A DNA stretch of 64,000 nt, taken from the NCBI GenBank assembly GCA_015272515.1, contig JACYLN010000019.1:1-64000 (forward strand), written 5' to 3'. Origin of the DNA: Leptolyngbyaceae cyanobacterium C42_A2020_001. Its GTDB lineage: Bacteria > Cyanobacteriota > Cyanobacteriia > Leptolyngbyales > Leptolyngbyaceae. The notes beneath the pieces were generated by a model that was given only the letters and a program-made list of their open reading frames with translations, was not told the origin of the DNA and searched no databases. Shown one piece after another: positions 1 through 64,000 of this stretch. The number at the start of each line of letters is the position of its first letter. Within the stretch, counting starts at the first letter, position 1. Both the position numbers and the translations under genes were made by a program.

Positions 1-172
1 TGAGCAGAGCACCCTGCAACTACCGACTATTATCTCTTATTTCCCAACAGGTCTACTACATATCTTTGGCTACGCTGCCGTAGAGATATCCCAAACTTCT
101 TGCTAGTGTACTTGTTCACAGACACTCCCTTAAAATCACAATCTGTACAAGCAATAGCATTGTAAGCCTTCT

Positions 173-257
173 GCCTAACGGTAAAGTTGTGCGGCGGCCG
201 ACAAACTTGAATTCCCACCGATAATCTCTTTCCGGCTGCACCAACGAAGTGTTGGGC
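173..257 (-). other. attC-like integron recombination site (putative)
   Basis: Minus strand reads GCCCAAC-ACTTC-GTTGGTGC-(45 nt)-GCACAAC-TTTACC-GTTAGGC: R''(RYYYAAC), 5-nt spacer, 8-nt L'', 7-nt L', 6-nt spacer, R'(GTTRRRY). L''/L' pair with one extrahelical G. Confidence 0.7.
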
Positions 258-269
258 GGCTCTTTTGCA

Positions 270-686
270 TTAACGAGATCGCTCCCACACCTGCTGCCAG
301 AGGTCAAGCCGTTGCTTGAGCGGATCAGTTCCGGCAGTAATACCGCTATTGGTGAACTGCATCAGGCGATCGACTGCCGGATTATGCTGTTCCCACATTG
401 GTCGTCCCCCGCCATTTGGATTCCCTGTTTTACCAAATTGCGCCCAGTAGCCACTTGTCAGATCCGCCATTTGGCGATCGCTGGGTGTGACGGCAAAATT
501 TGGGATGCCCTGAGCTAAGGGTTGAATTGCATCAGGCACATTGAAGGCAAAAGGAATCTCGCAGCCATGACGAGTGCCCATGTCTCGACCTCGCATCCCT
601 TGGAACACATAGGCATAGCGATAGAGCCAAACGGGTTGACCAGCCTGCGCCATTTCAGATGTCAAGCGATGGAAACAAACATACAC
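270..686 (-). pseudogene. carboxylesterase type B C-terminal fragment
   Basis: 138-aa ORF resembling the C-terminal part of type B carboxylesterases (QPVWLYRYAYVFQGMRG..HGCEIPFAF..MADLTSGYWAQFGKTGNPNG); no catalytic Ser region and no extension upstream in frame. Confidence 0.55.
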
Positions 687-740
687 CTTACAAGAACCGC
701 TACGATGATGTCTTCAGCCGAAACGACAAAGCAGCCCAAC

Positions 741-860
741 AACTTATTTATGCCGAAATTTTCTGGATAATCCGCTTAAGTAGGGCATTATCGAGAAGTT
801 TTCTGCATACTTCACTCAAGTAGGATATTATCGAGAAATTTTCCACATAATATCCCTATG
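741..860. repeat. about three imperfect 40-bp tandem repeats
   Basis: TAGGGCATTATCGAGAAGTTTTCTGCATACTTCACTCAAG (781-820) followed by TAGGATATTATCGAGAAATTTTCCACATAATATCCCTATG (821-860); 741-780 is a more diverged copy in register. Confidence 0.65.
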
Positions 861-983
861 TAAAGTTGCTTAACCGAGTTCGAGAGGTCATATCCCCAAT
901 GGGACGAATCAACCCATACTCTTCTAATAAATTATTACGATGATGTATCCACGAATTCTATGGTGCCAGAGTGCGATCGCACC

Positions 984-2330
984 CTATTTTCGCAACTTAG
1001 CTTGAGCCGATTTCAGCATCACCTGAGCCTCAGTATAAACGGTCGTATCTTTTTGTACTTTCTTTAGTTCGCTGATAATTCTTTGCATCTCACTCACTTG
1101 TTGACGATTTAAGGCTTTTGCACTATCAGGAATGGATGCAATGAGAGATTGAGTGAGCTGCTGAGCGCGTTCATAGGATTCTACAGAGGTTTGTTCTTGG
1201 ACTAATCTCAGCCGAGTGCTAGAAAGTTTCTGCTTGTATTTCTCCAGCAATTTTCGAGAGGCAACAAAATCAGGATCGTTTACCTCAATGGTGTTAATTT
1301 GGGCGATCGCGTCCTCCCAAAGTTTCACCGCTTCCTGCCATTCTGCTGCGGTTTGCACTGGCTTATTGGAGAACTTCTGCGCCGTTTCTGCCGCTAGTTT
1401 AGAGGCTTGAATTACACTGCCAGAACGCACATTGTCTGCCGTAAAGCCTGCCACCTGTTGAAAATCGCGCTCGTAAGCGATCAATTTCGTTCGAGCAGTT
1501 TTGCCTGCAAGCGTTTCAGAGGGCAGCGCCCGCAGGTCATCCATGCCCTGTTGCCATTGCGCCAGCACCGTTTGCTTTTGAGCAATGTCATTCACCTGTT
1601 GATACTGTTGTTTCGCAGTAGCGATCGTCTGCTCTGCTTCAGTTAATTTGGTTTGGGCATTCTTTTCTTGAAACAGCGTTGCCTGCATCCGTGCCACATT
1701 TTTGCGTGCCTGCTGAAACTCATCCAGCGTAAACCGCCAGCTACATTGAAACCAACTGCAATAGGTGCCGGGGTAGTAACCCAGGAACCAGACAGGCAAG
1801 GCATCCAGATGCTTTTGTGCCTGCTCGACTCTGGTAGCACCCAGTTCAAAATCTGCCGGACTGGTGGCTTGATTCACCAGTTGATCCGCTTGTTCCGTTG
1901 CCGCGATCGCCTGCCGATAGTTGTGATCCATGCTGATGAAACTGGGCAGCAGTACCATGGGCATCGTTTTTGCGACCGGGTATCGAATCATCGGGTAGGG
2001 CAAGTTGAGAACCCAAACACCGCCGACAATGCTTGTGAGCGCGATCGCCCCCCACTTGATCTGGTTGAGCAGTTTGGATGGCGGACGGTTGGCTTTTGCT
2101 GCCTTGCGTAACACTTTCTCATCGAAGTCGGGGAACAAATCGTCGAGCGAGTCTTTCAATTCCTCAACCGTTAAAGGATTTCCCGGTCTTGCACACAACT
2201 TTTCCAGGCGTTTCAGTGCAATTTCTTGTTGCACCTGACCAGCGGGGCTGCTAGCGCATCGGCGTTGAATCTCCGCTTTCAAAATTTCAAAGGCAGACTG
2301 ATTGAGGCAAACCATGAGTTGAGATGGCAA
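984..2330 (-). CDS. hypothetical protein with one TM segment and Gln/Ala-rich coiled-coil region
   Basis: 448-aa ORF, hydrophobic segment IKWGAIALTSIVGGVWVLNLPY, long helical tail. Confidence 0.8.
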   Translation of the reverse strand: MPSQLMVCLNQSAFEILKAEIQRRCASSPAGQVQQEIALKRLEKLCARPGNPLTVEELKDSLDDLFPDFDEKVLRKAAKANRPPSKLLNQIKWGAIALTSIVGGVWVLNLPYPMIRYPVAKTMPMVLLPSFISMDHNYRQAIAATEQADQLVNQATSPADFELGATRVEQAQKHLDALPVWFLGYYPGTYCSWFQCSWRFTLDEFQQARKNVARMQATLFQEKNAQTKLTEAEQTIATAKQQYQQVNDIAQKQTVLAQWQQGMDDLRALPSETLAGKTARTKLIAYERDFQQVAGFTADNVRSGSVIQASKLAAETAQKFSNKPVQTAAEWQEAVKLWEDAIAQINTIEVNDPDFVASRKLLEKYKQKLSSTRLRLVQEQTSVESYERAQQLTQSLIASIPDSAKALNRQQVSEMQRIISELKKVQKDTTVYTEAQVMLKSAQAKLRK

Positions 2331-2394
2331 CTAGTTGGATAACTTCAGTATTCCCAGGTAGTAGTACCAAACCGTAAAAATTAAGTTCGTAAAT

Positions 2395-3372
2395 CTAATT
2401 CGGAATAAACAAATCGACAATAAACGGCAGATGATCCGAATCAATATTGGCACCTACGCGAGTATCTCGAACTTGAATCTCTGGACTGACTAAAGCATGA
2501 TCAATTGGAATCCACAGGAGAGGTTTGAGCGAGGCAAGCAGAGGATGGGTACTGGCAAACTGAGTTGGCGCGGGCCAGGTGGGTAAAATGCCATATCCTT
2601 GACGAGTATTTTTCAAGCCAGTCTTACTTTTGAGTCGTTTGTAATAGGGCGACCACATTGTTGTATTTAAGTCACCAATCAGGACAATTGGAGTTTTTTG
2701 CTTTTGAATGTAATCGGTGACTTGCTGGAGTTCAGCATTGCGAAATGCCGCAAGGCTAGGTAAGGGTGGAAGCGGATGAGTAGTGACCAGCATGGCTTTA
2801 CGACCATTGACCGTGATGGTGGCAGAGATTAAATCCTGTTTCGCAGACCCGAAAAGGGTGGGATTTTCCAGCGGAATGCGGCTAAAAACAGCAATATCTT
2901 TAGGAGCTTCAAAGACATAGGGCATTTGAGTCTTGAGTGGTTCCAACGACTGTAGCCAATGCTCATCTCGTTCCTGAAACACGGCAATATCTGGTTTTTC
3001 AGCTTCGATCAACGCCAAAATTTTGTCAGGATTTTGATTTCGCACGTACAGGTTTGATAGCAGAATTCGCAGGTTATGCGATGGGGGCGCGATCGCCGAT
3101 GGCACATACCAGGGCATGACTTCAACCAATTGCAGCGCCACGCAGAATAACGCAACTAACACCCAAGTGCGATGGCGTAATAAACCCAACGGCACTAGCA
3201 GCAGTGAGCTAAGCATCAAATACTGCACCTTGAAGTGACTGGTTAATTCCAGGTAAGGATGCCATGCAACCAGACTGAGTAACGAGACGAGCGTCAACAG
3301 GACAATACCGCTACCCAGTAGCCAGACCAGGTTGCGGACAAGGGGCAGTTTAGTTAAAGGATAAGATGGCAT
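2395..3372 (-). CDS. endonuclease/exonuclease/phosphatase family protein
   Basis: N-terminal TM helices, then RILLSNLYVRNQN..IAVFQERDEHW..IGDLNTTMWSPYY..IDHALVS..DSDHLPFIVDL typical of the EEP fold. Confidence 0.85.
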   Translation of the reverse strand: MPSYPLTKLPLVRNLVWLLGSGIVLLTLVSLLSLVAWHPYLELTSHFKVQYLMLSSLLLVPLGLLRHRTWVLVALFCVALQLVEVMPWYVPSAIAPPSHNLRILLSNLYVRNQNPDKILALIEAEKPDIAVFQERDEHWLQSLEPLKTQMPYVFEAPKDIAVFSRIPLENPTLFGSAKQDLISATITVNGRKAMLVTTHPLPPLPSLAAFRNAELQQVTDYIQKQKTPIVLIGDLNTTMWSPYYKRLKSKTGLKNTRQGYGILPTWPAPTQFASTHPLLASLKPLLWIPIDHALVSPEIQVRDTRVGANIDSDHLPFIVDLFIPN

Positions 3373-3467
3373 GAATAAACTGGGCGATCGCGACAGGATT
3401 AGCTACACCCAGTATTCCATCGACTCCTTAGAATCAGAGCTGACTTCATCAAAAAATGATGCCAAGA

Positions 3468-4166
3468 TTACGCTGCTGCACTTAACACCGAATTACTGGC
3501 TAATTTGCCATCTTCCATGTGCACGATGCGATCGGCAACATCCAAAATCCGGTTGTCATGCGTTACCAGCAGAATCGTGCAGCCCTGCTCTTTTGCTAAC
3601 GTTTGCATCAAGTTCACCACATCCCGCCCTGATTTACTGTCTAATGCGGCTGTCGGTTCATCTGCCAGCACAATTTTAGGATGGCTCACCAGGGCGCGGG
3701 CGATCGCCACTCGCTGTTTCTGCCCACCCGATAAATCGTCGGGATAATAGTTGAGCCGCTTGCCTAAGCCTACATGCTCCAGCATTTCTGCGGCTCGTTC
3801 ATACATCACTTGCGAAGACAGATGATTGTGCAATTCCAAGCCCATTTTGACGTTCTGTACGGCAGTCAGACTGTTATGCAAGTTATGCGCCTGAAAAATG
3901 TAGCCGTTTTTTCGACGTGCAAATGTGAGTTGTGAGGCACTGGCTCCGCACAACTCTTGACCTAATACTTGCAAACTTCCAGACTGAGCTGAGCGTAATC
4001 CACCGACTAAGGTCAGCAATGTGGTTTTTCCTGAACCAGAAGGTCCAGTCATAATCACAATTTCACCTGCACAAATATCTAAACTGACATCAAATAAAAC
4101 TTGCTTGCGGAGTTTATCTTGTCCAAAGAAGTGATTGAGATTTTGGATAGAGATGATAGGAGACAT
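3468..4166 (-). CDS. devA: DevA-family ABC transporter ATP-binding protein
   Basis: Walker A GPSGSGKT, signature LSGGQKQRVAIARAL, Walker B IVLADEPTAALD; adjacent to DevC/DevB-like genes. Confidence 0.85.
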   Translation of the reverse strand: MSPIISIQNLNHFFGQDKLRKQVLFDVSLDICAGEIVIMTGPSGSGKTTLLTLVGGLRSAQSGSLQVLGQELCGASASQLTFARRKNGYIFQAHNLHNSLTAVQNVKMGLELHNHLSSQVMYERAAEMLEHVGLGKRLNYYPDDLSGGQKQRVAIARALVSHPKIVLADEPTAALDSKSGRDVVNLMQTLAKEQGCTILLVTHDNRILDVADRIVHMEDGKLASNSVLSAAA

Positions 4167-4175
4167 GGGTAATCC

Positions 4176-5351
4176 TTAAAACATATCAGCCGGATCAGCA
4201 GATTGCAGCTTGCGGGTGGCGATCGCACCCGAAATTATGCACATAATGATCGTCAGAATCAGCACCATAATGGCTCGTGAGGCAGTCATCATGATGGGCA
4301 GGGCGGTAGCATTTGCGGCGAGTTTATAAAGCCCAATTGGCAAAATGAAGCCAGGAATGAATCCTAGGAGAGCCAGAATAATCGCTTCTTCAAAGACAAT
4401 CGCGAGTAGATATTGATTGCGATAGCCCATTGCTTTGAAGGTGGCATATTCTTTCAAATGACTATTGACATCCGTTGAAAGCACTTGATACACAATCACC
4501 ACGCCCACAACAAATGCCATTGCGGTTCCCAATCCAAAAATGAATCCAATCGGACTTTCAGTTTTCCAAAAGCTTTCTTCAAACTCGATGTATTCTTTGT
4601 GCGTTAAAACCCGCACATCATTAGCAAGATGGGCTTCAAGCTGTGCTGCAACTTGTTTCGCATCATAGCCTGGTTCTAGTTTAATTAAGCCTAAACTGGC
4701 GCTAGCAGCTTCTCGACGCGGGAAGAAGTGTAAAAAGGTTTGGTCACTGGCGATGAGAATGCCATCGGCTCCAAAAGACGCACCTAAGGCGAATAATCCA
4801 CCAATCGTGATCGTTCGGCGTTCAACTTCGGTGGTGGTTGGTTTGCCCTGCTCCACTTGCGCGATCGCTTGTTTGTAGTTGCCTCTAGAGTTGCGATCAA
4901 ACAACACCTGATCCGGCAATTTGATCACGTTCAATTGCTGGTTCACTTCGGGTAGGTTCAGCGCTGGCTGATCGGGATTAAAGGCAATCACCTGAATCGA
5001 GGTGTCTTTGCGGGTGTCGGGATGTTTCCAGGTAATGACGTTGGAATAAAACGGTTCAGCCGATTGCACACCCGGAATATCTTTTGCCTGATACAGGCGA
5101 CGACGAGAAAACGTTCCCAAATTTTGAGTATTCCGCGCCTGGGGACTGACTAACACAATATCGGCATCTAGAGCACGACTCAGTTTTGTGTTGCTGTCAT
5201 ACAATGCACTTTGAAAACCGAGTTGCATAAACATCAACACATCAGCAAAGGCAATCCCCGATAACGCCACGAGCAAGCGACTGCGTTCCTTACTCAGTTG
5301 CAGCCATCCTAGCGGAGTGCGGCGTTGAATTTGTTGAATCAGTCCTGTCAT
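4176..5351 (-). CDS. devC: DevC-family ABC transporter permease
   Basis: 391 aa, FtsX-like permease with TPLGWLQLSKERSRLLVALSGIAFADVLMFMQLGF N-terminus; between devA-like and devB-like genes. Confidence 0.85.
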   Translation of the reverse strand: MTGLIQQIQRRTPLGWLQLSKERSRLLVALSGIAFADVLMFMQLGFQSALYDSNTKLSRALDADIVLVSPQARNTQNLGTFSRRRLYQAKDIPGVQSAEPFYSNVITWKHPDTRKDTSIQVIAFNPDQPALNLPEVNQQLNVIKLPDQVLFDRNSRGNYKQAIAQVEQGKPTTTEVERRTITIGGLFALGASFGADGILIASDQTFLHFFPRREAASASLGLIKLEPGYDAKQVAAQLEAHLANDVRVLTHKEYIEFEESFWKTESPIGFIFGLGTAMAFVVGVVIVYQVLSTDVNSHLKEYATFKAMGYRNQYLLAIVFEEAIILALLGFIPGFILPIGLYKLAANATALPIMMTASRAIMVLILTIIMCIISGAIATRKLQSADPADMF

Positions 5352-6538
5352 TGTTCAATTACCGCCGTGATTTGCAAGTTGGTAAATTTTTTGGCTTGTT
5401 GGCTCGATGCTGGATCTAACCCCACATGAACTTCCACGATGCGGCTGTCAATGTTGGTGCTGGGGTCCGTGTTAACGATAGTTTGTCGCTTCACCTGGGA
5501 ATCAATCCGTTCAACTCTTCCCACCAGTTCACCGGGAATTGAATCGCTAGTGACTCGCACTCGTTGACCTGGTTTTACCTTGCTGATGTCGCTTTGATAG
5601 ACTTCGGCGATCGCGTACATCTGTTGCGTTTTACCAATCTCAGCAATGCCCTCATTAGAAACAACTTCCCCAGCGCGAGTGTGAATCGCTAAGACCTCGC
5701 CATCCATCGGCGATCGCACATAGGCTTGATCCAAATCTGCTTTTGCCCGGTTCATTGCTGCAACAGCGCGATCCACTTCCGCCTGATTCGCCCGCACATC
5801 CACCGGACGTACTTCTGCAATCCGCTCCAGGTTCGCCTGCGCCTGGTTCAGTTGCGCGGGACTGGTCGATCGAATGCGACCTAAGACTGCTTCAGCTTCT
5901 TGCACACTTCTTCGAGCCGTGTCTAGTGCTAAACGTCGCCGATCCAGATCAGACGAGGAAATCGCACCTTCTTGATACAGAGACTGATAGCGGTTAAATT
6001 CCGTTTCAGCATTTTGCAACTCCGAGGTTAAACGGGCAACCGTTGCTGATTGAGCATTAATATCCCCCTGCCGCTGCGCCTCTAGCCGAGCAATTTCAGC
6101 CCGTTGGGCATTAATTTCGCCTTGCTTGGCTCCGGCTTGAGTGATCGCAAGCTTTGCCTGTGCCACTTTCACATCTTCTTGTGCTTGTTCGTAGGCTGCC
6201 TGCAAGCGATCGCGGCTATCCAAAATCGCAACCACTTGTCCCGTTTTGACGCGATCGCCCTCCCGCACCAGCAATTGCTCCACCCGGTTGCCATTGTTTG
6301 ACGTGGGAGCCGATAGTTTTATGACTTCGCCCTGGGGTTCCAGTCTCCCCAAAGCCGTAACCGTTGTGATTTTGGCTGGAGTGACCGCTGCCGACTGACT
6401 TGCTGCTTGCTGAGTAGACTGCGATCGCCAAACTCCATACCCTGCACTGCCAGCAACCAAAACCAGCGTAGTAGCCGCAAATCCGACCCAGCGACGGGTT
6501 TTCGTCTGAGAAATGCTGTCAAGCGAACTTTGCAGCAT
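5348..6538 (-). CDS. devB: DevB/HlyD-family periplasmic adaptor subunit
   Basis: N-terminal TM, TVTALGRLEPQGEVIKLSAP, coiled-coil, VRSPMDGEVLAIHTRAGE; overlaps devC start. Confidence 0.85.
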   Translation of the reverse strand: MLQSSLDSISQTKTRRWVGFAATTLVLVAGSAGYGVWRSQSTQQAASQSAAVTPAKITTVTALGRLEPQGEVIKLSAPTSNNGNRVEQLLVREGDRVKTGQVVAILDSRDRLQAAYEQAQEDVKVAQAKLAITQAGAKQGEINAQRAEIARLEAQRQGDINAQSATVARLTSELQNAETEFNRYQSLYQEGAISSSDLDRRRLALDTARRSVQEAEAVLGRIRSTSPAQLNQAQANLERIAEVRPVDVRANQAEVDRAVAAMNRAKADLDQAYVRSPMDGEVLAIHTRAGEVVSNEGIAEIGKTQQMYAIAEVYQSDISKVKPGQRVRVTSDSIPGELVGRVERIDSQVKRQTIVNTDPSTNIDSRIVEVHVGLDPASSQQAKKFTNLQITAVIEQ

Positions 6539-6567
6539 GGGTAAACTCCTGAACGCTATTTAGGATT

Positions 6568-6618
6568 AAACGAAACAGTTTCGTTTCGCATAAATCTAAA
6601 CTAAACTGTTTCGTTTCG
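6568..6618. promoter_or_regulatory. putative TetR-type operator pair in the devB / tetR divergent region
   Basis: Perfect 19-bp palindrome AAACGAAAC-A-GTTTCGTTT (6568-6586) and a partial second copy CTAAACTGTTTCGTTTCG (6601-6618) offset by exactly 30 bp. Confidence 0.65.
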
Positions 6619-6834
6619 TGGTGTCAAGAGGTATGATGGGAGGAGTCAGGAGGTAAGGGAGATGAGGGAGGGGCGGTGTTTTATACCTATCTGCCTGGAA
6701 GTCAGAAGGATTTGAGATTACCCAATCCCCAATCTTCAATCTCTAATTATTCAATTCCTCCCCATCTCCCTCTTCCCCAACCTCCCCATCTCCCTCACCC
6801 CCAATCCCCGCTACCTCATCATTTCCCCCCTGTC

Positions 6835-7458
6835 ATGACCACCGCCCGCGATTTATCTCCCGAAAAAACGCAAGCCATCCTGGATGGAGCCATGCAAGAG
6901 TTTTTGGAGCATGGTTATGCAGGAGCCAGGGTGGATAAAATCGTGATGGCAGCAGGAGTGTCTAAAGCAACGGTATATCGCCACTTTCCTGATAAAGAAG
7001 CCTTGTTTACGGCGCTGATTCAGCGGATGGCAGTGAGAAAAGAACTATTCCAGATGCAAAACCTGCAATCGTTGGATGAAGAGCCAGTCGTTTTCCTAAA
7101 AAAATACGCAACTGGAATGCTGGATAATGTAGCGGGCGACCCACAAGTTCTGACGTTTCTGCGAATGATGATTGGCGAATCAGGGCGCTTCCCAGCGTTG
7201 GCGCGAGCCTTTGTCAAGAACATTGAGAAACCTAGTTTGGATTTACTCACGAAATATTTTGCGTCTCATCCCAAACTCAACATTGCCGATCCTGAAGTGG
7301 CGGCACGAGCATTCATTGGCACGCTGATTCATTTCGTCATGTTGAGGTATGTGTTGCATGGGGAGGATATTGTGCCAATTGAGCGCGATCGCCTGTTGGA
7401 TAGCCTCCTTGCTCTTCTTCTTCAGTCAAACACAGTGCAGGATCAGTCAGCTTCATAG
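6835..7458 (+). CDS. TetR/AcrR family transcriptional regulator
   Basis: HTH KTQAILDGAMQEFLEHGYAGARVDKIVMAAGVSKATVYRHFPDKEALF. ORF track start (6676) replaced by ATG at 6835 because upstream codons translate low-complexity C-rich DNA. Confidence 0.85.
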   Translation: MTTARDLSPEKTQAILDGAMQEFLEHGYAGARVDKIVMAAGVSKATVYRHFPDKEALFTALIQRMAVRKELFQMQNLQSLDEEPVVFLKKYATGMLDNVAGDPQVLTFLRMMIGESGRFPALARAFVKNIEKPSLDLLTKYFASHPKLNIADPEVAARAFIGTLIHFVMLRYVLHGEDIVPIERDRLLDSLLALLLQSNTVQDQSAS

Positions 7459-7516
7459 GAAAAGCTATCGCCCTTGCAGTCAAGAGCGATAGCGGGTTCA
7501 AGCAAAAGTCACTCAG

Positions 7517-8827
7517 TTAGTGATGACCATTGCCATTCCGGTGACCATTACCATTACCATTGCCATTCCGGTGACCATTACCATTACCATTACCATTGCC
7601 ATTCCGGTGACCATTACCATTGCCATTGCGAATGGGAGTACCGCAAGGGTAGGTAGCAACCACGAGTTCGCGGGCGGGTGTTTCTTCCAGTTCTGAGACT
7701 TTGACTGGAGAAGCCACAAAATGATTCGGATCGGCTTTGGCAGCCAGGTAATCAGCCTGTAGCTTAGCAACCATCTCTTCCCGACGGTCATACAACCGCT
7801 TGAGGGGACGGGCCTCGCACTGGTTGATGACGTAGGCGGTCATGATCGGTAGCGCGATCGTGCTGTCGGTGTAGCAAACGATGGTGTTGGGCAGCTCCTC
7901 GGGATCCACCTTGCCCCAGCTCACAGCTTCGTTAGGGGTTGCGCCGGAAAGTCCACCCGTATCGGGGCGAGCATCAGTGATTTGAATGAAGAAGTCGTGC
8001 CCCCGTTCTTCCAAACCCAACACTTCATGCAACTGAGGCTGAGTTTGCAGCATGAAGTTCTTAGGACTGCCACCACCAATGATTAAAGCGGCGCTCTTGC
8101 CTTCCACATCTGGATTACCTGTGTCACGAGCAGCGTAGGCGATCGCAGCCGTCTCATTCACATCCAGAGAGGGATCAATCACCAACTTGTACCCTTCCAA
8201 CGACAAAGCCGCCACATTCATGCCAATCGAGCTGTCGCCCGGAGATGATGTGTAAATGGGCACACCGCACTCATACGCCGTCGCCAATAGGCAGGAGTTT
8301 TTCACGCCCACTTGCTTTTCCACCTCGCGCACGTATTTACCCAGCAAATGGTGGAATTCAGCAGTGCCCATGCGATGTTGAAAGGGTTCTGCTTTCAAGA
8401 TCTCCCGAATAAACGCATCCGTTTCTAGTAGTACGTCGTACCCAAACACAATGTCGTAAATCCGAATCCGCCCTTCTTGCCGCAGTTTCACGTCATCCAA
8501 AAAGGGACTGCTGGCAAACAAATCCAACCCTAGCCCGTAGTGAATATCGTGATACAGATTTGCGCCCGTGCTGATAATCCAATCAACAAAACCATTGCGG
8601 ATCAAAGGAGCCAGAACCGACACGCCAAATCCAGCAGGAGTCATGGCACCGGAAAGGCTAAGCCCAACCGTTACGCCGTCTGTCATCACTTCGCGAGACA
8701 AAAGGTGACAAATTTCTCGCAAACGTGCCGAGTTATAGGCAGTGAAATAACCATCAATCAAGTCAACCACGCTGATTTCCGCAGGCATGGGGGAGGGTGC
8801 GATTTTACGGCTGAGCAATTTTGACAT
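7517..8827 (-). CDS. deoxyhypusine synthase-like family protein with Asn-Gly/His-Arg repeat tail
   Basis: 436 aa; [43 protein letters not shown] and [17 protein letters not shown] typical of the DHS family; C-terminus [37 protein letters not shown]. Confidence 0.85.
7523..7631. repeat. coding minisatellite (CCATTACCATTGCCATTCCGGTGA-type units)
   Basis: Repeated CCATTA/CCATTG hexamers punctuated by CCATTCCGGTGA, encoding the NG/HR tail. Confidence 0.8.
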
Positions 8828-10166
8828 TTTTCAACTCCAATCAGGATGAACAGCATAAAGAAATGGGTAAGTGAATAACCGCACCAACACGGTGTTTAGC
8901 CCTTTAAAGCGATCTCCGTTTGCAGCAAGCTCAACCCCAACCGGGGCTAGGTAAAGTCAGCACTTGAGCGATCGCAAGCCACACAGCTAGCTTTCCCAAG
9001 TTGACCCGTCAAACCGAGGCGCTGACGATATCTGCAACGGTTCCATGAAGTCATCAGCAAGCAAACTCACACGCCGCCTCAAATCAACCGCGCCAGATTG
9101 AACTTCGCGTCACAAATGCCGCTTGCGAAGTTAAGCCACAGCAACGAGATCCACTTGACTATTTGAGTTAAAAAATTCTCCTTGAGAGAACTCGACCGAC
9201 CGAGTTCGCCTAGTTCACCCAACCAGTCAGACAGGAGGACTGGCTTTCGTGAAATGCGAACCTCAAAGTTACAGGTCGGTCAGCTCATACTGGGAGCTTC
9301 ACACCGATCTGCCCAGGATAGCGCGGGGTCACACTGCCGTTTCCGCTTAAGTTTCATTTCCAGATACCACAGTAAATGGTATCCAGTCAGGAAATGGAGT
9401 TTCAACGCTTCGTGTATCCTTCAGACATAACATTCTTAATTTAGCATTAATAGTTTGTAAAACATTCGTTGAAATGGGTGATTCACTTCATTTTTATATG
9501 TAGCCTACAATACATTTCAGGACGCGATCGCTTTTGGCGGCAGAAGTCACATAACCATCAAAATGCATCCCAGCGTATTTCTACCAACTTGAGTAGCCAC
9601 TTAAGAGAGACAGCAATATGCAAAGTACCAACTGCACTAGGCTTCGCCAAGAGAACCAGTTCCAAACCCGACAGCACTTTTCCTTAGAAAGCGGCAAGCT
9701 CCTCCGCACCTCTACTGCTATCCCTTATTCCTGATCACCGCTGTTCTCCCAATCGGGATACAGTTGTCAATCAGCTCCACTACTGATTCAGATGGTCACT
9801 GCTATTCAAATGACCAACCGTGCCGATTTTGAGCAAAATTAGGACAATGACTCATTCAAAATGTAAAATTAAAAGTGGTAAAGTTTTAGTGTAAACCATC
9901 TTGAATTTTCAACTTTTTTAATTAGTTCTCATTCCTTAGTGCAATCAGGCTTCTTTCTTGCATACAGATTAGACTCATACAAAACCTGATTGAGGAACTT
10001 TCAAAGGAAAGATTGGACTCCATTTTAACAACTCAAGCACTTAGTTGAATTTACGGCCAAGAAATCTACAATGAAGTAGTTGTTCCTACCAATTCTGTCT
10101 TCAACTATTCATTGAACGATATAACCAGTGCAGATATAGTCCTCCTCATTCTTGGGAGACTTCGTT

Positions 10167-10448
10167 ATGGGTCACTCTTCTTTGTACCAATGGTCAACCC
10201 GTGCTGTTGAAGATCAGCACTGGCCCACGTTTGAGGAAATTTTGAGGCGGTTGCACCAGGAAGGAATTTATCTGCACCCCCACCAACTTGCAACGTTTTT
10301 TGTCTGGCACGGCTTACCAGTTGATTTGAGGTATGTTCCCGCTGGCTTACAACAGCGCGCTGCCAAAATCAACGACAATTATTTAGGGGATATGGCTCGT
10401 TTTGAAGCATTGAATGAACCGCTCTGGTATTCTGGTTCTCTCCACTAA
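10167..10448 (+). CDS. small conserved-type cyanobacterial hypothetical protein
   Basis: 94 aa from ATG at 10167 (MGHSSLYQWSTRAVEDQHWPTFEEILRRLHQEGIYLHPHQLATFFVWHGLPVDLRYVP); no overlapping better ORF. Confidence 0.65.
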   Translation: MGHSSLYQWSTRAVEDQHWPTFEEILRRLHQEGIYLHPHQLATFFVWHGLPVDLRYVPAGLQQRAAKINDNYLGDMARFEALNEPLWYSGSLH

Positions 10449-10555
10449 CCACCTCCTTGCACTATTCTTATAACCGTTCTTAGTGGTACAAAAGAACCCT
10501 TTATCTTCTATCCTCTGAGCAAAAATCTATCCCTCAATGAATCGAGAATTGTTAT

Positions 10556-11227
10556 ATGGATGAATCTTTGAAATTAACCAACGCCATCACTGAGACAAAT
10601 CAAGGCTTGACGAGTGACCAGTACAAGCAAAAAATGCAACGCCGCAAGGAAGTTCAGGAGCAACGCCTGGCGAACATGAAGACCGAAAAAGGCTTGGTCA
10701 TTGTGCACACGGGCAATGGCAAAGGTAAAACCACTGCGGCGTTGGGAATGGTGCTGCGATCGCTGGGGCATGGGCATCGGGTGGCGATCGTCCAGTTCAT
10801 TAAAGGAGCCTGGGAACCCGCCGAAAAAGCAGCATTTGCACCGTGGACCGTTACACGAGAAAACCAATCACCTCAGTTAGAATTTCATGCAATGGGCGAA
10901 GGTTTCACCTGGGAAACGCAAGATCGAGACCGCGATACCCAACTGGCACAAACCGCCTGGGACAAAGCCCTTTCCTTCATCACCCATCCCGACGTAAAGT
11001 TAACCTTGCTAGATGAAGTCAACGTTGCCCTCAAACTGGGTTATCTCACTCCTCAACAAGTCATCACCGGACTTCAGCAAAAACCTGCCCATTCTCACGT
11101 CATCCTCACCGGACGCGGTGCCCCCCAAGCCTTGATCGACCATGCCGACCTTGTCACCGAAATGACCCTGGTCAAACATCCCTTCCGCGAACAAGGCATC
11201 AAAGCCCAACCCGGCATCGAGTTCTAA
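10556..11227 (+). CDS. cobO: cob(I)yrinic acid a,c-diamide adenosyltransferase
   Basis: [40 protein letters not shown]-loop of the BtuR/CobO family. Confidence 0.9.
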
Positions 11228-11264
11228 TTCCCCTTCCCCCTCTTCCCCACCCTCCTTCTCTCCC

Positions 11265-11801
11265 ATGCCCAGCGAAGCGATCGAAATCCTCTCTGCCGAA
11301 GAGATCCGCCGTACCCTCACCCGCCTTGCATCTGAAGTGATTGAGCGATCGGGCGATTTATCGAAACTCGTCTTGCTGGGTGTGTTTACTCGGGGGGTGC
11401 CGCTGGCGCAAATGTTGGCAAAGCAGATTGAATTGTTGGAACAGGTGAAGGTGCCATTGGGCGCGATCGATATTACGTTTTACCGGGATGATCTTGATAC
11501 CATTGGCATTCGCACCCCCAACAAAACCAATATTCCCTTTGATCTTTCTGGTAAAACCGTGGTGCTGGTAGATGACGTAATTTTCAAAGGACGCACTGCT
11601 CGCGCCGCCCTGGAAGCGGTGAAAGATTACGGTAGACCTACCGTGGTTCGCCTTGCTGTGCTAGTCGATCGCGGACATCGAGAACTCCCCATTCACCCCG
11701 ACTTCACCGGAAAACTACTGCCTACTGCGAAGGAAGAAACGGTCAAAGTCTATGTGCAGGAGTTGGATGGACGCGATGCAGTGGAACTTTTGAAATCTTG
11801 A
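11265..11801 (+). CDS. pyrR: bifunctional pyr operon regulator / uracil phosphoribosyltransferase
   Basis: 178 aa; [44 protein letters not shown], PRTase motif [13 protein letters not shown]. Confidence 0.9.
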
Positions 11802-11858
11802 ATTGGGCATGGGGGTTAGGGTATAGGGTATAGGGTGTAGACCATTGAGCTTCTTTCC

Positions 11859-12911
11859 ATGAACCCATCGGTAGAAACCCAGGTTCGCAAAGCCGACCAT
11901 TTGCGCGTGTGCCTGGAGGAAGATGTACAGTTTCGGGAGACTTCGAGTGGATTGGAGCGCTACCGATTCATTCACTGTTGCTTGCCAGAACTGGACTTTA
12001 ATGACGTTGATTTAACCACAAGCTTTTTAGGTAAAACCCTATCGGCTCCCCTGCTGATTTCCTCCATGACTGGAGGCACGGATCAAGCCAAGCTCATCAA
12101 TTTTCGGCTGGCGGCGGCGGCTCAACAGCATCAATTGGCGATGGGGATAGGCTCACAGCGCGTAGCCGTGGAAAATCCAGATGTGGCAATGACGTTTGCG
12201 GTGCGATCGCTGGCACCGGATATTTTGCTGTTTGCCAATATTGGCGCTGTGCAGCTTAATTATCAGTACGGGCTGGATGAGTGCCGCAAGATTGTAGATT
12301 TGCTAGAAGCCGATGCCTTGATTCTGCATCTGAATGTGCTGCAAGAGTGTGTGCAAACGAAGGGTGATAAGAACTTTCGGGGATTGCTCGACAAAATCGC
12401 CATGCTTTGTGAAGAGCTTCCAGTTCCGGTGATTGCTAAGGAAGTGGGAAATGGCATTTCGGGAATGATGGCAAAACGCTTGATTGAAGCTGGAGTTGCC
12501 GTCATCGACGTAGCAGGCGCGGGAGGTACTTCCTGGGCAAAGGTAGAAGGGGAACGGGCAAACGATTTGCGGCAACGCCGACTCGGACAGACTTTTGCCG
12601 ATTGGGGCATTCCCACTGCCGAGTGCATCACCGCCATTCGCGCGATCGCGCCCACAATTCCTCTGATCGCCTCTGGTGGGTTACGCAATGGCTTAGATGC
12701 GGCAAAAGCGATCGCCCTCGGTGCCGACCTCGCAGGTATGGCACTCCCCTTCCTCAAAGCCGCTAACGAATCAGAAGAAGTCCTTCATGCCCTGATTGCA
12801 ATCCTTAAAGAAGAACTAGCAGTAACCTTATTCTGCACCGGGAACGCCGCGATCGCAGACTTAAAAACATCAGATGCACTGAGGAAAACGGGAATCGGGG
12901 ATGGGGTGTAG
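11859..12911 (+). CDS. fni: type 2 isopentenyl-diphosphate delta-isomerase
   Basis: [16 protein letters not shown].., [53 protein letters not shown]. Confidence 0.92.
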
Positions 12912-13330
12912 AGAGGCAACCAATGTATACATTACAGAGCAGTTCTGGCTTTGTGCCAAATGAAGCGCATTAGTAAAATTCATGCCATTCTCATGCCATT
13001 GCAGGACTTGTACCACCAAACTTCCATTTATGAGCTGGCCATTAGGCAAACCGAGAAGGTTTCTCAATGCTTTTCAACCCCGATCATGCCATTGCTCCAC
13101 CATTCCTAGACGAATCGCATCTTCTAAATTATGTAAGCTCTTGGGACTTCCTCTGCATTTCAAACATCCTGCAACCTCTGCTAAATTCGTTTCCCTATCA
13201 CCCGTTACCCGTTACTCATGTGCCTTCACCTATAGAGTGGGATTACTACGACAAACTCAGGGGTTATCCACACCGGACTTCTTCAGCCAGATTTGACAGG
13301 ATGAAAGGTGTAATCGGAGGGTAACCAATC

Positions 13331-13642
13331 ATGAAATTTTCAATCGAGTCACTGTACAACTGGTATCGCGATACGCTTCGCAATCCTAAATATCGCTGGT
13401 GGATCATTGGTGGATCGTTGCTGTATCTCTTAAGCCCCATTGATATCTCCCCCGATATTTTCCCAGTCATTGGCTGGATTGATGATGGGGTGATTGCAAC
13501 GCTCTTGGTCGCAGAAGTTTCTTCAATGCTGCTCGATCGCTTGAAAGTTGGTAAAAGTTCTAGCGCAACCGAATCCTCAACAACTGCACAAGTATCTGAG
13601 CCAGATAGCACCGTTGATGTCAATGCGGTGTCAGTGAAGTAA
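13331..13642 (+). CDS. YkvA/DUF1232-type small membrane protein
   Basis: RNPKYRWWIIGGSLLYLLSPIDISPDIFPVIGWIDDGVIATLLV matches the LSPIDLIPD-type DUF1232 signature. Confidence 0.85.
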   Translation: MKFSIESLYNWYRDTLRNPKYRWWIIGGSLLYLLSPIDISPDIFPVIGWIDDGVIATLLVAEVSSMLLDRLKVGKSSSATESSTTAQVSEPDSTVDVNAVSVK

Positions 13643-13664
13643 GCCATAACTCAACACACCTGAG

Positions 13665-13708
13665 TTACCCCTGACGATTAGCAACACGCAAGCAATCGTC
13701 AGGGGTAA
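13665..13708 (+). terminator. long perfect hairpin downstream of the DUF1232 gene
   Basis: TTACCCCTGACGATT (13665-13679) and AATCGTCAGGGGTAA (13694-13708): 15-bp perfect stem, 14-nt loop; no long T tract. Confidence 0.6.
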
Positions 13709-13846
13709 AACGTATGAGTTGATGAAGCGGCTATGTTCAACAATTCATTTCAGCGCTCAAAAAAGTTGCGTCAATCTGGGGTGCATCGGGTAGGCTAGTG
13801 TGCGTAGAGTCAAGCAAACAAACGCTTGTACAGGTTCGAGGCGAGA

Positions 13847-15517
13847 ATGACCTACTCACCGAGCTATCAGCCATCTGGATATTACCAGCCCTCCATTCTA
13901 GAGTTGGCACGTCAAGGAAATTTTCGTGCGATCGCCTACTGGATTAACAGCATCCTGGGGCCGCAGGGAATTTACGTACAAACAGATATTGGACGAGCGG
14001 GTTGCTTGAATATCATGGTGAATTTCCCTCGCACCAAGCATCCGCAAGCGTGTATCAAGGCGCGGCAGCGGTTGGTGCGGCATATCTGCTATCGCCTCTG
14101 GACACTAAACTCAAAAGCGATTCGGGATGTGCGGATCATGGCGCGAGTGACCGGACAGCGAGAAATTCTTTGGCGGCAGTCGATTCGCATTAGCACCCCG
14201 GCAAATACTGGGCAAGCACTCCGCCGCAAAAAGCCTTTGAGTGCAAAAGCTCGGAATGTGAAACAAGAACGATTTCAACTTTTGCGGTCATTTTTAGTAG
14301 GCAGATTGGCGATCGCAGGCTTTCTTTTCTGCTATTGGATTATTTACCTGGAAGCCACCGGGCAGCAAACGGCTGAGCAACCGTCTGTTGCAGTTACGCC
14401 TGCTCCAGAACAGGTGCAAAACGTCAACCAAACCACTGCTCAAACATCTGAAAAAACCGCGATCGCCCACACCCGTCAACAACCGCAGAACTTAGTCTTT
14501 ACGGTGCCACCTCAATTTCAAGGGCAAATTATTCACGAAGCAACCCCTCCCGCCAATGCAGAGAAAGTCGTGGCACTCACATTTGATGATGGTCCCTGGA
14601 AACAAACCACTCAGCAAGTTTTAGACATCCTCAAGCAAAACAGCATCAAAGCTACGTTCTATTTTGTGGGGCAGGCAATTCAAGAAAACCCCGAAATGGC
14701 GAAGAAAGTGGTGGAAGAAGGGCACGCGGTTGGTAACCACACTTGGCAGCACCTGATGGACAATATGGATGCTGCCACCGCAGCTCAGGAATTGGGGAAT
14801 GCGGCTCGTCTGATTTATGAAGCAACGGGGGGAGTTCGTACCTATCTGATGCGCCCACCGGGCGGTAACCTTACCGGCGAGTTGGCAAATTATGCCAAAC
14901 AACAGGGCTACATGGTTACTATGTGGTCGGCCGATTCTCACGATTACTACGTTTCTGCGCCACTCATTGTGGACAATGTTCTTACCAATGTGAAGCCAGG
15001 TGGAATTGTGTTGATGCATGATGGTGGCGGCGATCGCAGCGCCACTGTTGAAGCATTACCTCAAGTTATTTCTGCTCTTCAACGCCAGGGCTACAAATTT
15101 GTCACCATCCCAGAACTGATGGAATTGCAGGCAAAATGGGCAGCGCAACAACCGCCCACGCCCAATCCAGGAGCCGAAGCCACACCTGCCAACCCTGCCG
15201 CTGATTCAGCCTATCCCAGCAATCCATCTCCCATGGAGCAGCCATCCGTGCAACCACCACCCACAGTTCAGCCACCAGCGGCGAGCGACAGTCAACCCGC
15301 TGTGGGCAATCCGTCTGCTGTTGAAACTCAGCCCACCATCCCTTCTGCACCTGCATTCACAACGCCAAGCGCTCCTGGAACCGAAATTCCCGCCGCCCCA
15401 CCGCTTACGCAGGAAAATGGCACCACTCCGGCTCACCCGTCTCCCTTGATGCAGGATGCTGGGACAATGCCCGTTGAGCCTGTTAGTGAAACTGCAAACG
15501 CCTTCCATGCCCCCTGA
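13847..15517 (+). CDS. polysaccharide deacetylase (NodB homology) family protein with extra N-terminal domain and TM
   Basis: KVVALTFDDGPWKQTTQQVLDILKQNSIKATFYFVGQ..GHAVGNHTWQHLMDN..LMRPPGG; Pro-rich C-terminus; start moved to ATG 13847. Confidence 0.88.
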   Translation: MTYSPSYQPSGYYQPSILELARQGNFRAIAYWINSILGPQGIYVQTDIGRAGCLNIMVNFPRTKHPQACIKARQRLVRHICYRLWTLNSKAIRDVRIMARVTGQREILWRQSIRISTPANTGQALRRKKPLSAKARNVKQERFQLLRSFLVGRLAIAGFLFCYWIIYLEATGQQTAEQPSVAVTPAPEQVQNVNQTTAQTSEKTAIAHTRQQPQNLVFTVPPQFQGQIIHEATPPANAEKVVALTFDDGPWKQTTQQVLDILKQNSIKATFYFVGQAIQENPEMAKKVVEEGHAVGNHTWQHLMDNMDAATAAQELGNAARLIYEATGGVRTYLMRPPGGNLTGELANYAKQQGYMVTMWSADSHDYYVSAPLIVDNVLTNVKPGGIVLMHDGGGDRSATVEALPQVISALQRQGYKFVTIPELMELQAKWAAQQPPTPNPGAEATPANPAADSAYPSNPSPMEQPSVQPPPTVQPPAASDSQPAVGNPSAVETQPTIPSAPAFTTPSAPGTEIPAAPPLTQENGTTPAHPSPLMQDAGTMPVEPVSETANAFHAP

Positions 15518-15941
15518 ACCCCATGTCAGCATCGCATCCTTCGCCTGTGCCCTGTCTGATTTGGTCGCACACTCTAAGCAAACTGGGAACCCGGAAACCA
15601 TTTTTAGCCTGGAGGAGCCATTATTTTTATCTATAAAAGTGGAATTTTCCGGTTCAGGGGCGATCGCCCTCATGCCTTTGCAACTGTCTATCCTGGTTGA
15701 GTTCTATGCCAAAGCTCGTAAACGTAGCGAAGATTTGGAACTTGGCAGTGCGACGCTACCAACCCGTGCCAAACAGTTCATCTACACACCAACGCTTGCC
15801 ATCCCAATCGGGTTAGGATCGCTAGCGGTTTTACCTGATAAAGCTTACACAATTTCTGCACTTGTCCGGATTGGAGCCAAAGGGCATCCAGCATTGATTA
15901 CTGGTTTCGTTGAAGGGCTTTTCATTCAAACGTATGAGTAA
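15507..15941 (+). CDS. hypothetical protein
   Basis: ATG at 15507 overlaps the deacetylase stop by a few bases; 144-aa product with no recognised family. Confidence 0.6.
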   Translation: MPPEPHVSIASFACALSDLVAHSKQTGNPETIFSLEEPLFLSIKVEFSGSGAIALMPLQLSILVEFYAKARKRSEDLELGSATLPTRAKQFIYTPTLAIPIGLGSLAVLPDKAYTISALVRIGAKGHPALITGFVEGLFIQTYE

Positions 15942-15988
15942 AACTCTGCCATGATGCAGGAGTGAATGAATGCCGTACAAGGAGAAAC

Positions 15989-16705
15989 ATGACACCTGTA
16001 AATCTAAAACGCTTTACATGGGTTTCTTTAACGTTGTTATTCCTTTGCTACACCTGGTTTGGCTGGTATCTAGCAGGGTTACAGACTCAACCTGCGTGGC
16101 TCCCCTCTGCCTGCTATCAGTTGCTGAGCGCTCCAACCCAGCGGGCAACCGTTCCAGATTCACCAGATTCGACCCAACCAAGCACTATATCGACTCCCAA
16201 TCAAGTTCCTGAAACAGCGATCGCGCCTTCCTCCCAAACTGCGGAACTTCAACCAGCCAAACCCCTGGAATCATCAACGTCACCTCAAAAACCTCCCCAT
16301 TTGGCGAATCAACCCAGCCAACCAGCAGTTTCTAGTTTCAGCCGCTCAACCTGTGATTTTGTAATTCAGCACAATTTGCCCGCTGGGTTTCTGGCAGTGA
16401 GTTGGGTGTTCCTGTCTTCAATGGCATTCATTTCACCCCTAACAAGTTTTAGTGGTTTTATCAGTCGTTGGTTTAAATCAGACACAGTGGCAATGCTGAC
16501 CCTATTTATGCTGGCAGGGATGGCGGCAGTGATTCTTTATTGGCTACACCTGTTTCTGCAAATTTTGACGATTTTAGCAACTGATGTGCTGGCTAGGATC
16601 GATATTCAATGTCTTGGGTTGAGCGGGATACAAGCCTTTTGGATTCTTGTTTCAATTTCCTTAACTGGACTCGTGAGCGGTTGGATAGGCAACGCAATTT
16701 TTTGA
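15989..16705 (+). CDS. hypothetical membrane protein (three or four hydrophobic segments)
   Basis: ATG at 15989 preceded by GGAGAAAC; N-terminal TM, Ser/Pro/Thr-rich linker, C-terminal TM helices. Confidence 0.7.
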   Translation: MTPVNLKRFTWVSLTLLFLCYTWFGWYLAGLQTQPAWLPSACYQLLSAPTQRATVPDSPDSTQPSTISTPNQVPETAIAPSSQTAELQPAKPLESSTSPQKPPHLANQPSQPAVSSFSRSTCDFVIQHNLPAGFLAVSWVFLSSMAFISPLTSFSGFISRWFKSDTVAMLTLFMLAGMAAVILYWLHLFLQILTILATDVLARIDIQCLGLSGIQAFWILVSISLTGLVSGWIGNAIF

Positions 16706-16713
16706 AATAAAAA

Positions 16714-16732
16714 AGCAGCCAGTGAGGCTGCT
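16714..16732. terminator. short hairpin after hypothetical membrane gene
   Basis: AGCAGCC-AGTGA-GGCTGCT perfect 7-bp stem, preceded by AATAAAAA. Confidence 0.5.
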
Positions 16733-16953
16733 AACTAGTATCAGTGCATGAGGTGTAGTCTTATCGTATGAACAAATCTTACCTATCATTACCTGGTTAC
16801 TATTTTGGATACACTCTCACTTTTCCAAAGGACAATCAATTAATCGTCACAGTCATGAACATTCCTTTGGAAAAACTTGCCATACTAAATTCAACAAGCG
16901 TTTAACTGTACCTCTATGCCCTGCGGTAGCTCGACTGCGGGGCAGTTTTATTT

Positions 16954-17271
16954 TTAGTTTGTCTCGCTTAACACGGCTTGTAAGCGGCTTCTAAATTCTC
17001 CTTTGGGATGGCCGCCTTTTACTTCTCCAATAATCTTAAAGTCATCCCCTTCGGGAGAATCGCAAATAATATAAGTGGGCCAACCCATTTCTGCTTTATC
17101 AGGATACTGCGTCAACAAAATCTTGCGGTATTTGCGATAGGTGGCAGTGTCCTGCATTTTACAATCAACAAACTGCAACCCCAATTCTTCGACCACTTTT
17201 TGGTCATAAAACGACATTTTGTGGCAAATTCCACAGTCTTCTGAAGAGAATTTGATGACGGCACGTTCCAT
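16954..17271 (-). CDS. thioredoxin-fold family protein
   Basis: MERAVIKFSSEDCGICHKMSFYDQKVVEELGLQFVDCKMQD with CGIC redox motif and cis-Pro-like WPTYII. Confidence 0.85.
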   Translation of the reverse strand: MERAVIKFSSEDCGICHKMSFYDQKVVEELGLQFVDCKMQDTATYRKYRKILLTQYPDKAEMGWPTYIICDSPEGDDFKIIGEVKGGHPKGEFRSRLQAVLSETN

Positions 17272-17402
17272 ATCTTTGGCATCTCCAAATGGCTACTTTT
17301 TCTATCCATCAGAAAGTTGATGTAGACCAAGCATTTCAGCGGTTTACCTGGATCTAATCTTTCTGATTAAAGCTATATTTTACGCCGTTGAGGGATGAGA
17401 AA

Positions 17403-17428
17403 ACCCCAACTCATTACTGGGTTGGGGT
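17403..17428. terminator. hairpin ACCCCAAC/GTTGGGGT
   Basis: ACCCCAAC (17403-17410) and GTTGGGGT (17421-17428), 10-nt loop. Confidence 0.45.
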
Positions 17429-17910
17429 GCCAAATCAGGGTGCATCTACCACCTACTGAATTCCCGTGCAAAGCGATCGCATCCGGAGAGTTTTGTGGAG
17501 AAACCTTGAAGCTTGTCCAGTGTGGCTTGAAGTTTCAGTAACGTTTTTATCAGAACAGGCGGGTGCAGAGGTCTGCGTGTCAGCATACATAAAGTGCACA
17601 GGATGCCACTTCACGAAACTTTAATAAGCGGCTCATCAGAATTGCTGAATTGCCTGGGATGAGCGAGAGTGGAGAAAGGTTCCAAATCACTCACGTTATC
17701 TATCAATCTAGGGTTTGCTTTCTGCCAGTTAAATCTGGGTACACTGAGAGACGGTCAGTTGACTCAGTAATTTCAAATTCAGCCTGATACATCCTTTCAA
17801 CCGTTGATTTAGGAAAAAGGGACGATACAGTTCAACAGTCGAAGCTTCTCTGGAAGACTGTACGTCATTGTAAGCAGGCAGCGCATCCACCGTTTTCTGG
17901 GAGGGGCATT

Positions 17911-20829
17911 GTGACCCAGGAATTTCATCTCTCTGTAACGCCAATTCGCGATAACGAGTATTTGGTACGAACTGAACAGGTCGCACCTGGCGTGCCATTG
18001 GCAGAAGAGCAAGTGGTTTGGCACATTGACGACTGGCTGACTGAGGCAGGTCTGTTAATGGGTGATCCGTTGATGGGGCTATTGCGAAGCGGAACTGGTT
18101 CTCATACAGGCTTCTCTCAAATCGGTCCGTCGGCTTTTTCATCTCCCAACCAAAGTAAAGTTGCCGCTAATTTAGTGGCGTTTGGACAGCGCCTGTACAA
18201 TGCCCTATTTCAAGGAACAATTCGAGACAGTTGGATGATGGCGCAGGGCATTGCTCAACATCAACATCATCGTCTGCGGTTTCGCTTGGGGTTAAAGAGT
18301 ACAAAACTACATCGATTACCGTGGGAGGTGTTGTATGCAGGCGATCGCCCCCTGGCAACGGGCACAGAGGTTATCTTTTCTCGCTATCACTCCAGTTTTT
18401 CAGTTCTAAAATCCCACCAACCGTTTCGCAAAGCTATTACAGGAGATCCCAACCAGTCGCTCAAAATCCTGATGGTGTTGTCTGCTCCTAGCGACCAGGA
18501 AGTGTTGGCGCTGAAGCAAGAAGCTGCCCACCTTCAGCAAGAACTCCAAGCAACGACGCAAGCAGGGACGGGGCAATTCTCTGCGATCGAACTCACAATT
18601 CTAGAGCAACCCGGCCGTGAGCAACTTACCCAGGCCCTAGAGCACAATCATTACCAGGTGTTGCACTACGCCGGACATAGCGACCTGAGTGCCGCAGGTG
18701 GTAGCCTTTATCTGGTCAATAGCAAAACTGGGCTAACGGAGGTGTTGAGTGGAGAAGATCTCGCTGGCTTGCTGGTCAATAATGGTGTTCGGATGGCGGT
18801 GTTCAACTCCTGTCGCGGAGTTTACACAGCAACATCTGAGGCTGGGCAATCGGGCGAGGGAAATTTGGCGGAATCGCTGGTCAGACGAGGCATTCCGGCA
18901 GTTCTGGCAATGGCAGAGCGAATTCCAGACGATGTAGCGCTGAATTTGAGTCGGTTGTTTTACCGTAATTTGAAGCAGTCTTACCCGATTGACTTGAGCT
19001 TGAGCCGCACGCGTCAGGGGTTAGTGTCTTCCTATGGTTCCGACCAACTCTACTGGGCACTGCCGATCCTGTACCTACATCCAGAGTTTGATGGGTTTCT
19101 CCAGCCCTTAACAGGCGCTTCTAATCAGACGGTTGAGCTACCTACGGCTGGAGCGGGCTACAACGGTTTCTATAACACCTCAGACTACGGAGGATTGGGA
19201 GCTGAGGCGGATGGTGTTGGAGTAGAAAATGGGCGATCGCTCGATCTGCCAGCGCCTGCATCCAACCCTTTTTACAACAGCACTGTTTCCCTGGATGACG
19301 AAATTCCTGATTTTGATGAATTAGAATTTGACGACCCCGACCCTCCCGAAGAAGAGCGAGTGGCCCAACTCGTCCATGAACTTTCCCACAGCCCAACCCT
19401 GTTGGAACTGGAAGAACCGATACTGCCTGCGTCATCATCTGAGAATCTGCTGCCAACGCCAAAGGCTGCACCTGGGAAGGATGATTATTTTCAACCTCTG
19501 GGATCCTCGCACTATGGGGCACCTGCGGTTTCTAGCAATGTCCGCTCTGGCAGTGTCTCTTCACTCAACTCGCTGCCTGCTGACAGCCGATTTGGAGTAA
19601 GCGACAGCAAAGTTTACTCTGAGCTGGAAAATGTGTTAGCGGATATGGGTGGTCTGACGGATGAAATCACGGCGGGTAGCCGGGCTGTGCAAGAGAACCC
19701 AAACAGCGTGGAAGCTTACACGAACCTGGGCTGGGCACTTTATCAAAAAGGCTATTTCACAGAAGCTATTGCAGCTTATAACCAGGCAATTCGGCTCGAT
19801 TCTGGCTGCGCGATCGCCTTCAATCGATTGGGCTTGGCATTTTACCAACAGGGCAAAGTGGATGAAGCGGTTAAAGCGTACAATCGCGCCGTTCAACTTG
19901 ACCCCACCCTCACCGAAGCCAGCACCAATTTGCGGAATGCCCTGAATGATCCGGGAAATCCCCAAATCCCAGTGTTACCTCAGCCGCCCCAGTCTCAACC
20001 ACACTCAAAGCTTGAGGCGGTTCCCCATTCATCTCGTAAATGGTGGCTCTGGGGTGGGGTTGGGGCGATCGCACTCATAACTCTATTAGGCGGCTGGTTC
20101 TACTGGGATAAATTGGCTCCCTTCCTGCCGCTGCCCAACTTTTCCACTCCAGCATCGCCAGAAGCGAACTCGCTAAAAAATCTAACTCCGGCTGCTCTCA
20201 GTACGCTTGCAACCGAGCAACTGCAAAAAGGTAACATCGCAGAAGCCGAGAAGGCGATCGCGGCGTTGCTTGATCAGCCCAACCTGTTAGAAGACGCTGA
20301 CCGGGTATTACAAAAAGTGCCCAGCCAATATACTAACGAGCCAGCGATCGCCTTCTTGAAAGGGCGGGTAGCCTGGCAACGGTGGCTCAAACAACCCAAT
20401 ACGAGCGCTGAAACCGCACGAGCATTGTGGGAGCAAGCGGCAACCGCCCAACCCACTCCCCAACGTCAAAATGCTCTAGGGTTTGCCTACTACGCCCAGG
20501 GCAAAGTGGATCGGGCAGAAGGGGCGTGGCTAACATCCCTGCGACTTTCCGGCAGCAATGCCGACCCCACCCAAACACCTCAAATCGCTGCACCGCTCAA
20601 GCCAGAAATCCTAACCGCATACGCGGGGTTAGCCCTAACTGCCATGAAATCAGCAGAAACCCAACCCGCGAACCAACAAGCAATTTTGCGGGATGCGGCG
20701 CTCAAACGCCGTCAAGTGGTCTTGCAGAATGATGCAGTCAACTTTCGCCCAGAAGCCTTAGCCCTGCCCCAAAACTGGATGTGGTCCGAAAAGGCGATTC
20801 AGGATTGGGAAAGTCTTTTGAAGCAATGA
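17911..20829 (+). CDS. CHAT domain protein with TM segment and TPR repeats
   Basis: CHAT dyad candidates VLHYAGHSDL and RMAVFNSCRG; AYTNLGWALYQKGYFTEAIAAYNQAIRLD and AFNRLGLAFYQQGKVDEAVKAYNRAVQLDP TPRs; TM WWLWGGVGAIALITLLGGWFYW; GTG start with GGGAGGGG upstream. Confidence 0.88.
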   Translation: MTQEFHLSVTPIRDNEYLVRTEQVAPGVPLAEEQVVWHIDDWLTEAGLLMGDPLMGLLRSGTGSHTGFSQIGPSAFSSPNQSKVAANLVAFGQRLYNALFQGTIRDSWMMAQGIAQHQHHRLRFRLGLKSTKLHRLPWEVLYAGDRPLATGTEVIFSRYHSSFSVLKSHQPFRKAITGDPNQSLKILMVLSAPSDQEVLALKQEAAHLQQELQATTQAGTGQFSAIELTILEQPGREQLTQALEHNHYQVLHYAGHSDLSAAGGSLYLVNSKTGLTEVLSGEDLAGLLVNNGVRMAVFNSCRGVYTATSEAGQSGEGNLAESLVRRGIPAVLAMAERIPDDVALNLSRLFYRNLKQSYPIDLSLSRTRQGLVSSYGSDQLYWALPILYLHPEFDGFLQPLTGASNQTVELPTAGAGYNGFYNTSDYGGLGAEADGVGVENGRSLDLPAPASNPFYNSTVSLDDEIPDFDELEFDDPDPPEEERVAQLVHELSHSPTLLELEEPILPASSSENLLPTPKAAPGKDDYFQPLGSSHYGAPAVSSNVRSGSVSSLNSLPADSRFGVSDSKVYSELENVLADMGGLTDEITAGSRAVQENPNSVEAYTNLGWALYQKGYFTEAIAAYNQAIRLDSGCAIAFNRLGLAFYQQGKVDEAVKAYNRAVQLDPTLTEASTNLRNALNDPGNPQIPVLPQPPQSQPHSKLEAVPHSSRKWWLWGGVGAIALITLLGGWFYWDKLAPFLPLPNFSTPASPEANSLKNLTPAALSTLATEQLQKGNIAEAEKAIAALLDQPNLLEDADRVLQKVPSQYTNEPAIAFLKGRVAWQRWLKQPNTSAETARALWEQAATAQPTPQRQNALGFAYYAQGKVDRAEGAWLTSLRLSGSNADPTQTPQIAAPLKPEILTAYAGLALTAMKSAETQPANQQAILRDAALKRRQVVLQNDAVNFRPEALALPQNWMWSEKAIQDWESLLKQ

Positions 20830-20849
20830 ATTTACCAGCGTGGAACCCT

Positions 20850-21713
20850 TCAAAGCCAGGATTTAATTGACTTACGTTTCCGCAAATCAACTGACTCTGC
20901 CAGACGAGGTTCGTGCCAGTCTAAGGGATGAACATGATCCGCTGGAACCACAGTCACTGGAGCTTCAGAGGTTTGTGGTCGCACGCTCGATCGCACCGAT
21001 CGCATCGTTGAAGTAGGCTGAGGCAACGGGTGCCGCGCCCGTCCTGTTGGACCTGAATAAGCTTGGTTTGATCGTCCCGAAGCTGTGATCCCGACTTGCG
21101 GGAAAACAGCATCCACTTGCGGAGACCATCCGGCAAAAAATGCTTCTTGCAGTGAGTAGGGCTTCAGTCGCTTAGGTTGACGATTGACCGGCTTAGGCGG
21201 ACGGGCGGTGGGCTGCGACCCTGAGCGCTTGGCTCGCCGCTTTGGTCTCGCTGGCGCAGGTGCAGCGACAACCTGCCGTACAGTTTTCCGTACAGGTTGC
21301 CCCGATGCTTGCCGCACTAGGCGCGGTCGGGATGCAGCAGGAGACAATTGCCGAGAGACCAGAAAAGAACCAGCGGTACAGGTCACCGCGATCGCCCCAA
21401 ACAGCCAGAAAGGCACTTTCCCTTTTTGTTCCAATGGCTGAGTTGCGACAACTGAATCAGACCCGATGGCGATCGCCGAAACGCTACGACGCTCTGACGC
21501 ATTAGGACTCATCAAACTACCAACTGCCACAACCCCAATCAGAAAAACTGATACCCAAACGCCTCCCCAAAATGCCATCGGGCGAGTTTGCAGGAGATGA
21601 TTGAACCATCGCATCACAGTATCACTCGTTGCTCGATTGGAAACAACAGAACGAGTAACAGATGGGGAAGGAGTGGCTTGAGGGTGAGCGGAGTTCTGTT
21701 CCATACAATCCAT
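20850..21713 (-). CDS. hypothetical membrane protein with basic Pro-rich C-terminal region
   Basis: Two hydrophobic segments (MAFWGGVWVSVFLIGVVAVGSLM; VPFWLFGAIAVTCTAGSFLV) then Arg/Pro/Lys-rich tail; start uncertain (track start 21776). Confidence 0.65.
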   Translation of the reverse strand: MDCMEQNSAHPQATPSPSVTRSVVSNRATSDTVMRWFNHLLQTRPMAFWGGVWVSVFLIGVVAVGSLMSPNASERRSVSAIAIGSDSVVATQPLEQKGKVPFWLFGAIAVTCTAGSFLVSRQLSPAASRPRLVRQASGQPVRKTVRQVVAAPAPARPKRRAKRSGSQPTARPPKPVNRQPKRLKPYSLQEAFFAGWSPQVDAVFPQVGITASGRSNQAYSGPTGRARHPLPQPTSTMRSVRSSVRPQTSEAPVTVVPADHVHPLDWHEPRLAESVDLRKRKSIKSWL

Positions 21714-21879
21714 CTTGATGAATCGCCGCCATGATAGCTGTAATTCTACTAAATGCAACCAGAAAGCCGCTATCACCTGGGGAGATATATGGCGTTACTG
21801 TAAAGATTTGACACAGAAGACTCGGTTAGTCCTTAGACTGGAATCAGAATGAGACTTTAATCCGGTTACGACTACTCTC

Positions 21880-22995
21880 ATGGATTCTTCACTGGCAGAC
21901 CTGACCAACCTCCGTGAAAATAAACTTCGCCAAACACTGTTGGGAAAGCTCTGCGGCACAAAGCAGCGGTTTCGCGATCGCTACGAGATTTTGAAGATCT
22001 TGGGGCGAGGCGGCTTTGGAGTCACATTTTTAGCGCGGGATGTTGCATTACCAGGACAGCCCCTTTGTGTGATTAAGCAACTTTGCCCCAAAGTCAATGA
22101 CCCTGCAGCATTAAGCCGAGCACGGCAGCGCTTTGAGCAAGAAGCCAAAACTCTGGCAAAACTCGGAAATCATGCCCAAATCCCTCTCCTGCTGGACTAT
22201 TTTGAACTGGATGGGGAATTTTACCTGGTGCAAGAGTTTGTTAGAGGCTCCACACTGGCGAAAGAAGTCCGACGGAAAGGACCATTCTCAGAAGCGCAGG
22301 TCAAACAGTTTTTGTGGGAATTTCTGCCCCTGCTGCAATACATTCACGGTAAAAACGTGATTCATCGAGACATTAAGCCCACCAATCTAATCCGCTGCAA
22401 AGACGATGGACGGCTGGTGTTGATTGATTTTGGAGCCGTCAAAGAAACCATTTCTCAAATGGATGAATCTGGCTGCAAACAATCCACTACTCAGTTTGTG
22501 GGCACCGTTGGCTTTGCCCCGCCAGAACAGTTGGCTTCTCGCCCAGTGTACTCCAGCGATCTCTATGCGTTAGGCATTACCTGCCTCTATCTGCTCTCTG
22601 GTAAATCGCCATTGGAGTTTGACTATGAATTTGTTTCGGGGGAAGTGCGCTGGCGTAACTTGATTGAAGCAAGCACCCCTCTGGCAAATGTCTTGACGAA
22701 GATGCTAAAAATCGCTCCTCAAGAACGCTTCAAGTCAGCAACAGACGTACTCACCGTTTTGCAGTTAGAACCTTATTTTCGTCAGCTTGGGGAATGTATG
22801 AACGATATTCGCGTTCGTCCCAATACAACTCCAGAGCTAGAATTGCTGAATTTTGATTCATCGGGCTACACACCTCCGGTTATGCGAAAAGCCAGCGAAA
22901 TTCGGGAATGGCGAGCCAGGCTAAAAGCCCGCCAAGCCCGGCAAAATCGCAGTCAACTAAAACTTACCTACAGCGGATCAGGTTTTTTTAAGTAG
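21880..22995 (+). CDS. serine/threonine protein kinase
   Basis: YEILKILGRGGFGVTFLARD, VIHRDIKPTNLI, LIDFGAVKE, GFAPPEQL..SDLYALGITCLYLLSG; no TM visible. Confidence 0.92.
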   Translation: MDSSLADLTNLRENKLRQTLLGKLCGTKQRFRDRYEILKILGRGGFGVTFLARDVALPGQPLCVIKQLCPKVNDPAALSRARQRFEQEAKTLAKLGNHAQIPLLLDYFELDGEFYLVQEFVRGSTLAKEVRRKGPFSEAQVKQFLWEFLPLLQYIHGKNVIHRDIKPTNLIRCKDDGRLVLIDFGAVKETISQMDESGCKQSTTQFVGTVGFAPPEQLASRPVYSSDLYALGITCLYLLSGKSPLEFDYEFVSGEVRWRNLIEASTPLANVLTKMLKIAPQERFKSATDVLTVLQLEPYFRQLGECMNDIRVRPNTTPELELLNFDSSGYTPPVMRKASEIREWRARLKARQARQNRSQLKLTYSGSGFFK

Positions 22996-23010
22996 GGTTC
23001 AATCGCGATT

Positions 23011-24201
23011 TTACTCTTCCTCTTCCTCCTCATCGCTCTCTTCTTCACTATCTTCCTCATACTCCTCTTCACTTTCCTCTTCTGCGCTGGCTTCAGAGTC
23101 GATGGAGTAGTCGTAGTCTTCAGCGATCGCGTAGTTTTCGCAGAGGGTGTCTAACTTTCCGAGGAATTCATCAGGGTCATCAATCGTCAGGTCAAAGTTC
23201 GTAATGTGAACGACGTATTCATCACCATCTTCTTCCTCTTCGTAGTCGAAGTAGTAGTCCTCTTCCGTTTCAATGTAGTTCTGGCAGAGGGCATCTAGAT
23301 CGGCAACAAACCCCTCTGGATCGCTAGTGCGAACGTAAAAATCGTAGAGCAACAGCGAACCTTCATCTGCAAAAAATGATTCGTCTTCTTCCCAAATGTC
23401 TGCACTGAAATCCAGATCACTCACAGCCCTGATAATCCACGAATCATGACCGTTGTAGTCTGAGTGGATCACGTAGTCATAAGGAATGTAGCAATAGCCC
23501 TGATCTCCCCAGGCACTGCCCCAAGAATTGCGGACAATGAACATCCGATCTTTGTCAGAATAGCCAACGCATAGCATGGCGTGCCATCCATGAGTTTCAC
23601 GAACGTTATCGGACTGTTTGGGCATCGGCACCCGTCCCCGATTCTGAGTTGCACTATCAAACGATTCACAGGTATTCAAGGCAAAGGCAATGGGATATCC
23701 TTCTGCCAGGGTATGCCGCCAGAGATTCAAATCTGTTTCAATAGCTTCGGCTTCGGTAATTTTGAAGTATGCTGCGTGTTCGTAAGCGCTGGCATCCGGT
23801 TCTTCACAGATCAATGCTTCGTCGTTTGCCCACAGATCTTCAGAACAGGCTCCGTACTCAATCAAACTGTCGATCGCGCAATACATTTGAGAGCCACTAT
23901 CTTCATGGGCGTACCCTGCCCGCGCCCGCGCATTGTAGTAGACAAACAAACGACTGACATTGCCCGATTCGCCCAAGTCTCGTTTGGCAAGATATTCATA
24001 AGCTCCAACAAAGGCGTTAGCAACGCAGCTATTGCCCACTTGTTCTTCAACGTCGGTCATGTGCTTCCGCAGATCAACTCTGCGGGGCAACTGATCTTCC
24101 TGAAACCGACCCTGCTGATGATATCTAGTATGGTCTGGCTTCTGACCAGGACGGTAGCCCCCGATGCGAGAGTTGCGATTCTGCAAAGCGCTGAACACCA
24201 T
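23011..24201 (-). CDS. C1 (papain) family cysteine peptidase with acidic C-terminal tail
   Basis: EEQVGNSCVANAFVGAYEYL (Cys), THGWHAMLCVGY (His), FIVRNSWGSAWGDQGYCYIPYDY (Asn/Gln); Glu/Asp-rich C-terminus. Confidence 0.88.
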   Translation of the reverse strand: MVFSALQNRNSRIGGYRPGQKPDHTRYHQQGRFQEDQLPRRVDLRKHMTDVEEQVGNSCVANAFVGAYEYLAKRDLGESGNVSRLFVYYNARARAGYAHEDSGSQMYCAIDSLIEYGACSEDLWANDEALICEEPDASAYEHAAYFKITEAEAIETDLNLWRHTLAEGYPIAFALNTCESFDSATQNRGRVPMPKQSDNVRETHGWHAMLCVGYSDKDRMFIVRNSWGSAWGDQGYCYIPYDYVIHSDYNGHDSWIIRAVSDLDFSADIWEEDESFFADEGSLLLYDFYVRTSDPEGFVADLDALCQNYIETEEDYYFDYEEEEDGDEYVVHITNFDLTIDDPDEFLGKLDTLCENYAIAEDYDYSIDSEASAEEESEEEYEEDSEEESDEEEEEE

Positions 24202-24413
24202 TCAACTGGCTCCTTCTAGCATTTAGTCTTTTTGCTAGAGTTAAAGTGCCCAAATTCGGCGCAGTCCCCACGTCTACAAAGATTTGGCAGGGGGATTTGG
24301 TAGAGGCGAGTTGATCAAGAATGCTGTCTCCGGCTGAGTTTTGCCAGCAAACCCGCCCGTACAATTTGCAGAATGATTCAATTCATAATCTTGACAATTC
24401 AGGTTCAGCGTGG

Positions 24414-25274
24414 TTATGCAGGTTGCTCCAACCAGATGGGGTCGTTCAAGCGAATCGCGCCTGTTTGTAGAACAGAGGTGCGGATACCTGCAATGACATT
24501 GTTGTGTTGAGCGGTGGTTCGCAGAATGTTCAAATCATTGGGCAATCCAGCTTGCGCCAGGGTGGTTACAACACAGCGGGGGCAGGCAGTGTCAATACTG
24601 AGACGGACGCGATCGCCGATCGCTAAAATTCCCCCGACCCAATCATTTTCAACAAAGGTGATGTCAGCGATCGCTGGCTCAATCAAAACATTGGGACGAA
24701 ACCGACACGGCTCAAATTGTCCCGCTGGGTACAGTTCCTGCAAGCGAGCCAGGGTTGCCGTAGTTATTAAATGAATTGGGCAAGAATCGAAGAAGGTTCC
24801 CGGCGGCATGAACAGTTGGGTTACTTTGTCTTGATGCGCCGTGCCTGCCACGTCGGGCCAATATTGGTCCAGGCTGGGCGCTTCGGGAACCGAGGAGAGT
24901 AACTGCACTTGCCGTCCCAATACCTGCGATAGCGTAGTGTTGATATCAGTGGCATCGCTGGTGGTGGAACTGCCGTCCGGCAAGGCGAATTGCACCGCAG
25001 GCATCGCTTCCTGAGTTTGGGGAGACTCTACATAGGCGGCTTGAAACTCCAGCAGTTTTGCCCATTTCTTGGGATTCTTAGCGCTGGCAACGCGGCTGGT
25101 TTGTTTATCCCACAGGGCATAGGCGCGATCGCCCAAAATCCCCTGCTCCACCACTTCAACCGCATCCAGCTTTTCGCCTAGCATCGACTTCACCGGGTAA
25201 CGCCAGAGCGATGCCACCGTCCCAACCAACATCCGAGCCATACCGTTCCATACCTTCCTGAATAACAGGCTCAC
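24414..25274 (-). CDS. MOSC domain-containing protein
   Basis: VASLWRYPVKSMLGEKLDAVEVVEQGILGDRAYALWD, FRPNVLIE, CPRCVVTTL typical MOSC_N plus MOSC. Confidence 0.88.
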   Translation of the reverse strand: MSLLFRKVWNGMARMLVGTVASLWRYPVKSMLGEKLDAVEVVEQGILGDRAYALWDKQTSRVASAKNPKKWAKLLEFQAAYVESPQTQEAMPAVQFALPDGSSTTSDATDINTTLSQVLGRQVQLLSSVPEAPSLDQYWPDVAGTAHQDKVTQLFMPPGTFFDSCPIHLITTATLARLQELYPAGQFEPCRFRPNVLIEPAIADITFVENDWVGGILAIGDRVRLSIDTACPRCVVTTLAQAGLPNDLNILRTTAQHNNVIAGIRTSVLQTGAIRLNDPIWLEQPA

Positions 25275-25404
25275 GGTAACATGGTCAGTTTAGCGGTTTG
25301 GAAATACACACTACAGAAAAAGGTGCGATCGCCTGAGTCAGGGGGTGATCGCACCTTTGTGAACCAGACTTAGGAAAAAGGCAAACAGCCAGGATGTGAC
25401 TTAG

Positions 25405-25470
25405 AAGGACTGAGGATGGAGGACTGAGGACTGAGAAAGGGTGAATCCTTAGCACTCAGCACTCAGCACT
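25405..25470. repeat. short tandem heptamer repeats able to form a hairpin
   Basis: GGACTGAGGATGGAGGACTGAGGACTGAG followed by GCACTCAGCACTCAGCACTGA; near-complementary heptamers. Confidence 0.6.
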
Positions 25471-25475
25471 GAATT

Positions 25476-27548
25476 CTAGGATTGCTTCTTCGCCTGACGA
25501 CGTTTGATATAGCCCAAACCCAGAGCAGCAGCAATACCTGCGATCGTCCCTGGTTCGGGAACCGCTGCTACATCCACGACCACTTCTCCAGGGGTCGCGG
25601 GTGCTACAGCAGAGGTAATGCTGCGAACGCGAATCCCTTCCCCGCTAGGAATATCGACGGCATCAATGGTGCCACCCAGGTTTTGCCGAATGTACCGTTC
25701 TAGCGCTTGTTGATAGGTGACCCCGCTGAGCGTGAACTTGCGGTCTTGGGAGATGTTTGCCAGGGTCGCAAAGTTGTCGCCGCCGTTTGCTGTGAAGTTA
25801 ATGGTTGCCAGATCAAACAGGGGAGCAGTGGGGTCAAATAGGAAACCACCCTGCGTTACGTCATACAGCAATTGTCCGGTGCGATCGTTGTTAGGGTCGA
25901 GCAAAATGCTGACAATTCGGGCACCCGCAGCAGTAATTTGTCCATCAGCGGTCACCACTTGAGCAGGCTGGGTTACGTCATACACTACTTCCAAACCAGA
26001 CAGTTGCAAGAATTGGCCGCCACCGCCCACATCGGGAGCCGTTTGCCCGGAAACTGCCCGTTCCAGAATGGGGAGTAGCTCATTGCCGGTGATGCCTGTG
26101 ACAACTGAAACAAAGTTAGAGAAGGGCAAGACATCGAAGGTGTCGAATTCAGAAATCGTATCACCGGGGTTAAAGCGGCGATCGTTGCGGATACCGCCCC
26201 CATTTTGAATCCCTACCAAAATCTTGCTGGGGTCAAGCCCCACACTCAAAGCACCATCGATCGCCGCATCCCGAATCGCATCTGCAATCAAGCTGCCAGC
26301 CAGCGTGCTTCTAGCACGGACATTGGTACGAACGCTATCCAGAGGTACATTCGTCACACCCACTGCGGCTTGTCTTAGCTCGGCAACGAATGCATTCACG
26401 GGATTTTGCACTTCACTGACCAAATCCGCGCGGGGAGCCAATCCATCGAGGGCAGTGTTACGTTTGGGACCTGTCCCAGGTTCTAAAATGCTGGTAATAC
26501 TGCCATTGGTAAATTCCACTTGCAGGTTACCAAGATATTTGTACTCACCATCCGCCGACACAATCAGGGTGGGTGCGCTACCTGCTGCTGCCAAAGTTGT
26601 TACCTGCTGCCCCGTCTCCGAATTATAAATCAAGGGGTAGGAGGGAACGCGAGCTTCATCGGCTAGAGGCAATACCGGATCTTCGGGATTTGCCAGGCGG
26701 GTGTCGCTACCTGCTGCCACGATGATGTCCACGTTCTTGAGCTGAGCTGCAAGCGCCCGCTCTTCGTTCAGGTTTTGCAGGTGGGATGCCAGCACAATCT
26801 TGTCTACGCCCTGGCTGGTGAGTCGATCCACCTCTGCCTGAACCGTGCTTACTAACACGCTAAATCCGGGCGTGCCTACCACATCCCCCAGCGTGCCGAT
26901 GTTTTCAGGGCTGGAAATGGAGCGCAGTTGAGGGGTGGTTACCCCAATTACCCCAACTCGCTCTTGCACACCGTTGACCGTTTTGGTAACGATCTGGCTG
27001 GGCTGAATCAGCGTCTTCAGGGGGCTATCGTCGGGAATGACGAGGTTGGAAGAGACGAATGGGCGAAACGCGGTGCCATCTCCTTCTGGATCAAGGAAAC
27101 GGGCAAGGGTTGCTGGACCAAAGTCAAATTCGTGGTTACCAATGCCACCTACGTCGATGTTAAACAGTTCTAGCGCCCGTGCATCATAGAAGGTTTGCCC
27201 GGCAGGAAGGCGTAAGCTTGCTTCAAATTGTGGTCCTGCCAGGAAGTTATCGCCTGCGGTGATCAGCAAATCAAAGTCGGTGCTGCTGGCATTCCGTTGG
27301 CGATCGATCAGGTCAGCAAACAACCCCACTCCGCCGTATTGGAAGGAAGTTGGCGGGGTTGTCGCTGGCACCACGTTGCCGCTACGGGTCAGCAATTGAG
27401 ATTCGCCATCACTGAAGTGCAATAAGTTGAGAGTGAAGGCTTGCGCCGCAACTGGTAATAATGAGCCTGCTAGAGTCACGGTTGAAGCCAGCAGCCAACG
27501 GCTGAGTTGAGGAAAGCGATTGGTTTTAAAGAGTTTCTGAGCCATCAT
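25476..27548 (-). CDS. 5'-nucleotidase/metallophosphatase family protein with PEP-CTERM anchor
   Basis: Signal peptide; LLHFSDGESQ, ITAGDNFLAGP, GNHEFDFGP, NGGGIRNDRRFNPG; C-terminal VPEPGTIAGIAAALGLGYIKRRQAKK PEP-CTERM motif. Confidence 0.9.
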   Translation of the reverse strand: MMAQKLFKTNRFPQLSRWLLASTVTLAGSLLPVAAQAFTLNLLHFSDGESQLLTRSGNVVPATTPPTSFQYGGVGLFADLIDRQRNASSTDFDLLITAGDNFLAGPQFEASLRLPAGQTFYDARALELFNIDVGGIGNHEFDFGPATLARFLDPEGDGTAFRPFVSSNLVIPDDSPLKTLIQPSQIVTKTVNGVQERVGVIGVTTPQLRSISSPENIGTLGDVVGTPGFSVLVSTVQAEVDRLTSQGVDKIVLASHLQNLNEERALAAQLKNVDIIVAAGSDTRLANPEDPVLPLADEARVPSYPLIYNSETGQQVTTLAAAGSAPTLIVSADGEYKYLGNLQVEFTNGSITSILEPGTGPKRNTALDGLAPRADLVSEVQNPVNAFVAELRQAAVGVTNVPLDSVRTNVRARSTLAGSLIADAIRDAAIDGALSVGLDPSKILVGIQNGGGIRNDRRFNPGDTISEFDTFDVLPFSNFVSVVTGITGNELLPILERAVSGQTAPDVGGGGQFLQLSGLEVVYDVTQPAQVVTADGQITAAGARIVSILLDPNNDRTGQLLYDVTQGGFLFDPTAPLFDLATINFTANGGDNFATLANISQDRKFTLSGVTYQQALERYIRQNLGGTIDAVDIPSGEGIRVRSITSAVAPATPGEVVVDVAAVPEPGTIAGIAAALGLGYIKRRQAKKQS

Positions 27549-27895
27549 GCCTTATGAATGAACGCAACTTGGAATGAAGATTGATTTAGGAACACTGGTG
27601 AAGCGGAACTCCGTAGAATCCCCGACTTGCTAGCCGCTTCTGTGGTCACACCGTAGATTTACAGATACCGTTTTAGACTTTAGCGATCGCAGGTTAAGAG
27701 AACGCCAACGGAAGTTAAGCAAACTTTGAACAAAGCTGAACTTCATGCAGTCTTTACTTTTCTAGCTTGGCCCTCAAGAAAGCTTTACTTTGGCGCTGGC
27801 TTCAGTTCTGTCGGGGATGGATTTACAAACAATCACTTGAATGCATGGGATGAGTAGAATGCAACAATAGCGATAAGGTTAAGAATTGGTGGTCT

Positions 27896-28504
27896 ATGGT
27901 TAGTGAAGTGAAGTCGGTAACGGGGCGAGGTATTCCGCTCCAGGGCAATGACATCGATACCGATCGCATTATTCCGGCTCGTTTTTTGCGCTGCGTCACG
28001 TTTGATGGGCTAGGAGCACAGGTATTTGCCGACGATCGCGTTCAGATGAACGGTCAGCATCCGTTTGATCGCCCCCAGTATCAGGGAGCAGAGGTGCTGG
28101 TCGTCAATGCCAATTTTGGCTGTGGCTCTTCACGAGAACACGCTCCCCAGGCGATCGCGAAATGGGGCATTCGGGCGATCGTCGGCGAAAGCTTTGCCGA
28201 AATTTTCTTTGGAAACTGCCTGGCAATGGGAATTCCCTGCGTCACGGCGAGTGCTGCTACGACTACAACCCTGCAAGAACGGATTGCAGAGTCACCCCAA
28301 GTACTTGTCAATGTGGATTTGGAAACGATGCAGGTGACCTGTGGTGATCTTTCTGCCCCAGTGACTTTGGCAGACGGACCTCGCAGTATGTTGGTGAACG
28401 GCACCTGGGATGCCTGTGGACAGTTAGTGGCTCAGGCAGCTCAAATTCGCACCACAGCGGCGAAGTTGCCCTACGTGCAGTGGAGTCGGGCGGCTGTCAG
28501 TTGA
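27896..28504 (+). CDS. leuD: 3-isopropylmalate dehydratase small subunit
   Basis: [52 protein letters not shown]. Confidence 0.92.
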
Positions 28505-28600
28505 ACGACTGATCCGTTAGTTGAGCGATCGCAGGTTTAACGAGATAGGGTGTGGCAACCAGGTTAGTCAGATGATTGACTGGATGCATAATCAAACGAT

Positions 28601-31600
28601 GTGTTTCCCCTTAGTTCCATGCCTGCCTCGCCCGCTCGCCAAATTATTGTTGAACTGGTTGTTAAAACGGAGCATCCAGCCTTGCTTCAGGGGTTAGATG
28701 CCTGGTTGCAGTTGGGATTAGTTTCAGACCGTTTTGTGCGCCGCCTTTGCGAAGAGCAGCTCATCTGCCGCCTACCAGAAACCGCACCTCTGCCCACTCA
28801 ACCTGTAGCCAGTGAAGCCACGCCATTAGACCGATCACCCGCCTTACAACCCGGGGGTATTCCCGACTTTCTCCCTGTAGAGCCAGTTCCCACTCAGGCG
28901 CGATCGCCGCAGCGGGAGACGGCACCACGTTCAAATCGCCCACCCATCGTAGTCTCTCAGGCATTGCAAGCTCTCATGGCAGAGATCAGCGTCGTTTGGC
29001 TGCTGTTCCTGGGCGTATTTTTGGTGATCGTGTCATCTGGAGTATTAGCAGCAACTCAATGGCGCAACGTTCCACCTGCGGGGCAATATGGCATTTTATT
29101 GGGATACACTACCCTCTTTTGGCTGGCTAGTCTCTGGGCAAAGCGGCAATCTTCGTTGCAACTAACAGGCAATATGCTGGCGATCGCAACCCTACTGCTC
29201 ATCCCAGTTAATTTTTGGATGATGGACGGGTTTCGCCTCTGGAATACCCCTGCGGGAATTGGCATCAGTGCGATCGCCTCCCTCCTACTAACCATCCTCA
29301 CCCTTGCTTTACTCAAGCCTTCCAGTACCCGCATCACCCTCATCGCCGCGATCGCCCTAAGCTGGTTGCACTGGGGCTGGAGTCAACCCGGCATTCCCTT
29401 GATCGCCACCTATCTCGGCACCATCGCAGCCGCCACTATCCTTCTGCTCTCCCCATCTCCCCCATCCTCCCCACCTCCTGCCGCCTCTCCCTCTCCCCCC
29501 TTCCCCTCACTCAGCCTCGTCACCATCGCCATTGCTGCCCTGTTGCTAATTGCCAGAGCCTTGTTTGCGGCAAAAGTTCCTGTTGACCAATTGGGATTAG
29601 CAATTGGGATTTGCGGTTGGTTACTATGCTGGCTGGCACGGCGCGATCGCGTCCGCATGGGATGGTCTCGCGCTGGAACCGTATTGCTACTTTTAGCCTG
29701 GCTGGTGTCTGTCAACGTTATTCCTCCCTGGCAGGCATTGATCATTAGCAGCATGGGCTTGTGGCTACTGCTAGATAGTCTTAAGCGCACAGAACAACCG
29801 TTGTACCTGGGAACAAGCTTTCTGGTGGGGTTGCAACTGGTCTGGCTGATTTGGCGGCTTGTTCCCGCTGCCTGGCAGCAACAAATTGTGGCGTTTTGGA
29901 CACGGCTGGCTGGTAGTGAGGCAATGCCCTTGGCGCTATTGGGTTTAGGATTCTTTCCCTACGTGGTGCTAATTGCGGGATTTGCCGCTTATTTAAGGCG
30001 ATCGCAGCGTCTAGTGCTAGCACGTCAATCCGAGCTTTTGGCACTGGCACTGGGTAGTTTGCTAGTTGCCGTTAGTGTTGGCAATCCCCTCCTGCGATCG
30101 CTCACCCTCACCCTCGCCGCCCTTACCCTAATCGCCAATACCCTCACCCGGCGATCGGCTCCAGTTCCACTCATCTATCTCACTCACGGCACCACCCTCG
30201 CCAGCCTCTTCACCTGGATTCATTACTGCGTCCCTACCCTCAGTTCTCTCAATTGGGCAATTATTTTAATCACCATCATGACCGTAGAGTGGCTTTACTG
30301 CGGTTTTTGGGGCAGTTGGACGGATGAAGCAGGTCGAGAAGATGAGGAAGGCAGAAGGCAGGAGGCAGACAGAACTTCTAGCTCCCAGCCCCTATCCCTC
30401 AACCCCCAGCCCCTATCCCCCAACTCCTGGACCCAAAGCACCTGGCACTATGGTTTATTTCTGGCGATCGCCAGTTATCTGCTGCTCTGGCAATCTCCCT
30501 GGAGTCTTGCTAATCCCTGGAAACTGGTTTGGTTGGTTACGCCTGCTTTACTAACGGTGTTGGCAATCCGCGATCGCCTGCTAATTTCGTCTTGGGCAGG
30601 GTGGTTTAGTGCGTTGGCGTTAGTGGTTGCTCAACCGTTGCTGTTTGGCGCAAGCAATATTCGGCTGGCAAGTCTTGCGGTTGCAACGTTTCTGATGCTG
30701 TGGAATACGCGCCGACTGCCTAACCTGGTGACGGCGGGATTAACCGTTGGCTTTGGGTTGGGGCTATGGATTATGACCATTTGGGAGATTGGGCGCGAAA
30801 CGCTCAATTCCGAGTGGGTTGCGGTATTGATTGCTGTCACAGTTTTGCTTTTGTGGGGGCTGTGGGGGGTGTTGCAGCTCCGACAAACCGTGATCGCTCA
30901 AGTGTATCGGCTGGCGCTAGATGGATGGGCGATCGCAGTGCTGCTGCTGGCATTCCTGGTTTTGACAGTGAATCAACTGGCAGTGTATGCAGGCGAGGAT
31001 ATACCCCGATGGCCCTACCTCCTCACGGCTGCATTGCTGGTTCTAGCAACTACCATGCGGAACTGGCTCAGTCTGGTTGGCTGGGGATGGTATGCGATCG
31101 CCTGGAGTGTACAGCTTTTAGTTGCCAGCACGTTGGCGCTCACCGGGCGATCGCTGGATGTGCTTGCCACTGCCACCGTCGCCCTCGGCTTTTTCACCCA
31201 ACTTGCTGGAGACTGGCAAATTCGCCGTCATGCCAATCGCCAATCTGCAATCGATCATCCTCAATCTTCCTTCAGTTGGCACCTCATCCCCCTGCTCTAC
31301 GGGTTACTGGGAGCCTGCCTGCAACATCGGTCGTTGACAGCAACAACAGGGTTGTATACCTTCGCTGTGGCATTGATCGGCCTTAACATCGGACGGCGAT
31401 CGCCTGGATTCAAACCATTAACGATGCTATCGCTGGTGGCGGTATCCCTCAGTGCATATGAACTGCTGATTTATCAACTGTCTCAAGCCAAAGGAGGCAC
31501 TCCTGGAGATGGCATTGTGCTGCTGGCTGCCCTCGCCGCTGCACTGGCATTTGTTTATCACCTGCTACAACGATGGCTGGTGCCCTATCTGCGCCTCGCT

Positions 31601-32590
31601 TTAGCCGAGTTTCAGGCGATCGCTCACTTGCACTGGCTGCTGGGGAATGGGTTGCTCATCGTTGCGATCGCGTTCCTTCCCAGTCGCACTGGGCAATGGT
31701 GGTGGACTGCGATCGCTGCACTCCTCGCACTCTACGCCCTCCTGACCTCTCGCAACTCCCCCACCTGGACTTACGCTGGAATTATTAATCTTCTAGTCGC
31801 GCTCGTCTCCCTACTGCGATTGGTGATTCCTGACTCCACCTTGATTGATTGGGCAGGCGCGATCGCGGCTGTTATCGCGGTTGGTTTCTATTTTTCACCC
31901 TGGCGACAATTGGGGTTTGCCCGCGAACCCTGGCGGATCTCAGCCGGTATCCTTCCAGGCATCACGATTCTGCTCACAGGCTGGGGAGCCAATTTGCAAA
32001 GTTTGTTGATCGTTGCTGCCTTCTATGCCTGGTATGGCAACGCCGAACGCCAGATCCGCTTTAGCTACCTCAGCATACTACTGGCAGATTGGGCAATTAT
32101 CAGGCTGCTCAATCTCTACAACGGCAATGAGCTAATCTGGTATGCCGCAGTGATGGGTGGGTCGCTGTTGTATCTGGCTCAGGTTGACCCAGCGTTTCAA
32201 ACGCAGCAGAATCGGGAACAGCGACACTGGTTACGCTGTTTAGCCAGTGGCTTGGTTTGTTTAGCAGCCTTTTACCAGGCAGAAGTTGGGATTGCAGGCA
32301 TTGCGCCTGTTGTGGCAGGCTTTGGCGCGATCGCCGTAGAATTTGCTTTCATCCTGGCAGGGCTGCTGCAACGAGTGCGAGCATTCCTGTACGTAGGAAC
32401 ACTCACCTTTATCCTCCAGGTATTTTGGCAACTATGGCGGTTTATCAGCGATTACTCACTGCTGCTATGGATTCTGGGCATTGTCTTGGGGCTGATTTTA
32501 ATTTGGATTGCCGCAACCTTTGAAGCCCGTCGGGCACAAATGAACACCCTACTGCAACATTGGGTCGCTGAACTAGAAGATTGGCAGTAA
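28601..32590 (+). CDS. very large multi-pass membrane protein (DUF2157-like)
   Basis: 1329 aa with >25 hydrophobic segments; N-terminal soluble region ends in ALMAEISVVWLLFLGVFLVIVSSGVLAA; start may be ATG 28619. Confidence 0.85.
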   Translation: MFPLSSMPASPARQIIVELVVKTEHPALLQGLDAWLQLGLVSDRFVRRLCEEQLICRLPETAPLPTQPVASEATPLDRSPALQPGGIPDFLPVEPVPTQARSPQRETAPRSNRPPIVVSQALQALMAEISVVWLLFLGVFLVIVSSGVLAATQWRNVPPAGQYGILLGYTTLFWLASLWAKRQSSLQLTGNMLAIATLLLIPVNFWMMDGFRLWNTPAGIGISAIASLLLTILTLALLKPSSTRITLIAAIALSWLHWGWSQPGIPLIATYLGTIAAATILLLSPSPPSSPPPAASPSPPFPSLSLVTIAIAALLLIARALFAAKVPVDQLGLAIGICGWLLCWLARRDRVRMGWSRAGTVLLLLAWLVSVNVIPPWQALIISSMGLWLLLDSLKRTEQPLYLGTSFLVGLQLVWLIWRLVPAAWQQQIVAFWTRLAGSEAMPLALLGLGFFPYVVLIAGFAAYLRRSQRLVLARQSELLALALGSLLVAVSVGNPLLRSLTLTLAALTLIANTLTRRSAPVPLIYLTHGTTLASLFTWIHYCVPTLSSLNWAIILITIMTVEWLYCGFWGSWTDEAGREDEEGRRQEADRTSSSQPLSLNPQPLSPNSWTQSTWHYGLFLAIASYLLLWQSPWSLANPWKLVWLVTPALLTVLAIRDRLLISSWAGWFSALALVVAQPLLFGASNIRLASLAVATFLMLWNTRRLPNLVTAGLTVGFGLGLWIMTIWEIGRETLNSEWVAVLIAVTVLLLWGLWGVLQLRQTVIAQVYRLALDGWAIAVLLLAFLVLTVNQLAVYAGEDIPRWPYLLTAALLVLATTMRNWLSLVGWGWYAIAWSVQLLVASTLALTGRSLDVLATATVALGFFTQLAGDWQIRRHANRQSAIDHPQSSFSWHLIPLLYGLLGACLQHRSLTATTGLYTFAVALIGLNIGRRSPGFKPLTMLSLVAVSLSAYELLIYQLSQAKGGTPGDGIVLLAALAAALAFVYHLLQRWLVPYLRLALAEFQAIAHLHWLLGNGLLIVAIAFLPSRTGQWWWTAIAALLALYALLTSRNSPTWTYAGIINLLVALVSLLRLVIPDSTLIDWAGAIAAVIAVGFYFSPWRQLGFAREPWRISAGILPGITILLTGWGANLQSLLIVAAFYAWYGNAERQIRFSYLSILLADWAIIRLLNLYNGNELIWYAAVMGGSLLYLAQVDPAFQTQQNREQRHWLRCLASGLVCLAAFYQAEVGIAGIAPVVAGFGAIAVEFAFILAGLLQRVRAFLYVGTLTFILQVFWQLWRFISDYSLLLWILGIVLGLILIWIAATFEARRAQMNTLLQHWVAELEDWQ

Positions 32591-32839
32591 GGCAATGGGC
32601 AGGGAACCTGGAGCAACACCTTTTATGGCCGTAGGCATGGTAACAAAGGCAAACCAGAACGCCCACCCAGCAATGGCTTTGCGACCTTTCCTTGTCCTAA
32701 GCGTTCTAACCAAAACTATGTTAAACCGAAGATTTCAAAATCAAACAGAGGACACACTAACGTAAAACGCTATTCAGACTTTTATTAAAGGAATCGACCT
32801 AAAATTCTCAATCAAAAACTGCCTGATCCTGTTTCCAGA

Positions 32840-33208
32840 TCAGGTAGTTACCGGTGCAGATCCAGCAATGATGGTACTGGTATGAGTTCCAAGTCCATCG
32901 TTTAACTGTTCCAGCCGTTGCTCGTGGTCAACATCAAATGACGCAATCACTGCGTCCTCAACCTGGAGGCGATCGCAGGGAATAGTATCCGCCAGAATTG
33001 CACTTGCCATCATACCGCAATGGATTTCTAGCAAGGCATCGGAAACTGCTTCAAACACAAGCCGCTGACCGGGAAATACGACTCGCTCAAAATACCAATT
33101 GGCAATATTAGTGATCCGGGCAATTTGAATCCGACTCGTTGCATTCACATAGCAGCAAACGATCTTGTCGCTGCTGCCGGACGGTAGGGGATCAAAGATT
33201 TGAGCCAT
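32840..33208 (-). CDS. DUF1830-like cyanobacterial protein
   Basis: KIVCCYVNATSRIQIARITNIANWYFERVVFPGQRLVFEAVSDALLEIHCG. Confidence 0.75.
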   Translation of the reverse strand: MAQIFDPLPSGSSDKIVCCYVNATSRIQIARITNIANWYFERVVFPGQRLVFEAVSDALLEIHCGMMASAILADTIPCDRLQVEDAVIASFDVDHEQRLEQLNDGLGTHTSTIIAGSAPVTT

Positions 33209-33493
33209 GTTAGGTAGGTAGATAAGGTGATTTTGCGAGATATATCGACCCTACCATCGAGTGATCCCCCACGGCTGTAAATCCGATTACCAACTAACTC
33301 TATGATTAAATTTTTTATGAGAATTTGTACCTAAAGGAAGAACCTTTTGTAAACCTTTTATTGCTCTTTTAGCCTCAGAAGTCTTCTGACTAGGTTCAGT
33401 GGAATGAGTTTGCTTTGTAGACACCCATCTGCTTGAAGTCGGTGGTATCGTAAAGTTGTGTGACATATTTTCAGGTTTCGCAACACTCCCATT

Positions 33494-35065
33494 ATGGATA
33501 GCCGCATTCTCTACGTCCGCCTTCCTTGCAACCCCATTTTTCCCATTGGAGTGGTGTACCTGGCAGATCACGTCCACAAGGTCTTTCCCCAGGTGGCACA
33601 ACGCATCTTTGACTTAGGTGCAGTGCCTCCGTTAGATTACGCCTCTGCCTTAGATGCTTGCATTGATGAATTTCGTCCCACGCTTCTGGTCTTTTCCTGG
33701 CGCGACATTCAGATCTACGCACCCGTAGGTGGACGGGGCGGTAATCCACTACAATACACGTTTGAGTTTTTCTACTCGCCAAATTTATTTTTGAAACTGC
33801 GTGGTGCGCTGGGACTAGTCCGCATTGCCAGTGGTTACTACGGAGAGCTTTGGCGCAATCTTGGCTTGATCAAACGCGGGACTCAACGCGCTCAACGATA
33901 CGTACCCAATGCCCAGGTAATAGTGGGCGGCGGCGCAGTCAGCGTTTTTTACGAGCAACTCAGCAAAAGCTTGCCAAAAGGCGCGATCGTTTCTGTAGGG
34001 GAAGGCGAAGCACTGTTGGAACGAGTGGTTCGTGGGGAAAGCCTGGAAAAAGAGCGCTGCTACATTGTGGGAAAAACGAATCCTCGCGATCGCCTGATTC
34101 ACGAACCCCCTGCCGCGATCGAAAAAACTGCTTGCAACTACAACTACATCGAATCCATTTGGAAGGAATTTGAATACTACTTCCAGGCACAGGATTTTTA
34201 CATCGGTGTACAAACCAAACGTGGCTGTCCCCATAACTGCTGCTACTGCGTCTACACCGTGATTGAGGGCAAACAGGTGCGGATCAACCCGGCAGACGAA
34301 ATCGTCGCAGAAATGCGCCAGTTGTACGATCGCGGCATTCGCAATTTCTGGTTTACCGATGCTCAGTTCATCCCTGCACGTAAGTATATGGATGATGTGG
34401 TCGAGTTACTCCAGAAAATTGTGGATTCTGGCATGACCAATATTCACTGGGCAGCTTACATTCGTGCCGATAATTTGACCCCTCAAATTTGCGATTTGAT
34501 GGTCAAAACAGGGATGAATTACTTTGAAATCGGTATTACCAGCGGTTCTCAGGAACTCGTGCGAAAAATGCGGATGGGCTACAACCTCCGCACTGTGTTA
34601 GAGAATTGCCGAATGCTCAAAGCTGCCGGGTTCAACGATCTTGTGTCAGTTAACTACTCGTTCAACGTGATCGACGAAACCTACGACACTATTCGCCAGA
34701 CCATTGCCTATCATCGTGAACTGGAGCGCATTTTTGGCACAGACAAGGTAGAACCCGCTATCTTCTTCATTGGGCTGCAACCCCACACCCATCTGGAAGA
34801 GCACGCCTTTAAAAACGATATTCTTCGTCCCAGTTATGATCCGATGAATATCAAACCCTGGACAGTTCGCAAATTGTTGTGGAATCCGGAACCTCTTGGT
34901 TCCTTCTTTGGAGAAGTTTGCTTGCAAGCCTGGCAGCGCAATCCTAATGACTTTGGGCGTGAGGTCATGCGGATTTTAGAAGAACGCCTGGGATGTGCAC
35001 CGCTGGAAGAAGCTCTCACGGCTCCGATCGCAACCCAACCCCAAAAGTTATTAATCTCTGCCTGA
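33494..35065 (+). CDS. B12-binding-domain radical SAM protein
   Basis: TKRGCPHNCCYCVYTVIEG (CxxxCxxC) with N-terminal cobalamin-binding-like region; INPADEIVAEMRQLYDRGIRNFWFTDAQFI. Confidence 0.88.
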   Translation: MDSRILYVRLPCNPIFPIGVVYLADHVHKVFPQVAQRIFDLGAVPPLDYASALDACIDEFRPTLLVFSWRDIQIYAPVGGRGGNPLQYTFEFFYSPNLFLKLRGALGLVRIASGYYGELWRNLGLIKRGTQRAQRYVPNAQVIVGGGAVSVFYEQLSKSLPKGAIVSVGEGEALLERVVRGESLEKERCYIVGKTNPRDRLIHEPPAAIEKTACNYNYIESIWKEFEYYFQAQDFYIGVQTKRGCPHNCCYCVYTVIEGKQVRINPADEIVAEMRQLYDRGIRNFWFTDAQFIPARKYMDDVVELLQKIVDSGMTNIHWAAYIRADNLTPQICDLMVKTGMNYFEIGITSGSQELVRKMRMGYNLRTVLENCRMLKAAGFNDLVSVNYSFNVIDETYDTIRQTIAYHRELERIFGTDKVEPAIFFIGLQPHTHLEEHAFKNDILRPSYDPMNIKPWTVRKLLWNPEPLGSFFGEVCLQAWQRNPNDFGREVMRILEERLGCAPLEEALTAPIATQPQKLLISA

Positions 35066-35218
35066 CTTGTACGCTAGACACTGCTTAGGAATGAGAACGA
35101 ATTAAAAATGAAAAGTTAAACATTCAAAATGGTTTCCAGTCAGGCGTTGACACGTTTATAGCGTGCATGATTGGGTAAGCCCCAGTTCGGTGCATACAAG
35201 TGTGGAGTGTGGCGAATG

Positions 35219-35254
35219 CAAATGAAAATAGCGGTAATTTTGCATTTTCATTTG
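35219..35254. other. inverted repeat CAAATGAAAAT/ATTTTCATTTG in intergenic region
   Basis: 11-bp perfect arms at 35219-35229 and 35244-35254. Confidence 0.5.
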
Positions 35255-35349
35255 TTCATTTCCTCGTAGAGTCGCTTCCTGAAATTTAGAGGTTGGGTGG
35301 TGAAGCTATGAGGGGACGATCGCAAAATGGCGATCGCTCCTAATTTGTA

Positions 35350-36171
35350 ATGCCCCCAACTTTATACGTGAGCACCAAGTATATGGGTACAATTCAAATC
35401 CTGCGCGACTTCTACTCTCCGCAAGAGAAAATTAACCGCACCGTCCGCATTTACACACCCGACGCTTATCACTCCAATCCTAATCAGCGGTTCCCCGTCC
35501 TATACATGTTTGACGGTCAGAATATCTTCGCCCATCCAGAATCCGCCAAATACGATACCTGGTGTGCCAACTGGACAATGGACACCCTGGCATACGAAGG
35601 CAGCATCCCCCCCTGGATCATTGTAGGAATCGACCACACCAGCGATCGCTTCAGCGAATACTCTCCCTGGGTTGGCGGACGTGCTGAACGCACTGCCAAA
35701 TTTTTGGTAGAAACTCTCAAACCATATATCGATAAAACCTACCGCACACGTTCCGAGCAGCCCTGGACAGGAGTGATGGGAGCCAGTATGGGCGGACTAA
35801 TTACCCTCTACATTGGCAGAACCTACCCGCAAATTTTTGGGCGCATCGGTAGCCTTTCCGCCACGCTGATGTGGGGCAAAGGACTATTTGGCAAAGGTCA
35901 AATGTTTGGATTGTGGGACAAGAAGTTGGAGTATTGGTCAAAAATCTATGTCTACGTCGGCGGCGGCGAGAAGTACTCGTTCAATGGCGTTTGGCTAGAC
36001 TATCCCCCCATCAATCGAGATTTTTACGAACATTTGAAGAAACTAGGCTATCAAGACTACGAATTACGCTTTGAACTGGCAGAGGGCGAAATTCACCATG
36101 AAACTGGATGGCAGCGGCAACTCCCTGACATCATGCGTTGGCTCCTAGAAGATGTGAAAAGTGGGAAATAG
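35350..36171 (+). CDS. alpha/beta hydrolase-fold esterase
   Basis: NRTVRIYTPDAY..RFPVLYMFDGQNIF.., nucleophile motif GVMGASMGGLITLYIG, H in EIHHETGW. Confidence 0.85.
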   Translation: MPPTLYVSTKYMGTIQILRDFYSPQEKINRTVRIYTPDAYHSNPNQRFPVLYMFDGQNIFAHPESAKYDTWCANWTMDTLAYEGSIPPWIIVGIDHTSDRFSEYSPWVGGRAERTAKFLVETLKPYIDKTYRTRSEQPWTGVMGASMGGLITLYIGRTYPQIFGRIGSLSATLMWGKGLFGKGQMFGLWDKKLEYWSKIYVYVGGGEKYSFNGVWLDYPPINRDFYEHLKKLGYQDYELRFELAEGEIHHETGWQRQLPDIMRWLLEDVKSGK

Positions 36172-36355
36172 GAGTCAGGCTTCCCAGAGCGACATTCGGC
36201 GAGCGCTCAGTCGAGCCGTCAGCCGACGGGAGTCAGAAGTCAGGAGATGAGAAAGGTCGGGGAGATGAGGCAGCTAGGGAGTGGATGAGTGGGCGAGTAG
36301 GCGAGTGAGCAAAGTTCCACTACCCATCTACCCGCCTACCCATCCACCCCTTCCG

Positions 36356-39300
36356 TTACCTCGCCAGTTGCCAGGGAATCATTACGTCCTGCGCTAAACG
36401 TCGCGACACTTCGTAGGCTCCGTAACGATTGAGGTGGCTAGGGTCAGAAAAATAATTGGACTGGGTAGTCAATGCGCTACCCAAGTCGCGATAAATAAAT
36501 CCAGTTTGCGGAGCAAGACTGAGCATAAACTTTTGAAAAGCTTCCTCATGCTGTTTACGAACTGGATCAAGGTATTCCTGGGTTAGGGGTAGGTTCACAA
36601 ACACAAACGGAATCTGTTTGCTCTGCGCGTATTGAGCCAGGGCAACCATTGCCTCAGTTTGGGTGCCTTTTAGGTTGAAGGATTCGTAGTCGGAATCATA
36701 GTCGCCTGAAACCCGCGCATACTTCTGGTAGTAGGTGGTGGGATTGAATTGAACGGATAGCGGTAGGAAACCGTCGATATCTACCTGACTTTGCCCATCG
36801 GGAGCGATCGCGCCGCCTGTGGCTGCCGATGCTGAGGGTGAGGAGTCGATCAAGCTATCAGAAGTTGCCAGCATCGCTTCTGAGTTAGGCAATTGCTGTG
36901 GCAGCAAAGCAACTACCGAATCTCGTAGTTTAGTTTTGAGCCGATCGCGCTGAGCATAAATCGTGGAAATGGCAGCAAGGCGCTGATTGAGCGTTTCATT
37001 TAACTGCTGATAATAATTTGCTACTAATACAGGAGCAGATCGTGTAGTCGTTTTGGGTTGCCCATCCTGAGACTGGGATTGGGCATTGGGAGTTTGAGCA
37101 GCGATCGCACTAGGGATGGGAGGATTACCTGCCAACAGCAATTTATATCCTTCAGATGCAACCACGCCATTGTAGGTAATGTCTTGCCGACCACTGTTAA
37201 ACGCACGAGCACCATCGGCGAAAATAATCAGCTTCGGTAGTTTGTCCTGCGGTAACATCTGACGCACAACTAAATCAACTACCTGCACTGTTGCGCCATT
37301 AATCCCCAGATTGAACACCTGAATATCTTCATATCCCTGCTCTGCCAGCATTGCTTCTAGAGCAGCAGGATCTACACCTCGCAGTGCCCGCGAACTGCCC
37401 ACGATGAGCACATCGGGAGCACCATTAATTTCTAGATAACGGCGATATAGCTCGATTTGCCCATCAAGTTGACGGCTATTGAAACTGGGAAAGTCGTCAC
37501 CCCGATTGAGAATGGTTTCGGCTTTTGCTTGCAATGGGGAAGCCGCCAAAACGTCATTTGTCCCCGATGAGCCTTGTTTGGGGGCAACCAGGACTGTTTT
37601 ACCTGGCTGAGTAAAGGCTGAGCGATCAAAGGCGCGATCGCCATGAGGCTTCGTTTTTTGCAGTGAATAGTTGGGGAGTTGGACAGTGGGAGTGAGGGCA
37701 ACAGGAGCCGCTGGAGCACTCGTTTGGGCAGGAGTCAAGGTTTGCTGTCCGCTGTCACTTAACCGAACCCAATAACCTAAAAGCCAATCGGTTTGCAGCA
37801 CCAACAGAGCACCAATCGCGCTCCACAATAAGGCAATTTTCAACCCTTGCCGAGTTCCCGCTGGTGTAGCTGCATCTACCAAAGCCAAATTGGAGTTCAG
37901 GGTTGCTGCCTCCATCGGAATCACGAGCTGCGTCCGAATCAGAGATCGCTGCACCCCCTCAATCGCACGAGCATACAACCGTTTGAGTGAAGCATCCCAC
38001 CCCTCCTGGGGCAGTTCAGACCACAGCACAATTGCTCCAGCCGGTGCTAGCAATTCATCCACATGAGCATCCGAAGCAGCAAACTCAGGTGTCACCTCTG
38101 GCACCACTCGATTCCGCGAAACAAAATCTAACCCGTAATGCCAGAGCGGTTGCTTCTGCCCAGAACGCCGCCCATACAAACGCACACCTGACACCGAAGC
38201 GATTTGCAGTGGCTTCAAAAATCGCACAATAGCAGGAGCGACTGTATCCTGACGGGGGCAGTTGGGTGCATCTGTCATGATATGGAGCAAATCGCCCTTT
38301 TGCCGAATTTGGACTCGGATGCCCCCGGTTGCCAAAGTTGTATCGAGGTCTGAGTTGAGTAACCGGGTCAGCAAAAAGGTGATGGCTTGCAAATGTCCAT
38401 GGCGAGCCAAGTCCAGGGTTGTGAGGGCGTGTTCTGGCTCAACGGTTGCGGCAAGATCGAGCCAATAAACCCAGGCTGGGGCCGCATCGGGGGAGGTAGT
38501 TATAGAATTTTTGCCAGAAAGCCCGTAGATAGCAACTGATTGAATCCCTTGAGGGGCGAGGGTTTGCAACACCGGTGTAATCGTTGCGATCGCCGTTAGT
38601 TTATCGGGCACAGCATCACCAACCCCAGCACAGGAGAGGTGCAGTGTCGAGTCTTTCAACAAAGCCGTTAGCGAAATTGGATGGGGAGCCAGAGTGCGGT
38701 TCAGTAATCGCGAGATCGCCTGCACATCACCCCAGCGTGCCCACTCCTTCAAAATATCGTTAGGAGGAGTTAAATCGACTCGCAGGAGCCACTCAGGACG
38801 AGTTTCTCCCTGCACTTGCCCAAACACAATCGCGTCTCGAAACTGCTCCAATTCCAACTCGCGCAAACGTTGAGCAATGGGTTCTGCTAAAAGCGACGAG
38901 TCAGGTGTATAAGCCGATTCGCAAATCACGAGCAACCGTTTGGCTGAACTTTCCGCTTCTCCTTGATCCAGCTTTGCCCGCACCGCAACCCCCAACGCGC
39001 TCAATGCCTGACTCAAATAGCGCGCGATCGCTTCTGCATCTCCCTGCCTCGCCAGCCTCAAGATTGTAGAATCCTCTGCACCTGAGTCTGGGCAAGTGGT
39101 ATCATCGGCGTGCTGAGTAAGAAGAGAGTGACTCTCTACGGCTTGATTTGGTACAGCCACTCTAGCCTCTGTTGCTTGAGGAGAAGTAGAGTGACTATTC
39201 AAACTAATGGCTTTCGTCCAGGTAGGCTGTGTCTGTCCCAACTGCCGACCGTAAAGAATCACTCGATGAATTTGTGGCGCATCAGGTGGCAACACCGATT

Positions 39301-39535
39301 CTAATGATGAAGTAGCAAGTGCCTGCTTAAAGCTCAGCGCGATCGCGTGTTCATCCAGTTCGGCAACACTTTCGCACAAAATATGGAGGTTGTTTCCCCG
39401 TAGGCGAACTTTAGCATGGACTTGACTGGATTGAAGCACTTGGTGTATCCAGTGAAGCAGAGGTGCTCGGCTCACTGTTGACTCCTTTGCAGTCGCCTTG
39501 AGAGAGGTTTTTTGGGGGGTTCCGTCATTCAGCAT
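36356..39535 (-). CDS. SGNH-like protein with four tandem N-terminal repeats of a ~95-aa domain (DUF1574-like)
   Basis: C-terminal VLIVGSSRALRGVDP..FNLGINGATV..FSDPSHLNRYGAYEVSRRL; N-terminal repeats include LARQGDAEAIARYLSQALSALGVAV and LARHGHLQAITFLLTRLL; TM in the middle. Confidence 0.8.
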   Translation of the reverse strand: MLNDGTPQKTSLKATAKESTVSRAPLLHWIHQVLQSSQVHAKVRLRGNNLHILCESVAELDEHAIALSFKQALATSSLESVLPPDAPQIHRVILYGRQLGQTQPTWTKAISLNSHSTSPQATEARVAVPNQAVESHSLLTQHADDTTCPDSGAEDSTILRLARQGDAEAIARYLSQALSALGVAVRAKLDQGEAESSAKRLLVICESAYTPDSSLLAEPIAQRLRELELEQFRDAIVFGQVQGETRPEWLLRVDLTPPNDILKEWARWGDVQAISRLLNRTLAPHPISLTALLKDSTLHLSCAGVGDAVPDKLTAIATITPVLQTLAPQGIQSVAIYGLSGKNSITTSPDAAPAWVYWLDLAATVEPEHALTTLDLARHGHLQAITFLLTRLLNSDLDTTLATGGIRVQIRQKGDLLHIMTDAPNCPRQDTVAPAIVRFLKPLQIASVSGVRLYGRRSGQKQPLWHYGLDFVSRNRVVPEVTPEFAASDAHVDELLAPAGAIVLWSELPQEGWDASLKRLYARAIEGVQRSLIRTQLVIPMEAATLNSNLALVDAATPAGTRQGLKIALLWSAIGALLVLQTDWLLGYWVRLSDSGQQTLTPAQTSAPAAPVALTPTVQLPNYSLQKTKPHGDRAFDRSAFTQPGKTVLVAPKQGSSGTNDVLAASPLQAKAETILNRGDDFPSFNSRQLDGQIELYRRYLEINGAPDVLIVGSSRALRGVDPAALEAMLAEQGYEDIQVFNLGINGATVQVVDLVVRQMLPQDKLPKLIIFADGARAFNSGRQDITYNGVVASEGYKLLLAGNPPIPSAIAAQTPNAQSQSQDGQPKTTTRSAPVLVANYYQQLNETLNQRLAAISTIYAQRDRLKTKLRDSVVALLPQQLPNSEAMLATSDSLIDSSPSASAATGGAIAPDGQSQVDIDGFLPLSVQFNPTTYYQKYARVSGDYDSDYESFNLKGTQTEAMVALAQYAQSKQIPFVFVNLPLTQEYLDPVRKQHEEAFQKFMLSLAPQTGFIYRDLGSALTTQSNYFSDPSHLNRYGAYEVSRRLAQDVMIPWQLAR

Positions 39536-39850
39536 GAGAGCACAATGATAAGCAAATCACTTGGGGAAACAGAATCACTCTTGCGCCCCATAGAGATAGC
39601 ACACTTCGTAAAATCTGACATCTTTTTTCTGGAGATTGCACCGACCCTCAATTGAATCATCTAGTTTTAATGTAAACAGGTACCTGCATTGAACACCGAT
39701 TTTGGATGTGCGTTCGGAAATGTTTAATTTATAAAGTTCTTTTTTCGCAATCCTTGTTTTTCTTCTCTACCCCTGCAAAACTGGCTGTTTTAAGTTTTTT
39801 GGGTATTAAAAGCAACGACTCTATCAACGTTACAACCAACGGAGGGAGCA

Positions 39851-40093
39851 ATGGCAGACGGTTTATCAGCTCAATCTCAACCCCAAAAGCAATTAGATTT
39901 GCTGCCCATTGAGATCCTAATAGGGCTAACCACAGCACCATTAGTGGCGGTCTTGGTGGGAAGCAAGGCACTAGCACAAGCGGTGAATGAACTAGGTCAA
40001 TTGAGCGAGGAAGTTTTTCGGGGCGATCGCCTGCCTCTACTGAAATTTCCAACAAACTCCCCTCCCACACTACATACGCCCGAAGCAGACTAA
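39851..40093 (+). CDS. small hypothetical protein
   Basis: ATG preceded by GGAGGGAGCA ribosome-binding site; 80 aa with hydrophobic segment IEILIGLTTAPLVAVLVGSKALAQAVNEL. Confidence 0.7.
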   Translation: MADGLSAQSQPQKQLDLLPIEILIGLTTAPLVAVLVGSKALAQAVNELGQLSEEVFRGDRLPLLKFPTNSPPTLHTPEAD

Positions 40094-40191
40094 ATCCTGA
40101 TGATTCCCAAGAAGATTTGGTTTCATCAGCAACTTCAAAACCAGAGTGATAGCCAATAAAATAATCTGAATCTATCCATCCAACAGATTTC

Positions 40192-43100
40192 ATGAGCGCA
40201 ATACGTTCTTCAGCCGATGATGCTTCCAGTCCTGGAACTGCCACTGAATCTCGAGTGCTAGCAGAGACAGTTTTGACCACAGCGTCCGACTTGTTTTTAA
40301 GACTCCGCCTTAAAGTTGTTGAAGAACTTTGGGAGTCAGTTTTGCGTCAGGAATGTGGTCAGCAACTTGTCGATCTGCTCAACAAACTGCGGGAGCTTTG
40401 CTCTCCTGAAGGACAAGCACAAACCTTTGCCGAAGCTGAAGTGTTGCAAGTTGTTGAGCGGCTTGATCTGAATGAAGCAATTCGGGCTGCTCGCGCCTTC
40501 GCGCTGTATTTCCAGCTCATCAATATTGTGGAACAGCACTACGAGCAGCGAGATCAGTTGCAGTTTCGGGCGCTGGTCAACAGCGATGCTGTGGTTCAGC
40601 CTCATAACAGCGCTTTTGGCTCAGATGGTGGTGGAGAAGAATCTACATTTGCCAGTCGTTTGGAAGCGGATTTGTTGGAAAAAAGCCTGCATGACCCTAC
40701 GGCAAACCGTCAACTGGGCACTTTTCATTGGTTATTCCCCAAGCTTCTCAGCCTGAACGTACCGCCCCAGCAGATTCAAGCGCTGATTAAACATCTTGAT
40801 ATTTGGCTTGTCTTCACGGCTCATCCCACTGAAATTGTGCGCCACACGATTCGTAGTAAGCAGCGTCGGATTGCTAAAATTCTGCGCCAACTCGATCGCC
40901 TGGAAGAACGACAAGCCGCTCAAGGTCTCAACATTGATTCAGTCGATGAAGAAGACCTGCGGGATCAACTGATGGAAGAGATCCGGCTCTGGTGGCGCAC
41001 CGACGAATTACACCAGTTCAAACCCACCGTATTAGACGAAGTTGATTACGCGCTCCACTATTTCCAGGAAGTTCTGTTCGACGTGATTCCGCAACTTTAC
41101 CAGCGGATGAAGCAGGCGATGAAAGTCTCCTTCCCTGGCATGAAGCCGCCCCATTCCGACTTCTGCCGCTTCGGTTCGTGGGTTGGCTCCGATCGCGATG
41201 GCAACCCCTCCGTTACCCATCAAGTCACCTGGCAAACCGCTTGTTACCAGCGCAACATGGTACTGGATAAATACATCCAGTCCATTCGCACCCTGATTGA
41301 TCAACTCAGCCTCTCCCTACACTGGAGCGATGTTCTCCCGGAACTGCTGGAGTCGCTAGAGCAAGACCAGATCCAAATGCCAGAACTATACGATCAGTTT
41401 GCAGTGCGCTATCGCCAGGAACCCTACCGCCTCAAACTCACCTACATTCAAAAGCGCCTGGAAAACACCCGCGATCGCAGCCTCAAAATGTACCGAGGTG
41501 AGTATGTTCAAGAAGAACCCGGCGAACCCAACAAACTTAGTCACTACCGTTCTGGCGAGGCTTTTCTAGCAGAGCTTCGACTGATCGAGTCCAGCTTGCA
41601 AGAAACTGGCTTAACCTGTCGCGAACTAGAAGCCCTGATTGCTCAGGTAGAAATCTACGGTTTCCATCTCACCCATCTCGATATTCGGCAAGAAAGCACT
41701 CGTCACTCCGACACAGTCAACGAAATTGTCGAATATTTGCAAATTTTACCCAAACCCTACATCGAACTCACAGAAGCTGAACGGGTGCAATGGCTCACAG
41801 CCGAGCTGCAAACCCGCCGCCCACTGATTCCGGCAGAGTTGCCCTTTTCGGAAAAAGCCAACGAAACCATCAAAACCTTCCGCACAGTGCGAAAACTGCA
41901 AGAGGAGTTTAGTCCGGCAATTTGCCACACCTATATCATCAGCATGAGCCACGACGTTAGCGATTTGCTAGAAGTGTTGCTGCTGGCAAAAGAAGCAGGT
42001 TTGTACGATCCGGGCACTGGCATTAGCACCTTACGCGTCGTTCCCCTGTTTGAAACTGTAGAAGATCTGCAAAAAGCGCCCGCCGTTCTCACGGAGTTGT
42101 TTGAGTTACCCCTGTATCGCACGATGCTGGCAGGTGGCAATCCTGGGGTTCAAAAACACCCATCAGAAAATTCCACCTGGATGCTGACTCCCCATCTACA
42201 AGAAGTGATGTTGGGCTATTCAGACAGCAATAAAGACTCTGGCTTCTTAAGCAGTAACTGGGAAATTCATAAAGCGCAACAAGCACTCCAGAGCCTTGCG
42301 GAAAAATATGGCGTATTACTTCGCATCTTCCACGGGCGGGGTGGTTCTGTGGGGCGAGGGGGTGGTCCAGCGTATGAAGCCATTCTGGCACAACCCGGAC
42401 GCAGCGTGAACGGACGGATTAAAATCACCGAGCAGGGAGAAGTTTTGGCATCCAAATACTCTTTGCCAGAACTAGCACTGTACAATCTGGAGAAAATTAC
42501 GGCAGCAGTGATTCAGGGAAGCTTGTTACGCACAGGCTTTGATGACATCCAGCCCTGGCATGAAATTATGGAGGAAATCGCGGCGCGATCGCGCACCCAC
42601 TATCGCTCCTTAATCTACGAACAACCCGATTTTATTGATTTCTTCCACAGCGTCACCCCAATTGAAGAAATTAGCCAATTGCAAATTAGCTCCCGTCCAG
42701 CACGACGCGGCGGCAAGCGCGACTTGAGCAGTTTGCGGGCCATTCCCTGGGTGTTTAGCTGGACTCAAAGCCGCTTTTTGCTACCTGCCTGGTACGGAGT
42801 GGGCACAGCTCTGCGCGACTTTTTACGCGAGCACCCAGAAGAACATTTGAAATTGCTTCGCTACTTCTACTTCAAATGGCCCTTCTTCAAAGTAGTGATT
42901 TCTAAGGTAGAGATGACGCTCTCCAAAGTGGATCTGCAAATCGCCAGGCACTACATGAACCAATTGGTAAAACCGCAAGACATGCAGCGATTTGAACCTG
43001 TATTTGAGCAAATTGCCAGCGAGTATTACTTGACCCGTGAAATGGTATTAGCAATTACGGGGCATAAGCGGTTGTTGGATGGTGACCCCGACCTGCAACG

Positions 43101-43293
43101 CTCGGTTCAACTTCGGAATGGAACCATTGTTCCACTGGGATTTTTGCAAGTTTCTCTGCTAAAACGGTTGCGCCAATATAAGGATGAAGCGTCAACGGGT
43201 GTGGTGCGATCGCGCTATAGCAAAGGTGAACTGTTGCGGGGAGCCTTACTTACCATCAACGGCATCGCGGCTGGAATGCGAAACACTGGTTGA
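40192..43293 (+). CDS. ppc: phosphoenolpyruvate carboxylase
   Basis: [68 protein letters not shown]-terminal [10 protein letters not shown]. Confidence 0.97.
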
Positions 43294-43322
43294 AGCATCC
43301 CTCAGCCTACCCTCCCCAACCC

Positions 43323-45707
43323 TCAAGCACCATTAGAGACGAGCGGCTTCCCAGCCTCTTGTCCCACCATTGTTTTGTGCAATTTTTTGATGGCATTCAC
43401 AGCCTGCTGATAGTTAGCTGAGTCGCCCTGAGTGGCAAATAATTGAGCCGCCTGCCGCAGATCCCGCAGTGCATCCATGCTTTGCCCAACTTTGGCGTTG
43501 GCTAACCCCCGGTAAAAGTAAGCGCTGGCATCTTCGGGATGCAACCGAATTACCTCGGTGTAATCCTGAATCGCTCCGGGTTTGTTTTGCAGACGAGTGC
43601 GGGCAAGACCTCGATAGAAGTAGGCGGTTGCGTAATCTGGGTTGAGCTGAAGTGCGGCTGTGTAATCTGCGATCGCACCTGCTTTGTCTCCCAACTCCGA
43701 GCGCACATAGCCCCGATTGGCATACACAATAAAGTTTTGAGGGTTGTGCTGAAGTGCGGCAGCAAAATCAGCGATCGCCGCTTCTTTGTCACCCAGGTCG
43801 TAGTGCACCAAGCCACGATTATTCAACGCCACAGCATCATCAGGACGAATTGCCAGAACTGCCGTATAGTCTGCCAGGGCACCAGGGCGATCGCCCAATT
43901 CATATCGAGTCACTGCCCGATTAAAATACGCCGCCGCATCGTTACTGTCTAAAACGGGATGATCAAACCGCTCGACCAGGGTTTGGATCAAATTTGCATC
44001 CACAGTTCGCAGCCCCACCGTTGCTTTAGGAAAGAGCATACTTGTGGTTGTCAACGATTCTGCACCCAACACGGCGTAGGCGCGATCGCACACCAAAAAA
44101 TACTCATCCGTCCCCAGCACCTTAAAGCGAAACTGATCGGGATATTGCTTCTTCAACTCCGTTAACTGATTCAGCCGATTGAACAAAAACTCGTTTTCAG
44201 TAGGACTAATTGTACGGCGCTGATCAATCGAACGAGCCAAGCCATCGCTAGAACGCCCCAAGTGCCCCCAACCAACATCCAAACAACCTTTTCGGTCTAA
44301 AAACTGCCGGAACTGCTGGATCATGTCATCATCCAAAACTGCCGGACTGGGAAATGGAAAAACCACGATTAAACGTGCGTCTGCATCCCTCAAAGCCTGC
44401 TCTAGCGCCGCTCGGCTACCGCTGCCAGTTTCCTGTCTCCCCTCTTTTAGATCCACTACCAAGTCATGCGTTGGTGCTGTACCAACCCGTGTTTGCAGAT
44501 CCACTAAATGATTTTCTGCCCATTCCACCCGGGTTGCCAGGTATTTCACCTCATTCTGCAAGGCAGAAGAATCTAACAGTTGCGGCAGACGATGCACCCA
44601 ATCGCGGAGTGTGCGGTGCTGTTGGTCTAGATCTTGAGTTTGCTGTTGTACGGTTTCTAACTGCTGCTGCAATTGCCCCAAATGATTAGCAACTAGCCCC
44701 TGCACCTCCGATCGCAAACTCGCCAGATCCAGCGAATTAGGCAGTTGATTGATCCGTTGCTCCAGAGTGTTGACGGTCGCTTCCAATGTATAAACAACTT
44801 CTGGATTAAAAGCAGGCGCGATCGCCCGGTTAGGAGCCAGCATCTGCTCAAACACGGTCATTCTGGTCGTAACAGTATCAACTTGCTTCCTCAAAATATT
44901 TGTAACAACCTTAATAGGCGCAACCGATTGCTCAACCACATCGCTTTGCTGCACCAGTTTTTCCAGTTGAGCTTCTAAACGAGCCACATCTCGGCGAGAA
45001 GCCATCTCTGCAATCACTTTAATCAGCGATTCTACATCTTGCCGCAAAGCACCTGCATCAAAGGGCGCGGGTAGCTTATTTAAGCGCCGGTTTAAATGAT
45101 TAATCTGATCTTGCAAGACTCGATAGTTGTTGAACTTTTGGTCGCCGGCCAATGCTTGCAGATTAGTTTGTAGTTGAGCTAACTCAGTTTTGCAATGAGC
45201 TAGCTCTGTTTCCAGAGTGTCTACTTTGGTGAAGTTACCGAGGCGGCTGAGAGACTCTCGTACCCCAGCGACAGAGTTGCCCAACGCCACATAAAGTTCC
45301 TTGAGTTGCGCCACATCTTGAGAAACGGCTCTCCACTCTGGTTTTGCGGCTTCCGATTGGAGGGTTTGCAGCTGTTGAGACAGTTCGTGGAATGCAGTTT
45401 GATTACGCGTTTGTAAATCTTTACGAAGGTTTGCAAGATGGAGCGGGCTGGGGAGAGCTTGAATTTGCTGCTGAAGGGCGTTGAGAGTATGGGTGTATTT
45501 TTGATCGAGCTGAGAAACGGCGGTTTCGGTAGTTTGTTGCGCGGTTTGTTCAATCTGGCGATGCTTCAACAGATTGAGCACAGCTAAGGCTGAAAGCGGG
45601 GCGGCTGCAAAGATAAACTGCTGGGAGGCAGCCGTGGCAATTGAACCAACGCCTGCACCAGCCAGCATCACATTTTCTGCAAGATTCAGCCAAGAACGAT
45701 TTTTCAC
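43323..45707 (-). CDS. coiled-coil plus TPR repeat protein with a central PLD-like region
   Basis: N-terminal TM, long coiled coil, LRDADARLIVVFPFPSPAVLDDDMIQQFRQFLDRKGCLDVGWGHLGRSSDG, then 4 or more TPRs (AVALNNRGLVHYDLGDKEAAIADFAAALQHNP). Confidence 0.82.
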   Translation of the reverse strand: MKNRSWLNLAENVMLAGAGVGSIATAASQQFIFAAAPLSALAVLNLLKHRQIEQTAQQTTETAVSQLDQKYTHTLNALQQQIQALPSPLHLANLRKDLQTRNQTAFHELSQQLQTLQSEAAKPEWRAVSQDVAQLKELYVALGNSVAGVRESLSRLGNFTKVDTLETELAHCKTELAQLQTNLQALAGDQKFNNYRVLQDQINHLNRRLNKLPAPFDAGALRQDVESLIKVIAEMASRRDVARLEAQLEKLVQQSDVVEQSVAPIKVVTNILRKQVDTVTTRMTVFEQMLAPNRAIAPAFNPEVVYTLEATVNTLEQRINQLPNSLDLASLRSEVQGLVANHLGQLQQQLETVQQQTQDLDQQHRTLRDWVHRLPQLLDSSALQNEVKYLATRVEWAENHLVDLQTRVGTAPTHDLVVDLKEGRQETGSGSRAALEQALRDADARLIVVFPFPSPAVLDDDMIQQFRQFLDRKGCLDVGWGHLGRSSDGLARSIDQRRTISPTENEFLFNRLNQLTELKKQYPDQFRFKVLGTDEYFLVCDRAYAVLGAESLTTTSMLFPKATVGLRTVDANLIQTLVERFDHPVLDSNDAAAYFNRAVTRYELGDRPGALADYTAVLAIRPDDAVALNNRGLVHYDLGDKEAAIADFAAALQHNPQNFIVYANRGYVRSELGDKAGAIADYTAALQLNPDYATAYFYRGLARTRLQNKPGAIQDYTEVIRLHPEDASAYFYRGLANAKVGQSMDALRDLRQAAQLFATQGDSANYQQAVNAIKKLHKTMVGQEAGKPLVSNGA

Positions 45708-46138
45708 AGTGATTTAACCCGGCAGATGGAAAGGGTAGTGAATTAAGTAGCGGCGCTGGATTTACCTGGCGAAATTCAACGCTTCAGTTCAATCCGCGAT
45801 CGCAGTTGCCAGCATGAGCGGAATGAAGCTTCTCCACACCTTTTCCAGAGATTTGTACACGCATCAGGAAATCTGCTGGAAGTCCAGCCGTGCCAGAAGC
45901 GGGATCAGAGAAATGGAAAATTGATGAAAGCGCAATGGTGTATTTTCGGCAATTTCTTCTAGAATCTATCCGGAGCTTGGAGGGGCGTGCTTGTATCTCT
46001 CTCATGTTTCCTAAAATTTAAGATTCTGTCCTTTTAGTGCTGGGTAGGTTCGCAACATCACGATATAATCGCGGGAAGTTTACATATCGCAAAGTGTTTT
46101 GTGTGAGAGCTGGTGCAAGCAGTTAGTGAAGGCTAGGA

Positions 46139-47539
46139 GTGAACGTGAAGCAAATTGAAACCGATTCCAACGTGCAACTTGAGGCTCAATCAGATGTGCA
46201 GCCTTTAGACACGTCTGGAATAATTCAATTATCCGAAAAATCATTAAGCTCCTCTGATTCCCTTAAACCCTTGAAGCGCAAGTCTTCTCAAAACTGGCTG
46301 CAAAAAGCATTGACACTCGCGATCGCGGCTTCGGTTTCGGCAACGCTGGGCTTAACGGCAGCGCTCATGGTGCCCCTGCCATTAGGTTTAATCGCTAAGG
46401 ATGGAGAAACGCGATCGCCTAACCTTTGGCAGGTGGGATTGGGCTACCAGGTAGCGCGCCCAGTTAATATTTTGATCATGGGGATTGATCGGGTTCCTGG
46501 AGCCAAAGAAGGCACAAACGAAATTTTTACTGGACGTAGCGATACGATGCTGTTGCTGCGGGTTGACCCAGTTGCCGACACGGTGAGTTTGCTCTCGATC
46601 CCCAGAGATACTCAGGTTGAGTTACCAGGCATTGGGACGGACAAAATTAACGATGCCAATGTTCAGGGTGGCGCAACTCTGGCGGCACGTACCGTTAGCT
46701 CAGTATTAAACGGCGTAACCATTGATCGCTACGTTCGTGTTAGTACCGATGCTTTTCGAGAATTGGTAGATCTCATTGGTGGAGTTGAGGTCAACGTCCC
46801 CAAGCCAATGGTTTACGAAGACAAAACTCAAAAATTGAAAATTAACCTGTCTCCAGGGCTGCAAACCCTGAATGGAGATCAGGCTGAACAGTTTGCCCGA
46901 TTTCGAGGCGACGACTTAGGCGACATCGGGCGGGTACAACGCCAGCAAGCGTTGTTAAAGGCGTTGCGGAAAAAGCTGACAAACCCAACGATTATCCCGC
47001 GTCTTCCAGGGCTGGTGCAGGCGATGCAAAAGTACATCGACACAAATCTGAGTATGGAAGAAATGCTGGCGCTGGTAGGGGCAGGGCGCAAGCTGAGTGA
47101 AGGTAAGTTCAAAATGGTGATGCTGCCGGGGCGATTTAGTTCACCAGAAGAATACGTTGCCAGTTACTGGATTATGGATCCGGTGGGGCGCGATCGCGTC
47201 ATGAAGCAGTACTTCGACGTGAATCCCGTGCTATCTTCAGACACTCCCGTCTCAGAGACAGTTCGCATCGCAATTCAAAACGCGTCTGGCAACCCAACTG
47301 CCGCCAGCCAACTGCGCCAATACCTGGCAGAAAAAGGGTTTAATGATACATACATCATCAATGATTTGCCCACCCAGCAGACGCAAACCGACGTGATTGC
47401 CCAAAAAGGTGATCTGGATGCGGCTGAAACCCTTCAGGCAATGCTGGGAGTTGGCAAGGTAGAAGCAGACTCCACGGGAGATCTAGAATCAGATGTGACG
47501 ATCCGCATTGGCAACGATTGGCTAAAACAGAAGAAGTAG
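46139..47539 (+). CDS. LytR-CpsA-Psr (LCP) family protein with LytR_C domain
   Basis: [56 protein letters not shown]-terminal [30 protein letters not shown] start. Confidence 0.9.
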
Positions 47540-47552
47540 AGATGGATGTGTG

Positions 47553-48068
47553 ATGACAATGATGCAAGGACTGCGACGACTGATCGTGATTGGGTGTGCG
47601 ATCGCCCTGGCAGCCCTATGGATTCTTTTAAGTGCCCGTCCTGCCTTTGCGGAAGAAACAAAATTTTTGAACTACGGTAATGCCAGTCTGACAAATCAAG
47701 ACTTCTCTCATCAAAATTTAGTGGGTGGTATTTTTGTCTCCGCCGAAATGCGCGGCACCAACTTCAGCGGTGCCAACCTGACTAATGCCATGCTGACGAA
47801 GGGAAATTTGCTGGGTGCAAACCTGAGCGCCGCCAATCTGGAAGGAGCCTTGCTTGACCGCACTACGCTTTACAAAGCAGATTTGACCAATGCAATTTTG
47901 GTCGATGCCACCCTGTCTAACAGCATCCTCGATGAAGCAACCGTTGACGGAGCCGATTTCACAAATGCAATTGTGGATCGCTATGCAGTGTCCCAACTCT
48001 GTAAGCGTGCTCAGGGAGAAAATCCTGTCACTGGCGTTTCCACCCGCGAAAGTTTGGGTTGTAAATAA
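47553..48068 (+). CDS. pentapeptide-repeat protein, secreted
   Basis: Signal peptide ending ARPAFAEE; repeats [49 protein letters not shown]. Confidence 0.88.
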
Positions 48069-48182
48069 CCGAGGGGTTCAGGTAGGTTCTGTCAGCAGCA
48101 AGAAAATTCTTTTCTGGAAAGGGCATTATGAAATCAGGCAAGGCAATTGCTCGATGCTGTTTCCTGATCCAGGCTCTTGACC

Positions 48183-49352
48183 ATGACTCAAGCCGATATT
48201 GTAGAACGGGCAAAACAAGGGGATGCTGGGGCGATCGCCACGTTGCTGAACCAGGGGTTTAAGAAGCGCGGCATTACAGCCATCGTGAAGTTAGATCAGC
48301 ACTGTCTCATGATTGAGCTACGGTCGTTGCAAGCAATCAATCAGCTAGCCGCGATCGCAGTCATTCAACAGGGCATGAATCATCTGAAGCCAGCCCACAT
48401 TCAAACTGTTTTGGTGTCTGGGCAAGCTGAGGATGGAGCAGATAACTGGATGGAATCTTTTACGCTGTCTCAGGAGGCAAACCCCGCTACCTCCACCTTT
48501 TCCCAAGTATCCCATCCCCCATCACCGCTCAACCACCAGCGTTCATCCAAAAACCTACTCTCCCAAAGGAAGCCCTCCCCGCGTTCTGCTGCATCATCCA
48601 AGTTATTAAGACCCCAGCAGATTTCTACCAGTGGCTGGGGTGCACTACTGACGGGGCTAATTCTGGCGATCGCCCTTTTTATCCTTAGTCCGCTTAAACT
48701 TTTGTTTCGCGGCTTTTTGGTGCTGGTGCATGAAGTTGGTCATGCCATTACTCATTGGGCGTTTGGTCGTCCTGCCATTCCCACGGTGAATATCTACTTT
48801 GGCGGCGGAGTTACGATCACATTTGGGCAGATCTGGTTGCTGAATGCCCTTATCTACCTGGCGATCGCGTATCTCGTTTATCGGCTACGAGCTTACCCAA
48901 GATTGCAAGGTGTAGTGGCGATCGCAACATTGCTATACACCTACTGCCTATTGACCCGGACAAACACCCTGTTATCAACCTTCATGGGGCATGGGATGGA
49001 GCTAATCGCGATCGTGGTTTGCCTGTTTCTGGCGACCAGTGGTTATTTTTGTCGCATCAAGGGCGATCGCACAATTTACGCCATGCTTGGCTTCTTCACA
49101 TGCTTCAGCGACACAGAGTTTTCCTGGCAATTGCTACACGACTCCGATTTTCGTTATCACTACGAAGACGGCATTGGCGGCATCATCGATAATGATTTTG
49201 TGATTTTAGCGAACGAGTATTTTGGCGTAAATCTATCTGCGATTGCTCAAGCATTTCTGCTTGCCTGCCTTGCCATGCCCGCGATCGCATTCTTGATGTG
49301 GCGCTATCAACCCTGGCTCCTTTCCGCCAGTCGTCAACTGTTAAAGTCGTAG
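48183..49352 (+). CDS. M50-like membrane metalloprotease with shared N-terminal domain
   Basis: HEVGHAITHWAFGRPAIPTVNIYFGG (HExxH) in multi-pass region; N-terminus IVERAKQGDAGAIATLLNQGFKKRGI. Confidence 0.78.
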   Translation: MTQADIVERAKQGDAGAIATLLNQGFKKRGITAIVKLDQHCLMIELRSLQAINQLAAIAVIQQGMNHLKPAHIQTVLVSGQAEDGADNWMESFTLSQEANPATSTFSQVSHPPSPLNHQRSSKNLLSQRKPSPRSAASSKLLRPQQISTSGWGALLTGLILAIALFILSPLKLLFRGFLVLVHEVGHAITHWAFGRPAIPTVNIYFGGGVTITFGQIWLLNALIYLAIAYLVYRLRAYPRLQGVVAIATLLYTYCLLTRTNTLLSTFMGHGMELIAIVVCLFLATSGYFCRIKGDRTIYAMLGFFTCFSDTEFSWQLLHDSDFRYHYEDGIGGIIDNDFVILANEYFGVNLSAIAQAFLLACLAMPAIAFLMWRYQPWLLSASRQLLKS

Positions 49353-49355
49353 AGA

Positions 49356-52300
49356 CTAACGAGGCTTCTGCGCGATCGCCTGCTGAATATGTTCTAGCAG
49401 TTCGGTCATTGAAGTAGGGGGAGCCAGAATTTGACTAGCAAGTTGCCGTGCTTGTTCCGGCAAAGGGTTTAGCGTCGTTTCTTCCAATTCTGGGTCACGA
49501 TGGTCAAGCACAATAATCGGCGGCTTGGATTCCATTGCGCTCAGTTCCACTAGTCGTGCCAGCACTTCAGGCTGCGGCTCTCCATTCGTCCAGCAAAGCA
49601 ACAGCAAGTCTACACTTTCAGACTCAATTTGCTGCAGGACTTCCTGCCAGGAACGCCCCATCATTCCTCGCAACCCCGCTGTTTGTAAGTACTGAATCAA
49701 CGCTTGCAGCCACTCCGTTTCTTTGGGGAGTTGCCCCAACGCCTCATTCCCCACATTAAAAGATTTACCACTTTCCGTATTGCTGGGTAGGGTTGAAACA
49801 TTCATCGCTAAAATAGACGGCCGCCATACGCATCCTGCCGCGATTTGAATCACTTGCAGCAGCGTTGCCATCTCTGGAGAATCGTCCTCAACCGCGTTGC
49901 CATCTGTCTCTATAAGACAGGGAAAGATCAACAGTCCAGGAATTTGGCTGGCTGCCTGCGTCGTCTTTTGAGCGAGCGTCACAATGGGTAGGGATGCCAG
50001 CATCGGGTGATAGCTCAACTGTCGCAAGTAATCACTGGGATTGTCCAAATCTCCCCCCAGCAAGACCACATTCGGTTTCCAAACGCGGGCAAGCAGTTCT
50101 GCCTGGTCTAAATCGTCAGACTCTAAAATTCGATAGCGACGTGCCTGGAGCGATCGATTGAGGTGTTCGATCGCCGTTGATTCGGGCTGATTATCTTCGC
50201 TGCTTGCAAACAGATGCAGAATTGTGAGGTTACTAGCAGCACGAGCAGGTATATCCAGTTCTTTAGGATCAATCAACAAGTGTTGCAGGGTTTGCTTCAG
50301 CTCTTTCGGTTGAATCGGCAATTTCAGAAACCCATCTGCCCGATTCCGAAATGCCTCATCCTCATCAATCACAGTAGCGGTAATAGCAACGGGGATTGCC
50401 TCGGTTTCAGTATTGGATTTCAGCAGCGTTAACACATCCCAACCCGACAAAAGCGGCAGCAACGGGTTCAGAAAGATAATGCAAGGTTGCAGACGGCGGG
50501 CTTTTTCCAGTGCCTCGGTGCCTGATCGCGCAATCACCACTCGATAGCCCAGCCCAATTAGTTGCTCGGAGAGAGATTCTACAAACTGAGGCACGGTATC
50601 CACAATCAACATCAAGCGATCGCGGAGCTTGGGTAGTACCGAAGACGCGCTGCCGGATGCCTCCAGTACATCCCGTTGAGAATACCGGTTTGGGAATAAT
50701 AGCGGTACCCGCCCACTGGGGTAAGCAGCCAGTTGCTCATCTAATTCCTCGTCGTCCGTAGCACGCCCTCGTGTCAGTTGGGTGCGATCGGGTGGGGTCG
50801 GGGGTAGCAGAATTGTAAACTGGCTTCCCTGATGTTCTTTGGAGATGAACGTCACATCGCCCCCGTGTAACCGAGCCAGGCGACGCGTCAACACCAAACC
50901 CAAACCCGCCCCTTCAAATTGTCGCGTGAGGGGATTTTCGAGCTGTTGAAATTTTTGGAAAATGAGATGTTGCTTCTCTGATGGAATTCCAATTCCTGTA
51001 TCCCAGACGGTGAAAGCAATCCATCCACCCCAACGGCTGACCTTCAACCCCATGGGATGCCCAACTTCAGTGAATTTGAGGGAGTTGGATAGAAGATGAA
51101 CCAACATCTGACGCAGTCGCAGATCATCCGCTACCAACAGCGTTAAGTTTGGCTCAATTTCCAGGGAAAACTGCGCCCCAATTTGTTCAGCCTCTAGGGG
51201 GGATGCTGCTTTGTTGTCCAATAGCCGATTTTGCTTCGCTTGCTCAAAGGCTCGCTGACAGGCGATCTCCACATCCACCGGTCCATACAGCAACTCTAAC
51301 TGCCCCGTTTCAATCCGCGTCAAATCGAGGATATCGTTAACGACACCCATCAAATGACGGCTGCTTTGGTAAATCAGTTGGGCATAGTGAACCTGTCGTT
51401 GGTTGAGTTCTCCTAGCGTCTGGTCTTTCAACAAACTGGACAAACCCAACACAGCAGTTAGCGGTGTTTTTAGCTCATGGCTAATGCACGCCAAAAACTC
51501 ATCTTTTAGACGATTAAGCTGCACAAGATCGGCATTTTTGGCAGTCAACTCTCTGGCAAGGTGCTGTTGCTTGGTCACATCCTGCGACAAAATCAGCCAG
51601 AGCGATTCGCTGGGAGCTTGGGGTAAATCGGGCTGGGTGCGAATGGAGGGAAAATCTTGAACAGCAGAGGCAAACGCATCCGGCAAAGCGGTGGAGGCAT
51701 CTGAGTGGTTTACAGCAAGCGCCGCCAGAGTAAAGGGACGAGACGAGACTGAAGACGATTCGGTTGAATGGGCAGTGGCTAGACTGGTAGAAGGGGACCA
51801 ATCCAAATTCAAATCTGGCAGGAGTGATCCGAGGGATACTTTGACAAACTGCAAGACTTGCTCCCGCCCATCTTTCAAGGGGCAAACGCAAACGCAGGTG
51901 TTAGGGTTGGTTCCAAGCTGGCAGATACTCTCTGGAGAGGCAACGTCGGTAGCTGGGTTGAGCGATCGCTCTTCTTCAGTCAATCCAAGCGCTCGGAGAT
52001 CGCCATCATCATCGCAGTCTGAGCCTTGCACACCCAGCCAGACCGCAGCCTCCCGCCAAATTTTTGCTGGATCTGACAATTCACCTACCTGGTCACGCCA
52101 AACCCGGTTCTGGGCTACAACTTGCCCACTATCGGTTTGCAACATCAGTGGCAGCGGCAACCGCTCCAACAGTTGCAGCAGTGAGTCCAGAAGTGGTAAG
52201 TGGCTCGGCAAGCTAGCAGTAAGTTTTGCCGCCGCGGTATGCAGCGCTGCATTCATAGGAACAGGCTGCGTACTATGGCGCAATCGCAGATGCAAGATTT

Positions 52301-52952
52301 CTTCCTGCTGAGTTTTAATCCGTTGCTCCAGTTCTGCCCGTTGTGCCAACAGTTGTTGAGTGAGTTTCAAGATTTGCTGCTGTTGCGTGTGATAGTACGG
52401 GTTGATTGGAGATGGCAACTTCTCACTCAGCAGTTCAGCGTTGGCAGCACTTCCACTCACTTGCCTGCCCATTTCACTGATGTGAGCATCAGGCGGGCGA
52501 GTCAGTGCGCCTGCCAGAACGTGTAACAGGCGATCGCGATCCAGCAAGCCCACCAACACACCTGCCTGATTCACTAAGGCGTAGTTAGTACCTGGTTGAT
52601 CGGAAAGATGAGGCAAAAACTGATGCAACGACCAATCATCGGGCAAAACCGTGAGCGGCTCAATGATAGCAGGACAGCTATTTTGCAAAGAGCACTGCAA
52701 CACAGCAAGAGTACTCAGTAGGGTTGCTTTTGAAGTGCGAGAGGGCAGCGCCAGGGCTGTTAGCAGATTGGGCAAAAGCCGATGTAGTCGCACTAACCCA
52801 ATGGGTTGCTGCCAGGCATCTGTAATCACCAGGCAATCGCCCTCGTTTTGGCTCAACGTTTCTAAAATCGCCTTAAGAGAAGCGGTTCCAGAACAAGCTG
52901 GAATCGGTTGAACAAACTCTTTAAGACATGTGCCGGTCAAGGACATAGCCAA
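49356..52952 (-). CDS. CBS-domain histidine kinase with three receiver-like C-terminal domains
   Basis: CBS-like N-terminus, HisKA FLACISHELKTPLTAVLGLSSLL, HATPase LLSNSLKF..WDTGIGIP..GAGLGLVLTRRLA, then degenerate REC-like domains. Confidence 0.9.
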   Translation of the reverse strand: MAMSLTGTCLKEFVQPIPACSGTASLKAILETLSQNEGDCLVITDAWQQPIGLVRLHRLLPNLLTALALPSRTSKATLLSTLAVLQCSLQNSCPAIIEPLTVLPDDWSLHQFLPHLSDQPGTNYALVNQAGVLVGLLDRDRLLHVLAGALTRPPDAHISEMGRQVSGSAANAELLSEKLPSPINPYYHTQQQQILKLTQQLLAQRAELEQRIKTQQEEILHLRLRHSTQPVPMNAALHTAAAKLTASLPSHLPLLDSLLQLLERLPLPLMLQTDSGQVVAQNRVWRDQVGELSDPAKIWREAAVWLGVQGSDCDDDGDLRALGLTEEERSLNPATDVASPESICQLGTNPNTCVCVCPLKDGREQVLQFVKVSLGSLLPDLNLDWSPSTSLATAHSTESSSVSSRPFTLAALAVNHSDASTALPDAFASAVQDFPSIRTQPDLPQAPSESLWLILSQDVTKQQHLARELTAKNADLVQLNRLKDEFLACISHELKTPLTAVLGLSSLLKDQTLGELNQRQVHYAQLIYQSSRHLMGVVNDILDLTRIETGQLELLYGPVDVEIACQRAFEQAKQNRLLDNKAASPLEAEQIGAQFSLEIEPNLTLLVADDLRLRQMLVHLLSNSLKFTEVGHPMGLKVSRWGGWIAFTVWDTGIGIPSEKQHLIFQKFQQLENPLTRQFEGAGLGLVLTRRLARLHGGDVTFISKEHQGSQFTILLPPTPPDRTQLTRGRATDDEELDEQLAAYPSGRVPLLFPNRYSQRDVLEASGSASSVLPKLRDRLMLIVDTVPQFVESLSEQLIGLGYRVVIARSGTEALEKARRLQPCIIFLNPLLPLLSGWDVLTLLKSNTETEAIPVAITATVIDEDEAFRNRADGFLKLPIQPKELKQTLQHLLIDPKELDIPARAASNLTILHLFASSEDNQPESTAIEHLNRSLQARRYRILESDDLDQAELLARVWKPNVVLLGGDLDNPSDYLRQLSYHPMLASLPIVTLAQKTTQAASQIPGLLIFPCLIETDGNAVEDDSPEMATLLQVIQIAAGCVWRPSILAMNVSTLPSNTESGKSFNVGNEALGQLPKETEWLQALIQYLQTAGLRGMMGRSWQEVLQQIESESVDLLLLCWTNGEPQPEVLARLVELSAMESKPPIIVLDHRDPELEETTLNPLPEQARQLASQILAPPTSMTELLEHIQQAIAQKPR

Positions 52953-53263
52953 CCTTCCCCAAAGGGAAAAAGGATCAAGGGCTTCGCTGACAACAGGGGC
53001 GGCGAGTTTTTAATTCACTTCCCAATTATGACGCTGGAAAAGCAGGAGTCGGGTAGCGATTATAATTAATTAAAAGTTCGATTATGACGAAAAATTAAGT
53101 ATTGCAAAAATACGAATGAATGTAATCCTTCACCTCCCATCTGCAACAATAAGCATCTTTAGATGAAGGAGCGTTACACTTTACTTTATATTTAATTAAT
53201 GTTTCAAATACCTTAACCCTTTGAAACCCTGATTTAAATTTACGCTCTTCAGCACCTTGAGCC

Positions 53264-54139
53264 GTGCAATCTATCCTATTGATTTGTACATTTCTACCAT
53301 TGGATACGCTGGCTCACGCTGTTTCTAAGCGATTGAGCAGCGATCGCTATCAGGTAAGCCACCATCACACGTTTGAATCATTCTGCCAATTCGTTGAGCA
53401 AGAGAAGCATCGATTGGATTGCTTAATCTTGCAGTCCAACCCAGAACTGGTTCAAGTCGCCACCTGGCTCTATGGACAGGCAACGCTTCTACCCGCCATT
53501 CTTCTGTCTGAAGCTACTGTTGCGGACCCTCACCCCAGCCCACCCACAACTCAGACACAGATCCCATTTCAGTATCACACCGCAGAAGTTCTGCTGTCAG
53601 TCACCGATCTTGAGCAACTCGACTACCACATTGAACAAGCGATCGCTCAATTCATCAGCTTGTCACCCACCTCATGGCTCAAAAACGATCCCTTCGCCAA
53701 AATCGGCGATCAGCCAGATAACCATCCATTAGTTCCCCAACAGCAGCGATTAATTGAGAAACTGAAGGAGCGACTGGGGTATCTAGGCGTGTATTACAAA
53801 CGAGATCCCAACAACTTCTTCCGCTACCTACCACCCGAGCAGAAAGTAGAGCTGTTAGAAAAGCTCAAACTCGATTATCGGGATATTGTTCTACGCTATT
53901 TCGCGAATGATGGTACGCTAAATCAGCGCATTGACGACTTCGTAAACACCGTCTTCTTCACCGATGTTTCTGCCGCACAAGTTGTAGAAATCCACATGGA
54001 GTTGATAGACGAATTTTCCAAGCAGCTAAAATTGGAAGGGCGCAGCGAGGAGATTTTGTTGGATTACCGCCTCACCCTTATTGACACGATCGCCCACCTC
54101 TGTGAAATGTATCGACGCTCCATCCCTCGAGAATCCTGA
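53264..54139 (+). CDS. kaiA: circadian clock protein KaiA (full length)
   Basis: 291 aa; YYKRDPNNFFRYLPPEQKVELLEKLKLDYRDIVLRYFANDGTLNQRIDDFVNTVFFTDVSAAQVVEIHMELIDEFSKQLKLEGRSEEILLDYRLTLIDTIAHLCEMYRRSIPRE; followed by kaiB and kaiC. Confidence 0.96.
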   Translation: MQSILLICTFLPLDTLAHAVSKRLSSDRYQVSHHHTFESFCQFVEQEKHRLDCLILQSNPELVQVATWLYGQATLLPAILLSEATVADPHPSPPTTQTQIPFQYHTAEVLLSVTDLEQLDYHIEQAIAQFISLSPTSWLKNDPFAKIGDQPDNHPLVPQQQRLIEKLKERLGYLGVYYKRDPNNFFRYLPPEQKVELLEKLKLDYRDIVLRYFANDGTLNQRIDDFVNTVFFTDVSAAQVVEIHMELIDEFSKQLKLEGRSEEILLDYRLTLIDTIAHLCEMYRRSIPRES

Positions 54140-54178
54140 GAAGCCATTCTGCATCTGTCGTCAGAACGATAAAACTCT

Positions 54179-54508
54179 ATGATTCCTCTTAAGAAAACTT
54201 ATGTTCTGAAGCTGTACGTTGCGGGCAACACTCCCAACTCAATCCGAGCGTTGAAAACTCTCAACACAATCCTCGAAGAAGAGTTTAAGGGAGTTTATGC
54301 CCTCAAGGTAATTGATGTTTTAAAAAACCCCCAACTAGCCGAAGAAGATAAAATCCTGGCAACTCCAACCCTGGCAAAAATTCTGCCACCTCCCGTTCGT
54401 AAAATCATTGGCGATCTCTCCGATCGCGAAAGGGTTCTCATTGGTCTTGATCTGCTGTATGAAGAACTGCGGGAAGACGAAGTTGGAATCGATAAAGAAG
54501 TGCTTTGA
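54179..54508 (+). CDS. kaiB: circadian clock protein KaiB
   Basis: [86 protein letters not shown]. Confidence 0.97.
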
Positions 54509-54581
54509 TGAGCACCTTTTGTGGTAAACCTAGCGATACAGCTTGCCAACCCAACGATATAAGCCTGGTCTATAAACTGTT

Positions 54582-56132
54582 ATGAATCAACTCAGTCAAG
54601 AAGCTAATAACGGACTGAATGCAGTCGGAGTCCAAAAAATTCGCACCATGATTGAGGGATTTGATGATATCAGTCATGGCGGATTGCCCGTTGGCAGAAC
54701 CACGTTGGTAAGCGGTACCTCTGGCACTGGCAAAACCCTCCTCGCTGTGCAATTTCTCTATAACGGCATTACGTATTTTGATGAACCTGGCGTATTTGTC
54801 ACATTTGAAGAAGCGCCCGCCGACGTTATTAAAAACGCCTTTAGCTTTGGGTGGGACTTACAAAAGCTGGTAGACGAGGGCAAGCTATTCATTCTCGATG
54901 CCTCTCCCGACCCTGAAGGACAAGACGTAGTTGGTAATTTTGACCTGTCTGCTTTGATCGAGCGGATTCAATACGCCATTCGCAAGTACAAAGCCAAGCG
55001 AGTCTCGATTGACTCTGTCACCGCCGTGTTTCAACAGTACGATGCAGCCTCGGTAGTACGACGAGAAATTTTCCGCTTGGTGGCGCGGTTGAAACAAGTG
55101 GGCGCGACAACCATCATGACCACAGAGCGGATCGATGAGTACGGTTCCGTGGCCCGATTTGGGGTGGAAGAGTTTGTCTCCGATAATGTCGCCATTGTTC
55201 GCAATGTGCTGGAGGGGGAGCGCCGCCGCCGAACGATTGAGATTCTGAAGCTGCGCGGAACAACTCATATGAAAGGAGAATATCCTTTCACCATCACCAA
55301 CTACGGGATCAATATCTTCCCGCTGGGGGCAATGCGCCTAACCCAGCGATCATCCAATGTGCGGGTCTCTTCGGGAGTCAAAACACTGGACGAAATGTGC
55401 GGAGGAGGCTTTTTCAAGGATTCGATCATTCTGGCAACCGGGGCAACGGGTACGGGCAAAACCTTACTGGTCAGCAAGTTTTTGCAGGAGAGTTGCATTC
55501 GTGGGGAGCGATCGATGCTGTTTGCCTACGAAGAATCTCGCGCTCAACTGTCCCGCAATGCTTACTCTTGGGGCATTGACTTTGAGGATTTGGAACAGAA
55601 GGGCTTGCTTAAGATCCTGTGTGCGTATCCAGAATCTGCTGGTCTAGAGGACCACTTGCAAATCATTAAATCCGAAATTGCCGAGTTTAAGCCTGCTCGG
55701 ATTGCGATCGATTCTCTGTCTGCTCTGGCACGGGGGGTCAGCAACAATGCCTTTCGGCAGTTTGTAATTGGGGTGACCGGATTCGCCAAGCAGGAAGAAA
55801 TCACTGGCTTTTTCACCAACACCACTGATCAATTTATGGGATCACACTCCATCACGGATTCCCACATCTCCACCATTACTGACACAATTTTGATGCTGCA
55901 ATACGTGGAAATTCGTGGGGAGATGTCGCGGGCAATCAACGTGTTTAAGATGCGCGGTTCCTGGCATGACAAAGGGATTCGCGAGTACACGATTAGCGAA
56001 CATGGTGCGGACATCAAAGATTCGTTCCGCAACTTTGAGCGCATTATTAGCGGTTCGCCCACTCGCATTTCGGTGGATGAAAAAAGCGAACTTTCTCGCA
56101 TTGTGCGGGCTGTGCAACGGGAAGAGGAATAA
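54582..56132 (+). CDS. kaiC: circadian clock protein KaiC
   Basis: Two RecA-like domains (GTSGTGKT, GATGTGKT), autophosphorylation motif SHISTITDT, FKMRGSWHDKGIREYTI. Confidence 0.97.
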   Translation: MNQLSQEANNGLNAVGVQKIRTMIEGFDDISHGGLPVGRTTLVSGTSGTGKTLLAVQFLYNGITYFDEPGVFVTFEEAPADVIKNAFSFGWDLQKLVDEGKLFILDASPDPEGQDVVGNFDLSALIERIQYAIRKYKAKRVSIDSVTAVFQQYDAASVVRREIFRLVARLKQVGATTIMTTERIDEYGSVARFGVEEFVSDNVAIVRNVLEGERRRRTIEILKLRGTTHMKGEYPFTITNYGINIFPLGAMRLTQRSSNVRVSSGVKTLDEMCGGGFFKDSIILATGATGTGKTLLVSKFLQESCIRGERSMLFAYEESRAQLSRNAYSWGIDFEDLEQKGLLKILCAYPESAGLEDHLQIIKSEIAEFKPARIAIDSLSALARGVSNNAFRQFVIGVTGFAKQEEITGFFTNTTDQFMGSHSITDSHISTITDTILMLQYVEIRGEMSRAINVFKMRGSWHDKGIREYTISEHGADIKDSFRNFERIISGSPTRISVDEKSELSRIVRAVQREEE

Positions 56133-56143
56133 TTCTCTTGCAA

Positions 56144-57619
56144 TCAGGCGACGGCTTTGCGTTGGATGTTTCTGCTGGGATGGAGCGATCGCTTCAGTAA
56201 ATTGCCCAGAACGATCGCGCCCCGTTCAATATCTTCAGCGGAATGCAGAAAACTCAACCGCAGGGCTGGGTACCCTTTTTGACCGGGGAAAAACACCGAA
56301 CTATCAAAAATTGCAACATTCTGGGCGATCGCATCTCGGCAAAGTGCTGGAATCGAAACGCACTCTGGAAACTGAACCCATAAGAATAGTCCTCCCTGGG
56401 GCACTGTCCAGGTAGCTTCTTCCGGGAAATGCTTCTCCATAGCTTGCAGCATAGCGTTGCGGCTTTGCAGATGGGTTGCCCGCAAACGGTTGATATGGCG
56501 ACGGTAGTGACCTGATGCCAAATATTCGCTAACGATCGCCTGCGAAACCGTTGAACTATGAAGGTCATAAAGCAACTTGCGACTCAGCAATGTTTGATGG
56601 TTTTGCCGATTCGTGACAATGTAACCCACGCGTAGCCCTGGCATCAACGTTTTGGAAAAGGTACCCAAATACGTTACCCAACCTTCGCGATCGAAGGCTT
56701 TAATTGGCGGCGGAACCGGTTCAAAGTTTAACCCTTCATAGGCGTTGTCTTCCAGAATCGGGCATTCATACTGTTTTGCCAGTGCCACCAATTGCTGCCG
56801 ATGTGCCTGAGTCGTGGTGATCCCGGTTGGATTATGAAAGGTGCTGATGGTAAAAATCAGCCTCGGTCGATGACTTTTGAGGTATTGCTCCAACAGTTCC
56901 AGGTTCATCCCCTCCGCCGTCATCGGAATCCCAATCACTCGTGCGCCTAAGGTGTCTAACACGGCAAGCGTTCCAGCGTAGGTGGGACTTTCTACTACCA
57001 CCCAGTCTCCTGGACGGACAAAGTGGTGAATTGCCAGAAACAAACCTTGTTGGGAACCTGTGGTAATAATCAGATCATCGGCTGAGACTTCTAACCCAAG
57101 TTGAATCAATTGCTGGGCAATTTGCTGCCGCAGCATCAGTTGCCCTTGTGGCTGATTGTAGTGAAACAGGCGATCGCCTACATCTGTCATAGCGCGGCGG
57201 GCGATCCGTGATAGATCTTCGGGTGGTTGCGGCACACCAAAGCCAAAATCAATCCTGTCAGGATGACGGTTGGCTTCGGTAAACCCGTTGTAGAATTTGC
57301 AGAACGAGCCGCAGGGATGTTCAGGAATAATGACAGACTGAGCCGGGGCAAAGGTTGGCTCCAAACTGGGAGAAGCAGAAGGCGGCTGGCTAACAAAGTA
57401 GCCCGATCCTGGACGAGCCTGAATCAAACCATCTGCCTCCAGCATTCCATAGGCTTCGATCACGGTAAGTTTATTAACTTGAATTGCATCCGCCAGCCCA
57501 CGGATCGAGGGAAGTTGGTGTCCGGGTGGCATTACGCCTGATTGAATGAGGTGCTTCAGGCGATCGCGAATTTGCAGATATAGGGCTTGTCCAGACTGGC
57601 GATCGATGGGAATTTTCAT
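56144..57619 (-). CDS. MocR-type PLP-dependent aminotransferase / GntR-HTH regulator
   Basis: GntR wHTH ALYLQIRDRLKHLIQSGVMPPGHQLPSIRGLADAIQVNKLTVIEAYGMLEADGLI; aminotransferase TLGTFSKTLMPGLRVGYIV. Start moved to 57619. Confidence 0.9.
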   Translation of the reverse strand: MKIPIDRQSGQALYLQIRDRLKHLIQSGVMPPGHQLPSIRGLADAIQVNKLTVIEAYGMLEADGLIQARPGSGYFVSQPPSASPSLEPTFAPAQSVIIPEHPCGSFCKFYNGFTEANRHPDRIDFGFGVPQPPEDLSRIARRAMTDVGDRLFHYNQPQGQLMLRQQIAQQLIQLGLEVSADDLIITTGSQQGLFLAIHHFVRPGDWVVVESPTYAGTLAVLDTLGARVIGIPMTAEGMNLELLEQYLKSHRPRLIFTISTFHNPTGITTTQAHRQQLVALAKQYECPILEDNAYEGLNFEPVPPPIKAFDREGWVTYLGTFSKTLMPGLRVGYIVTNRQNHQTLLSRKLLYDLHSSTVSQAIVSEYLASGHYRRHINRLRATHLQSRNAMLQAMEKHFPEEATWTVPQGGLFLWVQFPECVSIPALCRDAIAQNVAIFDSSVFFPGQKGYPALRLSFLHSAEDIERGAIVLGNLLKRSLHPSRNIQRKAVA

Positions 57620-57813
57620 GACACCGCTCCAAAGTCTGTCAGCACTATAATCAATCTGCTCAAAAATCACCTGATACAGTTGGGCGAGATTTTGCCAGAA
57701 CAGTTCTGCCAATTTGCACTGTTCTAGTCAAACCTGTTAAATCTGTACCTTCTCGAATCACTGTTGCGCCAACGACAGTGGAGAGGTACGGTTCGTTCAC
57801 GAGGAGCAGACTT

Positions 57814-58062
57814 ATGAAAACCCAAATTCTACCCTCGTCTGTCCTCTCTACACTCTTTACCCAACTCAATCGTTTCTGGTCATTCTTGATCGACATGGGC
57901 AGTCGCTACCCGGATGTGCGGGTTTGGCAACGACGCGATCGCCGAGGTGATGCAGTTTGGCATGGCTACGATCCCACCAATGGCGATTACGTTTCCTTTG
58001 GCACAGAAGACGAAATCCGTAGCTGGATCGAACAACGCTACTACACCCGCGATCGCGATTAA
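57814..58062 (+). CDS. small hypothetical protein
   Basis: ATG preceded by GAGGAGCAG; SRYPDVRVWQRRDRRGDAVWHGYDPTNGDYVSFGTEDEIRSWIEQRYY. Confidence 0.7.
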   Translation: MKTQILPSSVLSTLFTQLNRFWSFLIDMGSRYPDVRVWQRRDRRGDAVWHGYDPTNGDYVSFGTEDEIRSWIEQRYYTRDRD

Positions 58063-58140
58063 GCCCCAACTCCAGAATCCTTGCCTGACTTGAGCGATCA
58101 CGGCACAATGAAGATAAGGATTTTAGTTACGTTTTTTAAC

Positions 58141-59448
58141 ATGATTCTGGAGCCGCAAACGCTTTCTCCTGTCCACCCAACCCCCACTCTTGAAGCTCAC
58201 CTTCAACCAGTTGATTCTCAGCCAAAACAGCTTGACTACGATGTGGCGATCGTCGGCGGCGGCATTGTAGGACTCACCTTTGCCTGTGCTTTGAAAGATT
58301 CTGGCTTGAGGGTGGCGCTGATTGAAGCGAAACAGGAATCAACAGCGGTTTCCAGAGGGCAAGCGTATCATGTGAATTTGCTCTCCAGCCAAATCTTTGA
58401 TGGCATTGGCGTATGGGAGCAGATGCACCCTAATGTGAATCCGATTGAGCAAATTCGCTTATCGGATGGCAACTATCCTGGCGTGGTGCAGTTTCTGCTG
58501 CAAGACTTGAAATCCCCCGCGCTGGGTTACGTGGCTGAACACAAAGTACTGCTGGAAGCACTGCAAGCCTTCTTGCAAGAATGCACGAATGTTACCTATC
58601 TCTGTCCGGTGGAAGTCTGCGCGACTCAGTTTCATGCAGATGCAGTGGAATTAGCGTTGAAACAAGGCGACCAAACCTGGACGGTACAATCGCAGTTGTT
58701 GGTTGCGGCCGATGGGGCGCAATCTCCCATCCGGCAACAGGCAGGTATTCGCACGATGGGCTGGCAATACTGGCAATCGTGTGTGGTGGCATTCATCAAG
58801 CCCGAAAAACCCCACCAAAATATCGCCTACGAACGCTTTCAGGCGGATGGTCCATTTGCCATTTTGCCCCTACCTGGAAATATTTGCCGAATTGTGTGGA
58901 CGGCTCCCAAAAAAGAAGCGGAAGCCATTCTGGCACTGGATGATGCAGCATTTCTAACTAAATTAAAAACTCGTTACGGTAATCAGATGGGCGAGTTGGA
59001 ACTGGTAGGCGATCGCTCCCTGTTTCCCGTCCATCTAATGCATAGTCATCGTTACGTGCAATCTCGGTTAGCGTTGATTGGCGACGCAGCCCATTGCTGC
59101 CATCCCGTGGGCGGGCAGGGTGTCAACCTGGGCATTCGGGATGCGGCTGCTCTGGCAGAAATATTAAAAACAGCACACCAACAAGGGCAAGATCTTGGCC
59201 AATTAAAGACTCTCCGCCAATACGGGCGCTGGCGCAAACTAGAAAACTGGAAGATCCTTGCCTTTACCGATTTTCTCGATCGCCTCTTTTCCAACACCAT
59301 TTTGCCCATTGTGGTGTTACGTCGGCTGGGCTTGTGGATGCTGCAAAACATTTACCCTGTGAAACTGTTTGCCCTCAGGCTCATGGTGGGCTTGAGCGAT
59401 CGCCCCCCCAAACTAGCGCAGCGATCGCCGCAAAAACCTTCGCTTTAA
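58141..59448 (+). CDS. FAD-dependent hydroxylase, UbiH/UbiF family
   Basis: YDVAIVGGGIVGLTFACALKDSGLRVALIEA, LLVAADGAQSPIRQQAGI, LIGDAAHCCHPVGGQGVNLGIRDAAALAEIL. Confidence 0.92.
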   Translation: MILEPQTLSPVHPTPTLEAHLQPVDSQPKQLDYDVAIVGGGIVGLTFACALKDSGLRVALIEAKQESTAVSRGQAYHVNLLSSQIFDGIGVWEQMHPNVNPIEQIRLSDGNYPGVVQFLLQDLKSPALGYVAEHKVLLEALQAFLQECTNVTYLCPVEVCATQFHADAVELALKQGDQTWTVQSQLLVAADGAQSPIRQQAGIRTMGWQYWQSCVVAFIKPEKPHQNIAYERFQADGPFAILPLPGNICRIVWTAPKKEAEAILALDDAAFLTKLKTRYGNQMGELELVGDRSLFPVHLMHSHRYVQSRLALIGDAAHCCHPVGGQGVNLGIRDAAALAEILKTAHQQGQDLGQLKTLRQYGRWRKLENWKILAFTDFLDRLFSNTILPIVVLRRLGLWMLQNIYPVKLFALRLMVGLSDRPPKLAQRSPQKPSL

Positions 59449-59527
59449 GAATGCTGATTTTGATCAGTCCTGTAATTTTGTTCCTTAGGAACGTGAATTT
59501 AATAACATCGAATTTTTCATTTAAACT

Positions 59528-59585
59528 CACCTCTCCCCCTGCCCCTCTCCGGCTCGGAGAGGGGTGCCGCAGGCGGGGTGAGGTT
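59528..59585. repeat. REP-like long palindrome
   Basis: CACCTCTCCCCCTGCCCCTCTCC-GGCTC-GGAGAGGGGTGCCGCAGGCGGGGTGAGG; 9-bp perfect inner stem plus outer CTCACC/GGTGAG. Confidence 0.65.
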
Positions 59586-59640
59586 GCCGGAGTTATTTAA
59601 TCCACGATCCTTAAGCAAAGGCAAGCGAGAATTTAGCGCT

Positions 59641-62600
59641 TCATCCTTTCATGCGCTCAGCTTTTTGATACGTCTGGGCATGGTGCCAAGCTTGCATCAC
59701 GTTGCCTCGCATCAATGCGGCAATTCCACTCAATGCGTGCAGTTCTGCCAAGTCAGAATTGAGTTTCAACGCTTTTTCCAAAGCAATTTGGGCGGCTCCT
59801 GGACGAAAATCATACAGATTGACAAATGCCAAATAAGCATAGGCAAATGGATTTTGAGCGTCTAGCTGAGTAACTCGTTCCAACGCCGCGATCGCAGGTT
59901 CAACCTGCCGCCTCAACACAGTCGCCAGCGCCAACGTGTAAGCGAACTGCCGATTGCCCGGCTCCTGCTGCAGCCGATACTCCATTGCCTGTTGCACCTG
60001 CACCAGATAATCCTGAATTGGGTCATATTGATTGATACGGCTAATTTCATCAGAAATCCGATCCAGTGATTTCGTTCCTTGAGGTAAAGTACTCGCCAGC
60101 GATCGCAACTGCGTCAGCAAATCCACTTCAGGCGCAGGCGTGAGTGTTGTGGCTGGGTCAAGTTGGAGACGAGCGGTAACTGGCAACACCGTAGCTTTAC
60201 CAGTCTGCCGATTCAAGTAAACTGCCTCCAGAACGTAGATACCAGGAGTTGCATTGGCAGGCGGCAACATCGCCAACCGTTCAATCACTTGAAAACGGTC
60301 AGACTCTTTCACCTGTTGAAGCATTTCAGGATGCAGCATTCCCATACCAATACCGTGATCATGCAACCAGCGATCGCTTTTGGCATTACCAGAAGAGTCG
60401 TGCCCTTGTCCATTGGGTTGGTCTTGCCTGCGCCAGGTCAACAACACTAATCCTGACTGCAAATCACCCCATGATCCCGACCATTGATAGGTCACTGGAA
60501 TCGGTCTGCCAGGAGGAGCCGTTGTTGGGAGGGTGATTTGGTCTAGCTGGATGGGAGTGGAGGGTGAAAGTGGGAGTGGGGGAGTGGGGACGGGGGGGAG
60601 GAGTTGGGAGGAGGAAGATGAGGAGAATGGGGAAGATGAGGAAGATGAGGTGCTTGGTGATTGGTGATTGGTGATTGGTGATTGAGGAGTCGAAGAATTT
60701 TGAATTTTGGCTTCCGGTGAGTCAGCCGAACCGAATTTTGAATTTTGTTCTCCCTGAGTCAAACCGAAGGGAATTTCTCCTCTATCTCCCTCATCTCCCT
60801 CACCTTCCGCCTCCTGCCTTCTAACTTCCACCGCAGGCACTTTGCGCCGAAATAATCTCAATTCGCTGCCGTCGGGCAAGTTCCAGCTTTTTTGCAGCTT
60901 AAAATCGCCGCGTTGCTCCACCCCTTGCACGATCTCGGCTTGGATTTCAGGTTTGCGAATAGAGCCTTGATCCCCTGTTTTAGTCAAAAACCAGGGGAGC
61001 GATCGCCGGTCTTGCTCTAAAAAGGATTTGCGCGTGCCCACCTGCCGTCCGTACACCTGAAAATTGTGAGTCAGCCCATAGTAGTTAATGTTGTGTTGAT
61101 TAACAGCAGGGGTAGAGGGCAGTACCCCAATCGTTGATCGCAGGTAGGGGTCTATCTTTGCCACTTCAGCAATCACTTCAGGATGCGGGTAAGCTTCACC
61201 TCGGTAGGGAAAATAGCGATTGGGATAACGCTGAGTGAGATGGTTGGCGCTAGCAAATATCGGAAACAGTGTTGCAATCATCAACAAACCAGCCAGGGCA
61301 ACGCTACCCCATTGCACCAAACGCCACGATCTCGGCAACAAAGTCAAACCATACGCCAGCACTACTGATAGAACTGGCAGAGCCGGTGCAAAATAGCGAT
61401 CGTCCTTATTGGGATTCAGCGTAGACAGCAGGTAGGCTCCCGCCAGAAATACTAGCAACCAGACCAGCGATCGCTGGGAAGTGAGAAAAACTTGCTGGCG
61501 ATACTCCATAGACTTGGGTTCGTAATCAATGCTGTTCAGCCGTTGACTACCAACCCGCGATCGCCGCCAGAAAAAGACCAACCCCAACAATGGCACAACC
61601 AACAACGGCACCGACACCATAATCGGCAATCGGCGTACATAAAACGTCCAGGCATCCAGCGACAGCAGCGAAGGCGACCCCTGAATTGCTGCTGAATCGA
61701 TCGTTGCTCGTTTACTGGAAGTCAGGATCAGCAACCAATTGGTGCGATACCACGGCACCCAAACTGGCAACGAAACCAACAACACCACTCCTAACTGCGC
61801 CAAGCGTCCCCATGCCCGTCGCCGCATAGTTTCGCCGCCTACCCAAACAATAGGCACCAGCAAAAACAACGCGGCTGATTGCTTCGTCATCAACGCCAGC
61901 CCCAGAGTAATGCCAAACAGAACCGCTAGAAGCCAGGGGCGGAGGAAAGAGGGGAGAGGGGGGAGGGGAATGGGGATGAAGAATAGGGAAGATGGGGAAG
62001 GGGGGAGAGAGGAAGCGGGAATAGGTAATTGGTGATTAGTGATTGGTGATTGCTGTTTAGGGGATTCTTCCAACCTGGAATCTGGAATCTGGAACCTCAA
62101 ATCCTTTTGACTCCTGACTTCTGACTCCTGGACTCTCTCTTCTCCCTCTCCCTCACCTCTCTCCTCTTCCTCCCCCTCAAGCTCTGCTCCTCGCCATAGG
62201 GTTAGGCAGAGAAAACACAAAACCACCATTGCCGTGAGCGGATGATCCAGCAAAAACTCCAGGCGAGATTCGTATAGGGTGGGCAGAAGTATGCAAAATC
62301 CGGCTGCCCAGAGACCCACTCGCCTATTGAAGAGATCTGCCCCCAGACTGTACACACTGCCCAGCAAGATAGCGCTGAAGACCAGAAATAGCAGAATCAT
62401 CTGGTCGGGAGTTTTGCCAAAGAGGGAAATGATGGGAGCCGTTGAGATATAAACCAGGGGCGGAATTTTGGAGGAGAGTAACCAGAGGTTTGTCCACCAC
62501 GTGCTAGAGAACCATTGAGGTGTTTGTAGAGCATTCCAGTAAGTAAGAGACCCGGTTAGATAATCGGCGGCATCCCATGCGGGGGTGGTGTGGTCTAAGG

Positions 62601-62718
62601 TCAACCACAGGCGATCGCTCACGACACTTGCCAACCAGATTCCACCCAGAATGGGGAGATCGGTTAGCCAGCGACGGTGCTTAAATGAAACCGATTTTGG
62701 GGAATCGCAGCCCACCAC
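59641..62718 (-). CDS. ArnT/PMT-like (GT39-type) membrane glycosyltransferase with TPR C-terminus and in-frame repeat insertions
   Basis: LTLDHTTPAWDAADYLTGSLTYW acceptor-loop-like motif, multi-pass TM, SRLEFLLDHPLTAMVVLCF; C-terminal TPRs; two low-complexity insertions. Confidence 0.82.
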   Translation of the reverse strand: MVGCDSPKSVSFKHRRWLTDLPILGGIWLASVVSDRLWLTLDHTTPAWDAADYLTGSLTYWNALQTPQWFSSTWWTNLWLLSSKIPPLVYISTAPIISLFGKTPDQMILLFLVFSAILLGSVYSLGADLFNRRVGLWAAGFCILLPTLYESRLEFLLDHPLTAMVVLCFLCLTLWRGAELEGEEEERGEGEGEERVQESEVRSQKDLRFQIPDSRLEESPKQQSPITNHQLPIPASSLPPSPSSLFFIPIPLPPLPSFLRPWLLAVLFGITLGLALMTKQSAALFLLVPIVWVGGETMRRRAWGRLAQLGVVLLVSLPVWVPWYRTNWLLILTSSKRATIDSAAIQGSPSLLSLDAWTFYVRRLPIMVSVPLLVVPLLGLVFFWRRSRVGSQRLNSIDYEPKSMEYRQQVFLTSQRSLVWLLVFLAGAYLLSTLNPNKDDRYFAPALPVLSVVLAYGLTLLPRSWRLVQWGSVALAGLLMIATLFPIFASANHLTQRYPNRYFPYRGEAYPHPEVIAEVAKIDPYLRSTIGVLPSTPAVNQHNINYYGLTHNFQVYGRQVGTRKSFLEQDRRSLPWFLTKTGDQGSIRKPEIQAEIVQGVEQRGDFKLQKSWNLPDGSELRLFRRKVPAVEVRRQEAEGEGDEGDRGEIPFGLTQGEQNSKFGSADSPEAKIQNSSTPQSPITNHQSPSTSSSSSSPFSSSSSSQLLPPVPTPPLPLSPSTPIQLDQITLPTTAPPGRPIPVTYQWSGSWGDLQSGLVLLTWRRQDQPNGQGHDSSGNAKSDRWLHDHGIGMGMLHPEMLQQVKESDRFQVIERLAMLPPANATPGIYVLEAVYLNRQTGKATVLPVTARLQLDPATTLTPAPEVDLLTQLRSLASTLPQGTKSLDRISDEISRINQYDPIQDYLVQVQQAMEYRLQQEPGNRQFAYTLALATVLRRQVEPAIAALERVTQLDAQNPFAYAYLAFVNLYDFRPGAAQIALEKALKLNSDLAELHALSGIAALMRGNVMQAWHHAQTYQKAERMKG

Positions 62719-62728
62719 GTCAATCCAG

Positions 62729-63166
62729 CTAGCGCAACAGCTTTTTCATCCTAATATGAGGAATTCCGGCTTCCTCAAAAACCTGCCCCTCTGGCGCAAA
62801 CCCAAACCGTTCATAGAACGCCTGAACGGGCTGTTGGGCGTTCATACAAACCGTTGTGATCTGCTTTTCAGTCAACCATGCCAAAACTGATTCCATGAGT
62901 GCTTGCCCAATCCCTCGACCTCTAAACTCTCGCAATACCGCGAATCGTTCAATCTTAGCGGTGCTAGCATCCAACCAGCGAAGGCGAACTGTACCCACCG
63001 CTTTCTCACCCTGATACACCAGCATGTGCTCCGATTCGTTATCCCTGCCATCAAATTCCAGCGTTGGATCAACTCCCTGCTCAATTTGAAACACAAGGTA
63101 ACGGATTTTGTGAATCTGAGGCAAATCCTGAGGCAGGTTTGCCAGCCGAACAGTTAATTCATCCAT
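62729..63166 (-). CDS. GNAT family N-acetyltransferase
   Basis: AVGTVRLRWLDASTAKIERFAVLREFRGRGIGQALMESVLAWL..AQQPVQAFYERFGFAPEGQVFEEAGIPHIRM. Confidence 0.92.
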   Translation of the reverse strand: MDELTVRLANLPQDLPQIHKIRYLVFQIEQGVDPTLEFDGRDNESEHMLVYQGEKAVGTVRLRWLDASTAKIERFAVLREFRGRGIGQALMESVLAWLTEKQITTVCMNAQQPVQAFYERFGFAPEGQVFEEAGIPHIRMKKLLR

Positions 63167-63202
63167 CGTTCTGTTGAGCAGAGGATTGGGTATTCTCTGT
63201 TC

Positions 63203-64000
63203 ATGGTAATAGAACGAGCTTATTGGATTGCCTGGTCACAGATTAATGGCATGGGTCCCATTTTATTAAGGCGCTTGCAGAAGCACTTTGGGACGTTAGC
63301 CACTGCCTGGAATGCCAGCGCTACAGATTTACTGGAAGTGGATGGGTTTGGGTTGCTGACGGCGGATGCAGTGGTGACAGAGCGTCGCAGGCTAGAGCCA
63401 GAGCAACTGTTACAGCAGCATGAACAAGAGAATCCCCGATTTTGGACTCCCGCCGATCGCGATTATCCCCGGTTACTGCTAGAAACGCCAGACCCGCCAC
63501 CGCTGCTTTACTATCGTGGCGTTGTGGAGCCGCAGGAGTTGACAGGGTTCGCGCCAATGGTCGCGATCGTGGGCACTCGCACTCCTTCTGAGTACGGCAA
63601 GCGTTGGACGCAGCGGATTACCACATTACTGACTCAGCAGGGGTTTACGGTGGTGTCTGGGCTGGCAGAAGGGATTGATACGGAGGCGCACCGCAGTTGT
63701 TTAGCAGCACGGGGGCGAACGATCGCGGTTCTGGGCTGTGGGACGGATGTAATTTATCCCTGGTCGAACCGAAAACTGCATCAGCAGATTGTGCAGTCGG
63801 GTTTGATACTGAGTGAGCATCCCACAGGGACTAAGCCAGATCGCATCTTTTTCCCGCGCCGAAACCGCATCATTGCAGGGTTGTGTCGCGCTACGTTGGT
63901 AATGGAAGCAGGAGAAAAATCGGGCGGGCTGATTACGGCACACTACGCCAATGAGTATGGACGAGAGGTGTATGCACTGCCTGGCAGTTTGGATAATCCC
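63203..64000 (+). CDS. dprA: DNA-processing protein DprA (3' truncated by window end)
   Basis: My own translation from ATG 63203: MVIERAYWIAWSQINGMGPILLRRLQ..VAIVGTRTPSEYGKRWTQRI..VVSGLAEGIDTEAHRSCLAARGRTIAVLGCGTDVIYPWSNRKL..FFPRRNRIIAGL; absent from the ORF track because it runs off the edge. Confidence 0.93.
   Translation, partial: MVIERAYWIAWSQINGMGPILLRRLQKHFGTLATAWNASATDLLEVDGFGLLTADAVVTERRRLEPEQLLQQHEQENPRFWTPADRDYPRLLLETPDPPPLLYYRGVVEPQELTGFAPMVAIVGTRTPSEYGKRWTQRITTLLTQQGFTVVSGLAEGIDTEAHRSCLAARGRTIAVLGCGTDVIYPWSNRKLHQQIVQSGLILSEHPTGTKPDRIFFPRRNRIIAGLCRATLVMEAGEKSGGLITAHYANEYGREVYALPGSLDNP

Follow-up and report, generated by a model that had tools for sequence, protein, structure and literature searches.

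The start of the window, the 64,000-nucleotide stretch analysed here (bases 1–64000 of contig C148, in an assembly of 149 contigs), is very probably the remnant of a decayed chromosomal integron in which an attI site, a gene cassette, an attC site and a next cassette cut by an insertion sequence (IS) persist, the integrase gene intI having been lost. Read leftwards along the minus strand, the remnant would comprise an attI-like array, the core GTTGGGC, a cassette carrying an esterase fragment, attC, the opening ~120 bp of a second cassette (or of flanking DNA), and the IS. The preliminary description offered three options for the attC site: a lone attC, part of a CALIN (an attC cluster lacking an integrase), or the edge of an array continuing to the left. 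Although the last option agrees best with the data, the other end of that array lies to the right of the site, in an attI-like region at 734–850 (minus strand), ~480 bp upstream of attC, which had been overlooked.

The attC site occupies positions 173–257 of the minus strand, as identified by covariance models R1 and R3 and by blastn to relatives. Re-reading the sequence gave the same R''–L''–L'–R' architecture as first described: R'' at 257–251 (GCCCAAC), L'' at 245–238 (GTTGGTGC), L' at 192–186 (GCACAAC) and R' at 179–173 (GTTAGGC), with the spacer ACTTC between R'' and L'' and TTTACC between L' and R'. The ends conform to RYYYAAC/GTTRRRY, and the inferred crossover falls between G179 and T178. 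As previously claimed, R'' and R' pair with one mismatch (six of seven positions), and the unequal L'' and L' pair fully apart from a single extrahelical G in L''. Only the distance to the neighbouring ORF needed correction; its stop codon (270–272) lies 12 nt from R'', not 13.

The covariance-model scan proposed in that description was run with model R3, built from 21 sites, all of them from other genomes and none from the source genome; it matched 171–263 (minus strand) with 84.2 bits (E 1.3e-21). By blastn, sites in several other family genomes match the site at 173–257 with 83–85% identity over ~85–100 bp (best E 2e-22), and model R1, built from 24 such sites, scored it at 89.9 bits. In the source genome the attC model matched 13 places, 11 of them with E <1e-3 and several near contig ends, with at least 10 matches in the assembly besides the window site; a covariance-model match and further attC in the same assembly thus uphold the identification. 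No second attC rose above noise in the 64-kb window with model R3. A comparison with Rfam yielded no attC family, the sole match being NsiR1 (nitrogen stress-induced RNA 1) at 17396–17451 (minus strand; 48.7 bits). Integrons of cyanobacteria are already in the literature, as is a covariance model for their attC (PMC8352920; PMC2426708); the window site shows no essential difference from these and is an ordinary further member of the known cyanobacterial attC.

The bottom strand was also folded, as had been suggested. In the canonical attC fold, the bottom strand has roughly twice the stability of the top strand (-10.4 against -5.3 kcal/mol), as the proposed minus-strand polarity predicts; unconstrained folds of the two strands, however, were similar to each other and no better than those of shuffled sequences (z -0.6 and -0.3). 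Covariation of the attC stem gave no information in the alignment of sites, because the sites are too alike. The unremarkable free fold would agree with a resemblance to attC due to chance or to an unrelated palindromic repeat. The probability of this is negligible, since a model trained on other genomes matches the site at E 1e-21 and near-identical sites form arrays in genomes that encode IntI.

In an integron, R'' was formed along with the 5' end of the cassette to which the attC belongs. The core GTTGGGC at 741–735 is an exact complement (7/7) of the attC R'' box GCCCAAC, and the cassette is therefore assigned to 179–740 (minus strand; 562 bp), from the attI core to the attC crossover. Among 43 consecutive cassettes, nearly all from the closed genome G012 of the same genus, 31 have an R'' perfectly complementary to their own 5' core, and 11 an R'' perfectly complementary to the adjacent R'. 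The cassette ORF (270–686, minus strand) encodes the C-terminal fragment of a carboxylesterase (Pfam PF00135, E 1e-14), spanning profile positions 395–515 of 515, the last quarter of the gene; since most of the enzyme is missing, the product is presumably inactive. A more distant esterase relative (47% identity) is encoded elsewhere in the source genome. Beyond the crossover, positions 59–178 (minus strand) read as the start of a next cassette or flank, cut by the IS. Cassette starts recur elsewhere: in G012 one with the start GTTGGGCTGCTTTGTGTTATCCGTAAAGACAG is found at L163:12443, L164:6255 and L170:8174, following attI in one case and attC in the other two, and is a cassette copied within one genome. 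The shared motif GTTGGGCTGCTTTGT was considered as an attI sequence and rejected; it is a cassette 5' end, also found after attC sites.

The attI-like array itself (748–850, minus strand) consists of three 23-bp palindromes at 828–850, 788–810 and 748–770, recognised from the repeats, by blastn and with covariance model R2. The palindromes are spaced 40 bp apart and run into ATAAGTT-GTTGGGC, whose R box at 735–741 (minus strand) forms the attI-like core; the junction TAAGTTGTT is common to the attI sites of L086 and L100, two complete cyanobacterial integrons, and to contig C51 of the source genome. By blastn the array is homologous to DNA immediately preceding intI in L086 (E 6e-10) and L100 (E 2e-9), and model R2, built from 22 attI regions with the window site left out, matched 734–848 with 50 bits (E 1.6e-6). 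A GTTRRRY core heading the first cassette, together with homology to sites beside intI, points to 734–850 as the probable attI-like site of an integron.

This region bears directly on whether a single cassette might instead have been inserted off-target, at a secondary site devoid of attI, by an IntI encoded elsewhere, leaving a lone attC. Off-target insertion by a distant IntI is one proposed origin of integrase-less clusters (PMC8618304), and complete relatives have many single, scattered attC matches. Here, however, the 5' core of the cassette adjoins a region homologous to the attI of complete integrons, and the same attI–cassette–attC arrangement recurs on C51 (attI-like array at L153:8357–8470), a near twin of the window with the same attI type, one full-length cassette and an attC, again without intI. 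Insertion away from any attI is consequently very improbable.

Arrays of this kind are widespread in cyanobacterial attI. Tandem periodicity beyond that of shuffles was detected between intI and the core in 34 of the 43 cyanobacterial loci with enough sequence, always with a period of 39–42, versus 2 of 20 loci from other phyla. Model R2 also recovers most of the cyanobacterial loci on which it was not trained, just upstream of intI. In the alignment of the attI model the palindromes are maintained through two-sided changes (59 cells, versus 39.7 ± 4.7 in shuffles), and their covariation score is 0.228, versus at most 0.157 when slid. Compensatory changes of this kind would be in keeping with a binding site of two-fold symmetry that evolves along with the protein it binds. 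The last palindrome has its right arm at the position of the L box of attI1 (PMC12901181), so that IntI would be the likeliest binder of the palindromes. A scan for TTATC...GATAA as an attI finder was abandoned, as it did not single out attI regions; three loose TTATC-N-GATAA palindromes lie within 200 bp at 50251–50450 of the window, with no match to the attI model.

The class 1 site attI1 contains L and R boxes and the direct repeats DR1 and DR2, both of which bind IntI (PMC12901181; PMC8946536). Cyanobacterial attI resembles it in having a GTTRRRY core with extra repeated boxes upstream, but differs in that several 23–24-bp palindromes at 39–42-bp spacing fill the whole stretch from intI to the core. 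The attIA of Vibrio has no such repeats (PMC8946536).

The abundance of the arrays nevertheless leaves room for the suggestion that the 40-bp palindromic repeats belong to a general class of dispersed repeats, or serve as a regulator's binding array, and happen to lie beside some intI genes without forming part of attI. Matches to the attI model occur in 41 of the 42 genomes of the family, with up to 32 per genome (counts that include both strands of palindromic arrays); most of these hundreds of matches are far from any intact intI, and the palindromic fold in the model could also gather unrelated hairpins. Against this, the arrays fill the stretch from the intI start to the core in 34 of 43 cyanobacterial loci. 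They also keep company with other integron parts: in a set of 24 intI-less arrays from seven genomes (picked from the better matches rather than at random, and with some weak attC matches), the nearest attC lies downstream in the same direction in 14 and elsewhere in 3, while 7 have none in the fetched DNA. Fragments of the 5' end of intI, encoding 43–123 residues, were found on the correct side of five other attI arrays, and at L167:3221–4313 in G012 a broken intI precedes attI repeats, which lead into a long cassette array. A repeat unconnected with attI is thus distinctly unlikely. In another genome (G015, L207:1534–4114), nine similar attC at ~308-bp spacing come directly after an attI with a truncated intI; this series is a tandemly duplicated short cassette.

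The window itself holds no integrase, as had been claimed: the best tblastn match has E 0.22, none falls within 1–1000, and the search of the window revealed no IntI gene or remnant beside attC. Hence no intI adjoins the window attI or attC, as it would in a complete integron. In its place is a conserved gene (984–2330, minus strand) that is 83% identical to its G012 counterpart up to base 985, where the similarity stops. Compared with G012, the segments neighbouring this gene are in inverted orientation and several genes are different, which places a rearrangement breakpoint at the expected position of intI; the breakpoint at 985 also belongs to a larger inversion with respect to G012. A clean empty-site comparison with G012 was thwarted by the rearrangement of the region and by the failure to find, close to the window locus, the GNAT gene that adjoins it in G012. 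Nor did any relative turn up whose array at this locus is empty or different. Further along, an endonuclease/phosphatase-like gene and an ABC exporter set (2395–6538) stand between two genes that are adjacent in G012, and were either inserted in the window or lost in G012.

On the other side, the window begins at contig base 1, with attC 172 bases from the contig end. Positions 1–54 are the end of an IS, and the same 54 bases are present at the ends of contigs C101 and C92; IS repeats break the assembly at this point. Copies of the IS with a transposase ORF occur in genome G014, and the transposase appears by eye to be IS5-family-like. The proposed origins of CALIN include loss of intI, rearrangement and off-target insertion (PMC8618304), and the window shares with CALIN, and with decayed sedentary chromosomal integrons, an attC and a cassette without an adjacent integrase. 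CALIN are defined by two or more attC without an integrase nearby, whereas the window shows one attC, with the contig ending 172 bases to its left, and retains an attI-like site, which the usual definition ignores.

The IntI search that had been proposed located one intact IntI in the same assembly, at C108:15288–16229. It scores 481 bits to TIGR02249 (cut-off 265), the sole stop in its reading frame is the gene's own stop codon, and among solved structures Vibrio IntI4 (2a3v) is its nearest relative. Contig C108 (L008), with its attI stretch at 16378–16489, ends exactly at the attI crossover, ...ATATATAGTT / ...GACGTTGAATATATAGTT; the cultured cells might carry varying cassettes at attI, or the assembly might have been interrupted by a cassette start that is repeated. 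Besides C108 and the window, the attI model matched five loci in the source genome, on C36 (L198:2664–2778), C16 (L199:2387–2503), C70 (L200:4024–4135), C118 (L201:4042–4154) and C51; six of the seven loci are without intI, and no intI remnants were found beside the C36 and C16 arrays. Across the family, IntI above the cut-off is present in 28 of 42 genomes and attC-model matches in all 42, and G012 carries long attC arrays.

One intact IntI and seven attI-model loci might be taken to indicate a distributed integron, in which a single IntI serves several intI-less attI/attC loci in trans and the window is a working satellite platform. The end of C108 at the attI crossover would fit the variable cassettes of such a system, but it would fit any repeat equally. 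The window attI is of a different sequence type from that beside the intact intI, and non-cognate cross-recombination is generally inefficient (PMC8946536). Moreover, the cassette gene is a fragment and the IS cuts the next cassette. A working satellite is therefore unlikely, and a decayed remnant remains the preferred reading.

If the locus is such a remnant, intI would once have lain to the right of attI and was most likely lost in the rearrangement between attI and the gene at 984–2330. The broken intI of G012 and the truncated intI ends beside five other attI arrays would represent stages of such decay, and C51 offers a parallel locus. As is established for integrons, IntI binds attI as double-stranded DNA, circular cassettes are captured via the folded bottom strand of attC, and cassettes are excised by attC x attC recombination. 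When working, IntI would have captured and excised cassettes at the window attI and attC in the same way; today the locus would have no integrase supply of its own. Because attC sites are recognised by shape, the intact C108 IntI might still use the window attC in trans. Capture at the window attI by that integrase appears unlikely, since the attI types differ.

The pattern across the family is most simply explained if integrons were acquired repeatedly and then lost intI, with attI and cassettes persisting. A more far-reaching reading, in which IntI binds the tandem palindromes of cyanobacterial attI and genomes of the family also retain many intI-less attI–cassette platforms open to a single IntI in trans, is unlikely as a whole. 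A literature search that included few subscription papers found no account of palindromic or tandem arrays in cyanobacterial attI, nor of scattered intI-less attI sites; the repeat-array attI looks like a new variant, and both it and its spread are apparently undescribed. Integron specificity resides in attI, and only a few attI sites have been dissected. A conserved array of compensatory palindromes offers a sequence-level handle on the joint change of IntI and attI, as well as a means of finding integrons that have lost intI, and the arrays offer a reason for the single attC sites scattered in cyanobacterial genomes.
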